DNA of 64,000 nt, taken from positions 1 to 64,000 of the forward strand of contig JALFVN010000045.1 in the NCBI GenBank assembly GCA_022787565.1, written 5' to 3'. Numbering within the stretch: the stretch's first letter is position 1; each line of letters begins with the position of its first letter. The notes below the pieces were generated by a model, which saw only the letters and a program-made list of their open reading frames with translations, did not search any database and had not been told where the DNA came from. This document shows, one piece after another, positions 1 through 64,000 of this stretch. The stretch comes from Clostridiales bacterium. Its GTDB lineage: Bacteria; Bacillota; Clostridia; Oscillospirales; Oscillospiraceae. The translations under genes were made by a program, and so were the position numbers.

Positions 1-54
1 CAGAAGCGGCTTCATTGTATGACTCCTATGGAGTTTCACGCTGTCGCATAATAA

Positions 55-84
55 AGATGGTCCCTGCATGCACAGAGACCATCT
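55..84. terminator. Inverted repeat downstream of the NlpC/P60 gene
   Basis: Eight-base arms (55-62 and 77-84) pair perfectly around a 14-base loop. The repeat lies about 90 bases beyond the stop of the minus-strand hydrolase gene. On the minus strand it is followed only by a weak TTATTATG tract, and on the plus strand by a T-rich stretch after six other bases, so it may end transcription from either side. The first 171 bases hold no other recognisable feature. Confidence 0.35.
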
Positions 85-171
85 CCATCTAAATATTCTT
101 TTTGTTTTTTCTCTGTCTACTTGACAGGGGGCACTTCAAAAACCTGCGGGAAACTGTTTTTTTTCTTGAGA

Positions 172-1608
172 CTATACGATACGCCGGGCAAGGAAGCCGC
201 GGTTGTAGTAGTAGCCGGAAAGCTCAGAGATGATGACGCCGGTGGTGGAGGTGGAAGCATGGACGAACTTGTTGTCGCCGATGTAAATGCCCACATGGCC
301 GATATAGTCGCTGCCGGAGTAGAAGCAGAGCACGTCGCCGGGCTGGAGGGCGTTGATGTCCACGGCCACACCGTTGAGCGCCTGATCGCAGGCAATACGG
401 TTCAGCTGGTACCCGAATTGCTTGTACACATACTGCACGAAACCGGAACAGTCAAAGCCGGCGGGCGTGGTGCCGCCCCAGACATAGGGATAGCCCACAT
501 ACTGCAGGGCATATTGGGCAATCTGGTTGCCCAGGTCGGAGGAATCACCGCCGCCGTTTACGCTGATGGTGCCTTCGGCCACATACTGGCTGTAAACATA
601 GCCTGCCTGACCGTTGATGGTTACGGCGGTCCAGTCGCCGGAGGTACCGGTGATCTTCAGGGCCGTGCCGTAGTTATATTCGCCCAGAATGGAGGCGGAC
701 ATGGACGCAGCGGAGCGGAAGCGGACATTGTTGCCCTTGATATAGCCGTCTTTTTCCGTGACGGTGACGGTGCTGCTGCCGGGATTGCTTCCGCCGGTGC
801 TGCTGCCTGCGTTGGGGTCGGTGGTGGTGACGTACTGGCTGTAAACATAGCCGGCTTTTCCGTCAATGGTTACCGCTGTCCAGTCGCCGGAGGTACCGGT
901 GATGGTCAGCTCCTTGCCCTTGTTGTAGGTGTCGATAATGGAATCGCTGGTGGAGGGACCGGTACGGAAGCGCACATAGTCGCCGTTTATGTAGCCCTTT
1001 TCCTCAGTGGCGGGAGCGGGGGTTGGCGTGGGCACCGGCGTGGGGGCAGGTGTAGGCGCAGGGATGGGCGTAGGCGCGGGGGGTTCTGCCGGGGCAGGCG
1101 CGGGTGTGGTAGCCGGAGCAACTGTGCCCTTGGACACATAGCTGCTGTACACATAGCCGTCCTTGCCGCCGACGGTAACGGAGGTCCACTCTCCGCTGGT
1201 GCCGTGAATGGTCAGAGCTGTGCCGGTGTTATACTCGCCCAGAATGGACGAGGAGGTGGAGGGACCGGAGCGGAGACGGACGTACATGGCGTTGATGTAT
1301 CCTGTTTCTCCGTCGCCGATGATAATGATATCGGAATCGGCCTCCTCAGTAATGCTGAGATAGCTGGAAGAGACAAAGCCGTCCTTCCCGTTGTAGCTTA
1401 CGCCGTACCAGCTCGCGTTGGAACGGTCGTTGACCGTCACTGTTGTACCCTTGCTCAGGCAATCAATCACATTGTAATTGGTGCCCGGGCCGGAACGGAA
1501 GTTAACGTCACTGCCGGTGATGACCGCGTCCTCCGCATAGGCGGTAACTGTGAACATCATACACAGAACAGCGGCGATGACCAGCGTCCTAAGAATAAAC
1601 TTGCGCAT
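172..1608 (-). CDS. Secreted SH3b-repeat NlpC/P60 cell-wall hydrolase
   Basis: A 478-residue exported peptidoglycan endopeptidase. Residues 1-25 form a signal peptide ending in AYA-E. Four bacterial SH3 repeats follow (about 30-84, 105-160, 205-262 and 288-345), each with the pattern VRxRxGPSxSxSI...GxWTxVT..GKxGYVYS. A Pro/Ala/Thr linker lies between repeats 2 and 3. The C-terminal NlpC/P60 domain (about 365-478) shows the catalytic Cys in DCSGFV and the His in GHVGIYIG. The family cleaves D-glutamyl-diaminopimelate bonds in stem peptides, and the SH3b repeats hold the wall. A second gene for wall synthesis (class A PBP) lies just upstream on the same strand. An acidic DSDIIIIG segment between repeats 1 and 2 resembles the tails of the PBP and LCP proteins in this window. 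Confidence 0.93.
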   Translation of the reverse strand: MRKFILRTLVIAAVLCMMFTVTAYAEDAVITGSDVNFRSGPGTNYNVIDCLSKGTTVTVNDRSNASWYGVSYNGKDGFVSSSYLSITEEADSDIIIIGDGETGYINAMYVRLRSGPSTSSSILGEYNTGTALTIHGTSGEWTSVTVGGKDGYVYSSYVSKGTVAPATTPAPAPAEPPAPTPIPAPTPAPTPVPTPTPAPATEEKGYINGDYVRFRTGPSTSDSIIDTYNKGKELTITGTSGDWTAVTIDGKAGYVYSQYVTTTDPNAGSSTGGSNPGSSTVTVTEKDGYIKGNNVRFRSAASMSASILGEYNYGTALKITGTSGDWTAVTINGQAGYVYSQYVAEGTISVNGGGDSSDLGNQIAQYALQYVGYPYVWGGTTPAGFDCSGFVQYVYKQFGYQLNRIACDQALNGVAVDINALQPGDVLCFYSGSDYIGHVGIYIGDNKFVHASTSTTGVIISELSGYYYNRGFLARRIV

Positions 1609-1629
1609 TTGAAACAGATCCTTTTCAGT

Positions 1630-1911
1630 TTATCTGGAGGAAAGTGCGCGTTCGAGCCACACAACAGCAACATCTATCGCCGAATAAAGACTGTCCTTTT
1701 CGCTCTTTTTCACGATCCTGTCTCTGGATTTGATGGACGGATCGGTGAGCTGGAGCTGGACGGACACCTTTGTCGCCACGTCGAGATCTTTGACTTTCTT
1801 TGTGTCCAAAATCTGCATCATAATGATGTACTTGTCGGCAAAGCTGCCGTAATAGATGATGTTGTCCTTCCGTTGGAGAGGATGACCCTTATACTCCAAT
1901 GTTTTTGCCAA
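1630..1911 (-). CDS. Small conserved hypothetical protein (93 aa)
   Basis: A 93-residue cytoplasmic protein of unknown function. The start is taken as TTG at 1911 because a GGAGGTG site sits six bases upstream; an in-frame ATG 40 codons further up has no such site. The protein is charged, with a central YYGSFADKYIIMMQIL stretch and several Lys-Asp pairs, and has no signal peptide or membrane segment. It sits 21 bases upstream of the NlpC/P60 gene and downstream of the class A PBP, all on the minus strand, so it may be cotranscribed with wall genes. I do not recognise the family. Confidence 0.75.
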   Translation of the reverse strand: MAKTLEYKGHPLQRKDNIIYYGSFADKYIIMMQILDTKKVKDLDVATKVSVQLQLTDPSIKSRDRIVKKSEKDSLYSAIDVAVVWLERALSSR

Positions 1912-2053
1912 TGATAGCACCTCCAGTTTTGTAACTAAAATGTAACACAATGAATTAAAAATGTCAAGAAAAAGTTTGCGGTAAACCACAGCCGGGTAAA
2001 ATTTGCCGGTTTTCCCGGCTGGGTTCACCACTTATCCGCCATGTTGGCGCCGC

Positions 2054-4240
2054 TTAGCCGATGATGATAATGTTGTCGTCGTCCGTGTCGGGCGGCTCGG
2101 GTATGGTCTCGCTTCCGCCGCCGCTGTTTCCGCCGGAGCTGCCGTCTCCGGAAATGGTGCCGTCATCGCCTTCGATGATGGTTTCATCCTCTTCTTCCTC
2201 TTCCTCCTCCACACCGAAGGTGTCCAGAGGACCGCCGATGTAGGGCCAGGGGAAGGACTTGTACTCCAGTCCCTCGTGGATGGGCCGCATGATCTTTTTG
2301 AAGATCTGGGCTGCGGGGTTGCCGTAGCAGGAAATACGTTCGGGCTGGTCATAACCGGTCCACACCGCTGCCACATAGTAAGGCGTGCAGCCCACATACC
2401 AGCGGTCCTTGTAGTCTGTGGAGGTACCGGTCTTGCCCGCAACAGGCATGGTGCCCAGATAGGCCTCGCCGCCGGTGCCGTAAGCAGTGGCGTTCTGAAG
2501 CATATAGGTCATCACATGGGCGGTGTTGGGGCTGAAGGCCACGATGGTCTCCGGCGTGTTGTCAATGAGCACGCTGCCGTCGGAATCCAGGACCTTGGTG
2601 TAGCTGCGGGCGTAGGTGAAGATACCGTCGTTGACAAAGGAGCAGTAAGCCTGGGCCATTTCCCGGACGGTGATGCCGTTGGTCAGCTGTCCCAGCGCCA
2701 TAGGCGCGTAGGAGCAGTCGTCGGGCACAAGACTGGTGACGCCCAGCCGGGTTTGCAGGAAGTCATAGGCGGTCTGAGGGCCGATCTTGTCGATGATCTG
2801 GGCCGCCACGGTGTTCAGCGAGTACTGCAGGGCCTGCAGAATGCTCACCGCGCCCATGTGCCCGCCGCCGTCGTTGTTGGGGTACCAGCTGGTGCCGGAC
2901 AGATGGATGCCTGCCGAGTCGTTCACCATTGTGGTGGGGGTGATGTAGCCCAGCTCTGTAGCGGGGCCGTAGGAGGCAATGGGCTTGAAGGAGGAGCCGG
3001 GCGGACGCTGGGTCTTGGTGGCCCTGTTCAGACCGAAGTTGATGGTCTTTTCGCCTACCCCGCCGGAGATGGCCTTCACCTCACCGGTGTAGGGATCCAT
3101 GATGACGATGGAGCTCTGCAGCTGCTGGCTGGAACGGTAGGTGGTGGGGATGTTCTCCACGTTCTGATACACGTTGTCCACAATGGCCTGGATATTGGGG
3201 TCAATGCAGCAGTAGATGCTGTAGCCGCCGTTATACAGAAGGCTGCTGGCGGCCTTGTAGCTGATGCCCTTCAGCTCCATCAGGTCGGTGATCACATCGT
3301 CGATCACCATCTCTTCATAATAGGTGTAGATCTCCTGGGAATATTCCTCGCCGGGGCTGTGGACCAGAGCGGAGGAGATATCCTCGTTCACCGCGTCGAT
3401 GTAGGTCTGATAGTCGATATAGCCCTGATCGTACATCTCGCGCAGGATGGTCTCCTGGCGTTCCTTGTTCTTCTCTTCATTATAGAAGGGATCATAGAGC
3501 GTGGGCTTGTTGGTGATGCCTACGATGCAGGCGGCCTCGGCCAGCGTAAGCTCAGACACATCCTTGCCGAAATAGGTTTCCGCCGCGGTCTGAACGCCCC
3601 AGCAGCCTTCGCCGAAGTAGACCGCGTTGAGATACCACTCGACGATCTCCTCTTTGTCGTACTTCTTTTCCAGCTCCAGCGCGCCGAAGATTTCCGTCAG
3701 CTTTCGCTGGATGGTCACATCGTCCTTGCCGGTCAGGTTCTTGATGAGCTGCTGGGTGATGGTGGAGCCGCCGTAGCTGGTTTCCATTTTGGCGAACATC
3801 TCCACAAAAGCGCCGGCGGTGCGGTACCAGTCCACGCCCTTGTGATCGTAAAAACGCTTATCCTCGATGGCTACCAGCGCTTTTTCCATATACCAGGGGA
3901 TCTGCTCGTAGTCCACCCAGATGCGCTTCTGCTTGCCGGCCAGAGTGACCAGCTCCTGCCACTGGCCGGAGGAGTCCTGATAATAGATGGTGCTGGACTC
4001 GCTGAGCTTGTAGTCCTCCAGAGAGATATTGGTATTGGGCGTCAGACAGGTCTTTACATAGTAGGCAAAAATGCAGGCGAAGAGCAGCCCTGTAATGAGA
4101 AATATCAGTAATATCGTACCGAGAACTTTAAAAACTGAACCGATGGTGCCGGAAATCGTGTCGACCGTCACGTTGACGGCAGCCTTGGCAATGCGCCCGG
4201 CCTTCTTCGGGCCCTTGCGCTTGCTTTCTTCTTCGTTCAT
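2054..4240 (-). CDS. Class A penicillin-binding protein (PBP1A type)
   Basis: A bifunctional peptidoglycan synthase of 728 residues. A cytoplasmic Lys/Arg-rich head precedes one membrane helix (about 38-62). The GT51 transglycosylase domain has EDKRF (126-130) and GGSTITQQ (157-164). The transpeptidase domain has the SxxK serine in GSSFKP (about 418), SLN, and KTGTS (603). After residue 675 comes a glutamate-, Gly- and Ser-rich low-complexity tail ending in NIIIIG. The family polymerises lipid II outside the membrane and crosslinks the strands. The ATG at 4240 is preceded by AAGGAGGTG at slightly long spacing. A TGTTATAAT extended -10 lies at about 4323-4331 on the minus strand. Downstream genes encode a small protein and an NlpC/P60 hydrolase. 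Confidence 0.96.
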   Translation of the reverse strand: MNEEESKRKGPKKAGRIAKAAVNVTVDTISGTIGSVFKVLGTILLIFLITGLLFACIFAYYVKTCLTPNTNISLEDYKLSESSTIYYQDSSGQWQELVTLAGKQKRIWVDYEQIPWYMEKALVAIEDKRFYDHKGVDWYRTAGAFVEMFAKMETSYGGSTITQQLIKNLTGKDDVTIQRKLTEIFGALELEKKYDKEEIVEWYLNAVYFGEGCWGVQTAAETYFGKDVSELTLAEAACIVGITNKPTLYDPFYNEEKNKERQETILREMYDQGYIDYQTYIDAVNEDISSALVHSPGEEYSQEIYTYYEEMVIDDVITDLMELKGISYKAASSLLYNGGYSIYCCIDPNIQAIVDNVYQNVENIPTTYRSSQQLQSSIVIMDPYTGEVKAISGGVGEKTINFGLNRATKTQRPPGSSFKPIASYGPATELGYITPTTMVNDSAGIHLSGTSWYPNNDGGGHMGAVSILQALQYSLNTVAAQIIDKIGPQTAYDFLQTRLGVTSLVPDDCSYAPMALGQLTNGITVREMAQAYCSFVNDGIFTYARSYTKVLDSDGSVLIDNTPETIVAFSPNTAHVMTYMLQNATAYGTGGEAYLGTMPVAGKTGTSTDYKDRWYVGCTPYYVAAVWTGYDQPERISCYGNPAAQIFKKIMRPIHEGLEYKSFPWPYIGGPLDTFGVEEEEEEEDETIIEGDDGTISGDGSSGGNSGGGSETIPEPPDTDDDNIIIIG

Positions 4241-4480
4241 CGAAGCGATAACACCTCCTTTGTGGTTGTGAATGCGGGGGAGAAAAAGGCATATGCGCTC
4301 ACACTACATATACTGAATCTGAATTATAACACATTCTTTCAAGCTGCGGTAGCTATTTTGTAAATTTTTATCGGTCTTAAGAAAAATTAACGCAAAAAAA
4401 TGTTCTCCCTGCTTTAGAGAATAGTATTGACCCGAAAGTGGAATAATTTACATCGGAATGAAAAAAGGGAGGTCCTGGCA

Positions 4481-4819
4481 ATGGGGCTGAAAACGAGAGC
4501 GGCGCTGCTGCTGTGCCTGGCGGCGGCTGCCATATACACCGGCGGGGAGGCGCTGAAAAGACTTGAGCCGGTGCAGACCGGGCTGCCGGAGGAGATCTAC
4601 GCAGCATACGCCGCCAACGAAAAGCAGGCGGAATATTTTTTGCGGGCCCATGACGGCTATGTGGCGGTTTATACAGGGAAAAGGGAGTCAGAACTATCGG
4701 ATGTGACGCTGATCGAGCTGGAGGGACTGCGCACGGCGGACAGGGCCATGGTGGAAAGAGGTATTCCCGTTGTCAGCCGGACAGAACTTCTTTCCCTTTT
4801 GGAGGACCTTGGCTCATAA
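4481..4819 (+). CDS. Small membrane-anchored protein, BofC C-terminal-like
   Basis: A 112-residue protein with an N-terminal hydrophobic helix (about 6-20) that would serve as signal or anchor. The outer part carries YFLRAHDGYVAVYTG followed by TLIELEGLRTADRAMVERG, a layout that resembles the C-terminal domain of BofC, a forespore intermembrane-space regulator. The resemblance is from memory only, so a sporulation role is inference. ATG at 4481 is chosen over an upstream in-frame start because GGGAGG lies eight bases before it. It is divergent from the class A PBP gene and 67 bases upstream of the DUF1292 gene. Confidence 0.72.
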   Translation: MGLKTRAALLLCLAAAAIYTGGEALKRLEPVQTGLPEEIYAAYAANEKQAEYFLRAHDGYVAVYTGKRESELSDVTLIELEGLRTADRAMVERGIPVVSRTELLSLLEDLGS

Positions 4820-4886
4820 AAGATATTGATTTCTGCGCGGCTATGGGTTAAAATAGGCCCAGAACGCGATCAGGAGGAAACCGAAG

Positions 4887-5177
4887 ATGAGCGAAGATTT
4901 CGGCAGCGATTTTATCACGATAGTTGACGATGACGGTCAGGAGTTTGAACTGGAGGTCCTGGATTCCATGGACTATAACGGCGAGAGCTATGTAGCCTTT
5001 CTCCCCGCCAACATGGACGAGAATGACCCTGACTACGGCATCATTATCCTGCGCTCCGTGCTGGATGAAAACGGCGACGAGCTGTTTGAGTCCATTGACG
5101 ACGATGATCAGCTCCAGGATGTGTACGAGCATTTCATGGTGCTGCTCTTCGACGACGAGGAAGAGGACGGACAATAA
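4887..5177 (+). CDS. DUF1292 (YrzB-like) protein
   Basis: A 96-residue very acidic protein of the DUF1292 family, with the typical opening ITIVDDDGQEFELEVL, then YVAFLPA and IIILRSV blocks, and an Asp/Glu tail. The molecular role of the family is not established. In Bacillus subtilis yrzB lies in a small operon with yrrK and yrzL (ireB) next to alaS. Here ireB is about 33 kb away after pheT, so that cluster is broken. AGGAGGAAACC precedes the ATG. The gene lies immediately upstream of the probable 6S RNA. Confidence 0.93.
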   Translation: MSEDFGSDFITIVDDDGQEFELEVLDSMDYNGESYVAFLPANMDENDPDYGIIILRSVLDENGDELFESIDDDDQLQDVYEHFMVLLFDDEEEDGQ

Positions 5178-5211
5178 GGCATATGTCCGCACGTCCGGGA
5201 CATAAAATAAA

Positions 5212-5443
5212 GCAAGCCCCGGAGCGGAAACGAAAAAGAAAAAGTTCCTGCTGTGTGCGTGTAGTCTGATTTCAGACTTGCGGCCCATTAAACCCACATC
5301 TCTAATAAGGGATGCCGATTTGAATCTGCGGATTGCAGGCCTCCCGGCTTCGGCCGGACGTTGGAAGCAGCGAAACAGAACTTAGGCGACCCACCTGCCC
5401 TATCGTGCAGGTTATAATTGGGCCGGCACGGCATTTGCGGGGC
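5212..5443 (+). ncRNA. ssrS: Probable 6S RNA
   Basis: About 230 bases between the DUF1292 stop and a strong terminator look like a 6S RNA, the RNA mimic of an open promoter that holds sigma-A RNA polymerase in stationary phase. A TAAAAT -10-like box is at 5203-5208. GCCCC (5216-5220) can pair with GGGGC (5439-5443) to close the molecule. The 3' part has GCAGCGAAACAG, then GGCGACCCACCTG, then an ACCTGC...GCAGGT hairpin, which matches the conserved 3' layout of 6S RNAs as I remember it. The ends are estimates. No open reading frame of plausible composition fits. Covariance-model scoring was not possible. Confidence 0.62.
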
Positions 5444-5476
5444 ACTCCCTCAGGTTTATCCTGGGGGAGTTTTTTT
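5444..5476 (+). terminator. Intrinsic terminator of the 6S-like RNA
   Basis: Eleven-base arms (5444-5454 and 5460-5470, one G-U pair) enclose a TTTAT loop and are followed by six T residues. It marks the 3' end of an independent transcript starting after the DUF1292 gene. Confidence 0.92.
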
Positions 5477-5563
5477 ACTGGCCGCCACGCAGGGCGTCCG
5501 CTGCGTATCCATTGCAGCTGGGCCATGAGGCAGGGCTTCCCGCCCGTACGCTGACCCAAAATG

Positions 5564-6326
5564 CTGTCATCCTGAGCGCCAGCGCAGGATCCCGTATGGC
5601 TGCGCACGGTGTTCTGTTCACGGGATTCTTCGTCGCTGCGCTCCTCAGAATGACAGGGGGGAATGGGGGCCTTTGGCGCGCCCGTCAAGCCTCCCCCTGA
5701 AAGGGGAGGTGCTGAGCGAAGCGAAGCGGAGGGGTTTAGCCTCCCTTGTGTAAAGGGAGGTGGTGCGGCGAAGCCGCGACGGAGGGATTGTATTCACTGC
5801 CCAGCGTGACGGGAACAGGCAATCCCCCAGTCTGCCCGATGGGCAGACAGCCCCCTTTACACAAGGGGGCCTTTAGCGCGCCCGACAGCCGCCTCTGCAG
5901 CGGCAGGGTAAGCCTGCAAACGGAGCCAAGTTCGGGCAACTCACAAATCGCCCGTATACTTCGCAAAAAATATGCTGTCATCCTGAGCGCCAGCGAAGGA
6001 TCCCGTATGGCTGCGCAAAAAATATGCTGTCATCCTGAGCGTCAGCGAAGGATCCCGTGTGGCTGTGCACCGTGTTCTGTTCACGGGATTCTTCGTCGCT
6101 GCGCTCCGCAGAATGACAGGGGGACGGGAAAGGGCCGTCGGGGACGCCGGCCCCTACAATTATGTCGGAAGTCCGGCGGTGAGCATGTAGGGGCTGGCGT
6201 CCTCGACAGCCCATGTACCGAAGCAAAAAACAGCTGTCATCCTGAGCGCCAGCGAAGGATCCCGTATGGCTGCGCACGGTGTTCTGTTCACGGGATTCTT
6301 CGTCGCTGCGCTCCGCAGAATGACAG
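5564..6326. repeat. Cluster of dispersed palindromic repeats
   Basis: The stretch from 5480 to 6394 has no convincing gene and is built from short repeats found elsewhere in the window. Long palindromic repeats of about 93 bp (type A: starts CTGTCATCCTGAG, ends GAATGACAG) are at 5564-5656, 6027-6119 and 6234-6326, with a truncated copy at 5974-6017. Type B double-hairpin repeats (CCTCCC...GGGAGG, then a second hairpin, then GGAGGG) are at 5690-5734 and 5738-5790, with an inverted partial copy near 5850-5875. A third inverted pair around GTAGGGGCTGG lies at about 6128-6212. Confidence 0.85.
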
Positions 6327-6394
6327 GGGGGGAATGGGGAGCCCTTGTGCGCGCGCCCCTGCAAGATTACCGGCATACAGGGAAGGCAGCCAAC

Positions 6395-6428
6395 AAAAAG
6401 AGGCCTGCCACATAGGACAGGCCTCTTT
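6395..6428 (-). terminator. Terminator of the yfmF-yfmH-lgt operon
   Basis: AAGAGGCCTG pairs with CAGGCCTCTT around a ten-base loop. On the minus strand it is followed by a run of T, and it lies 11 bases past the stop of the last gene in the operon. Confidence 0.88.
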
Positions 6429-6438
6429 TCAACTTTTA

Positions 6439-6936
6439 TTATTCCTCGGTCTTGTCCTCGGCGGGGGCTTCGTTGGTGCCGTCGCTCTCGGTGGCATCTA
6501 CCACCTGGTCAAACTCGCAGACCTCCACCTCGATGTCCTTCGCGGCGGCCTCGGCCTCAAATTCGGCCTTCATGGCGTTGATCTCCTCTTCCTTGGCAAG
6601 GATGCTGGCGCTGATTTCCTGCACCTGGTTGAACAGGGGAGCGAAGAAGCCCTCGGGCGCGTCCTTGGCCTGGTCGTAATAGAGTTTGCCGATCTCGGTG
6701 TATACCCGCTTCAGCTCCTCGCTCTCGCCGTTCATCTCCAACGTGAGCTTGGCGATCCGGGAATAGGCCTTGGCGCGGCTGGCGCCCTTGTCGTAAATCT
6801 CCTTGACGGAGCCGGACTCGGCGGCCTCTTTCACCTTGACGCAGAAATTCTGCACGGTGTCGGACTCGGCCACTTCCTTGACCTTTCCGGCCAGCGTGTT
6901 CAGGGTGCCTTTGATAATGTCTTTGTAATCTGCCAT
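6439..6936 (-). CDS. Hypothetical helical protein at the end of the lgt operon (165 aa)
   Basis: A 165-residue, strongly charged, helix-rich protein with no signal peptide. The N-terminal half has MADYKDIIKGTLNTLAGKVKEV, and the middle has KLTLEMNGESEELKRVYTEIG and KLYYDQAKDAPEGFF blocks. A likely coiled coil (about 105-135) is followed by an acidic tail. The start is one base after the lgt stop, so translation is probably coupled. I recall similar unnamed proteins in Oscillospiraceae but know no function. Its constant company with envelope genes is the only hint. Confidence 0.82.
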   Translation of the reverse strand: MADYKDIIKGTLNTLAGKVKEVAESDTVQNFCVKVKEAAESGSVKEIYDKGASRAKAYSRIAKLTLEMNGESEELKRVYTEIGKLYYDQAKDAPEGFFAPLFNQVQEISASILAKEEEINAMKAEFEAEAAAKDIEVEVCEFDQVVDATESDGTNEAPAEDKTEE

Positions 6937-6937
6937 T

Positions 6938-7855
6938 TTACTTATCCTCCTTGGCGCATGTGCTTTCTGTCTCTTCCGTTGCCGCTTCTGCCGCCCGGAC
7001 CCGGTTCACATACAGCTTCTCCGGCGGGTGGGGCCTGCGGCTCAGGAGTATCAATAGGGTGAGTGATATCAAAACAAGCACGATGGAAAGTGCCTGCGAT
7101 ACGCGTATGTTGGTGCTGCCGATATACAGGCTGTCGGTGCGCAGGCCCTCGATCCAGGCCCGGCCCAGACCGTACCAGAAAAAGTAGATCAGCGTGCACT
7201 GGCCGTCGTACTTCCGATGGCCTTTTTTGGTCCAGAGGATGAGGAAGATCAGCCCCGCCAGATTCCACAGGCTCTCGTACAGGAAGGTGGGGTGGACGAA
7301 GATGGTGCTTCCGTCCGGGGCGGTCAGACCCATGCGGCAGAAGATCTCCGTCTCCGCACCGAAGGCCTCCCGGTTCATGAAATTGCCCCAGCGGCCCAGA
7401 ATCTGCCCGATGAGCAGTCCGAACACGGCCAGATCCAGCATGGCGGGAATGGGGATCTTCTTGTGGCGGCTGACGCAAATGACGACGATGACGCCCACAA
7501 TAATGCCGCCGTAGATAGCCAGACCGCCGTCCCGGATGGCGAAGATTTTCCCCGGATTGGCCAGATAGTGCTCCAGATTGAACAGCACATAGTAGAGCCT
7601 TGCCCCGATGATGCAGCAGGGGATGATCCACAGCATCAGATCGAAAAAGTCGTCGGACTTGATGCCGAAGTCTTTGGCATTACGGGAGCAGTAGACCATG
7701 GCCAAAATGAAGCCCAGGGCGATAATGACCCCGTAAAAGTAAATGTTCAGGCCGAAAAGGCGGAAGCTGCTGGGCGGGTTGATGCTGAAGTCTCCCAGCA
7801 TGGGGAAGCTGATGGCAAAATCGCGCTGACTGGTTTGTACAAGGAAAGAATTCAT
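6938..7855 (-). CDS. lgt: Prolipoprotein diacylglyceryl transferase
   Basis: A 305-residue polytopic membrane enzyme with about seven helices. Lgt moves diacylglycerol from phosphatidylglycerol to the lipobox Cys of prolipoproteins. The Lgt signature is clear: RDGGLAIYGGIIVG followed by GRWGNFMNREAFG with the conserved Arg, Asn and Glu. The hydrophilic C-terminal tail (about 275-305) is a family-variable addition. The ATG is three bases beyond the yfmH stop and the AGAGGA site lies inside the yfmH end, pointing to coupled translation. Several lipoproteins in this window (20068, 33421, 52943) are plausible substrates. Confidence 0.97.
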   Translation of the reverse strand: MNSFLVQTSQRDFAISFPMLGDFSINPPSSFRLFGLNIYFYGVIIALGFILAMVYCSRNAKDFGIKSDDFFDLMLWIIPCCIIGARLYYVLFNLEHYLANPGKIFAIRDGGLAIYGGIIVGVIVVICVSRHKKIPIPAMLDLAVFGLLIGQILGRWGNFMNREAFGAETEIFCRMGLTAPDGSTIFVHPTFLYESLWNLAGLIFLILWTKKGHRKYDGQCTLIYFFWYGLGRAWIEGLRTDSLYIGSTNIRVSQALSIVLVLISLTLLILLSRRPHPPEKLYVNRVRAAEAATEETESTCAKEDK

Positions 7856-7858
7856 GGT

Positions 7859-9142
7859 TTACGTCCTCTTTGGGGTGATGATGGAGATGGCGAGACGCTC
7901 CGGTGAGAGAGTCTCGCAGATAAACTGCTCGCACTCGGCCTTCGTCACCTCGCCCAGCAGGGAGATGGCGTCAAAGGCGCAGTAGCCGCTGAACAGGCCG
8001 GTGACGGTGGAGACACAGACGCTCTCAAAATCCTCCAGGCCCCGGAGCCTTGCGCCCAGAGAGGCCCGCTTTGAACGGCGGAAAAGCTCCGGGTCAAAGC
8101 CCTTTTCCGAAACCCTTGCAGCCTCGGCTTTCAGCTCGTCCAGCACTTTTTCCGGCTCCCGGCTCTCTCCGCCGATAATGACGGTGGCGGTGCCTGCGGT
8201 AAAGTCCGCCTCATAGTCAAAGTCGTGGCTGATCAGGCCCTGAGCATAGAGCCTGGCGTAGAAGGGCGAAGAGGAGCCCACCAGCATACGCAAAGCCAGC
8301 TGGGACACCAGCCGCTGCCGCAGCAGCGCCCGTCCATCCTCTTCGGGGCGGAATTTGGCACCGATCAAAAACTGAGGGGCGGAAACGGCCATCTCCCGGC
8401 TGCGGAAGCGCTCCAGGGGCAAAAGCCCTTCCTCCGGGCCAAAGTCCGCTTTGGGTACGGGGCTGAGCTCCCTGGGCAGCTCCTCCTCCGCGATAGCCAG
8501 CACCCGCTCCGGGTCGATATCCCCCTCCACGCAAAGCACCATGTTGCTGGGAGCGTAAAACACCCGGTGGCAGTCGTACAGGGTCTTGTCCGTGATCTCC
8601 GCGATGCTCTCCACCGTCCCGGCCACCCGGTCCCGGATGGGGTGGTGGTCGTAGAGCATGGTGAGCAGGTCGTAATAGATGCTGACGCCCGGGTCGTCCT
8701 CACCCATCCGGATCTCCTGGGCGATGATGCCCTGCTCCTTCTGTACCGTCTCCGCCGTGAAATAGGGGGTGGAGACAAAGTGCAGCAGCATACGCAGGTT
8801 CTCCTCAAATCCCTCGGTACACTGGAAGTAGTAGCAGGTGACGCCGCTGGAGGTGAAAGCGTTGGGGTCGGCTCCGTTGGCGGAGAGAATATTCAGGGCG
8901 TTTTCCCCGTCGGGCAGGTCAAACATTTTGTGCTCCAGAAAATGGGCCACCCCCGCCGGGGTGTCCAGCGTCTGCCCATCCACGGTGAAGCGGCGGTGGG
9001 CGCCGCCGTAATTGGCGGCAAAGACGGCGTAGGCGGTGCTGAACCCGGGCTTGGGGATCACCCGCAGGCGCAGGCCGTTTTGCAGGGTGGCGGAGTACAT
9101 GCTCTCGCCGATATCGTCATATTTCTTCAGCTGCATCTTCAC
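7859..9142 (-). CDS. yfmH: M16 family metalloprotease, YfmH type
   Basis: A 427-residue M16 peptidase with the inverted zinc motif HFLEH (about residues 68-72) and the downstream Glu in the conserved QEI region. Two M16 half-domains make up the length. In Bacillus subtilis the YmfF/YmfH pair has been linked to the 5-aminopentanol modification of elongation factor P, and current annotations use that name. Whether that holds here is inference. The gene overlaps the upstream yfmF by 26 bases, so the pair is translationally coupled and probably forms an active/inactive heterodimer. Confidence 0.92.
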   Translation of the reverse strand: MKMQLKKYDDIGESMYSATLQNGLRLRVIPKPGFSTAYAVFAANYGGAHRRFTVDGQTLDTPAGVAHFLEHKMFDLPDGENALNILSANGADPNAFTSSGVTCYYFQCTEGFEENLRMLLHFVSTPYFTAETVQKEQGIIAQEIRMGEDDPGVSIYYDLLTMLYDHHPIRDRVAGTVESIAEITDKTLYDCHRVFYAPSNMVLCVEGDIDPERVLAIAEEELPRELSPVPKADFGPEEGLLPLERFRSREMAVSAPQFLIGAKFRPEEDGRALLRQRLVSQLALRMLVGSSSPFYARLYAQGLISHDFDYEADFTAGTATVIIGGESREPEKVLDELKAEAARVSEKGFDPELFRRSKRASLGARLRGLEDFESVCVSTVTGLFSGYCAFDAISLLGEVTKAECEQFICETLSPERLAISIITPKRT

Positions 9143-10430
9143 CCTCCTCCGTCTGGCCGTTTCCCTTCAAAAAATAGATCATGTCGCACGCAAGGCTGTT
9201 GGCTATGCGCACAACGTCCTCTTTCGTCACGTCTTCTACCAGCTCAGCAAGCTCCATGGGGCCGTATTCCAGCCCCTCCAGGGCTCTGGTCAGGTAAAAG
9301 CCCTCCAGCTCGCCCTGACTGTCCATATAGGCCCGCAGGTCGGAAGCCACGCAGGACTTGGCGGAATTCAATTCCTCGTCGCTGATGTCGCCTTGTTTGA
9401 TGGCGTCCAGCTGACGGAAAATCTCGTCCCGGGCCACCTCGAATTTGTCAAACTCTATGCCCGAGGCCACCAGCAGCAGACCCTTCTGCAAACTCACCAT
9501 GGAGCTTGCGTAGTAGCACAGCTGCAGGCGCTCCCGCACGTTCATGAAGAGCTTGGAGGTGGTGCCGCCGCCGAATACGCAGTTGAAAACGAAGATCGGG
9601 GCAGGCTCCGCCTCCTCCATGCACTCGCCCAGACGGTAACCGATAACCAGCTTGCCCTGGGTCACGTCCAGCTCCTCGGTGACGGTGCGTGGACTATCCT
9701 CCAGCGCGTTCATGCGCACGTCGGTGCCGATGTCGTAATCGATCTCCCCCCGGGGCAGGGTGGAGAGCACGTCCCGCAGACAGGAGACCAGCTCCTTTTT
9801 TGAACTGCGGCCGCAGTAGAAGATCTCGATGGGGCTTGACTGCAAAAGACTGCGGTACTGGCGGGTCAGCTTTTTATAGTTGATGCTCTCCGCCTCCGTC
9901 TCGCTGCCGAAGCGGCCAACGGCGAAATCCTCATAACAGCACATCTCCTCGATGCAGCGGGTGACGGAGTAGCTGCGCTTGTCGTTGATGCGGCTGCGGA
10001 TGATGTCCAGCAGCTTTTCCTTCTCACTGTCCACATACTGGGGCAGCAGCAGACCGCCCCGGGTGGCGGGAGAGAGCAGAAGTCTTCCCAGCAGGTCGCA
10101 GGCCGGGCGGAGCACATTCTCCTTCCCCGGCAGGAAGTCCCCCTCCGGGATGCTGGCGAAAAAGCCCACGCACTGGATCTCCCCGATGCGGCGGACCACC
10201 GGCTCAATGGCCGTGCCGTACAGCTCATCCAGCCGGGCGGAGATTTTTTCCATGTCCTCATAGCCGGTGGCACCCCGGCGGAGAACAAAGGGGATGAGGG
10301 CATTCATGGAGGCCGTTTCCCGGCTCAGCTGGGTCAGCAGATTCAGACTGAGACAGGCGGATTTGAACTTGTCTGTGCACAGATGGCTCAGCCATACGCC
10401 GGGCATAATCTCTGTCCTTGTTATCTCCAT
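9117..10430 (-). CDS. yfmF: M16 family protein without zinc motif, YfmF type
   Basis: A 437-residue M16 homologue that lacks the HxxEH motif, as expected for the non-catalytic partner of YfmH. The fold is recognisable from the C-terminal half, with FGGGTTSKLFMNVRERLQLCYYASS and the following helix pairs typical of M16 proteins. The start is ATG at 10430, five bases after GGAGGTG, rather than an upstream in-frame ATG. First gene of yfmF-yfmH-lgt-165aa, with overlaps or gaps of at most three bases throughout. Confidence 0.9.
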   Translation of the reverse strand: MEITRTEIMPGVWLSHLCTDKFKSACLSLNLLTQLSRETASMNALIPFVLRRGATGYEDMEKISARLDELYGTAIEPVVRRIGEIQCVGFFASIPEGDFLPGKENVLRPACDLLGRLLLSPATRGGLLLPQYVDSEKEKLLDIIRSRINDKRSYSVTRCIEEMCCYEDFAVGRFGSETEAESINYKKLTRQYRSLLQSSPIEIFYCGRSSKKELVSCLRDVLSTLPRGEIDYDIGTDVRMNALEDSPRTVTEELDVTQGKLVIGYRLGECMEEAEPAPIFVFNCVFGGGTTSKLFMNVRERLQLCYYASSMVSLQKGLLLVASGIEFDKFEVARDEIFRQLDAIKQGDISDEELNSAKSCVASDLRAYMDSQGELEGFYLTRALEGLEYGPMELAELVEDVTKEDVVRIANSLACDMIYFLKGNGQTEEGEDAAEEI

Positions 10431-10496
10431 GGGGCACCTCCGCATTACCTTTATTTAATATGCTATTATATCACGCTTTTTCCCTTTTGGGTAGTC

Positions 10497-13400
10497 CTAT
10501 CCGATGCCCTCGCCGGAATATTTCTCCCCGTCTACGGTGATTTTTTTGCCTTTTATCTCAATGCGGTGGGCTTTGCCGGAAAAGTCCGTCCAGTTGACGG
10601 TGCAGCCGTCCATTGCGGCGGGCAGGGCAGGGCGGATATACAGCTTGCCGTCCCGGAGGCGCAAGCCCAACAGCTCCTCCGTCACCGCCCGGAAGAACCA
10701 GCCGGCGGAGCCGGTGTACCAGGTCCAGCCTGCCTCGCCCTCATGGCCGGGAGCGGCGTACACATCCGCCGCCAGCACAAAGGGCTCGCCGCCGTAGCTT
10801 TCCGGCCGGTGGTTTTCCGGCAGCAGCAGATTCAAAATCTCATAACCCGCGTCCGGGCGGCCCCGGCGGAAGCAGGCCATGGCCAGCCAGATAGCCCCGT
10901 GGGTGTACTGCCCGCCGTTTTCCCGGAAGCCCTCGCCGTAGCTGGAGATATAGCCCAGGTAGGGCTCATCCGGGGAATAGGGCGGGGCAAACAGCTTCAC
11001 CAGCCGGTGCTCCCGGTCAACAAGTTTACATAACGCATTGTCCAGAGCGGCATCCGCGTGGGCCTTGTCGCTGTGGGGGCACAGGGCGGCCCAGCTCTGG
11101 GCAATGGAGTCGATACGATCATTCCCGCCCAGGGCTTCGCCGTTTTCTGTGCGGCCCCGCATATACCAGCGGCCGTTGAAGCTGTTTTCGGCGGCCCCGG
11201 CAAGCTGACGGGAGAGCTTTTCATAGCGCTCTGCTCCCGGACGGCCCAGACGGCGGAGAAGTCCGGCGAACATTTCCGCGCAGCAGGAAAAAAACCAGCC
11301 CAGCCACACGCTCTCGCCCTCCACCTCGTCCAGCCCGTCGTTCCAGTCGCCGCTGCCGAACCAGGGCAGGCCGTTTGGGCCAAAGCCCCGGGCGGCGCAG
11401 CGCTCCAGCGCGGCCTTGGCGTGATCCAGAACAGAGGCACGCATATCGGAGAGCTCCGGCCGCTCGTAGCGGTCCCGCTCCACGGCGGAGAGAGGAGGGG
11501 AGTTTACATAACTTTCTTCCGCGGAGCAGATGGTCTCGTCTCCCGTGGCCTCTACATAGCTGCACAGCGCCCAGGTCAGCCACAGCAGATCGTCGGAGCA
11601 GCGGGTGCGCACGCCCTTGTCGCCCTCCGGGTGGGGGTGCCACCAGTGCATCACATCCCCCTCCACATACTGGTGGCGGCAGCAGTCCAGGATCTGCGAC
11701 CGGGCGTAATGGGGATTGATCAGCAGCATGTTCACGCTGTCCTGGAGCTGATCCCGGAAGCCGATGGCTCCTCCGCTCTGGTACAGGCTGGACCGGCCCT
11801 GAATACGGCAGGCGATGGTCTGATAGGCGGCCCAGCCGTTCATATAGGCGTCCAGCGCCCGGCTTCCGGTACGGATCTCCAGCCTGTCCAGCAGCGCGGC
11901 CCAGCGGGAGGCGGCGGAGGACAGGGCGGCCAGCGCCAGACTGGGGCGGCAAAGCTCCTTTATCTCCGCTCCGCTGCAGCAGCCGCAGACCAGAACGGTG
12001 ATGTGCCGGCAGGTACAGCGCAGCAGCATGGCGGCGGGGGCAAAATCGCATTTGATGAGGGCAGGGGAGGAGCTTCCTGCGCGAAATTCCACGCCGGGCA
12101 GGTAGGATTCCGGGTTTTCCGCCCGGAAAAGACCATCCTCCGTGCCGCAGCGGACGCTGCTTCCGTCAGCGGCGCCCAGCACGAGGGACAGGGACCAGCC
12201 CAGCTCCAGTTCATCGGCCCCCTCCACGATAAATACCCGGGCGTCGATACCGCTGGGGACGAAGGCGCTGGTCTTGACAAGCGCGCCGCCGATCTCCTTT
12301 TCCCACACCGCAAGACCGGGGGAAAAGCTGACCCGGCAGAGGCAGCCGTCGTTGGCGGCAAAAAGACTGACAGGCCCCCTCTCCGTCTCCAGCCACAAGC
12401 TCTCGCTGCCGGAGATGTCCTCGGGCAGGAGCGGGGGCGGATTTATTCGCATCTCCCGGGCGTTTTCCAACCACATGCAGCCGCTGCCGCAGTCGGAGAC
12501 GATAGTGCCGTAGCGACCGTTGGTCAGGATAAGCTGCCAGGGGCGGAAGGGGAGATTTTGGTTTACATAAAACTCAAATGCCCGGCCCGCATGCCGGTGC
12601 TCGGGTATACTTCCGGCAGCACGGGGTGCACCGAAAACAGGCGCAGGCGGCTCCGGCAGGGCAGTCCGTTCCCGCCCTACAGCCCAGGCGGCACGGCTTT
12701 CAATCAGCGCCTTGGCGCTCAGCGGGACAAAGTGTATCCCGCCGGGGCTGTCGATCAGGGCCTCCAGGGAGAAGCGGGAGAGAATCTGGCTGACCCGGCG
12801 GAAGAACGGCCGCTGGTACTCGCCCTGCTCATCGCTGAGATAGACCAGGTCGGCGTTGAGTCCGCAGCTTTTCAGCAGACAGAAACGCAGCAGCAGCCTC
12901 TCCGCCTCCTTGGCGCCGCTTTCACAGCAGAGGATGGGCAGGTCGCCGGAGATGCCGAAGGGCCACAGCTCCCGGGTGGGAGCTGCCTCGTGGAGCCGGG
13001 GCTTTGTCAGCTCCGGCAGCATGTCCATGGCCGCGCCGATCTCCCCGGCGCTGAGTCCCAGCAGCGTGGCGGAAGCGCCCGGCATCCCGCCGCAGTCCAG
13101 CGCGGAGGTGGCCAGTATCCGCTCTGCCCCCTCCCGGGCCTCCTGTGGGGAGAAACCGGCGCAGAGGGCAAAGCGCAGTGCGGTGATCTCCCCGGCGCGC
13201 AGGCTGAGATGCACCCGGGCGGTGACCAGCGGCTGGGAGAGCCAGCCCAGCCCGCCCTTCCTGTCGGCGGTGAACCGGGCTTCCCCGCTGCAGGCCAGAC
13301 ACAGCCAAAGCGCAGAGGCTTTACCCCGTCGTACCCGGCGCAGCAGCAGTTGGCGGCCCTCCGCCGATGCGAACAGCCCCAAACGCCAGAAAGCCGGATG

Positions 13401-16400
13401 GTTTACATAATCATTTTCGGCGGCGAGCACAGGCACAAAGGAAAACGCCAGAGAGACCTCTCTGTCCCGGTCAGATTTTAACTGTATACTGCGAAGCTCT
13501 CCGCAGTCGCCGGAGGCGGCGAAGACGGTGAGCCGGCTTTCCAACCCCTCAAGACTCTGGCAAAAAGCGCATTGATCCTCGGAAAAGGACCAGGACTCCG
13601 GCTTCGCGGGGAAAAGCGTTTTCCCGTCCAGCTGAAACTCCGGGGCCTTACTGTAGATAAGACGTCCGGCAAGCTTTGCCCGGCCGCTGCCATCGGCGTG
13701 AATGAGCAGCTCGTAAGCCCCGTTGGAGAGCAGGCAGCAGCCCTCGTCCTCCGGGCCACCCTGTTTCTGCCAGCGTCCGGCCTCTGCCCGGTCCGGCTTT
13801 TCCGGCACCGGAGACAGGTCCCGGCGGATGACGATGCCGTCCTCCGGCAGCCGCTCCTGCAGCAGCGCAGTGTGGGCGGCCATGCCCGGGTCAGAGAGGA
13901 AGCGGCGCTGTACGCAGCCCTGCTTCACGGCGTTTGCGGCAGCCAGAATACTCATGCCCGCGTGGTGGGCCATGGTGCAGCGCACCGGTTCCCCGCTGTC
14001 GCTGCGGCAGCGGCCGGGGGTGAAGTCCAGGGCCTCAATAAAGCCGTAGCGCCCCAGCGCTCCGAAGCGCTCCAGCCGCCGGAGATTTTTTACCGCGCTT
14101 TCCGGCTCGGCGCAGAGAGCCAGAAAGCTGCTGTAGGGCGAGACCACCATGTCCTCCTCTTGCCCACGCTTCAGGGCCAGAGCGGGACAGCCGTGGGCTT
14201 TGTAGCGGTAGTTGAGCGCGGCATCCAGAGAGAAAAAGGCGCTTTCGGAGATGCCCCAGGGCTTACCGGCAAAGACCCGGCGCTTCTGGGCGTAGAGACA
14301 AAAGCGGCTGCTCTCGTACAGAAGGCTCCCCCGATAGAGAGGCAGAAACAGCTCAGGCATCAGGTATTCAAACATGGTGCCCGTCCAGCTGGCAAGGCCC
14401 CGGTAGCCGTCTTTTTGCAGCTGGGCCCGGCTGAGACGGCGCCAGTGCTTTTTCGGCACATCCCCTTTGGCAATGGCAATGTAGCTTGTCAGCATGGCTT
14501 CACTTGCCATCAGGTCGTACCAGCCGCCGGCGCCCCGCTCCTTGGAGGCGTCATAACAGATATAGAAAAGACCCCGTCCCGCGTCATACAGGGATGAAAA
14601 GTCCATTTGTGCCATAAGGGAACGCAGCTGCCCGGCAAGCTCCCGCTCACCCAGATCCTCCATGGCGGCGGCGGCCACCAGCAGCCCGGCGTACAGATTA
14701 CCGCTGTCCACGGTGGAGACAAAAGCCGGGTGCAGGGGCAGCAGGGTGCGGGTGTCATACCAGTTATAGTAGTGGCCCCGGCAGCGGGGCATACGCAGGA
14801 GAGTATCCGTCAGGCGGCGGAGATATTCCGTACACTCGGCGCTTGAAATCAGCTCCATATCCATGGCCGCTGCCGCGGAGGCGGCGGCAAGGCCGATGTT
14901 GGTGGGGGAGCTGCGGTGTGCTACCCCCACAGGGGGCTGCTCCTGAAAATTGTCCGGGGGCAGGTAGTTGTCCTCCGGCCGCGAGAAATCCCGGAAGTAG
15001 CGCCAGGTCTCTCCGGCGCGCAGGCGCAGGTACTCCTGATCTGCCCGGCTGAGCGGGTTCTCTTTTCGTGCGGGCAGGGACAGAGCCGCTGCAGCTACAG
15101 GGGAAAGAAGCCACATCAGCCCCGCTGATCGGCCGATAATGGCGGGGCACAGCAGCAGGCAAAGTCCGCCGGCCAGCATGGGAAACCACATGGCCTTCAC
15201 ATGGGCGGCAAGAGAGCCGCTGCGGCTGTCGCTCTGGGCGGCGGTCTCCCATTCCAGAAGCTTCTGCCCGGTGAAAAGCATCCGCCACAGGGCGGTAAGG
15301 GCGGCGGAGAGACAGACCCAGGCCTCAAAGGGCAGCAGCCAGAGCCGCATGAAGGTCTGCACGATGGCCCCGCCCACGCCGGTAAGCAGGCGGGTATACC
15401 GGCGCAGGCGCACGGCTTCCCGGCGCTTGCGCCCACCCTCGGCCAGAGAGAGGAACAGGCGGCTCAACAGGGCCAGCAGCGCAGCCCAGGCCGCCAGTCT
15501 CAACCCTGCCCCGGGCAGGAAAAAGCCTGCAAGCAGGGCAATGAAGGTGGCCGGGGCGATCAGGCTGCGGCGAAGGCTGTCCAGCAGCCGCCAGCGGTCG
15601 ATATCGCGCAGATCCCGGCCCCGGGCAAAGATCCAGGGAGCGTTCTGCCAGTCGCCCCGGACCCAGCGATGGAGCCGCCGGTAATAGGACAGGGGCTTTG
15701 CGGGGAAGCTGTCGGAAAACTCCGTGTCCCCCATAAACGCGCCCCGGAGGTAGGCCCCCTCCAGCGCGTCGTGGGAGAGGATGCGTCCCTCGGGGAAGTG
15801 GGCTTCGGAGCAGTCCAGCAGTACCTTCGCGTCCAGAATTCCCTTGCCCGCAAAGCCGCCGCTGTCAAAGGCGTCCATATACAGCTCGCCGCAGAGTGCG
15901 CCGTAGGGATCGCTGCCCCCGGCCCCGGCGAAGATCAGGGCAAAGTCGGTGGCATTGGCGCTTTTCAGCCCTGTGCTGATGCGGGGATGGATGACGGCGT
16001 GGCCTCCGGTCACCACATGGCGGCGCGGATCCAGCCGGGGCGTGTTCAGGGGATGAAGCATGGCTCCGATCAGCTCTGAGATCGCGCCGGGGTACATTTT
16101 CGTGTCGCTGTCCAGGGTGATGATATAGCGTATGCCTGCGAGAGCGTCCCGATCCCCGGTGACGCAGAGGGAGGACTCCCTGTCGCACAGCAGCTTTGCC
16201 AGCTCCAGCAGCGCGCCCCGCTTTCGCTCATGGCCGGTATAGCGCTCTCCGTCAAAACGTCTTTCCCGGGTGAAGAGATAGAAGCCGCCGCCGTACTTGA
16301 AATTCAGCCCGTTTACGGCGGCGCGGGCGGAGCGGAGGAGCTTTTCATCCTCCGCCGTCTCCGGCGCGTCCGCGGCGGGCAGGTCCGCCAGAATGCCGAA

Positions 16401-17534
16401 AACCAGGTTTTTCCCTGCACTGCGGTTGGCAAGGCGGAATTCCTCCAGCCTTGCCGCCAGCTTCCCGCCGCTGTCCGGGCCGGTCAGCAGGGCGGAGAGA
16501 ACGCATATGCTTCGGCCCTCGGGAGGGATGCCCTTTTCCGTATCCATCCGGGGCAGGCGTTTGGGCGGGATAAGGTGCAGCAGGATCAGGTCCAGCAGAC
16601 TTTTGATCAGCTCCGAAACCGGCAGCAGGAGCAAAACGGCGGCCCCGGGGCTGCCTACGGCGAAGGACAGAAGCAGGCTCAAAAACAGCGTCAGGACGAT
16701 GTTTGCGGTGATGTAAAGTCCCGCGCCCCGGTGCTTTCCCGGCGGAAAGAGGGTAAAACCCACATGCTGCCCGTTCTCTTCCGCCTGCCGGATCAGCTTC
16801 CGGGCCAGTACATGTTCTTCCAGACCCTGGGCACGGGCCAGCTTTGTAAGCCGTGCAAGATAGTCCTGCCGGGTGTCTCTGTCCATGCCGGCATAGTCTC
16901 CGCTGGGGTCCCGGGAGAGAATGGCGTCCGCCGTGTCTGCGCCGCGGATGAGCTTTTCCGTATCCAGCACGGAAAAGAGACGCAGGGTGCCGAAAAGGGC
17001 TTCCAGCTCTTTGGCGTGCGATGCGGTGTCGGAGGCATATTGCATGGAGCGGCAGACCTGGGCCACGCCCTCGATCACGGCGGAGCGGAGTGCGGCAGGG
17101 AAGAGCAGCAGCTCCTGGCGCCGCAATACGGTGACGGTCTGAAAGCCCTGAAGAAAAAGAGCGCTGCGCTCCTCTGTGACGGCGCCCTGCCCGGCGTGCA
17201 GCAGCGCCCGGCAAAGCTCAAAAATCAGGGGCTGCTCTGCGCAGAGCCGGAGATGGCGGGCCGAGCGGAGTGCCGCCAGGGCACAGCGGTACTCCCGCTG
17301 CACCATATACCAGTTGTCCAGCAGCCACTCGCAGGCGGCGGGGACAGAAGGCTTTCTGCCGTAGCGCCGCTCGATCACGCTGTGGCTGCTCTCAATAATG
17401 GAAAAACTGCGCTTTAAAAGCGCAATACAGCTTTTGGCGGAGCCCTCGCTCTCTACCCGCAGCAGTCTGGCCTCCGAGGCCGCAAAGCCGGCCAGCTTCT
17501 CTTCGCTGATATATGCTAAACTGTTGTTGTCCAT
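10497..17534 (-). CDS. Cyclic beta-glucan synthase-like protein (GT84-GH94)
   Basis: A 2345-residue membrane protein resembling NdvB/ChvB, which builds cyclic beta-1,2-glucan from UDP-glucose and trims it by phosphorolysis. A soluble N-terminal region is followed by helices at about 270-330, a glycosyltransferase domain with LDSDT (about 476) and RRLHRWVRGDWQ (about 623), and more helices to about 800. Two glucoamylase-like/GH94 modules end in the catalytic region with GSGDWNDG (about 2061) and WTWYTGSAGW. It is shorter than the roughly 2800 residues of proteobacterial NdvB. The start is ATG at 17534, four bases after GGAGGG; the ATG at 17546 is part of that site. No partner transporter is nearby. 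Product linkage is inferred from family only. Confidence 0.9.
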   Translation of the reverse strand: MDNNSLAYISEEKLAGFAASEARLLRVESEGSAKSCIALLKRSFSIIESSHSVIERRYGRKPSVPAACEWLLDNWYMVQREYRCALAALRSARHLRLCAEQPLIFELCRALLHAGQGAVTEERSALFLQGFQTVTVLRRQELLLFPAALRSAVIEGVAQVCRSMQYASDTASHAKELEALFGTLRLFSVLDTEKLIRGADTADAILSRDPSGDYAGMDRDTRQDYLARLTKLARAQGLEEHVLARKLIRQAEENGQHVGFTLFPPGKHRGAGLYITANIVLTLFLSLLLSFAVGSPGAAVLLLLPVSELIKSLLDLILLHLIPPKRLPRMDTEKGIPPEGRSICVLSALLTGPDSGGKLAARLEEFRLANRSAGKNLVFGILADLPAADAPETAEDEKLLRSARAAVNGLNFKYGGGFYLFTRERRFDGERYTGHERKRGALLELAKLLCDRESSLCVTGDRDALAGIRYIITLDSDTKMYPGAISELIGAMLHPLNTPRLDPRRHVVTGGHAVIHPRISTGLKSANATDFALIFAGAGGSDPYGALCGELYMDAFDSGGFAGKGILDAKVLLDCSEAHFPEGRILSHDALEGAYLRGAFMGDTEFSDSFPAKPLSYYRRLHRWVRGDWQNAPWIFARGRDLRDIDRWRLLDSLRRSLIAPATFIALLAGFFLPGAGLRLAAWAALLALLSRLFLSLAEGGRKRREAVRLRRYTRLLTGVGGAIVQTFMRLWLLPFEAWVCLSAALTALWRMLFTGQKLLEWETAAQSDSRSGSLAAHVKAMWFPMLAGGLCLLLCPAIIGRSAGLMWLLSPVAAAALSLPARKENPLSRADQEYLRLRAGETWRYFRDFSRPEDNYLPPDNFQEQPPVGVAHRSSPTNIGLAAASAAAAMDMELISSAECTEYLRRLTDTLLRMPRCRGHYYNWYDTRTLLPLHPAFVSTVDSGNLYAGLLVAAAAMEDLGERELAGQLRSLMAQMDFSSLYDAGRGLFYICYDASKERGAGGWYDLMASEAMLTSYIAIAKGDVPKKHWRRLSRAQLQKDGYRGLASWTGTMFEYLMPELFLPLYRGSLLYESSRFCLYAQKRRVFAGKPWGISESAFFSLDAALNYRYKAHGCPALALKRGQEEDMVVSPYSSFLALCAEPESAVKNLRRLERFGALGRYGFIEALDFTPGRCRSDSGEPVRCTMAHHAGMSILAAANAVKQGCVQRRFLSDPGMAAHTALLQERLPEDGIVIRRDLSPVPEKPDRAEAGRWQKQGGPEDEGCCLLSNGAYELLIHADGSGRAKLAGRLIYSKAPEFQLDGKTLFPAKPESWSFSEDQCAFCQSLEGLESRLTVFAASGDCGELRSIQLKSDRDREVSLAFSFVPVLAAENDYVNHPAFWRLGLFASAEGRQLLLRRVRRGKASALWLCLACSGEARFTADRKGGLGWLSQPLVTARVHLSLRAGEITALRFALCAGFSPQEAREGAERILATSALDCGGMPGASATLLGLSAGEIGAAMDMLPELTKPRLHEAAPTRELWPFGISGDLPILCCESGAKEAERLLLRFCLLKSCGLNADLVYLSDEQGEYQRPFFRRVSQILSRFSLEALIDSPGGIHFVPLSAKALIESRAAWAVGRERTALPEPPAPVFGAPRAAGSIPEHRHAGRAFEFYVNQNLPFRPWQLILTNGRYGTIVSDCGSGCMWLENAREMRINPPPLLPEDISGSESLWLETERGPVSLFAANDGCLCRVSFSPGLAVWEKEIGGALVKTSAFVPSGIDARVFIVEGADELELGWSLSLVLGAADGSSVRCGTEDGLFRAENPESYLPGVEFRAGSSSPALIKCDFAPAAMLLRCTCRHITVLVCGCCSGAEIKELCRPSLALAALSSAASRWAALLDRLEIRTGSRALDAYMNGWAAYQTIACRIQGRSSLYQSGGAIGFRDQLQDSVNMLLINPHYARSQILDCCRHQYVEGDVMHWWHPHPEGDKGVRTRCSDDLLWLTWALCSYVEATGDETICSAEESYVNSPPLSAVERDRYERPELSDMRASVLDHAKAALERCAARGFGPNGLPWFGSGDWNDGLDEVEGESVWLGWFFSCCAEMFAGLLRRLGRPGAERYEKLSRQLAGAAENSFNGRWYMRGRTENGEALGGNDRIDSIAQSWAALCPHSDKAHADAALDNALCKLVDREHRLVKLFAPPYSPDEPYLGYISSYGEGFRENGGQYTHGAIWLAMACFRRGRPDAGYEILNLLLPENHRPESYGGEPFVLAADVYAAPGHEGEAGWTWYTGSAGWFFRAVTEELLGLRLRDGKLYIRPALPAAMDGCTVNWTDFSGKAHRIEIKGKKITVDGEKYSGEGIG

Positions 17535-17628
17535 TTTACCCTCCATGAGGTTTGATAATGAACATTTTTCCCATAAAATGCTTTTCTATGTAAAGCAAGA
17601 GAAAAAAGCCGCTGACAAGAAAAAAGAC

Positions 17629-17657
17629 TTGACAGCACTGCTGAGGCGTTGTATACT
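17629..17657 (+). promoter_or_regulatory. Sigma-A promoter of ylxM-ffh
   Basis: TTGACA at 17629-17634 and TATACT at 17652-17657 are separated by 17 bases. It lies 36 bases upstream of the ylxM start and between divergent genes. Confidence 0.88.
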
Positions 17658-17692
17658 CTGCAAAGGTAAATCACTTGACAGGGGGCAAAGCC

Positions 17693-18049
17693 GTGGCAGA
17701 CAGCAGGATGATGCAGACGATGCTGCTGGACTTTTACGGCGAGCTGCTCACCGAAAAGCAGCGCGAGTGCTACGATCTGCACTATAACGAGGATCTTTCT
17801 CTGACAGAGATCGCGGAGCAGAGCGGCATTTCCCGCCAGGCCGTGTGGGACAATATCCGCCGGGCCGAGGCGGCGCTTCTGGATATCGAAGAAAAAACCG
17901 GCCTTATCCGCCGCTTTCAGGAGACCAGAAGGACGCTGGACGAGCTCAGCGCCCTGACGGACAGGCTCACAGCTCTTACCCGGGGGGAGGCAAAGGAACT
18001 TGCCTGCCGGGTGGCCCAAGGCATAGAAGAGCTACGGACAAAGGGATGA
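17693..18049 (+). CDS. ylxM: YlxM family DNA-binding protein
   Basis: A 118-residue helix-turn-helix protein of the YlxM/p13 family, a conserved neighbour and suspected regulator of the signal recognition particle operon. The sigma-70 region 4-like helix-turn-helix is seen in LTEKQRECYDLHYNEDLSL followed by EIAEQSGISRQAVWDNIRRAE. A C-terminal helical region may dimerise. GTG at 17693 is chosen because AGGGGG lies seven bases upstream; a TTG at 17675 would overlap that site. The ffh start codon follows the stop after four bases. Confidence 0.94.
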   Translation: MADSRMMQTMLLDFYGELLTEKQRECYDLHYNEDLSLTEIAEQSGISRQAVWDNIRRAEAALLDIEEKTGLIRRFQETRRTLDELSALTDRLTALTRGEAKELACRVAQGIEELRTKG

Positions 18050-18053
18050 CGCA

Positions 18054-19421
18054 ATGGCATTTGAAAGCTTATCCGAAAAACTGAATGCTGCCTTCAAGAA
18101 AATGCGCGGCAAGGGCCGTCTCTCCCAGAGTGACATCAAGGAGGCAATGCGCGAGGTGCGCATGGCTCTGCTGGAGGCCGACGTCAGCTACAAGGTGGTA
18201 AAGGAATTTACCAAGACCGTCACCGAGCGCGCCAGCGGCCGGGAGGTGCTGGAGGCCCTGTCTCCGGCCCAGATGGTCATCAAGATCGTCAACGAGGAGC
18301 TCTGCGCCCTGATGGGCGGGGAGACCCAGAAATTGAATATCAGCTCCAGATCCCCCAGCGTTGTGATGCTGGTGGGCCTGCAGGGCGCGGGCAAGACCAC
18401 CAACGGCGCAAAGCTTGCCGGATATATGCGCAAGCAGGGCAAGCGCCCGCTGCTGGCCGCCTGCGACATCTACCGCCCCGCCGCCATCAAGCAGCTGGAG
18501 ACGGTGGGCGCCCAGCTGAATATCCCCGTTTTCCAGATGGGGCAGACCAATCCGGTGGACATCGCCAGGGCTGCTGTGGAGCACGCGAAAAAGCACGGCA
18601 ACGACCTGGTCTTTCTGGACACCGCCGGCCGCCTCCATATCGACGAGGCGCTGATGGACGAGCTGAAAAACATCCGGGACGCGGTGGAGCCGGCAGAAAT
18701 TCTGCTGGTGGTGGATGCCATGACCGGTCAGGATGCGGTGAATGCCGCCACAGCCTTTGACGAGGCCCTGGGCGTCACCGGCGTGATGCTCTCCAAGCTG
18801 GACGGCGACGCCAGAGGCGGCGCGGCCCTGTCCATCCGGGCAGCCACCGGCAAGCCCATCAAGTTCATCGGCGTGGGCGAAAAGCTGGACATGATCGAGC
18901 CTTTCCATCCCGACCGCATGGCTTCCCGTATTCTTGGAATGGGCGACGTGCTCACCCTGATTGAAAAGGCGGAGCAGAGCTTCGACGAGAAGAAAGCCCT
19001 GGAGACCGCCGAAAGACTGCGGGCCAACAAATTTACCCTCACCGATTATCTTGACCAGATGGCCCAGATCAAAAGCATGGGCAGCGTACAGGATATCGCG
19101 GGCATGCTGCCCGGCGTGGACGCCAGCGCTCTCAGCGGCGCCCAGGTGGACGAAAAGGCTCTGGCCCGGCAGGAGGCCATTATCCTGTCCATGACCCCGG
19201 ACGAACGGGAAAACCCGGGAAAGCTGAACAGCAGCCGGAAAAAGCGCATTGCCGCAGGCTCCGGTACCGCCGTGGTGGATGTGAACCGGGTACTGAAGCA
19301 GTACGAGACCATGCAGCAGATGGTCAAGCAGCTCAACAGCAAGAGCATGAAGAAAAAGCAGAAGCGTATGGGCCGCATGGGCGGCGGCTTCCCCGGCCTG
19401 CCGGGCGGCTTCGGATTTTAA
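18054..19421 (+). CDS. ffh: Signal recognition particle GTPase Ffh
   Basis: A 455-residue SRP54 GTPase that delivers ribosomes making membrane and secreted proteins to the translocon. The N domain (about 1-85) contains the ALLEADVS helix. The G domain has the P-loop GLQGAGKTT (about 107-115), DTAGR and the SKLDGDARGG motif. The Met-rich M domain ends in MKKKQKRMGRMGGGFPGLPGGFGF, which binds 4.5S RNA and signal sequences. The length is usual for Ffh. It follows ylxM closely and is followed by rpsP and khpA, the usual Firmicutes order. No ffs gene was found in the window. Confidence 0.98.
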   Translation: MAFESLSEKLNAAFKKMRGKGRLSQSDIKEAMREVRMALLEADVSYKVVKEFTKTVTERASGREVLEALSPAQMVIKIVNEELCALMGGETQKLNISSRSPSVVMLVGLQGAGKTTNGAKLAGYMRKQGKRPLLAACDIYRPAAIKQLETVGAQLNIPVFQMGQTNPVDIARAAVEHAKKHGNDLVFLDTAGRLHIDEALMDELKNIRDAVEPAEILLVVDAMTGQDAVNAATAFDEALGVTGVMLSKLDGDARGGAALSIRAATGKPIKFIGVGEKLDMIEPFHPDRMASRILGMGDVLTLIEKAEQSFDEKKALETAERLRANKFTLTDYLDQMAQIKSMGSVQDIAGMLPGVDASALSGAQVDEKALARQEAIILSMTPDERENPGKLNSSRKKRIAAGSGTAVVDVNRVLKQYETMQQMVKQLNSKSMKKKQKRMGRMGGGFPGLPGGFGF

Positions 19422-19481
19422 GCTTACAATGCGCAGCGGCGCTTTGTAATAGATGAGATTTTACATGGAGGTGAATATACA

Positions 19482-19718
19482 ATGGTAAAAATCAGACTTC
19501 GCAGAATGGGCGCAAAGAAGGCACCCTACTACCGCGTCGTAGTCGCCGACTCCCGTGCACCCCGCGACGGCCGCTTCATTGAGGAGCTGGGCACCTACGA
19601 TCCCATGGCAGAGACCGACAAGATCAAGGTAAACATGGAGCGCGCACAGTACTGGATCGCTAACGGCGCACAGCCCACCGATACCGTCCGCGGCCTTCTC
19701 AAGAAAATTGAGGCCTGA
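19482..19718 (+). CDS. rpsP: 30S ribosomal protein S16
   Basis: A 78-residue small-subunit protein with the family opening [20 protein letters not shown] and the [18 protein letters not shown] signature. S16 is needed for assembly of the 5' domain of 16S rRNA. TGGAGGTG precedes the ATG. Third gene of ylxM-ffh-rpsP-khpA. Confidence 0.98.
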
Positions 19719-19736
19719 TAAGGAGTTTCTACCGGC

Positions 19737-19967
19737 ATGAAAGAACTTTTGACCTATATTGTGCAGAGCCTTGTGGACCATCCCGACGAGGTATCTGTGA
19801 CCGAGCGCAAAGCCGACGGTGAGACCGTGTTTGAGGTCCGCGTTGCCGACGGTGATATGGGCAAGGTCATTGGCCGGCAGGGCAGGATCGTAAAGCAGAT
19901 CCGTATCCTCATGCGGGCCGTCGCCCAGAGAAAGGGCAAAAAGGTCTCGGTCGAGATACTTGACTAA
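19737..19967 (+). CDS. khpA: KH domain RNA-binding protein KhpA
   Basis: A 76-residue single KH-domain protein. The GxxG loop is seen as GRQG in GKVIGRQGRIVKQIR. KhpA (YlqC) pairs with KhpB/Jag in Gram-positive bacteria and influences cell length and small-RNA binding. AAGGAG is upstream of the start, 18 bases after rpsP, and a terminator follows the stop. Confidence 0.95.
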   Translation: MKELLTYIVQSLVDHPDEVSVTERKADGETVFEVRVADGDMGKVIGRQGRIVKQIRILMRAVAQRKGKKVSVEILD

Positions 19968-19973
19968 GAACGG

Positions 19974-20006
19974 AAAAAGCAGAGGCGTTTTGCCTCTGCT
20001 TTTTTC
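19974..20006 (+). terminator. Terminator of the ylxM-ffh-rpsP-khpA operon
   Basis: AGCAGAGGC pairs with GCCTCTGCT across GTTTT, preceded by A and followed by six T. Confidence 0.93.
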
Positions 20007-20067
20007 ATTGAATTATTCTGCCTGTTCAGGTACAATATAAATATAATAACAGGTGAAGGGGAATAAG

Positions 20068-20922
20068 ATGAAAAAGACGGCAAGAATCATAGCGCTGATG
20101 CTTGCGGCGGCAATGCTGCTGAGTCTGACCGGCTGCGGCTCCTTTGAGACCAGAATGGCCAAAGCGGCCAAAAAAATGGCTGCTCTGCAGTCGGTCCATA
20201 TGGACATGGATATGCATATGGCGTTCAGCATGTCCTTCCTCGGCGAGAGCCTGGATCTGGACATGAATATGGACGGCAGCATCGATATGCAGACCCAGCC
20301 GCTGCGGGCAAAAATAGAGATGGGGATGGCGCTGCTGGACGCAAACCTGGACATGCTCATGTATCTGGAACAAAACGGCGGGGAATACACTGCCTATATC
20401 TCCGCGGATAAGGGGGCAAGCTGGGAAAGCGAGAGCATGACGGCGGAGGAGGCCGCAGCCCAGACCGGAGACCTGACTGAGAACCTGAAGATCTTTATTG
20501 ACTGCGCAAAGAGCTTTCAGGAAGCGGGAAAAGAGACCGTGAACGGCGCTGAGGCCACCCGCTATGACGGAGAGCTTACCGGCGAGAGTCTGGAAAGTGC
20601 CCTGGAGCTCAGCGGCGCAAAGGAGATGCTGGGCGAGGGACTGGGCGCCAAGCTCCCCGCCGACGCCTTTACCGGGCTGGAGAGCATTCCCTGCTCCGTC
20701 TGGATCGACAACAAGAGCGGTATGGTGGTCCGCTACGACATGGACATGGCCGGCGTCATGCAGACCCTGATGAAGGACATGATGGAACAGGTGTTTGCCG
20801 CCCAGGGACTGTCGGGTCTGGATATGAAAATGGATTTCCGTGAGGTCACCGTCAGCGTGGTTCTGTCCCGGTTTGATGCCGTGGGGGAGATCGTCATTCC
20901 CGACAACGCGAAAGGTGCATAA
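20068..20922 (+). CDS. Met-rich lipoprotein, LppX/DUF6612-like
   Basis: A 284-residue lipoprotein. The signal peptide ends in a lipobox LTGC, with Cys at about residue 24. The mature part opens with two Met-rich amphipathic strands (HMDMDMHMAFSMS, DLDMNMDGSIDMQ) and continues with alternating beta strands of the kind seen in LppX/LolA-like folds, which bind lipid or hydrophobic ligands. The function is unknown. ATG at 20068 is preferred over GTG at 20053 because AAGGGG sits between them. A hairpin at 20941-20966 follows, and then a copy of the 160-bp element. The gene converges on dagK. Confidence 0.8.
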   Translation: MKKTARIIALMLAAAMLLSLTGCGSFETRMAKAAKKMAALQSVHMDMDMHMAFSMSFLGESLDLDMNMDGSIDMQTQPLRAKIEMGMALLDANLDMLMYLEQNGGEYTAYISADKGASWESESMTAEEAAAQTGDLTENLKIFIDCAKSFQEAGKETVNGAEATRYDGELTGESLESALELSGAKEMLGEGLGAKLPADAFTGLESIPCSVWIDNKSGMVVRYDMDMAGVMQTLMKDMMEQVFAAQGLSGLDMKMDFREVTVSVVLSRFDAVGEIVIPDNAKGA

Positions 20923-20940
20923 CCCATACGAAAAAACGAT

Positions 20941-20966
20941 TTGGGCCTCCCGTTTGGGAGGCCCAG
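20941..20966 (+). terminator. Hairpin after the Met-rich lipoprotein gene
   Basis: GGGCCTCCC pairs with GGGAGGCCC across a GTTT loop. It has no T run; the 160-bp repeat begins two bases later and may have displaced the original tail. Confidence 0.6.
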
Positions 20967-20967
20967 A

Positions 20968-21127
20968 CAAGGCGTCGACAAAGTTCGACGCCTTGAAAAC
21001 TTATTCAGGAGTATTCAAAAATACTCCTGAATAAGCATAGATTGAACGCAGAAAGGGGACTCCCGTCCCCTCTCTGCGCTCTCCCCATGCATTTCTATAC
21101 GCTGCTGATAGCTTTGTCTACAGTCTG
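20968..21127. repeat. 160-bp three-hairpin element, copy 1
   Basis: A 160-base unit that matches 43399-43558 with about 11 differences. It holds three perfect or near-perfect hairpins: AAGGCGTCGA/TCGACGCCTT, a 15-base arm pair starting TTATTCAGGAGTATT, and CAGA-AGGGGAC/GTCCCCT-TCTG. A 45-base unpaired tail ending GTCTACAGTCTG follows. It contains no open reading frame. It sits between the convergent lipoprotein and dagK genes, right after a terminator-like hairpin. Confidence 0.9.
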
Positions 21128-21143
21128 TTTGGGATTTGGCATC

Positions 21144-22058
21144 TCATTTGTCAAAAAATTTCATGCCTTTGGGGACGATAAGCTTCAGCGCGCCGGGGAT
21201 CAGGCGCATGCGCACCTTGTCGGTGAAGAGCGTCTCACCGTCCACGTTCACCACGTTTTCCTCTTCAAAATCGATGTCGATGGCGTCGGTTTTCAGATGG
21301 TGGATGTACTTGGGCGCTTCATCGGAACGGCCGGAGGCGTATTTGCCGATCAGCGCCGCCACATGGAACAGACTTACCCCGTCCACAACGAAGATATCCA
21401 TGATCCCGTCGTCGGGCCTCGCGTCCAGACTGGGGTTGAAGCCGCCGCCGTAATACCGGCCGTTGCAGGCGCAGACCAGGGTGTGGCTCCCCTCGGCGGA
21501 AAAGCCCTTGGCCCGGATGCGCATTTTCCGGGTAATGCCCTTGAACACGTTGACGATCAGGGAGACCACATAGCCCGTGGCCCCGCCGACGAGGGGTAGC
21601 TTGCTGTATTTATGGACGCTGGTGCCGATACGGGCGTCGATTCCCACGGAGCAGATATTGGCGCTGTAACGCCCGTTGCAGTCGATCAGGTCAATGGGGT
21701 GCTCCCAGCCGTCCAGCAGCGCGTCCAGATCCCGGTACATGTCCTTCTCCGCGCCGAACATGCGGCAGAAGTCGTTGCCGGTGCCGGTGGGGAAGGGGCA
21801 GACCGCCACATTGTCCAGCCTGGCCGCGCCGAAAACACACTCGTTGAAGGTGCCGTCGCCCCCGCAGGCATAGACCCGCAGGTGCCGGCCGGAGGCGGCC
21901 TCCTGTCTGATCTTCACCGGCGCGTCCATGGGGGCCTTGGTCACATAGATCTCGTACTCCCCGTCCCGGTTCTGAAAGAGCTTTTCCACTTTTTCGCGGA
22001 CCTCCGGGGTGTGGTCTTTGCCTCCCGCGGTTGGGTTGACGATGAACAGGTGTTTCAT
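21144..22058 (-). CDS. Diacylglycerol/lipid kinase family protein
   Basis: A 304-residue protein of the DagK/YegS lipid kinase family, which phosphorylates diacylglycerol or a related lipid with ATP. The N-terminal NPTAGGKD and the nucleotide-binding GGDGTFNE (about 67-74) are clear, with PTGTGNDFCR and SVGIDARIG further on. The C-terminal half is the beta-sandwich lipid-binding domain with NVDGE and the final PKGM. In Gram-positive bacteria DgkB recycles diacylglycerol from lipoteichoic acid synthesis. The exact substrate cannot be read from sequence. Ten bases separate the start from the upstream methyltransferase stop, suggesting one operon. Confidence 0.9.
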   Translation of the reverse strand: MKHLFIVNPTAGGKDHTPEVREKVEKLFQNRDGEYEIYVTKAPMDAPVKIRQEAASGRHLRVYACGGDGTFNECVFGAARLDNVAVCPFPTGTGNDFCRMFGAEKDMYRDLDALLDGWEHPIDLIDCNGRYSANICSVGIDARIGTSVHKYSKLPLVGGATGYVVSLIVNVFKGITRKMRIRAKGFSAEGSHTLVCACNGRYYGGGFNPSLDARPDDGIMDIFVVDGVSLFHVAALIGKYASGRSDEAPKYIHHLKTDAIDIDFEEENVVNVDGETLFTDKVRMRLIPGALKLIVPKGMKFFDK

Positions 22059-22068
22059 TGGTCTTACC

Positions 22069-23181
22069 TCATTTCAAGTACATAAACAGATCGCATTTGA
22101 TCATGCCGTTATACAGCTTACGCTTCTTGTCTGCATTGCGGCCGAAGGTACGCTCAAACTCCGTGTGGGAGGAGAGCAGGTAGAGCTGCCAGTTTTCGCT
22201 TCTGGCCCAGGCCGCGCCGAAGTCCCGGTACAGCCGCTCCGCCTCCTGCTTTTCCATGATCCGCTCCCCGTAGGGGGGATTGGTGACGATCACGCCCCGC
22301 TCCGTTTTCCGGTCGAAACAGGTGGCGTCGGCCACCTCAAAGCGGATGATATCCTCCACCCCAGCCCGGCGGGCGTTTTCCCTGGCCAGGGCGATGGCCC
22401 TGGGGTCAATGTCGGAACCTACGATATTGTAATTGCCGTGAAATTCCTTTGCCCGGGCCGCCTCTTTGGCCCGTGCCCACACATCCCGGGGGATATCCGG
22501 CCAGCTCATGGCCGTAAAGCTGCGGTCAAGACCGGGGGCGCGGTTTTTGGCGATCAGCGCCGCCTCTATGGGGATGGTGCCGCTGCCGCAGAAGGGGTCG
22601 CAGAAATCGTCCCGTCCCCGGTAGCGGGAGAGCTTCACCATGGCGGCGGCCATGGTCTCCTTCAGAGGGGCGGCGTTGTGGGCCGGACGATAGCCCCGCT
22701 TGTGCAGGCCGTCGCCGGAGGTGTCGATGCAGAGGGACACCGTGTCCTTCATGATGGAAAACTGGACCTGATACAAGGGCCCGGTCTCGGGAAACCATGA
22801 GAGTTTATATACGCTTTTCAGCCGCTCCGCAATGGCCTTTTTGATGATCTTCTGGCAATCGGACACGGAGAAAAGCTTTGAATTCAGACTGTAGCCCTTT
22901 ACGGGGAATGCGCCGTCTCTGGGGATGATACTCTCCCAGGGCAGAGCCTTTGTCCCTTCGAACAGGGCGTCAAAGCTCAGGGCAGGGAAGCGGCCCAGCT
23001 CCACCAGCACCCGCTCGCCGATGCGCAGATTGATGTTGGCCGTGGCCAGAGCCTCCGCCCCGCCGGTAAAATAGACCCGGCCGTTTTCCGCGGTGACCTG
23101 ATTCATCTCCAGCCGGCGCAGCTCGTCGGCAATGGGCCCCTCCAGCCCCAGCAGGCAGGGGACGCATAGCTTGTACTCCAT
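22069..23181 (-). CDS. THUMP-domain class I RNA methyltransferase (RlmL/YpsC type)
   Basis: A 370-residue SAM-dependent methyltransferase. The N-terminal part (about 1-160) is a ferredoxin-like plus THUMP RNA-binding module. The C-terminal Rossmann domain has DPFCGSGTIPIEAA (motif I), GSDIDPRAI and the amino-methyltransferase motif TNPPYGER. This pattern fits the N-terminal half of RlmL, which makes m2G2445 in 23S rRNA; Bacillus YpsC is the same size. The exact target base is inference. AGGAT precedes the ATG only weakly. It is upstream of the lipid kinase gene on the same strand. Confidence 0.9.
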   Translation of the reverse strand: MEYKLCVPCLLGLEGPIADELRRLEMNQVTAENGRVYFTGGAEALATANINLRIGERVLVELGRFPALSFDALFEGTKALPWESIIPRDGAFPVKGYSLNSKLFSVSDCQKIIKKAIAERLKSVYKLSWFPETGPLYQVQFSIMKDTVSLCIDTSGDGLHKRGYRPAHNAAPLKETMAAAMVKLSRYRGRDDFCDPFCGSGTIPIEAALIAKNRAPGLDRSFTAMSWPDIPRDVWARAKEAARAKEFHGNYNIVGSDIDPRAIALARENARRAGVEDIIRFEVADATCFDRKTERGVIVTNPPYGERIMEKQEAERLYRDFGAAWARSENWQLYLLSSHTEFERTFGRNADKKRKLYNGMIKCDLFMYLK

Positions 23182-23374
23182 ATTATCCTCCGGAATTCTC
23201 CATTTTGATTTATATTACTACAAACTTTTTAACTTGTAAATGTCATATGAGAAACTCCCTCTGATTTTATGAAAAGCATTGCCGCGTAAGCGTTTGCAGA
23301 GCCCCTGAATGAAAAATATCCGTCAGATTTTTGAAAAATTCTATGTATTGACAGTATTTTGGCAAAAAAAGCTA

Positions 23375-23403
23375 TTGAAATTTGGAGTAAATAGCGGTAT
23401 ATT
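23375..23403 (+). promoter_or_regulatory. Promoter upstream of the cstA-linked gene
   Basis: TTGAAA at 23375-23380 and TATATT at 23398-23403 are 17 bases apart with GG before the -10 box. The start codon of the 175-residue gene is 50 bases downstream. An additional TTGACA at 23348-23353 lacks a good partner. Confidence 0.65.
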
Positions 23404-23452
23404 ATATGCGTCAAGTCACACTTTGTTCATTTTTACCCAAGGAGGACAGAAA

Positions 23453-23980
23453 ATGGCAATAGACAGAGAGTCCTTCCTGAAGGTATTGGAGGATGCGTAC
23501 AGCGCGTATTACAACATCGTCCCGGATGTGGACGCGGGCGGTCTGCCTCTGGTTTTCCGGGCGGACTACTTCTCCCGGAACGAGATGTACTTTATCCTCA
23601 AGCAAAACACCATCTGGGGCAACGAGACCAACGAATATCTTTATCTCTTCTCGGCGGAGCGCTTTGACCCGGACACGGTGAACAAATGTATGGACTATGC
23701 CATCGCGGACATGCTCCCCCGGGTAAAGCCTCATAAGGAGCACCAGTACACCAACGCCAAAACCGTGTTTGTGGCCGACAGTTTTGACGATGAGACCATT
23801 AGGGTCATTAAAAAGAGAAAGTATTCAAAAAGCTATAACCATTCTCTTTACGGCTACTCCACACTGCTTACTGCCGCAGTGGATATGGGCAGACAGAAGG
23901 CCTTTACCAATTCCGCCGGGCACGACCAGCAGAAATTCTTTAAAAAGCTATTCTCTCTCAGGAAAGACTCGCCTGACTGA
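23453..23980 (+). CDS. Hypothetical protein upstream of cstA (175 aa)
   Basis: A 175-residue soluble protein without signal peptide or helices in the membrane. It starts MAIDRESFLKVLEDAYSAYYN and contains FRADYFSRNEMYFILKQ, a segment rich in aromatics (EYLYLFSAERFD), and a basic C-terminal part (KKRKYSKSYNHSLYGYS). AAGGAGG lies seven bases before the ATG, so the longer upstream frame is rejected. The gene is 41 bases upstream of cstA, and cotranscription is likely. I do not recognise the family; the position suggests an accessory to carbon-starvation uptake. Confidence 0.82.
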   Translation: MAIDRESFLKVLEDAYSAYYNIVPDVDAGGLPLVFRADYFSRNEMYFILKQNTIWGNETNEYLYLFSAERFDPDTVNKCMDYAIADMLPRVKPHKEHQYTNAKTVFVADSFDDETIRVIKKRKYSKSYNHSLYGYSTLLTAAVDMGRQKAFTNSAGHDQQKFFKKLFSLRKDSPD

Positions 23981-24021
23981 GAATGCTTATAAACACATTT
24001 TATTTTTAAGGAGTGAAAAGT

Positions 24022-25788
24022 GTGAGCGCAATTCTTATCCTGATCATCGCAGCTGTTTTGCTCGTGCTTGGCTACGTATTTTACGGCAGCTGGCTGGCAA
24101 AGCAGTGGGGCGTCGACCCCAACCATGAAACCCCCGCGCACACCAGCTACGACGGAAAGGACTTTGTTCCTGCAAACCCCGCCGTTCTGATGGGCCACCA
24201 TTTCTCTTCCATCGCCGGCGCAGGCCCCATTAACGGACCTATCCAGGCCGCAGTTTTCGGCTGGGTTCCCGTTTTCCTGTGGGTCGTCATCGGCGGCATC
24301 TTCTTCGGTGCCATGCACGACTTTGGTGCTCTGTTCGCCTCCATCCGCCACAACGGCGGCTCCATCGGCGAAGTCATCAAGGAGAACATCGGTGTCCGCG
24401 CACAGCGTCTGTTCACCATCTTCGCACTGCTGGTTCTGATCCTGGTCATCGCTTCCTTCACCGCAGTTGTTGCCGGCACCTTCGTGTCCGTCGCAGCTGA
24501 GGGACAGCCTGCCCTGCCCTTCATCACTGTCGGCCGTGCCAACGTCAGCGGCAATGCATCTACCGCTACCACCTCTCTGCTGTTCATCGTTATCGCTTTC
24601 ATCTTCGGTTTCTTCGTGTACCGCAAGAACGTGAAGATCGGCCCCGCCACCATCGTGGGCATCCTCGGTATTGTTGCCATCGTTGTCGCCGGCCTGAACA
24701 TCGGCGTCAACATGAGCCGCACCGCATGGGTCATCTTCATTGCTGTTTACATCCTGCTGGCCTCTCTGCTGCCTGTCTGGATGCTGCTCCAGCCCCGTGA
24801 CTACCTGAGCTCCTTCCTGCTCTACGGCATGATGATCCTGGCCGTTGTCGGCATTGTCGGCACTGCAGGCACCAAGGTCGAGCTGCCCGCCTTCACCGGC
24901 TGGAAGGGCGTTACCGGCACCACCCTGTTCCCCACTCTGTTCATCACCGTTGCTTGCGGCGCTGTGTCCGGCTTCCACTCTCTGATCGGTTCCGGCACCA
25001 CCTCCAAGCAGCTGGATTCTGAGAAGGACGCAAAGGTCATCGGCTACGGCGCAATGATCGTCGAGTCCGGTCTGGCCATCATCGCTCTGATCGCAGTCGG
25101 CGTTGTCTGGACCCAGACCAACGTTGGCGGCGGCGACAAGTTCCTGCTCAGCGCACCTCCCACCATCTTCGCTGGTGGTATTGCAACCCTGCTGGCCAAC
25201 ATGACCGGCGGCGTGGCAGACTTCACCAACCCCGTTTACGACACTGCTTACACCCTGCTGACCCTGGCAGTTTCCGTGTTTGCTCTGACCTCTCTGGACT
25301 CCGGCACTCGTCTGGCCCGTTACATGTTCGCTGAGCTCTTCATCCCCGAAGGAAAGACCCGCGACGATCTGACCGGCGTTGCCAAGTTTATGTCTCATCC
25401 TCTGGTCGCCACCCTGTGCATGGTCATCATCGGCTGCGGCATGGGCTTCATGGGCCTGAGCCAGATCTGGGGCGTGTTCGGTGCTGCTAACCAGCTGCTG
25501 GCCGGTATCGCAATGCTGGCTGTGGCTTCCTGGCTGGCCAACATCGGCAAGAACAACAAGATGTTCTTCGTTCCCATGGTCTTCATGCTGGCTGCTACCG
25601 GCACCTCTCTGGTCATGACCATCATTGGCAAGATCAAGCTGATTGCCGGCATGATCCCCGACAAGGCAGCTGCCTGGGGCGACTGGTTCCAGCTGATCTG
25701 GTCCATCGGTCTGATCGTTCTGGCTGTCATCCTCGTCATCGAGGGTATTCAGGTTATTGCCAAGCCTAAAGCCAAGAAGGCTGAGTAA
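24022..25788 (+). CDS. cstA: Carbon starvation protein A, pyruvate/peptide transporter
   Basis: A 588-residue polytopic membrane protein of the CstA family with about 16 helices. It has the conserved early block GHHFSSIAGAGPINGPIQAA and a later GFHSLIGSGTTSKQ. Family members import pyruvate or peptides during carbon limitation. GTG at 24022 is used because AAGGAG overlaps the GTG at 24013. Codon use is unusually uniform (GGC, CTG, ATC, TTC nearly throughout), unlike its neighbours, which suggests very high expression. A terminator follows, so it probably ends a two-gene operon. Confidence 0.96.
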   Translation: MSAILILIIAAVLLVLGYVFYGSWLAKQWGVDPNHETPAHTSYDGKDFVPANPAVLMGHHFSSIAGAGPINGPIQAAVFGWVPVFLWVVIGGIFFGAMHDFGALFASIRHNGGSIGEVIKENIGVRAQRLFTIFALLVLILVIASFTAVVAGTFVSVAAEGQPALPFITVGRANVSGNASTATTSLLFIVIAFIFGFFVYRKNVKIGPATIVGILGIVAIVVAGLNIGVNMSRTAWVIFIAVYILLASLLPVWMLLQPRDYLSSFLLYGMMILAVVGIVGTAGTKVELPAFTGWKGVTGTTLFPTLFITVACGAVSGFHSLIGSGTTSKQLDSEKDAKVIGYGAMIVESGLAIIALIAVGVVWTQTNVGGGDKFLLSAPPTIFAGGIATLLANMTGGVADFTNPVYDTAYTLLTLAVSVFALTSLDSGTRLARYMFAELFIPEGKTRDDLTGVAKFMSHPLVATLCMVIIGCGMGFMGLSQIWGVFGAANQLLAGIAMLAVASWLANIGKNNKMFFVPMVFMLAATGTSLVMTIIGKIKLIAGMIPDKAAAWGDWFQLIWSIGLIVLAVILVIEGIQVIAKPKAKKAE

Positions 25789-25824
25789 TCCTTTTACAGG
25801 CTTAACCTAACATCCTAAAATGAG

Positions 25825-25852
25825 GGACCGCTCCTTTCGGAGCGGTCCTTTT
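25825..25852 (+). terminator. Terminator of cstA
   Basis: GGACCGCTCC pairs with GGAGCGGTCC across TTTC, followed by TTTT. Confidence 0.92.
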
Positions 25853-25859
25853 CTGCCTT

Positions 25860-26095
25860 GGGCGGGGCGTAGGGGCGATTCACGAATCGCCCGCCTTCCG
25901 CGCTCTCGGCGCAGCTTAGGGGTCGGTATTTCGACAGCACGTCTCCCTTAATTTCCTGTCATCCTGAGCATGGAGAGCTGCCGCAACCCGGAACACATTC
26001 CCAAAACCTCCCGCCCGCCGTCGAGGCGGATTTCATCACGAAGTGATTTCATCCTCCCAAGGGGGATTTCACCCGCCCGAAGGGTGGATATCATT
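25860..26095. repeat. Repeat-rich intergenic region between cstA and guaB
   Basis: No gene is seen here. It begins with a GTAGGGGCGATT...AATCGCCC hairpin (25869-25892), then a broken type A fragment (CTGTCATCCTGAG, near 25961). From 26024 comes a run of short hairpins (TCACGAAGTGA, CCTCCCAAGGGGG, CCGCCCGAAGGGTGG), each followed by a GATTTCAT-like spacer. Confidence 0.75.
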
Positions 26096-26123
26096 GAAAA
26101 AAGCACCCTTTCGGGTGCTTTTT

Positions 26124-26125
<2 letters not shown>
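26096..26125 (-). terminator. Terminator of guaB
   Basis: AAAGCACCC pairs with GGGTGCTTT across TTTC with A and T runs on both sides, so it can work in both directions. The guaB stop codon lies inside its distal edge. Confidence 0.9.
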
Positions 26126-27608
<1,483 letters not shown>

Positions 27609-27627
27609 TTACCCCTTTCTTTGTTTA

Positions 27628-27679
27628 ATACGAACAGCTGACAGAAATCCTTTTCGATCGTTCTGCCAGATGTTCGTAT
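27628..27679 (-). promoter_or_regulatory. Long palindrome in the guaB leader
   Basis: ATACGAACA (27628-27636) pairs with TGTTCGTAT (27671-27679), and an inner pair CTGACAGAA/TTCTGCCAG with one mismatch continues the stem. It lies between the promoter and the guaB start, 26 bases before the ATG. The outer ends contain CGAAC as in Bacillus PurR boxes, but the spacing differs. It could be an operator or an RNA hairpin; I do not recognise a known riboswitch. Confidence 0.5.
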
Positions 27680-27729
27680 AAGACAACCGCGACTGGAGAA
27701 CCCGCCGCGGTATCTTTTGAATTTGGCTT

Positions 27730-27757
27730 ATTATAGCAGATTTTTTCCCGTTGTCAA
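27730..27757 (-). promoter_or_regulatory. Sigma-A promoter of guaB
   Basis: On the minus strand TTGACA (27757-27752) and TATAAT (27735-27730), both perfect consensus, are separated by 16 bases. The -35 box overlaps the last codons of the glycosylase gene. Confidence 0.9.
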
Positions 27758-28572
27758 CCGCTTTTTTCGCCCACGCCGATGCGGGCGTAATAAAAAATGT
27801 ACTGCTGGGCAAGGCCTGCGTATTCGCCCAAGACACTGGGGTCAAAATCCTTGGGGAAGTGCTCTTTCAGCGCCCGTTTGATCCAGACGTCGATGGGGAA
27901 GGCCTCCATGTGATGAAGGCCGAAGAGCACCACACAGTTTGCTACTTTTTCCCCGACACCGTTGATTTTCAGCAGGGCCTTTCTGGCGTCGTCTGCGCTG
28001 GCGGAGATCAGACTCTGAAGCTCGGTGTGCCCGGTGCAGACGGACCGGGCCGCGTCGATAAGATAAGCCCCGCGGTAGCCGCAGCGGAGGCAGGACAGAT
28101 CCTCAGGCAGGAGGAAAGCCAGCTTTTCCGGCCCGGGAAAGCTGTAAAACCGCTGCCCGTCAAAGCGAAGCTCATCACCCAGACTCTCGCACAGCCGCTC
28201 CACAATGCCCTTTATGCGCTTGATGTTGTTGCACTGGGAGATAATGAAGGAACAGAGCGCCTCCCAGGGCTCCTGCCGCAGAATGCGGATGCCCATGCCG
28301 TACTGAACGCAGCGGTCAAGGTATTCTCCGCCGTCAAAACGGCTGATCCGGGCGTAGTCCCGGGAGAGGTCAAAGTAATCCCGCCACAGCTCATCCGGCC
28401 CATCGGAACAGAGAAAAACCTCCCCGCCGTCTGTCCAGACCCGGGCGGGATAGCCCCGGACCACACCGGTATACACGCCTTTTTCATCCGCGTTCCAGCG
28501 AAAGCACTGACCACACTCAAAGGTTTTTACGATATCCAGCTCCTTTGCGGAAGCAAGGCGGATTGTCTGCAA
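27754..28572 (-). CDS. ogg: 8-oxoguanine DNA glycosylase (OGG1 family)
   Basis: A 272-residue base-excision repair glycosylase/lyase. The N-terminal OGG_N domain has FECGQCFRW. The HhH-GPD domain shows [17 protein letters not shown], the helix-hairpin-helix [11 protein letters not shown] with the catalytic Lys, and the catalytic Asp in [11 protein letters not shown]. The start is TTG at 28572, seven bases after GGAGGG; upstream in-frame codons have no such site. Bacterial OGG1-type enzymes of Clostridia remove 8-oxoguanine opposite C. It is divergent from the CoA-transferase gene. Confidence 0.93.
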
Positions 28573-28641
28573 TTTCTGTCCCTCCTCTCTTTCTGCATTA
28601 TACGACAGAAAGGGGAGTTTTTCAATCGACCGGATCATATA

Positions 28642-28670
28642 TTGCAGCTGACAGGGGGACATGATATAAT
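28642..28670 (+). promoter_or_regulatory. Promoter of the But-like CoA-transferase
   Basis: TTGCAG (28642-28647) and TATAAT (28665-28670) are 17 bases apart, and the ATG is 29 bases downstream. Confidence 0.75.
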
Positions 28671-28698
28671 GACCACACAGAGTAAAGGGGGCGTCATA

Positions 28699-30033
28699 AT
28701 GGACGTTTACGCTGAATACAGAATGAAGCTCCGCACGGCGGATCAGGCGGCAGCGCTGGTGAAAAGCGGGGATTGGGTGGACTATGCCTCCAATATCGGT
28801 TTCCCGGTATCTCTGGATGAGGCACTGGCCCGGCGCAGGGACGAGCTGAAAAACGTGAAGGTCCGGGGCAATCTGCTGCCCGGCCCCATCCAGATCGCCG
28901 AGTGCGACCCGGCGATGGAACACTTTGTATACCAGACCTGGCACTGTTCCGGCTATGAGCGGAAGCTCTGCGACAAAGGGCGGGCTTTTTTCACGCCCAT
29001 GCTCTTTCGCAATCTGGCCTGGTACTATAAAAACTTCCTGACGGTCAATGTGGCTATGGTCTCCGTCTCCCCCATGGACCGGCACGGCTACTTTAATCTG
29101 GGCGGCTCATTGGGTCTGTCCAGAGCCATTATCGACTGTGCGGATATCGTCATTCTGGAGGTGAACGAGGCCATGCCCCGCATCCGGGGCGGCATGGATG
29201 AGGTGGTGCACATCTCCCAGGCGGACTGCGTGGTGGAGGCCGGATACCGGCCCCTGTGGGAGATGCCATCCCCTCCGCCCGGCGAGACGGACAAGCAGAT
29301 CGCCCAGCACATTTTTCCCCACATCCGGGACGGTGCTACCATACAGCTTGGCATCGGCGGCATGCCCAACGCGCTGGGTGAGCTGATCGCCGCCTCCGAT
29401 CTGAAGGATCTGGGGATGCACACGGAGCTTTGCTCCGACGGGTATCTGGCCATGTTCAAGGCCGGGAAGCTGACCAACCGGCGCAAGACCCTGCTCCCCG
29501 GCAAGGGCGTGCTGGGTCTGGCCATCGGGTCAAGAGAGTTTTACGATTGGGTGGACGATAACCCGGGTCTGGCAGGCTATCCTTTGAGCTATGTGAATGA
29601 CCCGGCGGTGATCGCCCTGAACGAGAATATGATCTCCATCAACGGCTGTCTGGGCGCGGACCTATACGGCCAGGTGGGCTCTGAGAGCGCCGGGACCCGT
29701 CAGATCAGCGGCACAGGCGGGCAGCTGGATTTCGTCACCGGGGCAAGCATGGCCAAAGGCGGCAAGTCCTTTCTGTGCATGAGCTCCACTTACCGGGATA
29801 AAGCAGGCACTCTCCATTCCCGCATCCGGCCCAGCCTGGGCGGCGACATTGTCACCACCCCCAGAAGTCAGGCCTATTATCTCGTCACCGAGTACGGCGC
29901 GGTCAATCTGGCGGGGAAAAGCACATGGGAAAGAGCGGAGGCACTGATCTCCATCGCTCACCCGGATTTCCGGGAGGAGCTGATCAAAGCGGCGGAGGAG
30001 CAGCGGATCTGGCTCCCCAGCGAAAAGAGGTAA
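28699..30033 (+). CDS. Butyryl-CoA:acetate CoA-transferase family protein
   Basis: A 444-residue family I CoA-transferase. It matches But proteins of butyrate producers along the whole length: opening [30 protein letters not shown], and the active-site region with the catalytic Glu in GSESAGT followed by SGTGGQLDF. The C-terminus [17 protein letters not shown] is also typical. The enzyme moves CoA from butyryl-CoA to acetate, the last step of butyrate formation; 4-hydroxybutyrate or another acid is an alternative acceptor. AAAGGGGG precedes ATG 28699. A paralogue lies at 39779. The next gene follows after five bases. Confidence 0.9.
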
Positions 30034-30038
30034 AAGCA

Positions 30039-30593
30039 ATGTTTATTGACACAAAGGTATACACCGGCGGCGCAGAAGGCCGGACAGAAAAGGAAATGCG
30101 CAGCTACGCCCTGCTGGACAGTCTGGGGCTGGAATACCGGCGGGTGGACCACGAGCACGCGGACACCATCGAAGCCTGCGAGCAGGTGGAGGGGCTGCTG
30201 GGCTGCAAAATCTGCAAGAATTTATTTCTGACCAACCGGCAGCAGACGGATTTTTATCTGCTGGTCATGCCGGGGGAGAAGCCCTTCAAGACCAAGCTCT
30301 TGTCAAAGCAGATCGGCTCTGCCCGGCTGTCCTTCGCCTCGGCGGAGCATATGGAAAAGTATCTGGACATCACCCCCGGCTCGGTCAGTATCCTGGGGTT
30401 GATGAACGACAAGGGCGGCGCAGTGCGGCTGCTGGTGGACCGGGACTTGCTGAAGGAGGAGTATTTCGGCTGCCACCCCTGCATCAACACCTCCAGTCTG
30501 CGGCTGAAAACGGCGGACGTGCTGGAAAAGCTGCTGCCCGCTATGGGCCACGAGCCCACCTTTGTGGACCTGCCCTGGGTGATCGAGGAATAA
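30039..30593 (+). CDS. YbaK/ProX prolyl-tRNA editing domain protein
   Basis: A 184-residue stand-alone editing domain related to the insertion domain of prolyl-tRNA synthetase (ProX/PrdX). It deacylates mischarged Ala-tRNAPro or similar. Visible features are YRRVDHEHADT at the start, CKICKNLFLTNRQQTDFYLLVMPG with the conserved Lys, the glycine-rich TPGSVSILGLMND, and GCHPCINTSSLRL at the end, all usual for the family. AAGAGG precedes ATG 30039. It is probably cotranscribed with the CoA-transferase. Confidence 0.92.
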   Translation: MFIDTKVYTGGAEGRTEKEMRSYALLDSLGLEYRRVDHEHADTIEACEQVEGLLGCKICKNLFLTNRQQTDFYLLVMPGEKPFKTKLLSKQIGSARLSFASAEHMEKYLDITPGSVSILGLMNDKGGAVRLLVDRDLLKEEYFGCHPCINTSSLRLKTADVLEKLLPAMGHEPTFVDLPWVIEE

Positions 30594-30621
30594 AAAAACT
30601 GCCTCCCCTCTCCCCAAGAAA

Positions 30622-31171
30622 CTGTCATCCTGAGGAGTGAAACGACGAAGGATCCCGTATTCAGAGGAAAAGCCCTTCTGTTTACGGGATCCTTCGCTTC
30701 GCTCAGGATGACAGAGTGTTTTTTGTACTCCCCAAAGCCTCCCTTGTGTAAAGGGAGGTGGCACGGCGAAGCCGTGACAGAGGGATTGTCCTCCCCTGAA
30801 AGGGGAGGTGGCCCGAAGGGCCGGAGGGGTCAACCGCTCTTAAAAACCACCTGTCATCCTGAGGAGTGAAACGACGAAGGATCCCGTGTTCAGAAGAAAA
30901 GCCCTTCTGTTCACGGGATCCTTCGCTTCGCTCAGGATGACAGAGTGTTTTTTGCACTCCCCAAAGCCTCCCTTGTGTAAAGGGAGGTGGCACGGCAAAG
31001 CCGTGAGGTCGGGATTGTCCTCCCCTGAAAGGGGAGGTGCCGCGCAGCGGCGGAGGGGTCAACGAGCCTTAAATATTACCTGTCATCCTGAGGAGTGAAA
31101 TGACGAAGGATCCCGTATTCAGAAGAAAAACCCTTCTGTTTACGGGATCCTTCACTGCGCTCAGAATGACG
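30622..31171. repeat. Alternating palindromic repeat cluster (A-B-A-B-A)
   Basis: The 610 bases between the editing gene and the DUF4375 gene contain no gene. Three type A copies (30622-30714, 30851-30943, 31080-31171) alternate with two type B blocks (30737-30830 and 30966-31060), giving a period of about 229 bases. Each type A copy is a long imperfect hairpin whose arms read CTGTCATCCTGAG and CTCAGGATGACAG. Each type B block has two units, CCTCCCTTGTGTAAAGGGAGG and CCTCCCCTGAAAGGGGAGG, each followed by a smaller hairpin and GGAGGG or GAGGG. Confidence 0.92.
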
Positions 31172-31204
31172 GAGCTTCGCGGGAGTCTATGTTACTTCGG
31201 TTGT

Positions 31205-31726
31205 TTAAAAATCTTTGATGTTGTCCCTGACAAATTTGGTGAGATAATCCTGCAAAGGCGTCATTTTATAGAACGCATCGTCAAATTCATCAAAAGGATA
31301 ACGCTCATATTGAGCATTAAAATCCTCAAATGATTCAATATCAAAGGAAGACAGATCAGTTACGTCGATATGGTATTTCACAATGAAATCATCGTATAAT
31401 TTTTGCTGTTCAAAGGCCCCGATCATGCCCAGGTATTCACTGACCAGAGGCGCGACAGCCCGGCTTGCGTTCACGAAAAACTGGCAAAGCCCGCCATTGT
31501 TTACCTCGACTTCCAAGTAGTTTACTGCATAAAAGATCCGTTGTCTGTCGTTCAGCGCGGCAAGCCCCTCCTGAAGATCATGACAGGCGTCCACCTTGTT
31601 CTCTGTCCGGATGGTGACGGCGTAAAACAGATCTGCGTCGGACAGACTTGACAAGTCAGCGGAGGGCATTTTCAGATACAACGTTTCTTTTTTCTGCAAT
31701 TGTTTCAGAAAATGGTTCAAATTCAT
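31205..31726 (-). CDS. DUF4375 (DMP19-like) protein
   Basis: A 173-residue soluble protein of the DUF4375/DMP19 family, recognised by NGGLCQFFVNAS in the middle and the preceding FYAVNYLEVEV. No enzymatic activity is established; family members occur next to immunity and housekeeping genes alike. It starts 12 bases downstream of the alanine racemase stop and is probably the last gene of the minus-strand operon lipoprotein-alr-DUF4375. Confidence 0.85.
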   Translation of the reverse strand: MNLNHFLKQLQKKETLYLKMPSADLSSLSDADLFYAVTIRTENKVDACHDLQEGLAALNDRQRIFYAVNYLEVEVNNGGLCQFFVNASRAVAPLVSEYLGMIGAFEQQKLYDDFIVKYHIDVTDLSSFDIESFEDFNAQYERYPFDEFDDAFYKMTPLQDYLTKFVRDNIKDF

Positions 31727-31738
31727 GGTTGTATCCTC

Positions 31739-32866
31739 TCATTCATACACTCTGGGCACCCGCTTGGACACGGCGCAGAGCAGCTCGTAAGGGATGGTAT
31801 GGGCCGCGTCGGACAGCTTATAGATGCTGTTCACCGGGCCGAAAAGCTCCACCTCGCTGCCCACGTCCACCTGGGGCAGCTCGGTCAGATCCACCATGCA
31901 CATGTCCATGCAGATGCTGCCCCTCTGGGGGGCAAAGCCGCCCTTGGCGGCAAAGCTGCACTTGTTGGAGATGAGTCTTGGCAGCCCGTCGGCATAGCCC
32001 ACGGCCAGCACGCCCATGCGGGTGCGCCGCTGGGTGGTGAAGCGCCGCCCATAGCTGACGCTGGTGCCCGGCTCGTAAAATTTTATGGTGCTGACGGTGG
32101 TCACCAGACGCATACAGGGGAGAAGTCCCAGCTTGCCCGTGCTGTCCCCATAGCCGTAGAGCAGCAGGCCGGGGCGCACCATGTCCAGCGCCATCTCCGG
32201 GTAGCTGACGGTGGCGCCGCTGTTGGCGCAGTGGCGGATGAGAAATTCCACGCCGCCCCGGCTCTTCACCGCGGCGATCACGTCCATAAACAGCTTGAAC
32301 TGAGCGCGGGTATAGACCTCACTGTCCTCGCCCGGCTCGTCTGACACGGCGAAATGGGTATACACCCCCTCCGGGATCAGCCCCGGCAGGCGGCAGGAGC
32401 GGATCACATTGTCCACGCCCTCCTCAAAATAGCCCCCGGCGCAGAGGAAGCCCAGACGGGACATGCCGGTGTCCAGCTTGATGTGGATCTTCAGCTCCTT
32501 ACCCAGCCTGACCGCTTCCGTCGAGTATTCCAGGGCCTTGGCCAGACAGGTGACGGTCTGGGTGATGTTCTCCTCAATCAGCGTGCCGGTGTACGCATAA
32601 GGCGTGTGGCCCAGAATGAGGATGGGCATGGTGATGCCGCCCCGGCGCAGCTCCAGCGCCTCGTCCAGACAGGAGACGGCCAGATAGTCTGCCCCGGCCT
32701 CCTGTAAAAGCCGGGAGACCGGCAGGGCGCCGTGGCCGTAGGCATCGGCCTTCACCACGCCCAAAAACCGGCAGCCGGCCGGCAGGCTCTTTCTGATGGC
32801 TTCGTAGTTGTGGCGGAGGTTTTCCAGGGAAATCTCCGCCCAGGTTCTCTTTTGCAGGTCGTTCAT
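31739..32866 (-). CDS. alr: Alanine racemase
   Basis: A 375-residue PLP enzyme that converts L- to D-alanine for peptidoglycan stem peptides. The PLP lysine is in VVKADAYGHGA (about residue 39). The second catalytic base, Tyr, is in the YGRRF block, and the C-terminal beta domain has SICMDMCMVDLT. The length is typical. RBS AGGAAGAG is near the start. The upstream lipoprotein gene ends nine bases before the ATG. Confidence 0.97.
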   Translation of the reverse strand: MNDLQKRTWAEISLENLRHNYEAIRKSLPAGCRFLGVVKADAYGHGALPVSRLLQEAGADYLAVSCLDEALELRRGGITMPILILGHTPYAYTGTLIEENITQTVTCLAKALEYSTEAVRLGKELKIHIKLDTGMSRLGFLCAGGYFEEGVDNVIRSCRLPGLIPEGVYTHFAVSDEPGEDSEVYTRAQFKLFMDVIAAVKSRGGVEFLIRHCANSGATVSYPEMALDMVRPGLLLYGYGDSTGKLGLLPCMRLVTTVSTIKFYEPGTSVSYGRRFTTQRRTRMGVLAVGYADGLPRLISNKCSFAAKGGFAPQRGSICMDMCMVDLTELPQVDVGSEVELFGPVNSIYKLSDAAHTIPYELLCAVSKRVPRVYE

Positions 32867-32875
32867 ATCTCTTCC

Positions 32876-33421
32876 TCAGTTCCAGTTGCTTATGGTGCAG
32901 AAGACCCGCACCTGCCCGTCGCTTAACAGCTCGGCCCGCCGGGGGATCATGCTCTCGCTGTCCATCCAGACGTCGGCAGTCAGGGTATCCTCCGCGATCA
33001 GCCGCAGTACGGTACTGTCCCCCTCCATCCAGAAGGAGTCCATGTGCCCTTCCCGCAGGGCTTTTACCAGAGCAGGCAGGGCGGACATGGGCGTCAGCCC
33101 GTAGCGGTCCAGTTCTCCGGTCTCCAGCATCACGCCGCTGTATTCCAGACAGCTGCTGCCATTCTCCAGCCGGGCCCGGATGCCCTTCACCAGCCCGGGG
33201 GACAAAATCTCCACGGTGCAGCCCCGGCTGTCCTCGCTGTATTGCAGGGTGAATTGGCAGCTCTTGTCCTCATACTCGGCCCGGATCTCCGCCGTAAAGC
33301 TGAGATCGGTTCTGGCGTTCAGCCCGTCGGCAAATTTCTGATAGCTTTCCTTTACCTTGTCCCCGCCGCAGCCGGTAAGCAGCAGACAGCAGAGCAGAAG
33401 CAGGGGGCACAGTCGTTTCAT
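32876..33421 (-). CDS. Lipoprotein, LolA-like (181 aa)
   Basis: A 181-residue predicted lipoprotein. The signal peptide MKRLCPLLLLCCLLLTGCGG has a lipobox LTGC. The mature part has alternating strands with GCTVEILSP, EYSGVMLETGEL and DVWMDSESMIPRRAEL, which resemble the LolA/DUF4292-type open beta barrel common in Firmicutes. Function unknown. ATG at 33421 is chosen since GGAGG lies five bases upstream; a longer frame begins without such a site. First gene of the alr operon. Confidence 0.82.
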   Translation of the reverse strand: MKRLCPLLLLCCLLLTGCGGDKVKESYQKFADGLNARTDLSFTAEIRAEYEDKSCQFTLQYSEDSRGCTVEILSPGLVKGIRARLENGSSCLEYSGVMLETGELDRYGLTPMSALPALVKALREGHMDSFWMEGDSTVLRLIAEDTLTADVWMDSESMIPRRAELLSDGQVRVFCTISNWN

Positions 33422-33548
33422 GGCATCCTCCAATGGTTTGATACCCAAGCTTATGCGCCGCCATGAGGGTATTATAATCATCTGAGCGGAATTCGTCAAA
33501 TTTTATTGCGCAGGCGGATGCGGAAAAGACAGGCGGTGGAAAAAAGGC

Positions 33549-33577
33549 TTGATTATTTATAAGGAATGTGATAGATT
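33549..33577 (+). promoter_or_regulatory. Promoter of the pheST T-box leader
   Basis: TTGATT (33549-33554) and TAGATT (33572-33577) with a 17-base spacer lie just upstream of the T-box. Confidence 0.6.
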
Positions 33578-33583
33578 AACTCT

Positions 33584-33810
33584 GTTAATGCTTTGAAGGG
33601 GAAAATAGCGCACCCCAAGGCCGTCAGAGAGCGGAGGTCACCGGCTGAAAGCCACCGCAGGTCCTTGCGCGCTTGGTTCGCCCCGGAGCTCCGGCCAATC
33701 CCCGGCGGGCGGAACCCGTTATCGTTCCCTGAAGTGCGGCAATGCCGAATTTGGGTGGTACCGCGGAAGCTATGCTTTCGTCCCTTTGCGGGACGGAGGC
33801 TTATTTTTTT
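33584..33810 (+). promoter_or_regulatory. T-box riboswitch controlling pheST
   Basis: A tRNA-sensing leader. AGAGAGCGGAGGTC (from about 33627) is the AG-bulge start of stem I. A TTC triplet at 33677-33679 is the likely Phe specifier. The T-box sequence TGGGTGGTACCGCGG is at 33752-33766 and would pair with the free 3' end of uncharged tRNA-Phe. The competing terminator uses CGTCCC...GGGACG (33779-33795) with a T run at 33804-33810. Uncharged tRNA-Phe would stabilise the antiterminator and allow pheS-pheT transcription. Confidence 0.95.
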
Positions 33811-33826
33811 GTTTAGGAGAAGAACC

Positions 33827-34852
33827 ATGAAAGAATTGATGCAGAGCCTGAGAGAGGCCTCCCTCAAGGCCATAACCGAGGCGCAGGATATGGACCTGCT
33901 GGAGACGCTGCGCGTGAAATATCTGGGCAAGAAGGGCGAACTGACCGCCATTCTGCGCCAGATGGGCCAGCTCTCCGCCCAGGAGCGCCCCGCCATGGGC
34001 CAGTTGGCAAACCAGCTGAGAAGCGACATTGAAAACGCCATCGAGGCGCGCAAGACGGAGCTTTCCGCTGCGCTGCTGGAGAAAAAGCTGCGGGACGAGG
34101 CCCTGGACGTGAGCCTGCCCGGCGAGAAGCAGCCCATCGGCCACAAGCACCCCATGTATAACGTGCTGGACCAGATCAAGGACATCTTCATCGGCATGGG
34201 CTTTGAGATCGTGGACGGCCCGGAGGTGGAGCTGGCGGACTACAACTTTACCAAGCTGAACATCGACGAGGGCCACCCCTCCCGTGAGTGGACCGACACC
34301 TTCTATTTCACCGAAGACAGCTCTATCCTTCTGCGCACACAGACTTCGCCCATGCAGATCCATGCCATGGAGACCAGAGAACTGCCCATCCGCATTATCG
34401 CCCCCGGCCGGGTCTACCGCAAGGACGAGGTGGACGCCACCCACTCTCCCATGTTCCACCAGATCGAGGGTATGGTGATCGACAAGGGCGTGACCATGTC
34501 CGACCTGAAGGCCACGCTGAATCTGGTTGTGGAAAAGATCTACGGCAAGGGCACCGTGACCCGCTTCCGTCCCCACCACTTCCCCTTCACCGAGCCCAGC
34601 TGCGAAATGGACATCCAGTGCCACAAGTGCGGCGGCAAGGGCTGCCCCACCTGCAAGGGCGAGGGCTGGATCGAGGTGCTGGGCGCCGGCATGGTGCACC
34701 CCAAGGTGCTTGCCGGCTGCGGCATCGACCCGGACGTATACTCCGGCTGGGCCTTTGGCATGGGCCTGGAGCGGCTCGCCATGGGCGAATACAAGATCAC
34801 CGACCTGCGTCTCATCTTTGAAAACGACGTAAGATTTTTGGAGCAGTTCTAA
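33827..34852 (+). CDS. pheS: Phenylalanyl-tRNA synthetase alpha subunit
   Basis: A 341-residue catalytic subunit of the alpha2-beta2 enzyme that charges tRNA-Phe. The N-terminal coiled coil (about 1-90) is followed by the class II core: motif 1 in GFEIVDGPEVE, motif 2 around RVYRKDEVDATHSPMFHQIEG, and motif 3 in GMGLERLAMGEY. A Cys-rich insertion (QCHKCGGKGCPTCKGEGWIE) is seen in many Clostridia and may bind zinc. ATG at 33827 follows AGGAGA. The gene is downstream of the T-box and 86 bases upstream of pheT. Confidence 0.98.
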   Translation: MKELMQSLREASLKAITEAQDMDLLETLRVKYLGKKGELTAILRQMGQLSAQERPAMGQLANQLRSDIENAIEARKTELSAALLEKKLRDEALDVSLPGEKQPIGHKHPMYNVLDQIKDIFIGMGFEIVDGPEVELADYNFTKLNIDEGHPSREWTDTFYFTEDSSILLRTQTSPMQIHAMETRELPIRIIAPGRVYRKDEVDATHSPMFHQIEGMVIDKGVTMSDLKATLNLVVEKIYGKGTVTRFRPHHFPFTEPSCEMDIQCHKCGGKGCPTCKGEGWIEVLGAGMVHPKVLAGCGIDPDVYSGWAFGMGLERLAMGEYKITDLRLIFENDVRFLEQF

Positions 34853-34938
34853 CAGCCCGGCGCAGCCTTGTAGGGGACGGCCTCCCGGACGTCCCGTGCC
34901 GGATATTGCTTTCAGAGTATAATAGGAGAATTGAAGAT

Positions 34939-37623
34939 ATGAAACTTTCAAGAAAATGGCTGAATGAGTTTGTTGATCTGCCCCTGGAGGAAATCGACGA
35001 CAAGGCCTTTGCCGAGGCCATGACCATCTCCGGCTCCAAGGTGGAGGTCACCGAGGATCTGAGCCAGAAGATGAAAAACGTGAAGGTGGGCAAAATTCTG
35101 TCCATCGAAAAGCACCCCAATTCCGACCATATGCTGGTGACCCGGATCGACGTGGGGGAGAGTGAGCCGGTCCAGATCTGCACCGGCGCCTGGAACGTGC
35201 ATGTGGGGGATCTGATCCCCGTGGCCCTGCACAACTCCCTGCTGCCCGGCGGCGTGAAGATCACAAAAGGGAAGCTCCGGGGCGTGCCCTCCAACGGTAT
35301 GCTCTGCTCTTTGAAGGAGCTGGACGTGACCACCCACGACTTCCCCTACGCGGAGATCAAAGCCGCCGCCATCCTGAGCGACTACCACCCCATCGACCCG
35401 GCCAAGCCCTCCATCTCCCCGGACATCAAGGCCGGAGACAGGATCTTCGGCAAGGTCATCGCGGCGGAAGTAAAGAGCGTGGAGAATGCGGGCGTGAATC
35501 TGTGGAACTGCGCCTTGGAGCCTGCGGCGGAGGCGGTCACCGACTGCCAGAACCTGCACGCGGGGGACCTGGTGGCCTATGACACCGCCAAAAACCATAT
35601 CTGCACCTTGGAGGACCTGCACGCAAAGCAGGAGGAGTTCCCCCACTGCATCCCCGACGGCATCTTCATTCTCCATGAGGAGGTGCAGCCCGGCGACGAT
35701 GTGGCGGCTTTCCTGGGACTGGACGACCATGTGGTCGAGTTTGAGATAACCCCCAACCGGCCGGACTGCCTGTGCGTGATCGGCCTGGCCAGAGAGGCCG
35801 CCGTCACCTTCGGCAGGGAGCTGAAGCTCCACACCCCGGTGGTGCAGGCCAGAGCCGGCGGCGATATCCGCGATATGGCGAAGATCGTCATCGAGGAGCC
35901 GGCGCTGTGCCCCCGTTACACCGCCCGCATGGTGAAAAACGTGAAAATTGCCCCCTCTCCCGAGTGGATGAAGGAGCGTATCCGCAACGCGGGCATGCGC
36001 CCCATCAACAACATTGTGGACATTACCAACTATGTCATGCTGGAGTACGGCCAGCCCATGCACGCCTTTGATTTCAGCTGCGTGGGCAATCAGGAGGTGC
36101 ATGTACGCCTTGCCCGTCCGGGCGAGACCATCCGCACCCTGGACGGCAACGAGCGGGCACTGACCCCAAGCATGCTCTGCATCTGCGACACGGAAAAGCC
36201 CATCGGCGTGGCCGGCGTTATGGGCGGCGAGAACAGCGAGATCGTGGGCGACACGGCCATGGTTTTGTTTGAGAGCGCCAACTTCAACGGCACCTCCATC
36301 CGCCGCACCGCCACCGCGCTGGGCATGCGCACCGATGCCTCCTCCCGCTATGAAAAGGGCCTTGATCCCCAGAACACCTACAAGGCTGTCCAGCGTGCCT
36401 GCGAGCTGATCGAGCTGCTGGGCGCAGGCGAAGTGGTGGAGGGCATCATCGACGTGGTGCCCAACGAGATCCAGGAGACCACCGTGAAGCTGGAGCCGGA
36501 GAAGATCAACGCTCTGCTGGGTACCGATATTGATGAGGACACCATGCGCAAGATCCTCCTGGATCTGGGATTTACGCTGGAGGGCGATATCATCCATGTG
36601 CCCTCCTGGCGCGGCGACGTGGAGCACTACTCCGACATCGCTGAGGAGGTGGCCCGCTTCTACGGCTATAACGAGATCCCCACCCGCTTCACCGGGGCTA
36701 TCAGCACCTGCGGCGGCTTCACCGGGGAGCAGCAGTGCGAGCGGCATATGGGCCAGGTCTGCCGCAGCCTGGGACTGGACGAGATCATCACCTACTCCTT
36801 CATCAGCCCCAGCTACTACGATAAGATCCGTATGCCCGCGGACAGCCCCCTGCGGGACAGCCTGCGCATCCTGAACCCTCTGGGTGAGGATACCTCCATC
36901 ATGCGCACCACCATCCTGCCCTCCATGCTGGAGATTCTGACCCGGAACTATAACTACCGCAACAAAGAGGCCCACCTGTACGAGATCGGCCGCATCTACC
37001 TGAAAAAGCCCGACGGCACCGCCGACGAGCCCAAAATCCTTTCTCTGGGCGCTTACGGCCCCAAAATGAACTTCTTCGTGCTGAAGGGCTGGGTGGAGGA
37101 GCTGCTGGAGAGCATGGACATCGGGGAGCTGCGCTTTGTGGCAGAGCGGGAGAACCCCTCCTACCACCCCGGCCGCTGCGCCAGCGTGTACGCCGGTGAG
37201 ACAGAGATCGGCGTTCTGGGCCAGATCCACCCGGAGGTGGCCAAAAACTACGGCGTTGACGCGGAGCTTTACTGCGCGGAGCTGCGCTTTGCGGCCATGT
37301 TCTCCCTGCAGGGCGGAATCCCCGTGTACAAGCCCCTGCCCAAGTTCCCCGCCGTGACCCGCGATATCGCCGTGGTCTGCGGCGCGGAGATTCCTGTGGG
37401 CGACATGATCCGCTGCATCCGGGCAAACGGCGGCAAGTACCTCTGCGGCTGCGACATCTTCGACGTGTACACCGGCCATCACATTGCCGAGGGCAAGAAG
37501 TCCGTGGCCTTCTCCCTGACCATGCGGGCCGAGGATCAGACCCTGACCGACGACCACGCGGAGGAGACGGTGAAGGCCGTGCTGGACGCCCTTAAAACCA
37601 CATTTGGCGCCGTAATGCGCTGA
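34939..37623 (+). CDS. pheT: Phenylalanyl-tRNA synthetase beta subunit, with inserted OB-like region
   Basis: An 894-residue subunit, about 90 residues longer than usual. Order: short N-terminal domain, tRNA-binding OB fold (about 45-130, with NSDHMLVTRIDVG), then an extra segment (about 131-237), B3/4 editing domain from EITPNRPDCLCVIG, B5 domain, core, and C-terminal ferredoxin-fold anticodon-binding domain (FPAVTRDIAVVC). The extra segment reads GKVIAAEV...HAGDLVAYD...EEFPHCIPDGIF, which looks like a second, weak copy of the preceding OB region. ATG at 34939 has AGGAGAA upstream. Controlled with pheS by the T-box. Confidence 0.97.
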   Translation: MKLSRKWLNEFVDLPLEEIDDKAFAEAMTISGSKVEVTEDLSQKMKNVKVGKILSIEKHPNSDHMLVTRIDVGESEPVQICTGAWNVHVGDLIPVALHNSLLPGGVKITKGKLRGVPSNGMLCSLKELDVTTHDFPYAEIKAAAILSDYHPIDPAKPSISPDIKAGDRIFGKVIAAEVKSVENAGVNLWNCALEPAAEAVTDCQNLHAGDLVAYDTAKNHICTLEDLHAKQEEFPHCIPDGIFILHEEVQPGDDVAAFLGLDDHVVEFEITPNRPDCLCVIGLAREAAVTFGRELKLHTPVVQARAGGDIRDMAKIVIEEPALCPRYTARMVKNVKIAPSPEWMKERIRNAGMRPINNIVDITNYVMLEYGQPMHAFDFSCVGNQEVHVRLARPGETIRTLDGNERALTPSMLCICDTEKPIGVAGVMGGENSEIVGDTAMVLFESANFNGTSIRRTATALGMRTDASSRYEKGLDPQNTYKAVQRACELIELLGAGEVVEGIIDVVPNEIQETTVKLEPEKINALLGTDIDEDTMRKILLDLGFTLEGDIIHVPSWRGDVEHYSDIAEEVARFYGYNEIPTRFTGAISTCGGFTGEQQCERHMGQVCRSLGLDEIITYSFISPSYYDKIRMPADSPLRDSLRILNPLGEDTSIMRTTILPSMLEILTRNYNYRNKEAHLYEIGRIYLKKPDGTADEPKILSLGAYGPKMNFFVLKGWVEELLESMDIGELRFVAERENPSYHPGRCASVYAGETEIGVLGQIHPEVAKNYGVDAELYCAELRFAAMFSLQGGIPVYKPLPKFPAVTRDIAVVCGAEIPVGDMIRCIRANGGKYLCGCDIFDVYTGHHIAEGKKSVAFSLTMRAEDQTLTDDHAEETVKAVLDALKTTFGAVMR

Positions 37624-37756
37624 TTTTATGGGCCTCATTCCCCACCTTTACGCCGATTTTAAGAATTTTTAAGGTTATTGTTCACATTTTTGACTTTACT
37701 TGACATTTTATTCTGCTATAATAAGAAACAGAGCAGAAGTGCAAGGAGGGGACATC

Positions 37757-38002
37757 ATGGAGGATGCAACAAGAAAATTCGCCGCGTTGGACAGCAAGGC
37801 CGAGATGAAAGAGATCCTGTCGTCCGTGTATAACTCCCTCATGGTTAAGGGATACAACCCCATCAACCAGATCGTGGGCTATATACTCTCGGAGGATCCA
37901 ACCTACATTACCAACTACAACAATGCCCGCACGCTCATTACCCGTATTGACCGGGACGAGCTGATGCAGGAGCTTGTCAGAACCTATCTGGAAAAGAAAT
38001 AA
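37757..38002 (+). CDS. ireB: IreB family regulatory phosphoprotein
   Basis: An 81-residue protein nearly identical in pattern to IreB/YrzL (DUF965): ALDSKAEMKEILSSVYNSL, then GYNPINQIVGYILSEDPTYI and NNARTLI. In Enterococcus IreB is phosphorylated by the PASTA kinase IreK and affects cephalosporin resistance; the kinase is not in this window. AAGGAGGGG precedes ATG 37757. A TATAAT box is at 37717-37722. In most Firmicutes this gene precedes yrrK and yrzB, but here it stands alone after pheT. Confidence 0.95.
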   Translation: MEDATRKFAALDSKAEMKEILSSVYNSLMVKGYNPINQIVGYILSEDPTYITNYNNARTLITRIDRDELMQELVRTYLEKK

Positions 38003-38025
38003 GCGCGAAGAACAACAAAGGCAAA

Positions 38026-38055
38026 GCCGCCGGGAACGCCCCGGCGGCTTTTTCC
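38026..38055 (+). terminator. Terminator of ireB
   Basis: AAGCCGCCGGG pairs with CCCGGCGGCTT across a short loop and is followed by TTT. Confidence 0.9.
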
Positions 38056-38093
38056 TGCCTCTGGCAGCCCAAAGGACACCAGACAAAAAACTT

Positions 38094-38187
38094 TTGTCAT
38101 TCTGAACCGCGAAAGCGGTGAAGAATCCCGTTAACAGAAGGCACAGCGCCGCCGGACGGGATCCTTCGCTGACGCTCAGGATGACAG
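38094..38187. repeat. Type A palindromic repeat
   Basis: A diverged copy of the long-hairpin repeat seen at 30622 and 43672. It starts TTGTCATTCTGA and ends CTCAGGATGACAG. It lies between the ireB terminator and the yabP promoter. Confidence 0.85.
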
Positions 38188-38265
38188 TGAGGTTTGCAGG
38201 AGGGCCCATTTCGGAACAGCGTCGGAAGACGGGAACACGGCTATGCCCATGGACGCGCTAAAGAG

Positions 38266-38295
38266 AAATATTTGTCCCCCTTTTTGCATATACAT
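38266..38295 (+). promoter_or_regulatory. Sigma-E-like promoter of yabP
   Basis: AAATATT (38266-38272) and CATATACAT (38287-38295) are separated by 14 bases, matching the mother-cell sigma-E pattern (ATATT and CATACANT). It lies 19 bases before yabP, a gene controlled by sigma-E in Bacillus subtilis. Confidence 0.7.
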
Positions 38296-38313
38296 GGAAT
38301 AGGGGGTGAGAAC

Positions 38314-38598
38314 ATGCCGTATGAGGAGATCAAAAAGGTGCAGCAGCGCCCGCACAGCCTGAAGCTGGAGGGACGGGAGAAAATGAGCATTACCGGGGTG
38401 GACGACGTATCCGGCTTTGACGAGAACACCATCGTGCTCACCACGTCCCAGGGCGATCTGAACATCCACGGGCAGGGGCTGCATATCGACAGGATAGACC
38501 TGGACGCAGGGGAGCTGGAGCTTCGGGGAAAAATCCAGGAGCTGAGCTACGACGAGCCGGCCCGTTCCGGAACGCTTTGGTCAAGGCTGTTCGGCTGA
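38314..38598 (+). CDS. yabP: Sporulation protein YabP
   Basis: A 94-residue YabP family protein, needed for spore cortex formation in Bacillus. The core HSLKLEGREKMSITGVDDVSGF and the later strands NTIVLTTSQGDLNIHGQGLHI are the family signature. GGGGGTGAG precedes the ATG. First gene of yabP-yabQ-divIC-yabR, the conserved Firmicutes order, and it directly follows a sigma-E-like promoter. Confidence 0.96.
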   Translation: MPYEEIKKVQQRPHSLKLEGREKMSITGVDDVSGFDENTIVLTTSQGDLNIHGQGLHIDRIDLDAGELELRGKIQELSYDEPARSGTLWSRLFG

Positions 38599-38599
38599 G

Positions 38600-38986
38600 A
38601 TGGAAATCAGCCTTGGCCTGCAGTCCCTGCGCCTGCTGCTGGCCCTGCTGCTGGGCCTGGGCACAGGGCTGCTGTACGATTTGCTGCGCCCGCTGCGCCG
38701 CGCTGCCGGAATTGCCGCTGCCGCGGGGCTGGACGCGCTGTTCTGTCTGCTGACAGGAACGGGGATCTTCCTTTTTGCCATGGGCGCAGGGGACGGAAAG
38801 CTGGGACAGTGGGAGCTGGGCGCGGCGCTGCTGGGATTTCTGAGCTGGCTGCACTGGCTGAGCCCCTTTGTACTGCCGTTTTTTGAAAAAATCCGCCGAC
38901 TGTTTGCCGCCGGGCTGACGCTGTGCAAAAAAAGTATAAAAAATTTATTCCATTTTACAAAATTCTTCTTCCAAAAACTTCATTAA
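38600..38986 (+). CDS. yabQ: Sporulation protein YabQ
   Basis: A 128-residue membrane protein of the YabQ family, required with YabP for cortex synthesis. About three hydrophobic helices are seen at 8-27, 40-62 and 73-95, and the Lys/Phe-rich C-terminus faces the cytoplasm. GTGLLYDLLRPLRR after helix 1 matches the family. The start is one base after the yabP stop. Confidence 0.93.
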   Translation: MEISLGLQSLRLLLALLLGLGTGLLYDLLRPLRRAAGIAAAAGLDALFCLLTGTGIFLFAMGAGDGKLGQWELGAALLGFLSWLHWLSPFVLPFFEKIRRLFAAGLTLCKKSIKNLFHFTKFFFQKLH

Positions 38987-39014
38987 TGTTTTATATTAAA
39001 GGGTAAAGAAGCGT

Positions 39015-39329
39015 ATGCAGAATAAAGGGACCATTGTTCGTATCGTGCTTGTGGCGCTGATGACTTATGCGCTGCTGCATTTTGCTGCGGCGAGAGCCCA
39101 GCTGGAGCAGACCCGGCAGCTTGCCGGGACCCTGACGGCGGAGCGGGAGCGGCTGGAGACGGAGAAGCTGCATCTCACACAGCTGCTGGAGGCCGGATAC
39201 GACGAGGGGACCATAGAGGCACTGGCCCGGGAAAGGCTGGGCCTGGTGTTGCCGGGCGAAACGGTTTTTTACTTTACGAAAGACAGAGAGGATCAAACAG
39301 ATGGCACTGGAAGTTGGAGCGGTAGTTGA
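39015..39329 (+). CDS. divIC: Septum formation initiator, DivIC/FtsL-like
   Basis: A 104-residue bitopic protein: a helix at about 7-26, then a coiled coil (about 28-60, AQLEQTRQLAGTLTAERERLETEKL) and the ALARERLGLVLPGETVFYF end typical of DivIC. It would act in the divisome beside FtsL and DivIB. Its 3' end overlaps the yabR start by 29 bases in another frame. Same place in the cluster as divIC of Bacillus. Confidence 0.92.
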   Translation: MQNKGTIVRIVLVALMTYALLHFAAARAQLEQTRQLAGTLTAERERLETEKLHLTQLLEAGYDEGTIEALARERLGLVLPGETVFYFTKDREDQTDGTGSWSGS

Positions 39330-39750
39330 AGGCAAGGTGACAGGGATCACCAAGTTCGGCGCGTTTGTGGCGCTGCCGGAGGGGAAGAGCGGGCTTGTTC
39401 ATATTTCGGAGGTGGCAAACGCCTTTGTTTCCGATGTGCATGACCATGTGCAGATGGGACAGACGGTAAAGGTGCGCATTCTCAGCATCAGCCCGGAGGG
39501 GAAAATCAATCTGTCCATCAAGAAAGCGGAGGACAGACCGGCGCCGCCGAGGGAGCAATCTTTCCGCAAAGCGCCGCAGCAGCGGCAGGAGCAGCCCCAG
39601 CGGCCCGCCCCTGTCAGAACGGCGGCCGACCCTCCGTCTGAGAATCAGGCCTTTGAGGACAGACTGAAGAAATTCATGCAGGAGTCCGACAGCCGCATTG
39701 CCGACAACCGCATGTACTCCGACCGGCCCCGCCGCAGAGGCAGAAGATAA
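39301..39750 (+). CDS. yabR: S1 domain RNA-binding protein YabR
   Basis: A 149-residue protein with one S1 domain (about 4-75): GAVVEGKVTGITKFGAFVALPEG, SGLVHISEVA and GKINLSIKKA. The tail is rich in Pro, Gln and Arg and ends in basic RPRRRGRR, as in other YabR/general stress protein 13 relatives that bind RNA or ribosomes. GAGAGGA precedes the ATG. It is translationally coupled to divIC by overlap. Confidence 0.94.
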   Translation: MALEVGAVVEGKVTGITKFGAFVALPEGKSGLVHISEVANAFVSDVHDHVQMGQTVKVRILSISPEGKINLSIKKAEDRPAPPREQSFRKAPQQRQEQPQRPAPVRTAADPPSENQAFEDRLKKFMQESDSRIADNRMYSDRPRRRGRR

Positions 39751-39778
39751 AATTTACGGACCAAAAAGGAGAAAAGGC

Positions 39779-41086
39779 ATGACAAACTACAGCGAGCTAT
39801 ACCGCAGTAAACTGACCACCGCCGACGAGCTTGCTTCCCGCATAGAGAGCGGATGGACCCTGGGCATGGACGCTGCCCTGGCCCAGACACCGGCCATCAT
39901 GTCCGCACTGGCAGCGCGGGCAGCCGGGGAAGAGCTCAGCGGCGTAAAGGTGCAGACCCTTCTGGACGTCTATCCTTTCGAATTTTATGCAGACAATGTC
40001 CTTTCCGGAAAGGTCAACGGCGTCTCCTGGTTTTCCAGCGGCGGCGCACGAAAGGCCGTGAACGGGGGATACGCAGACTTTATTCCCTCCTATTACCGGG
40101 ATATTCCCGGACTTATCCGCAGCTTTTACGAATATGACGCCTTTTGCGTCTCTGTGTCTCCCATGGACAAGCACGGATACTTCAGCCTTGCCACCACCAG
40201 CTCATACAGCCAGGCCATGCTGAGCAAGGCAAAACGGGTGTATCTTGAGGTGAACAAATACCAGCCCCGGGCTGTCTGCGGGCTGCAGATCCATATCAGC
40301 CAGGCGGACGCCATCGTGGAGCACGACGCGCCGCTGCCTGTGCTGCCGCCGGTGACGCTGGACGAGGTGAGCGTCACCATCGGAAACCTGATCGCTGAGC
40401 AGATCCCCGACGGGGCTTGCATCCAGCTGGGCATCGGCGCCATCCCCGATGCCACCGGAATGGCCCTGAAAGCAAAGCATGATCTGGGCATCCACACCGA
40501 GATGTTTACCGACTCCATGGTGGAACTGCTGGAATGCGGCGCGGTGAACAACAGCAGGAAACAGATCCATCCGAACAAAAGCGTTACCACCTTTGCCTAT
40601 GGCTCCCAGCGGATCTACGATTTCATCGACGACAACCCGGCCATCGAGATCCTGCCGGTGGACTATGTGAACGACCCCAACGTGATCTGCCGGAACGACA
40701 ATATGATCTCCATCAACGCCGCTCTGGAGGTGGACCTGTGGGGCCAGGTCTGCGCGGAAAGCGTAGGGACAAAGCACATGTCCGGCTCCGGCGGGCAGAT
40801 CGACTATGTGCGCGGCGCCTGCCAGTCCAGAGGAGGCAAGAGCTTTATTGCCTTCAGCTCCACGGCAAAGGGCGGGACAATCAGCAAGATCAAGCCTATC
40901 CTGACCCCCGGCGCAGTGTGCACCACCAGCAAAAACGATGTGGATTACATTGTTACGGAGTACGGCATTGCCCATCTGAGAGGGCACAGCCTTGCCCAGC
41001 GGGCCAGCCAGCTGATCGCCATCGCCCACCCGGATTTCCGGGATGAATTGACCTTCGAGGCCAAAAAGCGCGGCATCATGATCTGA
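39779..41086 (+). CDS. Acetyl-CoA hydrolase/CoA-transferase family protein
   Basis: A 435-residue CoA-transferase, a second member besides the one at 28699 but clearly diverged from it. The catalytic Glu is in CAESVGT followed by SGSGGQIDYVRG, and IQLGIGAIPDATG and the final IAIAHPDFRDEL are conserved. The family includes butyryl-CoA:acetate, 4-hydroxybutyrate and propionate CoA-transferases; the substrate pair cannot be read off. AAAAGGAG lies before ATG 39779. It follows yabR by 28 bases but may have its own promoter. A long hairpin follows. Confidence 0.9.
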   Translation: MTNYSELYRSKLTTADELASRIESGWTLGMDAALAQTPAIMSALAARAAGEELSGVKVQTLLDVYPFEFYADNVLSGKVNGVSWFSSGGARKAVNGGYADFIPSYYRDIPGLIRSFYEYDAFCVSVSPMDKHGYFSLATTSSYSQAMLSKAKRVYLEVNKYQPRAVCGLQIHISQADAIVEHDAPLPVLPPVTLDEVSVTIGNLIAEQIPDGACIQLGIGAIPDATGMALKAKHDLGIHTEMFTDSMVELLECGAVNNSRKQIHPNKSVTTFAYGSQRIYDFIDDNPAIEILPVDYVNDPNVICRNDNMISINAALEVDLWGQVCAESVGTKHMSGSGGQIDYVRGACQSRGGKSFIAFSSTAKGGTISKIKPILTPGAVCTTSKNDVDYIVTEYGIAHLRGHSLAQRASQLIAIAHPDFRDELTFEAKKRGIMI

Positions 41087-41097
41087 CGGCGTAAATG

Positions 41098-41154
41098 AAT
41101 GATGGCGTTGTCTCAAAATAGCAAAAAGAGCTATTGAGAGGCAACGCCATCATT
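41098..41154. terminator. Long hairpin between convergent genes
   Basis: Arms of 25 bases (41098-41122 and 41130-41154) pair with few mismatches around a seven-base loop; the outer 13 pairs are perfect. There is no long T run on either side, though ATTTT follows on the plus strand. It separates the CoA-transferase from the convergent zinc-ribbon gene, so a bidirectional terminator is likely. Confidence 0.6.
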
Positions 41155-41162
41155 TTGACCAT

Positions 41163-41576
41163 TCAGGTTTTGCGATACAGCGTATAGCCGCATTTGCAGT
41201 TGATGTGGATTTTTCCCTTCCCCCGCGGGACGCGCAGCATGACGCCGCAGCCGGGGCATTTGAAAAAGCAGAAGTCCTTGCGCTGGGCGCGGCGCTCCTT
41301 TGCCGCCTGACGGCTGTACCGCTGCTTCTGACGCAGGGCCAGATAGGCGTTGTTCTCCGCCTCCCGCTGCCCCAATCTGCGGGAAAAGGCCCGGATAAAG
41401 CTGAAAATCAGCATAGAAAGACCAAGCCAGGTGAACAGCAGACTGAAAACGCCCCTGAGTACACCGGCTGTCAGCACCGACAGCAGCATACAGACAAGCC
41501 CCATCCAGAACAGCGCTTTGGAAAACTCATCCATCCCCTGCCGGCCGGAAAATATTCTGCTTAGTTTTTCTCTCAT
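41163..41576 (-). CDS. Membrane protein with C-terminal zinc ribbon (137 aa)
   Basis: A 137-residue protein with two hydrophobic helices (about 20-40 and 43-64), a basic linker (GQREAENNAYLALRQKQRYSR) and a C-terminal zinc ribbon with CPGCGVMLRVPRGKGKI and CKCGYTLY. The ribbon resembles those of many small Clostridia membrane proteins with unknown role. A monocistronic gene, it converges on the CoA-transferase. No defined function. Confidence 0.85.
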   Translation of the reverse strand: MREKLSRIFSGRQGMDEFSKALFWMGLVCMLLSVLTAGVLRGVFSLLFTWLGLSMLIFSFIRAFSRRLGQREAENNAYLALRQKQRYSRQAAKERRAQRKDFCFFKCPGCGVMLRVPRGKGKIHINCKCGYTLYRKT

Positions 41577-41754
41577 GCCTTGCTCCAGAAATCTTTTTTG
41601 TTTATTCTAAATTCACAGGTAGGAAGTGTCAATAGACTTCACCGAAAGTTTACAAAAGGGTCACGCTGCCGGCACACAGTGGAGACAGAAGGACTTGAAC
41701 CTTTGCCCCGAAGGTGATACAATGAATCATATTTTAAGATGGAGGGAAATGGGC

Positions 41755-42183
41755 ATGATTGCGATAGGCAGTGATCACGGCGGCTTCGCACTGAAACAGG
41801 AGGTCATGGAGCACCTGAAAAAGAGGGGCCTGGATTACAAGGATTTCGGGACCTACAGCGAGGCCAGCTGCGACTACCCGGTATACGGCAGGGCTGTTGC
41901 CAAGGCCGTGGCGACAGGGGAGTGCGAAAAAGGAATCATCATCTGCGGCACGGGCATCGGCATCTCCATCTCTGCAAACAAGGTTCCCGGCATACGGGCT
42001 GCGCTGTGCGGCGACTGCTTCTCCGCCAAAGCCACCCGTGAGCATAACGACGCCAACATTCTGGCCCTGGGGGCCAGAGTTACCGGGCCGGGTCTGGCCC
42101 TGATGATCGTGGACACGTTCCTGGACACGCCCTTTTCCGGCGATGAGAGGCATGTGCGCCGCATCTCTTTGATCGAAGAATAA
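41755..42183 (+). CDS. rpiB: Ribose 5-phosphate isomerase B
   Basis: A 142-residue RpiB/LacAB family isomerase that interconverts ribose 5-phosphate and ribulose 5-phosphate. Signature features are IAIGSDHGGFALK, DYPVYGRAV, the catalytic Cys in IICGTGIGISISANK and REHNDANILALG. ATG at 41755 is eight bases after GGAGGG; an ATG at 41749 is too close to that site. It is followed after 18 bases by the glycosyl hydrolase-like gene. Confidence 0.96.
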   Translation: MIAIGSDHGGFALKQEVMEHLKKRGLDYKDFGTYSEASCDYPVYGRAVAKAVATGECEKGIIICGTGIGISISANKVPGIRAALCGDCFSAKATREHNDANILALGARVTGPGLALMIVDTFLDTPFSGDERHVRRISLIEE

Positions 42184-42201
42184 GCCCCGGGAGGGAGTAT
42201 T

Positions 42202-43353
42202 TTGGCAAAATACACGGAATTTTATAAAGGGCGCCGCAAGCGCCGGAATTATATCTTTATCCCTGCCGCTATCCTGATCGGCCTGCTGGCCTTCGGAGTG
42301 GTGATGTTCTACGGCGTGCAGAAGTATGCCGTTATCACCAAGGACGCGGTGAATGTGGAGCTGCCCGGCATGGAGAAGGAAGAGACTACCATTGATGCCC
42401 AGGGCAACGAGGTCAGGGTTTTCGAACCGGTGGACGCCCAGATCATTTTTGACGAGCCGGACTATTCCGACGTTCAGGCCACTGCCGGTGAGGGCGTGGA
42501 GGCCATAAGGGCAATTTTTGTGCCGGCGGAAGAGATCAACAGGGAAAAGCTGGAGGAATATGCCGGCCGGCTCAACCAGGGCAACGCCCTGGTGCTGGAG
42601 ATGAAGCCCCGTTCCGGACGGCTGATGTGGACCACCAGTTCCACTGTGGCCCAAAACTACAACCTGAACTCTGCCAACACCGTGGACGTGGCTGGCCTGA
42701 TCGCCGGACTTCGGGAGCTGAAGCCGGATATCTATCTGGCTGCCCAGATCAGCTGCTGCCTGGACGAGCTGTTTGCCTCCTTCAGCACTACCGTCACGTT
42801 AAAGACCAGCTACGGCGCAGACTACCGGGATGAAAACGGTACCTGGCTGGACGCCTACAACACCAATCTTCGGACCTATATTGTGGAGCTCTGCCGGGAG
42901 CTTTACGACATGGGCTTTGACGAGGTGATTCTGGCAGATGTGGCTCACCCCATAATCCCCGAACCGGAGGAAGGGCAGGAGAAGCAGCAGCTCATCTATA
43001 CCCGGGAAATGTCCACCCCTCCCAGTCCCATGAACGCGGTGTGCGGCTTTGCCATCAGTGTGGCCGATCAGCTGTCGGACAGACCGGGGAGGCTGTCCAT
43101 CTACTGCGACTCGCCTTATGCCCTGGTGCGGACCTATGAGGCAAACGGCCAGAACGCCCCGCTGTTTATGAAGATTTTTGACCGGGTATATTTGCGGACG
43201 GATAAATATGCCTACAGCTTCAATTTTACGGATATCCAGCCCAAGGTCACCATCGGTGACGCCAGGTATCGCTTTGTGCCCGTAGTGGAAAATTATCTGC
43301 CGGAAAACAGCGCAGAGGTCTCCTGGGTTCTTGTGGATACAGAGGAAGAATAA
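42202..43353 (+). CDS. Membrane-anchored putative glycosyl hydrolase (DUF4015-like)
   Basis: A 383-residue protein with a basic start, one membrane helix (about 17-38) and an outside domain. The order IRAIFVPAEEI, ALVLEMKPRSG, GLIAGLRELKPDIYLAAQIS and MGFDEVILADVAHP suggests a TIM-barrel like the DUF4015/YngK putative glycoside hydrolases. A polysaccharide target in the wall is inference. The start is TTG at 42202 with GGGAGGGAG upstream. The distal hairpin at 43374 is its terminator, now split by an inserted element. Confidence 0.7.
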   Translation: MAKYTEFYKGRRKRRNYIFIPAAILIGLLAFGVVMFYGVQKYAVITKDAVNVELPGMEKEETTIDAQGNEVRVFEPVDAQIIFDEPDYSDVQATAGEGVEAIRAIFVPAEEINREKLEEYAGRLNQGNALVLEMKPRSGRLMWTTSSTVAQNYNLNSANTVDVAGLIAGLRELKPDIYLAAQISCCLDELFASFSTTVTLKTSYGADYRDENGTWLDAYNTNLRTYIVELCRELYDMGFDEVILADVAHPIIPEPEEGQEKQQLIYTREMSTPPSPMNAVCGFAISVADQLSDRPGRLSIYCDSPYALVRTYEANGQNAPLFMKIFDRVYLRTDKYAYSFNFTDIQPKVTIGDARYRFVPVVENYLPENSAEVSWVLVDTEEE

Positions 43354-43373
43354 TGCTATAACCCCCAAAAATG

Positions 43374-43398
43374 CCCGCGGGAAATCCTTCCCGCGGGT
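43374..43398 (+). terminator. Terminator hairpin, left copy of a 25-bp duplication
   Basis: CCCGCGGGA and its complement TCCCGCGGG form the stem around AATCCT. The 25 bases are repeated exactly at 43560-43584, and only the right copy keeps the T run. The left copy is followed at once by the 160-bp element. Confidence 0.85.
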
Positions 43399-43558
43399 CA
43401 AGGCGTCGATAAAGTTCGACGCCTTGAAAACTTATTCAGGAGTATTCACAAATACTCCTGAATAAGCATGGATTGAACGCAGAAAGGGGACTCCCGTCCC
43501 CTCTCTGCACTCTCCCCATGCATTTGGATACACTGCCGATCGCGTTGTCTACTGTCTG
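43399..43558. repeat. 160-bp three-hairpin element, copy 2
   Basis: The second copy of the unit at 20968-21127, with about 11 differences. Changes lie mostly in loops and in the 3' tail, while the hairpin arms are kept. It is flanked on both sides by the same 25-bp terminator hairpin (43374-43398 and 43560-43584), as expected for an insertion with target duplication. No reading frame is present. Confidence 0.9.
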
Positions 43559-43559
43559 A

Positions 43560-43584
43560 CCCGCGGGAAATCCTTCCCGCGGGT
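43560..43584 (+). terminator. Terminator hairpin, right copy, with T run
   Basis: Exact repeat of 43374-43398, followed by ACTTTTTTGG. It was probably the original rpiB/hydrolase operon terminator before the element inserted. Confidence 0.88.
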
Positions 43585-43671
43585 ACTTTTTTGGTTTTGG
43601 GAAGACGGCGGCGGGCAAAGCATTCCGCCTGCTCCGCAGACACCCTGGCCCACCCCCCTCTCTGCCGCCTG

Positions 43672-43763
43672 CTGTCATCCTGAGGAACGAAGTGACGAAG
43701 GATCCCGTGGTCAGAAGGCTGCGCTTCTGTTTACGGGATCCTTCGCTTCGCTCAGGATGACAG
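43672..43763. repeat. Type A palindromic repeat
   Basis: A full copy starting CTGTCATCCTGAG and ending CTCAGGATGACAG, with the usual GGATCCCGT/ACGGGATCC inner arms. It lies 23 bases before the 3' end of the phosphoesterase gene. Confidence 0.9.
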
Positions 43764-43786
43764 GAGGTTTTCACGGGACGCCGGTT

Positions 43787-45061
43787 TCAGAAGGGCTCAA
43801 AAACATATTCCGTAAAGTTCTGCCCCTGGTCGGTGCACATGCTGCGTATGTACTCACAGGTGAATTTATCCCTGTAGTTCCAGCGCAGCAGCACCTGCGC
43901 GCTGCAGTCCACGGTATCCATTCTTCCGGCAAAATAGGCCAGATTGATCTCCGAATAGGCTCTGGCCAGTGCGTCTGCGCCGCGCCCCTCACCCAGCCTG
44001 GTCAGGGCCTTGCGGGTGGAGCTGTCCCGGAAAAAGGCTTCCGCGTATTCCCGGAAATGCAGCAGCTCCGGGTTATCCAGCCCCTGTGAAGCGGCCCAGA
44101 GGTCAACGTTTACGGCCTCGGTACGGTAGCAGGCCTGGCTTTCGGACAGACAGAGCAGCCCATACTGGTTGGGCGTGACAGCCAGAGAGGAGGTGGCGAT
44201 CTCCGTCAGGCCGCTTTCAATTTGGGAGATGTGCTGGATGTGCATATGACCGCTGAGATTGCAGATCACGCCATATTTTTCAAACAGAGCCCCCAGCAGA
44301 CGGCCGTTCCCGATGACAAAGCCGCCCCGGAACAGGCTGTTGTGCTGAAAAAGGTTCTGGTGACTGACGGCCACCACCTTCGCTCCGGCCTCCGCGGCGA
44401 GACGAAGCTGGTCATCGATCCAGTTCAGCGTGCTTTCGTCAAGGAAGCCCGGCTCAGCCTGGGTATTCACATCCACCATCAGCACCCGGAGCTCCGGGCT
44501 GATCTGCGCCATGTAGCTCAGACTGTCCCCGTCCCGGGAGAGGGCCTCACGGAAGCCCAGATCAGCGTAGATTTCCTCAAACTCCCGCTTGTTCACGCTG
44601 TCCACGCCGTAATAGCTGTCGCCGGCGAAGCCGGAGGCCTTGGCGCTGTCCAGATCGTGATTGCCGGGGATGACCAGCACGGGGATCCCGGCCGCCTCCA
44701 CGCGGCGGAGCTTTTCCGCAAGCATGATGTGGCTGTCCCGCTCCCCGTTGAAGCTCAGATCCCCGGAGAGAATGAGGGCATCCGGGGCGCTTTCAATGAT
44801 CTGGCAGACAAAAGCCTCGGTCAGCTCCTCAATGTATTTCATGGTTTTGCCGTCCGCGTTCTCGATCATTTGCGTATAGAGCGCGCCGTTGTCGTAAAGC
44901 TGGGGAGCAAGGTAGTGCAGATCGGTGGCAAGCGCCAGTGTTATCCCCTCCTCCGGCGGAAAGGGAACGCCTGTCTCCGGCGCTTCCCGCAGGAGGAAAA
45001 AGCCCAGAGCAGCAACAAGAACAACGGCCAGCAGCGCCGGAATGATGCGGTATTTCTTCAT
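43787..45061 (-). CDS. Secreted or anchored metallophosphoesterase
   Basis: A 424-residue calcineurin-like phosphoesterase with an N-terminal signal-anchor helix (about 5-24). The dinuclear metal motifs are in order: ATDLHY, SGDLSFNGE, GNHDLD, VSHQN and GHMHIQH. The C-terminal 120 residues are helical and specific to this group. Such outer-surface enzymes of Firmicutes hydrolyse phosphodiesters or nucleotides; the substrate is not known. ATG at 45061 is preferred over an upstream start because AAGGTGA lies close before it. Confidence 0.9.
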   Translation of the reverse strand: MKKYRIIPALLAVVLVAALGFFLLREAPETGVPFPPEEGITLALATDLHYLAPQLYDNGALYTQMIENADGKTMKYIEELTEAFVCQIIESAPDALILSGDLSFNGERDSHIMLAEKLRRVEAAGIPVLVIPGNHDLDSAKASGFAGDSYYGVDSVNKREFEEIYADLGFREALSRDGDSLSYMAQISPELRVLMVDVNTQAEPGFLDESTLNWIDDQLRLAAEAGAKVVAVSHQNLFQHNSLFRGGFVIGNGRLLGALFEKYGVICNLSGHMHIQHISQIESGLTEIATSSLAVTPNQYGLLCLSESQACYRTEAVNVDLWAASQGLDNPELLHFREYAEAFFRDSSTRKALTRLGEGRGADALARAYSEINLAYFAGRMDTVDCSAQVLLRWNYRDKFTCEYIRSMCTDQGQNFTEYVFEPF

Positions 45062-45184
45062 GATCTCACCTTGCAGTATATTTGTGGATAGTTTAACACA
45101 ATGCAAGCCGGTAAGCAAGAATCAGCGCTGTCTGTTTTCATCAGAACACGATGGCGCGGAGCCTCCGGGAAGACGGAAAGCCCT

Positions 45185-45529
45185 CTATAATGCCTCGATT
45201 TCCTTGATGGCGTATTCATTGCCGCGGAGCAGGTAGGTACGTTCGCTGCCGCATCCGGGGCAGACTTTGGCATACTTGACGGTGGAATATTCCTCGCCGC
45301 AGTCGGTGCAGAGGGTGACGGCCTCAATGGGTTCAATGCGCAGCTCCGCCTCCTGCATGTACTCCGTGCGCTTTACCGCCCAGCCCCAGCAGTCACAGAG
45401 GTATTTGGGCAGGATGCCGCTGACTTCGCCCACCTGCAAGGTGACACTGGCCACCTTGCTGAGCTGATTCTCCCGGCAGCAGTCCTCCACGGTGCGGATG
45501 ATATACATTACGGTACCAAGCTCATGCAT
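45185..45529 (-). CDS. hypA: Hydrogenase nickel metallochaperone HypA
   Basis: A 114-residue HypA protein that carries nickel for NiFe-hydrogenase or urease maturation. The N-terminal MHELG supplies the nickel ligand His2 and Glu3. The zinc domain has CTDCGEEY and CPGCGSE pairs. It starts 12 bases downstream of the truncated oxidoreductase, so they were cotranscribed. HypB lies on the opposite strand 1.15 kb away. No hydrogenase structural genes are in the window. Confidence 0.95.
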   Translation of the reverse strand: MHELGTVMYIIRTVEDCCRENQLSKVASVTLQVGEVSGILPKYLCDCWGWAVKRTEYMQEAELRIEPIEAVTLCTDCGEEYSTVKYAKVCPGCGSERTYLLRGNEYAIKEIEAL

Positions 45530-45541
45530 AGTGCTTCCCCC

Positions 45542-46476
45542 TCAGGTTTTGCCCTGGATGCGTTTGATGGTCAGCTTGGCGGCCCGCTTGATGCCGTGCT
45601 TGATGATGGCCTGCTTGGAGTAGTCGCCGTTGATGTAATTGGCAAACTCCGGGCGGATGCGGCGCAGATGGATGGCGTCAAACTTGCAGCGGGTGGTGCA
45701 GATGCCGCAGCCGATGCACTTGTTCTGATCCACGGTGGTGGCGCCGCAGCTGAGACAGCGGGAGGCCTCCAGCTTCACCTGCTCCTCGGTGAGGGTGATG
45801 CGGTTATCCTGGAGAGTCCTGGTCTTGTCCGCGTCATGGCGCTGCTCCTGCCGGGCGGGCGCGTTCCGCTTTTCGGCGGGAATGGCGGCATTGCGCTTGT
45901 CAAACTCTTTAAAGTCTCTGGGATTGCGGGCCAGCGTCAGGCTGTGGCCCGGGTGGACATAGCGGTGGATGGAGATGGCACCCTCCCGACCGCTGGCAAT
46001 GGCATCGATGGTGTACTTGGGGCCGGTGACCGCGTCGCCGCCGCCGAAGATATCCGGCTCTGCGGACTGGAAGGTGACCTCAGCCACCTGCAGGATGCGG
46101 CCGTTCTCCGTTTCGGCTCTGGTGCCTTTGAGCAGGCTGCCCCAGTTGGAGCGCTGGCCGATGGAGACGATCACATTGCTGCAGGGCACGATCACGGTGT
46201 CATTCTCGTCATAGCGGGGAGCAAACTTTCCGTTTTCATCCCGGACAGAGAGACAGCGCATGAACTCCACGCCGGTGACCTTGCCGTTTTCGCCCAGGAT
46301 CCGCTTGGGGCCCCAGCAGTTGTTGATGACTACGCCCTCGGCCAGCGCCTCGTTTTTCTCGTCGGGTACGGTGGGCATCTCGGCGTCGGTCTCAAGGCAG
46401 TAGAGCCGGGCAAAGCCGGTGCCGATGCGCGTCACGGTGCGGGCCACGTCAATGGCCGCGTTGCCGCCGCCTGCCC
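45542..46476 (-). pseudogene. 5'-truncated GltD-like FAD oxidoreductase with ferredoxin domain
   Basis: About 310 codons match the C-terminal part of a glutamate-synthase-small-subunit-like NAD(P)/FAD oxidoreductase: GGGNAAIDVARTV (second Rossmann site), GGGDAVTGPKYTIDAIASGREGA, then the Fe-S binding CLSCGAT and CIGCGICTTRCKFDAI. The N-terminal FAD-binding half (roughly 200-400 residues) is missing: the reading continues only to about 46476, where sequence of another gene begins on the opposite strand. No start codon with a ribosome binding site is present; the first in-frame GTG is at 46447. It is a remnant or an assembly break. Confidence 0.8.
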
Positions 46477-46657
46477 GGTAAAAGCCATCTCTGCCGACGG
46501 GAAGACCACGGACAAGAGCCGCTGCATCTCCTGCATGCGCTGCCTGTCCCTGTGCCCGGAGCAGGCGAGAACCGTCAGCGGCCTTATGGTGGGGATAGCA
46601 TCCATGGCAATCAAGAAGGCGTGTTCCAGCGAAAAGCCCAATGAGCTGTACCTTTGA
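46466..46657 (+). pseudogene. 5'-truncated ferredoxin-type protein (EFR1-like C-terminus)
   Basis: About 63 codons read CPVKAISADGKTTDKSRC, then CISCMRCLSLCPEQA with a CxxCxxCxxxCP cluster, and end in PNELYL and a stop. This is the end of a 4Fe-4S flavodoxin/ferredoxin protein of the EFR1 type. All upstream parts (the flavodoxin domain and first cluster) are absent. It meets the truncated oxidoreductase head to head at about 46470, and it lies 21 bases upstream of hypB on the same strand. Confidence 0.72.
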
Positions 46658-46678
46658 AGCCGGAGAGGAGAGAGAAGA

Positions 46679-47347
46679 ATGCGCGACTTCCAGATTTATG
46701 AGATCAAGCAGAGCGTTTTTGAAAACAACGACCGGGAGGCGGACAAGCTCCGCACCGAGCTGAAAAAAGAAAAGACCTTCCTGTTAAACCTGATGTCCTC
46801 GCCGGGCAGCGGCAAGACCACCACGCTGCTGAGAACCATTGACGGACTTATGGGGAAACACAGCATGGGCATCATGGAGGCGGATATCGACTCGGATGTG
46901 GACGCCAAAACCATTGCGGAAACCGGCGTTCGCACCATCCAGCTCCACACCGGCGGCATGTGCCATCTGGACGCCGGCATGACCCGCCAGGGACTGGAGG
47001 AGATGGGCACCGAGGGGCTTGACCTGGTGGTGCTGGAGAATGTGGGCAACCTGGTCTGCCCCGCGGAATTTGACACCGGAGCGGTGAAAAACGCCATGAT
47101 CCTCTCCGTTCCCGAAGGGCACGACAAGCCTCTGAAATATCCCCTGATGTTCTCTGTCTGCGACGCGCTGATCATCAACAAGATCGACGTGCTGCCCTAC
47201 TTCGATTTTGATATGGACAAGGTGATCGGCTTCAGCCGCCGCCGCAATCCCAACATTCAGATTTTCCCCATCAGCGCCAAAACCGGGGAAGGCGTGGAGG
47301 CCTGGTGCGACTGGCTCAGTGAACAGGTCAGCGCCTGGAACGGCTGA
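46679..47347 (+). CDS. hypB: Hydrogenase nickel incorporation GTPase HypB
   Basis: A 222-residue SIMIBI GTPase that delivers nickel with HypA. It shows the P-loop SSPGSGKTTTLL, the switch region EADIDSDVDA, HTGGMCHLDA with metal-binding Cys and His, ENVGNLVCP and the NKID specificity motif. There is no N-terminal His-rich nickel store. GGAGAGGAGAG precedes the ATG. A shared terminator separates it from upp. Confidence 0.95.
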   Translation: MRDFQIYEIKQSVFENNDREADKLRTELKKEKTFLLNLMSSPGSGKTTTLLRTIDGLMGKHSMGIMEADIDSDVDAKTIAETGVRTIQLHTGGMCHLDAGMTRQGLEEMGTEGLDLVVLENVGNLVCPAEFDTGAVKNAMILSVPEGHDKPLKYPLMFSVCDALIINKIDVLPYFDFDMDKVIGFSRRRNPNIQIFPISAKTGEGVEAWCDWLSEQVSAWNG

Positions 47348-47376
47348 GTCCTGCGGCCGGCCTGCAAAGGAGAAAA

Positions 47377-47422
47377 AAACACACCCATAGAGCCTGCTTT
47401 CGCATACTCTATGGGTGTTTTT
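47377..47422. terminator. Bidirectional terminator between hypB and upp
   Basis: ACACCCATAGAG pairs with CTCTATGGGTGT around a 14-base loop. A run of A precedes it and TTTTT follows, so it can serve both convergent genes. Confidence 0.92.
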
Positions 47423-47431
47423 ATCGGTTCT

Positions 47432-48061
47432 TTACTTGGTGCCGAAGATGCGGTCGCCTGCGTCGCCCAGACCGGGGACGATATAGCCGTGGTCGTTCAG
47501 ATGATCGTCCAGAGCGGCCACGAAAATGTCCACATCCGGGTGATCCTTCTGCATACGCTCCACGCCCTCGGGAGCGCCGATGATGCTCATCAGCTTGATG
47601 TGCTTTACGCCGTCGTCCTTCAAAAACTGAATGGCTGCGGAGGCGGAGCCGCCGGTGGCCAGCATGGGATCTACGACGATTACGTCCCTCTCCTGAATGT
47701 CGGGGGGCATCTTGAAGTAGTACTTCACGGGCTCCAGCGTCTGGGGATCGCGGTACAGACCCACATGGCCCACCTTCACGTTGGGCATCATGCTCACCAT
47801 GCCGTCCACCATGCCCAGACCGGCACGGAGAATGGGGACAACGGCCAGCTTCTTGCCGGCGATACGGTGGCACTTGGCGACAGCCACGGGGGTTTTGACA
47901 TCCACTTCTTCCATAGGGAGGTCGCGGGTGGCTTCATAGCACATCAGCATGGCGATCTCAGAGATCAGCTCGCGAAATTCCTTTACGCTGGTACGCTCGT
48001 CTCTCAGAATGGACAGCTTGTGCTGGATAAGGGGATGGTCAAATACGCATACTTTGCTCAT
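47432..48061 (-). CDS. upp: Uracil phosphoribosyltransferase
   Basis: A 209-residue pyrimidine salvage enzyme that makes UMP from uracil and PRPP. The PRPP-binding loop [12 protein letters not shown] and the C-terminal [15 protein letters not shown] are the family signature. GGAGACG precedes the ATG. The tsaB stop lies 25 bases upstream, so it is likely transcribed from the tsaE-tsaB unit as well. Confidence 0.97.
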
Positions 48062-48086
48062 ATTTCGTCTCCTTTATATGAAAAAA

Positions 48087-48794
48087 TTAAGAATTGGCAT
48101 GTTGCTCCGCTTCCAGCCGCGCCTGCCGCTCCCGCTCCGCCTGGGACAGACGGAGGTACACCGGCAGCAGACTGTCCGCGTTTCCCGGGGTCTTGTCCAT
48201 GGCCGCCATGGCCACGCCCCAGGCGTCCTGCCAGAGCAGATTTTCCGGGGCAACGCGGCAGGGGATACCCTGGGCGTCAAGGAAGTCCTTTGTGATCGAT
48301 GCGCCGTCACCCACCAGAAAGACCGGGGAGGAGAGTTTCTTCAGGTCCTCCGCAAGCTCGGAAAGGGCGATGGGCCTGTCCGGGCAGAGCCGCTCCGGCC
48401 GCCCGTCCCGAATTGCAAACAGGGCGTTATACACCTGGCTGCGCCGGGCGTCCATCACCGGGCAGACAACACCCCCGGCGGCCAGCCCATGCCAGGCCAT
48501 GGCCTCCAGGGTGGAGACGCCCACGCAGGGCTTATCCGCCGCCCAGGCCAGCCCCTTCACGGTGGAGACCCCGATGCGGATGCCCGTGAAGGAACCGGGG
48601 CCGTGGGCCACGGCAATCAGATCCACGTCCTGCAGCTTCAGCTCTGCGTTTTTCAGCATATCCTCCGCCATGGGGAGCAGGGTACGGCTGTGCGTCAGGC
48701 CGCTGCACTGGCTGTACTGGCTGATGAGATGTCCGTCCCGGCACAGGGCCACGGAGGCCGCTTTTGCCGAGGATTCAAAAGCAAGGATCAGCAT
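48087..48794 (-). CDS. tsaB: tRNA threonylcarbamoyladenosine protein TsaB
   Basis: A 235-residue member of the ASKHA fold, partner of TsaD in making t6A37 on tRNAs that read ANN codons. The opening LILAFESSAKAASVAL, the GLTHSRTLLP block and HGPGSFTGIRIGVSTVKGLAWA are family hallmarks. Its start overlaps the tsaE stop by seven bases. Confidence 0.96.
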   Translation of the reverse strand: MLILAFESSAKAASVALCRDGHLISQYSQCSGLTHSRTLLPMAEDMLKNAELKLQDVDLIAVAHGPGSFTGIRIGVSTVKGLAWAADKPCVGVSTLEAMAWHGLAAGGVVCPVMDARRSQVYNALFAIRDGRPERLCPDRPIALSELAEDLKKLSSPVFLVGDGASITKDFLDAQGIPCRVAPENLLWQDAWGVAMAAMDKTPGNADSLLPVYLRLSQAERERQARLEAEQHANS

Positions 48795-49210
48795 GTTTTT
48801 GCCCCCTCAATGGTGATCTTCCTTTCCGTATCGGAGAGCTTTTCAATGCGCACCGTGATCTCGTCCCCGAAAAAGGCGTCCTGTACCTTTTCGCTCCACT
48901 CCACGGCGCAGACCGCGCCCCGGCTGAGATAGTCCTCCCAGCCGATGTCGAACAGTTCGTCCGCATCGGACAGGCGGTACATGTCGAAATGGATCAGCTC
49001 CCGCCGGCCCAGATATTCGTTTACAATCGTAAAAGTGGGGCTGGACACCCGGCAGTCAAGACCCATGCCCCGGGCCATACCCCGGACAAAGGCGGTTTTC
49101 CCGGCCCCCAGATCCCCATACATGGCAACCACCGTGCCGCCGGGGAGAGAGGCTGCAAATTCGCTGCCGATGCGTTCCGTCTCCTGTTCACTTTTGCTGA
49201 TATAGGTCAA
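48788..49210 (-). CDS. tsaE: tRNA threonylcarbamoyladenosine ATPase TsaE
   Basis: A 140-residue P-loop ATPase of the t6A complex. The Walker A motif is GDLGAGKTAFVRG, and SSPTFTIVNEY and the FDMYRL block follow. It is the first gene of tsaE-tsaB-upp on the minus strand; tsaD and rimI are not adjacent. Confidence 0.96.
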   Translation of the reverse strand: MTYISKSEQETERIGSEFAASLPGGTVVAMYGDLGAGKTAFVRGMARGMGLDCRVSSPTFTIVNEYLGRRELIHFDMYRLSDADELFDIGWEDYLSRGAVCAVEWSEKVQDAFFGDEITVRIEKLSDTERKITIEGAKTC

Positions 49211-49315
49211 TTCCGTCGCTCCCTGCTAAAAGCATAAAATACGAAAAATTTATACAATGTTCATTGTGCGGGGATATTATACCACCGTTATGGCCATTGC
49301 GTAAAGAGCAATTAT

Positions 49316-50545
49316 GTGATAAAATATCTTCCGTATGAAGATCGCATTTTGTCGAGTTCACAGCTTTTTTCCGGAAAGGCGGTGCCTGTCATCAAGAAAA
49401 TCACACCTTACATAAAATCCTTTTTCCAGCGGGCGGACATTTTCCTGCTGGTCGTCTGCCTGATCTGCGCCTGTATGAGCGTTTACGCGGTCTATGTGGC
49501 GACTACCGGCCTGGCCGCGGCCAATTACGATGGGATCAACCCCACAAAAATGGTCATCGTCCAGGTGTTCTCCGTGTTTCTGGGCCTTTTTGCCTTTGTC
49601 ATGTTTACCGTTATCGACGCGGATATTCTGGGCCGCCAGTGGAAGTTCCTGTGTGTGGTCATCGCTGTGCTCCTGGTGGCGCTGGTGTTCTTCGGTTCTG
49701 ATGACGGTACCGGCAACAAGAGCTGGATCCGTTTCGCCGGTATCGGCATACAGCCTTCGGAGGTCATCAAGGTCCTTTACATTATCCTGTCGGCAAAGCT
49801 GATGTCCTATCTGAAGGAACACAGGGATATCAACGCCTTCCCCTCCGTGGTGGAGATGGCGGGCCTGTTCTTCATCATTTTTGCTCTGATCATGGTGGTC
49901 TCCTCTGACCTGGGCAACGCCATCATCCTTTTTGCTATCTTCCTTGTCATGTTCTTCTTCCTGGGCGTCCGGCTGTACTGGTTTGCCCTGGGCGGCGCGG
50001 CCATCGCGGCCATGATCCCGCTGATCTGGAACTTCCTGCTGAAGGATTACCAGAAACAGCGTCTGGTGGCGCCCTACGACCCTTCTGTTGACCCCTCGGG
50101 CTATGGCATCACCTGGCAGACCAAGCAGAGCCAGCTGACCCTTGCCTCAGGCCGGCTCATCGGCGTGGAGGAGGGGCACACGGCCACCGCCTTCACCGGC
50201 AAGCACACCGACTTTATCTTTGCCAGCATCGGCGAGCACTGGGGCATGATCGGCTGCCTGATCGTTATCGCGCTGCTGATAATCATTATCGTCCACTGTT
50301 TCAGAGTAGGCATCCACTCCGGCAGAACCTTCGACATGCTCCTCTGTGTAGGCGTGGGTACGGCTATCGCCTTCCAGACCTTCATCAACATCGGCATGTG
50401 CATCGGCATTACCCCGGTTATCGGCATTACGCTGCCCTTCTTCAGCTACGGCGGCTCGTCCATGGCCACGCTGTTCGGCGCGGTAGGCTTGGTTTCGGGG
50501 GTAAAATATAAGCCCAAACCAGAGCATTTTGCGCTTCTCTATTGA
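49316..50545 (+). CDS. FtsW/RodA/SpoVE family peptidoglycan polymerase
   Basis: A SEDS-family glycosyltransferase of up to 409 residues with about ten membrane helices. It polymerises lipid II together with a class B PBP. The SEDS landmarks are present: NKSWIRFAGIGIQPSE with the catalytic-loop residues, VSSDLGNAI, ASIGEHWG (usually AxxGEExG) and the final ITLPFFSYGGSS. Two GTG starts are possible: 49316 has a weak AAAGAG, and 49382 lies just after AAAGG. The first 22 residues are therefore uncertain. A terminator follows. It is more RodA-like than FtsW-like by the end sequence, but I cannot separate them. Confidence 0.93.
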   Translation: MIKYLPYEDRILSSSQLFSGKAVPVIKKITPYIKSFFQRADIFLLVVCLICACMSVYAVYVATTGLAAANYDGINPTKMVIVQVFSVFLGLFAFVMFTVIDADILGRQWKFLCVVIAVLLVALVFFGSDDGTGNKSWIRFAGIGIQPSEVIKVLYIILSAKLMSYLKEHRDINAFPSVVEMAGLFFIIFALIMVVSSDLGNAIILFAIFLVMFFFLGVRLYWFALGGAAIAAMIPLIWNFLLKDYQKQRLVAPYDPSVDPSGYGITWQTKQSQLTLASGRLIGVEEGHTATAFTGKHTDFIFASIGEHWGMIGCLIVIALLIIIIVHCFRVGIHSGRTFDMLLCVGVGTAIAFQTFINIGMCIGITPVIGITLPFFSYGGSSMATLFGAVGLVSGVKYKPKPEHFALLY

Positions 50546-50555
50546 ATAACGAAAG

Positions 50556-50584
50556 ACGGCGGCCCCGGGCCGCCGTTTTTCGTT
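50556..50584 (+). terminator. Terminator of the SEDS gene
   Basis: ACGGCGGCCC pairs with GGGCCGCCGT and is followed by TTTT and CGTTTT. Confidence 0.9.
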
Positions 50585-50708
50585 TTGACAGGGGAACAAA
50601 AAATGTTTTTCACCGTCTGAGAAATCAAAATAAAACCTTACAGCCCGGGGTATAATCTCCCGAAGGCATTTCTTTAGAAAGTTTAAGGCTTTCAGCGGGA
50701 CTTGTTTA

Positions 50709-50736
50709 TTGATTGTTCAAAAATAAGGATTATAAT
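50709..50736 (+). promoter_or_regulatory. Promoter of the LCP gene
   Basis: TTGATT (50709-50714) and TATAAT (50731-50736) with 16 bases between lie 34 bases upstream of the start codon. Confidence 0.75.
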
Positions 50737-50769
50737 ACCACTGTATCAAAGAAAAGAAAGGCATACGCT

Positions 50770-52005
50770 ATGCACAAGGAAAAAAATAATAAACGCCTGT
50801 TTCTCAGCGCATTTCTGACGCTGCTGGGGGTTTTTGCCCTGATTGGCATTGCCCTGTACTGCGTATACATGCTGTGGGAAAAAGCTCCCGACGTGGAGCC
50901 GGAGGCGCCTGCGGCCATTACCGAAGAAAAAACCTCGGACAGCGATGCTGAGCCGGTCAGCCCGGACCGGCAGCAGGACAGCTATACGATCCTGCTGGTG
51001 GGCAACGATGACGGAAACGGCAACACAGACACCATTTTGGTAGGCCGCCTGGACACCGTGAACCATACCATGGACTTTGTGAGCATCCCCCGGGATACGC
51101 TGGTCAATCTGGATTGGAACGTGAGGAAGATCAACGCTGTCTACGCCGGTACCGCAAACTCCGGCGGCGTGGCCATCGACGGGCTGAAGGCCCAGATCAG
51201 AAACCTGATCGGCTTCAGTGTGGACTGCTATGCGGTGATCGACCTGGATGTGTTTGTGGACACCGTGGATCTGATGGGCGGCGTCTGGTTTGATGTGCCC
51301 CAGGATATGCACTATGAAGATCCGGGTCAGAACCTGTACATCCACATCGACGCAGGCTATCAGTGCCTGAACGGAGAACAGGCCATGGGCGTGGTGCGCT
51401 ACCGCAGCGGATACGCCAACGGCGATCTGGGCCGTATCGAGACCCAGCAGAAATTTCTGAAAGCCGTAGCCTCCCAGTTTATCCGGCTGGGGAACATCCC
51501 CAACGTCTCCGAGGTGGTCAGTCTGCTGGCCAAGAATATGGATACGGACCTGTCCGCCGCAAATATTGCCTTCTTCCTGCGCCAGGCCCTGATGTGCAGC
51601 AGTGAGGACATCAATTTCCACACCATGCCCAACACGCCCGACATGGTCTATGGCCTGAGCTACACCTTTGTTGAGCTTGACCCCTGGCTGGAGATGATCA
51701 ACCAGTGCCTGAATCCCTATAACGCGGCGGTGACGGCCGCGAATCTGGATGTGGTTTACAAATCCGGAGGCACAGTTCTGAGCACCAGCGGAAATCTGCG
51801 GGGCTCCTGGTATTACAGCGCCACGCCCACAGCCAACACCACACCCACGCCTTCCCCCGAGCCGGAGCCCAGCGTACCGCCTGAAGAGGGCGGCGAGGTG
51901 ACGCCGGTTCCGCCGGAGACGCCCGAAGAGTCCCAGCCGCCGGAGGAAACGGTGACGCCCGAGCCGCCACCGGAGGAGAGCGGAGAGGTCATCATTATCG
52001 GATAA
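50770..52005 (+). CDS. LytR-CpsA-Psr (LCP) family protein
   Basis: A 411-residue type II membrane protein that attaches anionic polymers from lipid carriers to peptidoglycan. The helix is at about 10-35. The LCP domain (about 80-235) shows GNDDGNGNTDTILVG, SIPRDTLV, NAVYA, VIDLDVFVDTVDLMGGV and the Arg-rich VRYRSGYANGDLGRIETQQKFL. A Pro/Glu/Thr-rich tail of about 55 residues ends in GEVIIIG, like the PBP at 2054. ATG at 50770 has AAAGG eight bases before it. A hairpin follows the stop. Confidence 0.95.
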   Translation: MHKEKNNKRLFLSAFLTLLGVFALIGIALYCVYMLWEKAPDVEPEAPAAITEEKTSDSDAEPVSPDRQQDSYTILLVGNDDGNGNTDTILVGRLDTVNHTMDFVSIPRDTLVNLDWNVRKINAVYAGTANSGGVAIDGLKAQIRNLIGFSVDCYAVIDLDVFVDTVDLMGGVWFDVPQDMHYEDPGQNLYIHIDAGYQCLNGEQAMGVVRYRSGYANGDLGRIETQQKFLKAVASQFIRLGNIPNVSEVVSLLAKNMDTDLSAANIAFFLRQALMCSSEDINFHTMPNTPDMVYGLSYTFVELDPWLEMINQCLNPYNAAVTAANLDVVYKSGGTVLSTSGNLRGSWYYSATPTANTTPTPSPEPEPSVPPEEGGEVTPVPPETPEESQPPEETVTPEPPPEESGEVIIIG

Positions 52006-52012
52006 ATGAAAT

Positions 52013-52034
52013 TGGCCGCCGGAAAACCGGCGGC
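52013..52034. terminator. Hairpin between the LCP and coat genes
   Basis: GGCCGCCGG pairs with CCGGCGGCC around AAAA. Short A/T tracts on both sides suggest a bidirectional terminator. Confidence 0.7.
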
Positions 52035-52043
52035 CAAAAGCGT

Positions 52044-52292
52044 TTAGCCCATGGCGGAAAACTTCTGCTTTACCTGCTGGATGCTCTGGGGCTGAGCCTG
52101 CTGGGCGGTGTACCAGCCGTGGTCGGACATCTGCTTGTAAATGCTGTTTTGCATGCACAAAGCGTCGTTCAGCGCAGTGCTGAAGGCCTGGTGCACATTG
52201 GGCGTGGCAGACTCAATAGAGCCGTGCAGATACAGATCGCATACGCCTTTGGTGGTGAGCAGTATGCCCTCCATAATGTCTTTGTCATTCAT
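52044..52292 (-). CDS. CotF-like spore coat protein (82 aa)
   Basis: An 82-residue protein of the CotF coat family: DIMEGILLTTKGVCDLYLHGSIES, the NVHQAFSTALNDAL helix and YKQMSDHGWYTAQQA. CotF-type proteins lie in the inner layers of the spore coat. The ATG has GGAGAG upstream. It is preceded by a second short coat gene at 52306, 13 bases away, so both form one unit presumably expressed in the mother cell. Confidence 0.9.
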   Translation of the reverse strand: MNDKDIMEGILLTTKGVCDLYLHGSIESATPNVHQAFSTALNDALCMQNSIYKQMSDHGWYTAQQAQPQSIQQVKQKFSAMG

Positions 52293-52305
52293 GGCGTTTC
52301 TCTCC

Positions 52306-52479
52306 TTAAATCAGATTGTAAAACTGGGTGAACAGCTGCTGATTGGAATTGACCAGCTGCTGGGCCTGCTGGCGCAGCACAGGGTCAGAGAGCTGATTTG
52401 CCGCTGTGCGGCACTGATTCATCAGATACTGGGTGTGTTCAAGGGCGTCTTCAATATAGAGCAGTTCTTTGGGACTCAT
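52306..52479 (-). CDS. Short CotF-like coat-associated protein (57 aa)
   Basis: A 57-residue gene easily missed because of its size. It reads MSPKELLYIEDALEHTQYLM, then NQCRTAANQLSDPVLRQQAQ and QLVNSNQQLFTQFYNLI. The Gln-rich amphipathic helices resemble the small proteins that accompany CotF genes in spore-forming Clostridia. GAGGTGATAAAAA precedes the ATG, a good ribosome binding site, and the frame is closed by TAA before the second coat gene starts. Confidence 0.85.
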   Translation of the reverse strand: MSPKELLYIEDALEHTQYLMNQCRTAANQLSDPVLRQQAQQLVNSNQQLFTQFYNLI

Positions 52480-52653
52480 TTTTTATCACCTCAAGCATAT
52501 TGTTTGCCGTTCAGCGGATAAAAAACGGACCAAATGCTGCATGGCAGACCTGACAGAAAAAGCATTTTTGACAATACGGGGAAAGCATGGTAAGATAAAT
52601 TCAGCGGACGGCTTTCCGCCTTTCACCCAGAACAGAAAAAGGAGGGAAAAGCG

Positions 52654-52938
52654 ATGACTTATGTTTTCGGCGCGCTGGCCGGTGCGGTATGGGGATTTCT
52701 GGCCGCGCTTTTAAATGCCTTTGTGACCAAAAAATGTATTGCAAAAAAGAACACCAACGCCCTTCTGGTGTCCAATATGCTCCACATGCTTGTGGATGTG
52801 GCGGCGCTGGCGGCGGTGTTTTTGGTGCGCAATGTGCCCTGGCTCAATTTTGCCGCGGCGATCGTGGCGACAGCAGCGGCGCTGTCCATTACCACCATTG
52901 TGTTCACCTTTAAACTTGCCGCGCAGAAAGAGGATTAA
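52654..52938 (+). CDS. Small membrane protein (94 aa)
   Basis: A 94-residue protein with three hydrophobic helices (about 3-24, 43-60, 64-88) and a short Lys-rich loop (TKKCIAKKNTN). The layout is like AtpI-type or ArAE-like small membrane proteins, but no ATP synthase genes are close. AAAAGGAGGG precedes the ATG. The stop is four bases before the deacetylase start, so the two are coupled. No defined function. Confidence 0.78.
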   Translation: MTYVFGALAGAVWGFLAALLNAFVTKKCIAKKNTNALLVSNMLHMLVDVAALAAVFLVRNVPWLNFAAAIVATAAALSITTIVFTFKLAAQKED

Positions 52939-52942
52939 TTAA

Positions 52943-54217
52943 ATGAAAAAGCTGTGTGTCATGCTGGCGGCTGCGCTGCTTCTGGCGCTGCTGAGCGGCT
53001 GTGCGTTCACAGAGAAATTGGCACAGATCGACCTGCCGGAACCGCCGGGGAGGGAGATGCCTGCTCCCACACAAAGCCCGGAGGAGATCGCGGCAGAACA
53101 GGCCAGACAGGAGGAACTGAATGCCCGCCGGGCGGAAGCGCTTGCCGAAGCGGAAAGGCTGAGAAGCCAGTATTTTTACGACGAGGCCATCGCGGCGCTG
53201 TCGGACGAGGAGATCTGTGACGAAAGCGTGGAGGCGGCGCTGTCCGCCATCCGGGCGGAGAAGGACAGCCTTGTGGACTATACCGGGGATGTGCCCCATA
53301 TCTTTTTCCACAGTCTGATCGTCTATCCCGAGCTGGTGTTCACGGACACCGTTACGCCCATGGGCGGCTATAATTCCGGCTTTTCCGAAAAGGCGGAGCT
53401 GGAAAAAATTTTGCCCCAGCTCTATGAGCGGGGCTACGTGCTCTATGATCTGGATGCGCTTTGGGAGATGACCGACAGCGGTATGCAGCGAAAGCCCATT
53501 CTGCTGCCGCCGGGGAAAACGCCCCTGATCCTGTCGGTGGACGATGTGGCCTATGCCTACGGCGACGGCTTTGCCCAGCAGCTTTTCGTAGATGAAAACG
53601 GGGAGCTGATGTACCGGGTGAATAACCCCCAGGGCGGGGTGGATATTATGCCTGATGGGGACGTGATGGGCGTGGTGGACGCTTTTGTAGAGCAGCACCC
53701 GGATTTTTCCTACCGGGGGCACAAGGGAACCATCGCGCTGACCGGCTTCCAGGGCGCTTTCGGCTATGACTACGACATACCGGAGCAGGCTGACCAGATC
53801 CGCACGGTCTCCGCTGCCCTGAAGGAGGACGGCTGGAACTTCGCCAGCCACAGCTACACTCACAACCGGGTGAACAATTACTACGGCCCGGGCTGCGCGG
53901 TGGAAAAGATCAGCTACGATATCAACAAATGGGTGGACCATGTAGTCCCCTGCATCGGGGAGACCAGGCTCTTTATCGCGCCCTTCGGCTACCGGGTGCA
54001 GCAGCCTGCTCTGCAGTGCATCCTGGACGCGGGCTTTGAAATCTACTGCACGGTGGACAGCCGGGTGTACAACGAGCTGAACCCGGATTATGCCCTCATG
54101 TCCCGTATTGAGATCGGCGGGTATTCCATGACCTATTACCGGGATATCCTCAACGAGCTGTTTTTCAATGTGGACAGCGTTTTTGACGCTGCCGGCCGCC
54201 CGCCTGTGGTGGGATAA
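52943..54217 (+). CDS. Lipoprotein with polysaccharide deacetylase-like domain
   Basis: A 424-residue lipoprotein. The lipobox is LLSGC (about residue 20). A charged coiled coil (about 45-90) precedes a catalytic-type barrel. The pattern LILSVDDVAYAYGDGF and, later, GWNFASHSYTHN with the HSYTH metal motif fits the NodB deacetylase fold (metal-binding Asp in VDD, His pair in HSYTH). The usual TFDDGP is changed to SVDDVAY, so the enzyme may act on another substrate than peptidoglycan GlcNAc. A terminator follows. Confidence 0.85.
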   Translation: MKKLCVMLAAALLLALLSGCAFTEKLAQIDLPEPPGREMPAPTQSPEEIAAEQARQEELNARRAEALAEAERLRSQYFYDEAIAALSDEEICDESVEAALSAIRAEKDSLVDYTGDVPHIFFHSLIVYPELVFTDTVTPMGGYNSGFSEKAELEKILPQLYERGYVLYDLDALWEMTDSGMQRKPILLPPGKTPLILSVDDVAYAYGDGFAQQLFVDENGELMYRVNNPQGGVDIMPDGDVMGVVDAFVEQHPDFSYRGHKGTIALTGFQGAFGYDYDIPEQADQIRTVSAALKEDGWNFASHSYTHNRVNNYYGPGCAVEKISYDINKWVDHVVPCIGETRLFIAPFGYRVQQPALQCILDAGFEIYCTVDSRVYNELNPDYALMSRIEIGGYSMTYYRDILNELFFNVDSVFDAAGRPPVVG

Positions 54218-54241
54218 AAGGACAAATAATATATAGTAAAA

Positions 54242-54273
54242 ACTGCCGCAGATTTTCCTGCGGCAGTTTTTGC
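54242..54273 (+). terminator. Terminator downstream of the deacetylase lipoprotein
   Basis: ACTGCCGCAG pairs with CTGCGGCAGT around ATTTTC, followed by TTTT. It can also end gdhA transcripts from the other strand. Confidence 0.9.
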
Positions 54274-54291
54274 TATGTTCTTGTTTTGCGT

Positions 54292-55714
<1,423 letters not shown>

Positions 55715-55796
55715 GGGTTAAAAAAATATCGAAAAAGGTCTTTATTTCTTGCTTTTTTCCGGCTTGTACGTTATTCTTTTCTGGAGGTGAACAAAT

Positions 55797-56711
55797 ATGG
55801 TTATCAAAAGAGACTTTTGCGGTGAGGAAGAATACCTCATTGATTCCGGACGGCTGCGGGTGAGCGTCATGGCTCTGGGCGCCACGGTCACGGGTATTGA
55901 ATTGGATGGGCGGTCCCTCTCCCTGGGCTACGGTACGGCCCGGGAGTATCTTGAGGGAACGGCATATATCGGCGCGCTGGTGGGCCGGTACGCAAACCGC
56001 ATCGGCGGCGCGGCCTTTGACCTGAACGGCAGACACTATACACTGACAAAAAACGAGGGGGAAAACCAGCTCCACGGCGGCCCCAAGGCTTTTGACAAGC
56101 GCCGCTGGCAGGCGGAGATCCTGGGCGAAAACAGCGTCCGCTTTACCCTTTTTTCCCCGGACGGGGACAACGGTTTTCCGGGAAACCTGAACGCCGCCGT
56201 AACTTACAGCGTATCCGGCGGCACCTTGCGCCTGGATTTCGAGGGGGAGAGCGACGCGGACACCCTCTTTGCCCCCACTACCCATATGTATTTCAATTTA
56301 AACGGCGCGGACAGCATCCTGGACACGGTGTTTCAGATGAACTGCGCTGGCTGGCTGGAAGTGGGCGAGGGACTGATCCCCACAGGAAGAATATGCCCCG
56401 CTGAGGGAGAATTTGCCTTTTCTTCTCCCCGACCTCTGAAAAGAGATTATGACCACTGCTTTGTCCTTGCCGGAGAAAACGCCTGCACAGCCCGGGCCGG
56501 GGATGTGACCATGAGCGTCAGGACGGACTATCCCGCCCTTCAGCTCTATACCGGCGGGGGGCTTGGCGCGCCCTTCGGCAAAAACCGGGGCTTCGCCGTT
56601 GAACCGGAGTTTTACCCGGACAGCCCAAACCACCCGGAGTTCCCGTCCCCCGTCCTGCGCGCGGGAGAACATTTCCACAAATATGTGGAGTACAGCTTCC
56701 TGACAATATAA
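55797..56711 (+). CDS. galM: Galactose mutarotase (aldose 1-epimerase)
   Basis: A 304-residue aldose 1-epimerase that interconverts alpha and beta sugar anomers. The pattern GRYANRIGGAAF, NQLHGGPKAFDKRRW with the first catalytic-site His, THMYFNLNG with the second, and the Glu in GFAVEPEFYPDSPNHPEF are clear. GGAGGTG precedes the ATG. It is divergent from gdhA and stands alone; no galactose genes are near. Confidence 0.93.
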   Translation: MVIKRDFCGEEEYLIDSGRLRVSVMALGATVTGIELDGRSLSLGYGTAREYLEGTAYIGALVGRYANRIGGAAFDLNGRHYTLTKNEGENQLHGGPKAFDKRRWQAEILGENSVRFTLFSPDGDNGFPGNLNAAVTYSVSGGTLRLDFEGESDADTLFAPTTHMYFNLNGADSILDTVFQMNCAGWLEVGEGLIPTGRICPAEGEFAFSSPRPLKRDYDHCFVLAGENACTARAGDVTMSVRTDYPALQLYTGGGLGAPFGKNRGFAVEPEFYPDSPNHPEFPSPVLRAGEHFHKYVEYSFLTI

Positions 56712-56781
56712 ACGCAAAAATCCGTTGCCGGAAAGAGCGGTGATCATAACACCGTTCGGTGTAGTACGTTGCGCGCGGAAC

Positions 56782-56827
56782 TTGGCTCTCCCTTTGGGAG
56801 AGCTGTCGGCGCAGCCGACTGAGAGGG
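56782..56827 (+). repeat. Left 46-bp inverted palindromic repeat of the DUF559 unit
   Basis: A type B repeat: hairpin 1 is GCTCTCCC/GGGAGAGC across TTT, hairpin 2 is GTCGGC/GCCGAC across GCA, and the end is TGAGAGGG. Its reverse complement matches 57192-57237 in all positions except the hairpin 2 bases and one loop base. The terminal GAGAGGG lies five bases before the DUF559 start codon. Confidence 0.9.
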
Positions 56828-56832
56828 AAAAC

Positions 56833-57213
56833 ATGACCATACCAAAGGACAACAGCCAACTGGAAAACGCCCGGCGGTTACGCAGGGAGATGACGCCCCA
56901 CGAACGAAAGCTCTGGTATCTTTTCCTCCGCAAATATCCGGTGAAGATTTATAAACAGCGAATCATCGGAAGATTTATCGTAGACTTTTATTGTGCTTCT
57001 GCCAAATTGGTTATTGAATTGGATGGTTCTGGGCACTATGAGCCCCAAGGGATGGCCTATGATTCTGAACGTTCCGCATTTTTGACAGCACTTGGATTGG
57101 AGGTTCTGCGTTTTTCCAACCGGGATGTCGACAGGGATTTTCGTGGTGTATGCACACAAATTGATATTACCATTCAAAAGCGCCTGCAAGGCCCTCTCAG
57201 TCACCTTCGGTGA
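56833..57213 (+). CDS. DUF559 endonuclease domain protein
   Basis: A 126-residue protein of the DUF559 family, related to the Vsr/PD-(D/E)xK nucleases that cut one strand near mismatches. It shows the opening ENARRLRREMTPHERKLWYL, YKQRIIGRFIVDFYC with the catalytic Asp, LVIELDGSGHYE with the ExD pair, and GLEVLRFSNRDV. The start at 56833 follows GAGAGGG, supplied by the left inverted repeat. The stop and the last six codons (PLSHLR) lie in the right inverted repeat. GC content is lower than in the neighbours. It is likely a repeat-associated mobile unit. Confidence 0.9.
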   Translation: MTIPKDNSQLENARRLRREMTPHERKLWYLFLRKYPVKIYKQRIIGRFIVDFYCASAKLVIELDGSGHYEPQGMAYDSERSAFLTALGLEVLRFSNRDVDRDFRGVCTQIDITIQKRLQGPLSHLR

Positions 57214-57237
57214 CAGCTCTCCCAGAGGGAGAGCCAA
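57192..57237 (-). repeat. Right 46-bp inverted palindromic repeat of the DUF559 unit
   Basis: Reverse-strand partner of 56782-56827. Hairpin 1 is nearly the same. Hairpin 2 has GTCACC/GGTGAC in place of GTCGGC/GCCGAC, so both arms changed together and pairing is kept. It encodes the end of the DUF559 protein. Confidence 0.9.
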
Positions 57238-57281
57238 GGAGGCTGTCTGCAGCTGCGCCATAGGTCACAATGGCATAAGAA

Positions 57282-57742
57282 ACGGAGCGTATCTGTACCG
57301 ATACGCTCCGTCGAGCATGTCAAAAAACTGTGCTTTTGCTGCCGACAACAGAGCCGCGGGGGAGCGCGAGGGGTAGCAAAGCGGCGCTGCGGTAGTGAAT
57401 GACATGCCGGTGGCATGTCAGAGCCTCAGCGAGACCGAGCCTCAGCGAGACCAAGACCCCTTGCTCTCCTTGACGCAATGCTGTTTGCGGGCCTGTTTCA
57501 CGACGGCCCGCAAACAGCGCGGCTGCGGAAATTGCGCATCGTCTTCATCTGCCACAGGCAGCGACGAAGCGCAATACTCGCAATCCAATAACCCGCCGCA
57601 AAAAAGCCTGATCTTTCAGGCTTTTTGGGCGAAGCAGCGTTTTGAATTCCTCAAAACGCTCGGCGGCTGAAGCGGTCAAAAAAGTCCGATCAGGACTTTT
57701 TTGACAAGCTGAACGGAGCGTATCTGTACCGATACGCTCCGT
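57282..57742. repeat. Hairpin-rich non-coding region bounded by a duplicated palindrome
   Basis: A 12+12 base palindrome with a TGTACC loop occurs identically at 57282-57311 and 57713-57742. Between them lie a CATGCC/GGCATG hairpin (57402-57418), a 16-bp tandem duplication (57421-57436 and 57437-57452), a 13-bp arm hairpin (57481-57517) and two terminator-like hairpins at 57600-57626 and 57675-57705. No gene is seen in 57238-57793. The last two hairpins may end nadE or DUF559 transcripts. Confidence 0.7.
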
Positions 57743-57793
57743 CAACTGTTTTACGGGTACCCGCCTAAAAGCAGCGGATTTTGTGATTGATAT

Positions 57794-59680
57794 TTACTCC
57801 AGTTCTTCCAGCTGGCGGATAAACAGGGCGCTTTCCCCGTCGGAGGGGATGAGGAAGCCGGTGCGGGGGGAGACGGTGAAGGACTCCACCGCGGGGCCGT
57901 CCATCAGGCAGGAGCGCTTGAACTGCTGGGTGAAGAGACGGGTGCAGTAGCTCTTGAGCCAGCGGATCAGCTCTTCGTCGGAAAACTCCTCATGATAGGC
58001 GATTTTGGCCAGACGCAGGGTTTTCTTCGGGTCAAAGCCGCAGATGAGCATCTTGTGGGTGAAGAAGTCCTGGAGACTGTAGGAGCCCACGGCGTCCTCG
58101 CTCTTCTGCTCGATCTTGTCGTCGTGAATGGGCAGCAGCTCCGGCGTAACAGGGCAGTCCAGCACGTCCCACAGGGCGGCGGCCAGAATTTTGTCCTCGG
58201 TGCGCTCGGCGATGTAACGCAGGTTTGCCCGGACCTGGGTCTTGGTCAGGCCCAGATTCACGTCGTACATGCTGGTGTGGTCGCCGTTAAAGGTACACCA
58301 GCCGTCGATAAACTCGCTCAGGTCCTCGGTGCCTACATCCAGGCCGTTGACCTTGTTGGCGATGTCCATCAGCACCTGGGTACGCTCACGGGCCTGGGCG
58401 TTTTCAAAAGCGATGCTGTAATCGTCATGGGCGTGGCCGATATCGTCAAAGTGCTGGTAAACAGATTTGCCGATGTCGATAATGCGGACTTCCGCGCCGC
58501 ACTGCTCGGCCACGATGATGGCGTTGGACTTGGTGCGGGAGGAGGTGCCGAAGCAGGGCAGGGTGCAGGCCACCACGTTGGTGGAGGGCAGACCCATGCG
58601 CTTCATGGCCATAGCGCAGACCATGACGGTCAATGTGGAGTCGGAGCCGCCGGAGATGCCCACCACGCAGTGGTCGAGATGGGCGTACTTCATGCGCTTG
58701 ACCAGACCGGACACCTGAATGTCCAGCATACGGCGGCAGTAGTCCGGCAGATCCTCCGCCTTCTCGGGCAGATGGGGGTGCTTGGAGAAGCGGCGGGTGA
58801 GGACGGTATCCTCCGCCGCACAGTCCCAGACACAGATGTAGTGAGGCTGGTCGCCGGTCTCAAATTCGCCGCTCTTCCGGCGCAGATTCATCAGGTAATC
58901 CACGTCGATCTCGCTCAAGGCCAGACTGTCCTCCCGTTCGTCGGAGGAGAGCACCACACCGTTTTCCGCCACCAGGCAGAGACCGGAGTAGACATTATCG
59001 GTGGAGGACTCGCCCTTACCCGGGGCGGCCAGCACCATGCCGCAGCAGAGCCGTTCGGACTGGGCGCGGATCTTCAGCTCCGCCTCTTTGGCGGAATAGA
59101 CGGTCTCGGGGAAAGAGGCCATCTGGGCAATCACCGTGGCGCCTGCCACAGCGTGGCGCACGGCGGGGGAGACGATGGCATCCATGTCTGTGCCCAGCTC
59201 CACCGCCACCCGCAGACCGGGCAAAGCGGGACAGTCAAACAGACAGTCGGCAGAGAGCAGCGCAGACAGCCCGCCCAGTTCCGCCTCGATCCCGTCCTTG
59301 TCGGGCTTGGCGAAGGGACTGTTCTTTACGTTCTCCCTGGGAACCAGGGCCAGAAGTTCACCGGCGGAGATGACGGCGGCGCAGCTGTAAAGCCGGCTGC
59401 CGGAAGCAAAGGGCAGGCCTACAAAAATGAGCATGTCCGTGCCCACAGTGGCCTTAACTACCCGGAGCAGAGCCTTTTTCGCCCCCTCCAGGATCACCTT
59501 GTGGCCGATCAGATCATAGCAGGTGCAGCCGGTGAGAGTCAGCTCGGGAAATACCAGGATCTTAACGCCCTTTTCCGCTGCGTCCCGGATGCACTCGATC
59601 ACCCGGTCCGCGTTGTATTCTGCGTCGGCCACCCGGATCACCGGGGAGGCGGCGGCGACTTTGATAAATCCGTCTTTCAT
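57794..59680 (-). CDS. nadE: NAD+ synthetase with degenerate glutaminase domain
   Basis: A 628-residue NadE. The C-terminal synthetase half has the PP-loop GISGGSDSTLT, TLPCFGTSSRTKSNA, and the NAD/ATP site GTEDLSEF followed by GDHTSMYDVN. It activates nicotinic acid adenine dinucleotide and amidates it. The N-terminal nitrilase half should free ammonia from glutamine, but only the Glu of FPELTLTG (46) is kept: the usual Lys is Arg114 (VPREN) and the usual Cys of EICEDLW is Gly163 (ELGTDMD). It probably uses free ammonia. The gene stands between the repeat region and glyQS. Confidence 0.93.
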   Translation of the reverse strand: MKDGFIKVAAASPVIRVADAEYNADRVIECIRDAAEKGVKILVFPELTLTGCTCYDLIGHKVILEGAKKALLRVVKATVGTDMLIFVGLPFASGSRLYSCAAVISAGELLALVPRENVKNSPFAKPDKDGIEAELGGLSALLSADCLFDCPALPGLRVAVELGTDMDAIVSPAVRHAVAGATVIAQMASFPETVYSAKEAELKIRAQSERLCCGMVLAAPGKGESSTDNVYSGLCLVAENGVVLSSDEREDSLALSEIDVDYLMNLRRKSGEFETGDQPHYICVWDCAAEDTVLTRRFSKHPHLPEKAEDLPDYCRRMLDIQVSGLVKRMKYAHLDHCVVGISGGSDSTLTVMVCAMAMKRMGLPSTNVVACTLPCFGTSSRTKSNAIIVAEQCGAEVRIIDIGKSVYQHFDDIGHAHDDYSIAFENAQARERTQVLMDIANKVNGLDVGTEDLSEFIDGWCTFNGDHTSMYDVNLGLTKTQVRANLRYIAERTEDKILAAALWDVLDCPVTPELLPIHDDKIEQKSEDAVGSYSLQDFFTHKMLICGFDPKKTLRLAKIAYHEEFSDEELIRWLKSYCTRLFTQQFKRSCLMDGPAVESFTVSPRTGFLIPSDGESALFIRQLEELE

Positions 59681-59715
59681 TTCATATCACCTTTTCCGCA
59701 AGTTCTTCTTGTTGA

Positions 59716-61152
59716 TTAAAATCTGATGCGCTCGGCGATGTAGCTCTTGACTTCGTTGATGGGGATGCGTACCTGCTGCATACTGTCGCGCTCGCGGATG
59801 GTGACGCAGTGGTCGGCCTCGTCGGTCTCGGTGCCCACGGTGTTGAAGTCGAAGGTGATGCAGAAGGGCGTGCCGATCTCGTCCTCACGGCGGTAACGCT
59901 TGCCGATGGAGCCGGTCTCGTCGTAGTCGCACATAAAGTCCTTACTCAGCTCCTGATACAGCTCCATGGCGGGGCCGGTGAGAATCTCCTTCTTGGACAG
60001 GGGCAGGATGGCGCACTTGAAGGGCGCCAGAGCGGGATGCAGGTGCAGAACGGTGCGCACATCGTCGTTTCCCTTTTTGTCCTGACCCACCACTTCCTCG
60101 TCGTAGGCGTCCACAAGGACGGAGAGGACAGTGCGCTCCACGCCCAGAGAGGGCTCAATGACATAGGGAATGTAGTGCTCGTTCTTTTCCTGGTCGTAAT
60201 AGGTCAGATCCTGGCCGGAGACAGTCTGGTGCTGGGTCAGGTCGTAGTCTGTGCGATCGGCCACGCCCCAGAGCTCGCCCCAGCCGAAGGGGAACAGGAA
60301 CTCAAAGTCCGTGGTGGCCTTGGAGTAGAAGCAGAGCTCCTCCGGATCGTGGTCACGCAGCCGCAGATTCTCGTCCTTCAGGCCGATGTCCAGAAGGAAT
60401 TTATGGCAGAAGCTGCGCCAGTAGTCGAACCACTCCAGGTCGGTGCCCGGCTGGCAGAAGAACTCCAGCTCCATCTGCTCAAATTCGCGGACACGGAAGA
60501 TGAAGTTGCCCGGGGTGATCTCGTTGCGGAAGCTCTTGCCGATCTGCCCGATGCCGAAGGGCAGCTTTTTGCGGGTGGTGCGCTGGACGTTGACAAAGTT
60601 GGTAAAGATGCCCTGAGCAGTCTCGGGACGGAGGTAGACGGTGTTTTTGGCGTCCTCGGTCACGCCCTGGAAGGTTTTGAACATCAGATTGAACTGACGG
60701 ATATCGGTGAAGTTGTGCTTGCCGCAGGTGGGGCAGGGGATGTTGTGCTCCTCCACAAAATCCTTCATCTCCGCCTGGGAAAAGGCGTCGATGGGCTTGG
60801 AAAGTTCAAAGCCGGTCTCGCTGCACCAGTCCTCGATGAGCTTGTCAGCGCGGAAGCGCTCGTGGCACTCGCGGCAGTCCATCAGGGGATCGGAGAAGCC
60901 GCCCAGATGGCCGGAAGCCACCCAGGTCTGGGGGTTCATGAGAATGGCGGCGTCCAGGCCCACGTTATAGGGGTTTTCCTGAACGAATTTCTTCCACCAG
61001 GCTTTTTTTACGTTGTTTTTCAGCTCCACGCCCAGAGGGCCGTAGTCCCAGGTGTTGGCCAGACCGCCGTAGATCTCGCTGCCGGCGAAAATAAAGCCGC
61101 GGTTTTTGCACAGGGCCACGATCTTGTCCATTGTTTTTTCAGTGTTTTTCAT
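59716..61152 (-). CDS. glyQS: Glycyl-tRNA synthetase (GlyQS, class II)
   Basis: A 478-residue single-chain glycyl-tRNA synthetase of the alpha2 type. Class II motif 2 ([25 protein letters not shown]) and motif 3 ([12 protein letters not shown]) are clear, as are [13 protein letters not shown] at the start and the C-terminal anticodon-binding domain with [40 protein letters not shown] zinc-like segment is present. ATG at 61152 is preferred over the more upstream start because AGGAAAGG lies before it. No T-box was recognised in the upstream 60 bases. Confidence 0.98.
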
Positions 61153-61351
61153 TTTTCGTCCTTTCCTGCGGCTGGCTGCCGCAGAGATGATATTTGCCGG
61201 GGTTTCCGACAAAATATTAGTATATCAGAGGATCGCCCGCATATCAATGAAAAATAATAATTAAAATATTAACGCGCTGAGGTGCAAACTTCCCCGGCAG
61301 GCCGGGAACGGGAAGATGAAGAATTTTTAAGGAATATCTCTGTTTTTCCTG

Positions 61352-61379
61352 TTGAATAGACGGCATCTTGATGTATAAT
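61352..61379 (+). promoter_or_regulatory. Promoter of the polysaccharide deacetylase gene
   Basis: TTGAAT (61352-61357) and TATAAT (61374-61379) are separated by 16 bases, 37 bases upstream of the ATG. Confidence 0.8.
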
Positions 61380-61415
61380 ATTGTCGTATTCTGATGAATT
61401 TGGTCGAGGTGCAGA

Positions 61416-62849
61416 ATGAGAAGAAAGAGAAGCGGAGCGTTATTTGTCCTTTTTATCGCTGCCTGTGTGACGGTGGGCTTTGCCATAGCGCTGGCCCGGG
61501 ATGACAGACACGCGGAGATCAGCCTCCTGGGCAGCGAATACATGACCGTGGAATACGGGACGGAGTTTGAAGACCCGGGCGTGGTTGCCAAATCTGTGGG
61601 AAATTCCTTTGGAACCTTCAAACACTCTCCCAAGGTGGAAATCACCGGGCAGGTGGATACCATGACCCTGGGTGACTATGTGCTGGAATATACGGCGACG
61701 GTGCGGGATAAAAGCGCCAGCGTGAGCCGCAGGGTGAGCGTTGTGGACACCACACCGCCGGTCATTGAACTCAAGCACACCGAGGGCTATGAGACAGACT
61801 GGTTTACCGGCTATGAGGAAGAGGGCTATACGGCCACCGACAGCCACGACGGCGACCTCACCGGCCAGGTGCTCTGCACGGAGCAGGGCGACAGTATCAT
61901 CTACACCGTCAGCGACGCCGCCGGAAACGAGGCCTTTGCGGAGCGGAAGATCGAATACACCGTGGCCAGGCCGGAGATATTCCTGACGGACGGGGAGGAG
62001 ATCACCGTTCCGGCAAGCCTGACTTTTACCGACCCGGGATACAGCGCCGCCGACAGCAAGGGCAACGACCTGACGGACCGCGTGGAGGTCAAAGGCAGCA
62101 TCACCCCTTATAAGCTGGGCAGCTATCAGTTCGAATATACCATCACCAACGATAAGGGCGACAAGGTCACGAAAACCAGAACCGTGGAAGTGGTCAAAGC
62201 CGAAAAGCCCGAGGTGATCAAGCCGGAGGAAAAAACCATTTACCTCACCTTTGACGACGGTCCGGGACCCTATACCGGACAGCTCCTGGATATACTGGCC
62301 AAATATGACGTGAAGGCCACCTTCTTTGTCACCGGCGCGGACAGCGACTATTTTGATATGATCGGCAGAGCCTATGACGAGGGGCATACCGTCGGCGTAC
62401 ACACCTATTCCCACAATTACCGCAAGATCTACCAGAGCGAGCAGAATTTCTTTGAGGATTTCTGCAAAGTCGAGGAGCTGATCTACGAACAGACCGGCAG
62501 TTATACCAAGATCTGCCGTTTCCCCGGCGGAAGCTCCAACACGGTCAGCGCCTTCAACCCCGGCATCATGAGCCGGCTTGTGACCATCATGAACAATCTG
62601 GGCTACTGTTACTTTGACTGGAACGTATCCAGCGGAGACGCGGGTCAGACAAACAGCACCAGAGATATCATATACAATATCGAATCCGGATGCGCCCAGA
62701 ATGTGCTGAACGTAGTGCTGCAGCATGATATAAAGGACTACAGTGTCAACGCCGTGGAGGAGGTCATCATCTGGGGCCTGAACAACGGCTACACTTTCCG
62801 TGCCCTGGACGAGACCAGCTGGGGCTCCCACCACAGCCTGTTCAACTGA
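61416..62849 (+). CDS. Polysaccharide deacetylase with DUF5011 Ig-like repeats
   Basis: A 477-residue surface enzyme: a signal-anchor helix (about 8-26), two to three Ig-like DUF5011 repeats (to about 260; TVEYGTEFEDPGV, VVDTTPPVIEL, LTFTDPGYSA) and a NodB domain with TFDDGPGPYT, HTVGVHTYSHNY (metal His pair) and RFPGGSSN. It resembles PgdA-type peptidoglycan N-acetylglucosamine deacetylases, whose action protects against lysozyme. AGGTG before the ATG. The ogt gene starts one base after the stop. Confidence 0.93.
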   Translation: MRRKRSGALFVLFIAACVTVGFAIALARDDRHAEISLLGSEYMTVEYGTEFEDPGVVAKSVGNSFGTFKHSPKVEITGQVDTMTLGDYVLEYTATVRDKSASVSRRVSVVDTTPPVIELKHTEGYETDWFTGYEEEGYTATDSHDGDLTGQVLCTEQGDSIIYTVSDAAGNEAFAERKIEYTVARPEIFLTDGEEITVPASLTFTDPGYSAADSKGNDLTDRVEVKGSITPYKLGSYQFEYTITNDKGDKVTKTRTVEVVKAEKPEVIKPEEKTIYLTFDDGPGPYTGQLLDILAKYDVKATFFVTGADSDYFDMIGRAYDEGHTVGVHTYSHNYRKIYQSEQNFFEDFCKVEELIYEQTGSYTKICRFPGGSSNTVSAFNPGIMSRLVTIMNNLGYCYFDWNVSSGDAGQTNSTRDIIYNIESGCAQNVLNVVLQHDIKDYSVNAVEEVIIWGLNNGYTFRALDETSWGSHHSLFN

Positions 62850-62850
62850 T

Positions 62851-63354
62851 ATGGAGGAAAGACAGACAATAGCCCTTTGCTGTAAATACAGCTCTCCCCT
62901 TGGAGAACTCCTGATCGCCTCACGGGGAGAGAAAATTACCGGCCTCTGGTTTACCGGGCAGAAATATGATCGGGCCGGACTGGGAGACATGGTGCTGACA
63001 GAGCCGGAAATCAGCCCGGCGCTCAGCGCGGCATTGTGCTGGCTGGAGGAATATTTCCGGGGAGAGGAGCCAAAAATAGAGATCAAGCTCAGACCGGAGG
63101 GCACAGCCTTTCAAAAACGGGTGTGGGAGGAGCTGCTTACCATACCCTATGGGGAAACATTGAGTTACGGGGATCTGGCTAAACGACTGGGCAGCAGCCC
63201 CCGGGCGGTGGGCGCGGCCGTAGGCAGAAATCCCATTTCCCTGATCATTCCCTGCCACAGGGTCCTGGGCAGTGACGGCAGCCTGACCGGCTATGCCGGC
63301 GGCGTCGAACGCAAAAAATATTTGTTGGAACAGGAAAAATCAGCAAATTATTGA
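62851..63354 (+). CDS. ogt: Methylated-DNA-protein cysteine methyltransferase
   Basis: A 167-residue O6-alkylguanine repair protein that takes the alkyl group on its own Cys. The active-site PCHRVLGSDG and the HTH segment SYGDLAKRLGSSPRAVGAAVGRNP are complete. The N-terminal Ogt ribonuclease-like domain is present. ATG at 62851 is one base after the deacetylase stop with no clear ribosome binding site, implying translational coupling. Confidence 0.95.
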   Translation: MEERQTIALCCKYSSPLGELLIASRGEKITGLWFTGQKYDRAGLGDMVLTEPEISPALSAALCWLEEYFRGEEPKIEIKLRPEGTAFQKRVWEELLTIPYGETLSYGDLAKRLGSSPRAVGAAVGRNPISLIIPCHRVLGSDGSLTGYAGGVERKKYLLEQEKSANY

Positions 63355-63379
63355 CAAATAAATAAGGGTGTAATATGAT
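63351..63379 (+). promoter_or_regulatory. Promoter of the ECF S-component gene
   Basis: TTGACA (63351-63356, overlapping the ogt stop) and TATGAT (63374-63379) with 17 bases between. A leader of about 50 bases follows; no riboswitch was recognised in it. Confidence 0.78.
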
Positions 63380-63433
63380 GTCCCTGCGCCGCATCCGGCA
63401 TGACCGGAGCGACAGCAGGAGGTTAATAAAGAA

Positions 63434-64000
63434 ATGAAAAACAAACGCATCGAAACCCGTACCCTGACCGGCGTGGCGATCTTTACCGCCATCGTCATTG
63501 TTCTCCAGCTGTTGGGCAGCTTCATCCGTTTTGGCCCCTTCTCCATCTCATTGGTGCTCATTCCCATTGTTGTGGGCGCCGCAATGTATGGCGCGGGTGC
63601 AGGAGCATGGCTGGGCTTTGTGTTCGGTATGGCTGTACTGCTCTCCGGTGACGCCGCGGCTTTCCTTCCCATCAGCCCTATCGGCACGATCGTGACCGTA
63701 CTGGCCAAGGGCGCGCTGGCCGGCCTCTTCGCCGGACTGGTGTTTAAGCTCCTGGAGAAGAAAAACACCTACGTTGCCGTGGTGGCTTCCGCTATTGTCT
63801 GCCCTGTGGTCAACACCGGCGTGTTCCTTCTGGGCTGCTTCCTCTTCTTCATGGAGACGATTTCCCAGTGGGCGGCAGGCAGCGGCTTTGAAAATGTGGG
63901 TACCTATATGATCGTAGGTCTGATAGGTCTGAACTTCGTCTTTGAGCTGATCGTCGATATCGTCCTCAGCCCCATTGTCGTCAGACTGATCTCTGTCGGA
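63434..64000 (+). CDS. ECF transporter S component (3' end outside the window)
   Basis: A membrane protein of at least 189 residues, open at the window edge. Helices are seen at about 12-32, 36-55, 60-85, 88-105, 115-140 and 155-185. The order FGPFSISLVLIPIVVGAAMYG and LPISPIGTIVTVLAKGALAG fits substrate-binding S components of energy-coupling factor transporters for vitamins or similar solutes; the substrate is not clear. AGGAGG lies 11 bases upstream of the ATG. Confidence 0.85.
   Translation, partial: MKNKRIETRTLTGVAIFTAIVIVLQLLGSFIRFGPFSISLVLIPIVVGAAMYGAGAGAWLGFVFGMAVLLSGDAAAFLPISPIGTIVTVLAKGALAGLFAGLVFKLLEKKNTYVAVVASAIVCPVVNTGVFLLGCFLFFMETISQWAAGSGFENVGTYMIVGLIGLNFVFELIVDIVLSPIVVRLISVG

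Follow-up and report, generated by a model that had tools for sequence, protein, structure and literature searches.

How a small nuclease gene comes to lie between two inverted copies of an elaborate palindromic repeat is the question raised by positions 56781-57238 of the window, which is the whole 64,000-nucleotide stretch of an Oscillospiraceae contig analysed here. This segment is probably a small mobile unit, composed of one DUF559 gene and two terminal repeats that its nuclease recognises. Such a reading also makes a broader question testable, namely whether a three-stranded DNA fold is read by a DNA-cutting enzyme.

At the level of sequence, the architecture of the locus is plain. The two arms of the inverted repeat (56781-56827 and 57192-57238) are 47 nt long, 87% complementary and 364 nt apart. 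As single-stranded DNA, both fold into two adjacent hairpins (z of -4.9 and -3.5), and none of 200 shuffles was equally stable. The initial annotation had described a gene exactly enclosed by inverted double-hairpin repeats of 46 bp; the inverted double hairpins stand, while the repeats measure 47 nt and the right one shares 22 nt with the gene. The components are as follows.

56781..56829, plus strand: left end unit, with hairpin 1 at 56785-56803 (GCTCTCCC-TTT-GGGAGAGC), hairpin 2 at 56805-56819 and a mirror tail at 56820-56827 (TGAGAGGG)
56833..57213, plus strand: DUF559 (Vsr-like, PD-(D/E)XK type) nuclease gene, 126 aa
57190..57238, minus strand: right end unit, with hairpin 1 stem and tail as on the left and hairpin 2 GTCACC-GAA-GGTGAC; overlaps the gene end

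The gene starts with ATG at 56833 and stops at 57211-57213, its final codons (..LSHLR) being encoded by the right repeat. The left tail, GAGAGGG, lies 5 nt upstream of this ATG, where a ribosome-binding site would be expected. Hairpin 2 reads GTCGGC/GCCGAC at the left end and GTCACC/GGTGAC at the right; two of its pairs differ between the ends, and each change is matched in the opposite arm, which keeps the stem paired. The DUF559 unit is adjoined, within the same inserted segment, by a perfect 32-nt direct repeat (57281-57312 and 57712-57743, spaced 431 nt), a near-perfect palindrome (AACGGAGCGTATCTGTACCGATACGCTCCGTC) unrelated to the DUF559 ends.

Similar repeats without a gene had also been described as scattered in the window, and the hairpin scan agrees. 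It gave nine matches, one of which is a second reading of the 5820-5870 unit, compared with none in a triplet-shuffled window and one in the reversed window. The copies comprise an inverted pair (5740-5870) and four direct copies within 30738-31061, three of which are recovered by the triplex-motif scan.

5740..5788, plus strand: gene-less unit, left half of an inverted pair (hairpin and triplex-motif scans)
5820..5870, minus strand: gene-less unit, right half of the pair with 5740..5788 (hairpin and triplex-motif scans)
30738..30832, plus strand: two gene-less units in direct order (hairpin and triplex-motif scans)
30967..31061, plus strand: two gene-less units in direct order, the first in the hairpin scan only

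The window holds other variable stretches as well. A repeat-dense island of 1.1 kb (30592-31739) lies between two genes where the congener G195 has 46 bp, and 5485-6354 is another stretch without alignment. A dispersed element of about 155-160 bp occurs at 20968-21126 and 43398-43552; it is found elsewhere in the congener G177 (L200) and is missing in G195 at about 20968-21132.

Enclosure by such repeats is a recurrent property of DUF559 genes in this clade. Four DUF559 genes were found in the genome of the window, and all four lie between inverted double hairpins, of four different sequences. In a family sample, matched inverted flanks (score of at least 30, a threshold fixed after the first flanks had been seen, with controls run at the same settings) occurred at 26 of 40 loci, compared with one of 108 shifted control pairs; this sample lists 47 places, and seven weak or partial ones were omitted. 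A separate Clostridia sample was obtained by scanning named genomes with protein alignment alone and was limited to the best 80 of 576 relatives, which gives close relatives more weight. It had matched flanks at 51 of the 75 loci scored, the others having too-short flanks, compared with one of 246 control pairs. The suggestion that DUF559 genes in relatives would be regularly flanked is supported for this clade.

What the initial annotation did not mention is the mirror tail, and it is this feature that links the repeats to known intrastrand-triplex motifs. In 60 two-ended units, the first arm of hairpin 1 is rich in pyrimidines and the second, its complement, in purines; the tail comes after hairpin 2. 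The tail is the purine arm reversed: GGGAGAGC goes with TGAGAGGG, AAGGGAGC with TGAGGGATT, and AGGAGAGG with GGAGAGGT. This relation was quantified in 49 elements from 125 loci, detected by their hairpins alone with the tail unused and comprising 41 distinct combinations (22 arms). The mirror match was 5.41 of 7, compared with 4.62 ± 0.11 after permutation, and none of 3000 permutations was as good. The alternative that the tail repeats the purine arm directly, as a second Watson-Crick partner for the pyrimidine arm, gave 4.71 against 4.49 permuted, with 66 of 3000 permutations as good, and was rejected.

The tail follows a simple base rule (G to G, A to A or T, C to T), which is that of a purine-motif triple helix. 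The C to T triplet is also part of the purine-motif code. Both window units match the class II order over eight positions, with G.G, A.A and one C.T, and near 119 loci (the 40 and 80 clostridial loci less L111) 128 perfect motifs were counted, compared with four carrying a wrong third-strand code. Judged by base order, the layout of the units is that of the class II intrastrand-triplex motifs BoxC and PIT. Such motifs, for which E. coli BoxC is the studied case, are described in passages of PMC4666352 as running from pyrimidine arm to purine arm to third strand, with G.G and A.A or A.T triplets; the G and A triplets of the purine motif are given there too.

A scan for motifs of this type found one within 350 nt of 122 of 138 DUF559 loci and none in shuffled flanks, its settings having been set after an earlier motif scan of plasmid loci and its controls run identically; the 138 hold one duplicate, as L038 and L111 are the same locus, shared by the two clostridial samples. 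At these settings 16 loci had no motif, and only 51 had one on both sides. By set, the positive loci were 20 of 23 on non-clostridial plasmids, 66 of 76 in named Clostridia and 36 of 39 in the family (7, 22 and 22 of them two-sided); the scan kept 76 of the 80 Clostridia loci and 39 of the 40 family loci, the rest having too-short flanks. In the family, 14 of 40 loci were negative for matched inverted flanks, and the motif scan, accepting either side, leaves three of 39 without a motif. In the two clostridial sets, to which the density comparison applies, motifs reached 2.3 and 3.6 per kb near the genes and 0.07 per kb beyond 700 nt.

Homologues without repeats, and repeats without a DUF559 gene, had been named initially as observations that would speak against a mobile unit, and both exist to a degree. 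Most members of this clade carry repeats; most other DUF559 genes do not, with a triplex motif at one of 24 phylum-wide and three of 36 viral loci and inverted flanks at score in one of 24 and, among distant viral loci, five of 33. These figures refer to 24 of 28 phylum loci and, of 65 viral loci, to 33 for inverted flanks or 36 for the motif; the 36 include five close relatives, and a motif is present in one of these. Two loci with inverted flanks, L239 and L243, fall outside the motif scan of other DUF559 loci, and two phage records, which scored 62 and 34, are counted in none of the totals. One repeat family, identified by pattern, is present in 14 of 67 family genomes without a detected DUF559 gene; where DUF559 is present the figure is 21 of 33 (P 4e-5, uncorrected for kinship).

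The protein itself belongs with the Vsr-like nucleases. PF04480 is the sole Pfam family in the window protein (E 1.2e-29), and residues E24, D51, E62, D64 and H68, which we take to be catalytic, are invariant in 21 aligned DUF559 sequences. Two solved structures were matched in a profile search at E < 0.01, namely 3hrl and, weakly (E 8e-4), the mobile-intron protein 3r3p, presumably the Vsr-like homing nuclease I-Bth0305I.

Repeat and nuclease are also matched to each other. The two ends of a unit have the same tail type in 51 of 60 units, seven of which are 'other' at both ends (44 of 53 without those), compared with a mean of 9.4 and a maximum of 21 in 2000 shuffles. On the nuclease tree, tail type changes nine times among 52 labelled units, compared with a mean of 28.7 and a minimum of 23 in 500 shuffles; in this count mixed units took the type of the 3' end, GGGGGATT was merged with GAGGGATT and seven 'other' rows were dropped, and with unmerged labels 16 changes are needed. 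The tree is a quick one, in which few branches (6 of 56 starred) are strongly supported. Residue 40 is the most informative on tail type: S occurs with GAGGGATT in 14 of 20 cases, Q with GAGGGAGAG in 6 of 6, N with GATGAGG in 7 of 11 and Y with GAGAGGG in 7 of 8. Because related proteins share both residue and tail, this is co-segregation and no proof of contact; nevertheless, a residue that tracks repeat type offers a handle for a recognition code.

In related genomes, some of the sites are without the unit. The window site lies between what are presumably aldose-epimerase-like and NAD-synthetase-like genes, and two congeners, G177 and G195, carry no unit there. In the window, a terminator-like hairpin behind the upstream gene is split.

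56711..56728, plus strand: left half of the terminator-like hairpin, intact in G177 and G195
57771..57790, plus strand: right half of the split terminator-like hairpin, from comparison with G177 and G195

The loop of this hairpin holds an inserted segment (56730-57762, about 1,030 bp) that contains the DUF559 unit and another palindrome pair. In addition, the L001 unit is absent from the same junction in G177 and the L002 unit is absent in G195, so that three of the four units of this genome have empty sites in congeners, as the initial annotation had proposed to look for. The differences exceed the unit itself: the window site differs by about 1,030 bp, and at L001 the sequence is unrelated. 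The relatives are about 90% identical, and between genes there is no base-by-base alignment, so that the insertion point is not fixed exactly. Inspection by eye showed no target-site duplication in the listed unit flanks or in the G060 and G064 copies.

The outer edges and the gene-less copies provide further signs of mobility. In 65 of 99 unit pairs, homology ends no more than 10 nt from the left edge, in 76 no more than 10 nt from the right edge, and in 50 this is true of both; it does not stop at the edge in 34 on the left and 23 on the right. In G060, whose DUF559 match carries a stop codon, dispersed copies of one gene-less pair layout were present in 10 of 10 fetched regions. In G064, where no DUF559 gene was detected and one repeat pattern has 26 matches, another gene-less pair of 131 nt, nested in a different repeat, was found in 6 of 10 fetched regions. 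The surrounding repeat in G064 (L326-L334) has inverted ends TTTAGCG...CGCTAAA, and several contigs end at its copies. Units at L003, L017, L071 and L072, three of them in genomes other than that of the window, share about 30-70 bp or more past their edges; because homology runs past the edges, these units may travel inside a larger composite element. Right-side homology past the edge is also seen in L092, L099, L101, L103, L104 and L105. DUF559-related inserts at L019, L028 and L110, in three genomes, apparently share one gene junction, which may be a hot spot for insertion.

Part of this evidence would also suit a free-standing homing nuclease. On that account, the DUF559 protein cuts at or beside existing repeats and its gene spreads by break repair, the repeats being targets and not ends. 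The profile match to 3r3p, the homology that runs past the edges in the L003 and L092 groups of loci and the location of units among other repeats all point this way. An account of this kind is nonetheless unlikely, since the tail types of the repeats agree within a unit, homology often ends at their outer edges, and G060 has dispersed gene-less pairs of a single layout.

For the mobile unit, the following course of events can be proposed. Each end consists of hairpin 1 with its pyrimidine and purine arms, a variable hairpin 2 that would act as a spacer, and a purine tail in which the purine arm is mirrored. Once the DNA is single-stranded, this tail would be able to fold onto hairpin 1 as a third, antiparallel strand, giving a class II intrastrand triplex that may also arise in the cell. 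The Vsr-like nuclease would most likely bind the folded ends once they are single-stranded and nick at or near them, whereupon the unit may be excised or copied to a new intergenic place; in the window, that place would be the loop of a terminator-like hairpin. Units and pairs that lack a gene would then be non-autonomous derivatives or remnants, moved in trans. The recurrent pairing of nuclease and repeats suggests that the nuclease moves the repeats around genomes.

The pairing extends beyond Clostridia. Inverted flanks (score of at least 36) occur at 13 of 22 plasmid DUF559 loci, compared with 27 of 462 swapped pairs. The underlying 23 plasmid records were chosen by hand from 55 listed, some being of the same species, and one Azospirillum was omitted from this count. 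The positive loci are from Deinococcus (4), Sphingomonas (3), Sphingobium, Novosphingobium, Azospirillum lipoferum, Sinorhizobium meliloti, Qipengyuania and Pseudanabaena, and most have the same kind of mirror tail, in which T often replaces A (GGGGAGAGGG followed by GGGTGAGGGG). The remaining nine, including E. coli, Photobacterium, Shinella and both Synechocystis loci, fall below the score, and motifs lie near several of them. Tails point outward in Deinococcus and in L026 and inward in the window. Some plasmid units lie within conserved gene runs, such as sufB/sufC, the transhydrogenase subunits and paaD/paaZ. In two Deinococcus hpa clusters the DUF559 gene sits at different junctions, and at the point where two D. 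proteolyticus genes overlap by 4 nt, strain NW-56 has a unit. On the Pseudanabaena plasmid (L349), DUF559 is flanked by a long inverted repeat of CCCCCAATT...GGGGG blocks that the triplex scan missed, and at plasmid locus L369 a BREX methyltransferase gene adjoins DUF559.

E. coli has the DUF559 gene ycjD. The ycjD-region query was found in 3365 of 5426 genomes, and a 33-mer that we take to be BoxC-like in 3788 of 5426; no triplex motif lies within about 2.5 kb of ycjD in the one genome examined. This distribution agrees with a free-standing, RAYT-like state, a fit that falls short of proof.

It is also conceivable that the nuclease is a passenger, with another, unseen enzyme or replication slippage moving the repeats and DUF559 genes merely caught between two copies. 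Repeats in family genomes without a detected DUF559 gene would be expected on this basis, yet the idea is quite improbable: the ends co-segregate with nuclease clade, DUF559 ends of this layout recur in Clostridia, Deinococcus and Alphaproteobacteria, and the aligned sequences show no variation at the acidic and histidine residues of the domain. The repeats could, finally, be ordinary terminators of transcription or RNA elements next to a Vsr-type repair gene, as the hairpins, their intergenic position and the insertion into a terminator-like hairpin might suggest. This can be set aside as highly improbable, since two hairpins with a mirror tail make no terminator, a plain hairpin would give the mirror relation no obvious sense, matched ends are almost missing from control flanks (1/246), and a passage of PMC4666352 says that purine-motif triple helices do not form in RNA.

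Seen more widely, DUF559 nucleases may mobilise intrastrand-triplex repeats across bacteria, E. coli BoxC included, with the DNA triple helix serving as a recognised end of a mobile element; this generalisation is put forward tentatively. If it is true, DUF559, named only as a domain of unknown function, gains a role, and abundant, so far unexplained intrastrand-triplex repeats gain a mobilising enzyme. The family would then have forms bound to terminal repeats and free-standing, trans-acting forms like ycjD, as is the case with insertion sequences and RAYTs. Among the matches listed in the full-text literature, with most subscription papers and bioRxiv outside coverage, no paper ties DUF559 to such repeats, and the link appears to be new.

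The unit can be placed among known systems by its likenesses and differences. By profile, the protein forms one sequence family with the Vsr and Vsr-like (EDxHD) nucleases 3hrl, 3r3p and Caulobacter VsrA, which is described in part of PMC12907096 as DUF559-containing and Vsr-like; unlike the genes of those nucleases, the present one is bounded by triplex-type repeats. With IS200/IS605 elements it shares hairpin ends that are likely read as single-stranded DNA, but its sole gene matches no HUH transposase family and its ends are inverted copies of each other.

The class II motifs (BoxC, PIT, TM-ECO) share with the present repeats the order of arm, arm and third strand, the triplets and the intergenic position. 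Passages of PMC4666352 describe the E. coli motif as intergenic and as occurring singly or in inverted pairs of type A and type B; it forms a triplex in vitro, in vivo footprinting does not support a stable triplex in the cell, and around it the authors, in these passages, report no mobility functions. In contrast to class II motifs, the units of Clostridia and some of those of Alphaproteobacteria have a second hairpin between purine arm and tail, and, in contrast to the E. coli motif, a DUF559 nuclease gene lies between the motifs.

The closest functional parallel is the REP/RAYT system, and the initial proposal of a REPIN/RAYT-like unit appears to hold as an analogy of function, with a nuclease that presumably nicks and is flanked by cognate repeats; it does not extend to membership. 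The Pfam search of the window protein, which gave PF04480 alone, found no HUH transposase. The foot of a REP palindrome bears a GTAG (or CGTC) tag according to parts of PMC3733652 and PMC8266576, and at the 119 clostridial loci GTAG was found in the four bases before hairpin 1 at none of 118 ends, the last three bases being AAG in 50 and TTG in 14. Units at most 120 nt apart show no inverted, REPIN-like preference (42 tails-in, 41 heads-in, 47 direct), in loci that include prophage stretches picked by repeat pattern. An apparent excess of REPIN-like orientation was due largely to gene-bearing pairs and disappeared at this distance once overlapping detections had been removed. Dispersed pairs of a single layout do occur in G060 and G064. 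In the sections of PMC3116915 and PMC8266576 that describe it, the REP/RAYT system has a small nuclease gene between cognate palindromic repeats and many gene-less copies, and nuclease and repeats diversify together. The DUF559 gene is likewise flanked by cognate repeats with gene-less copies and joint diversification, as in REPtrons (TnpA-REP); it differs in encoding a Vsr/PD-(D/E)XK nuclease in place of a Y1 HUH tyrosine nuclease, in the mirror tail of its repeats and in that several distinct units can share one genome. If the wider reading is true, it would represent a second, unrelated case of the REP-plus-nuclease partnership.
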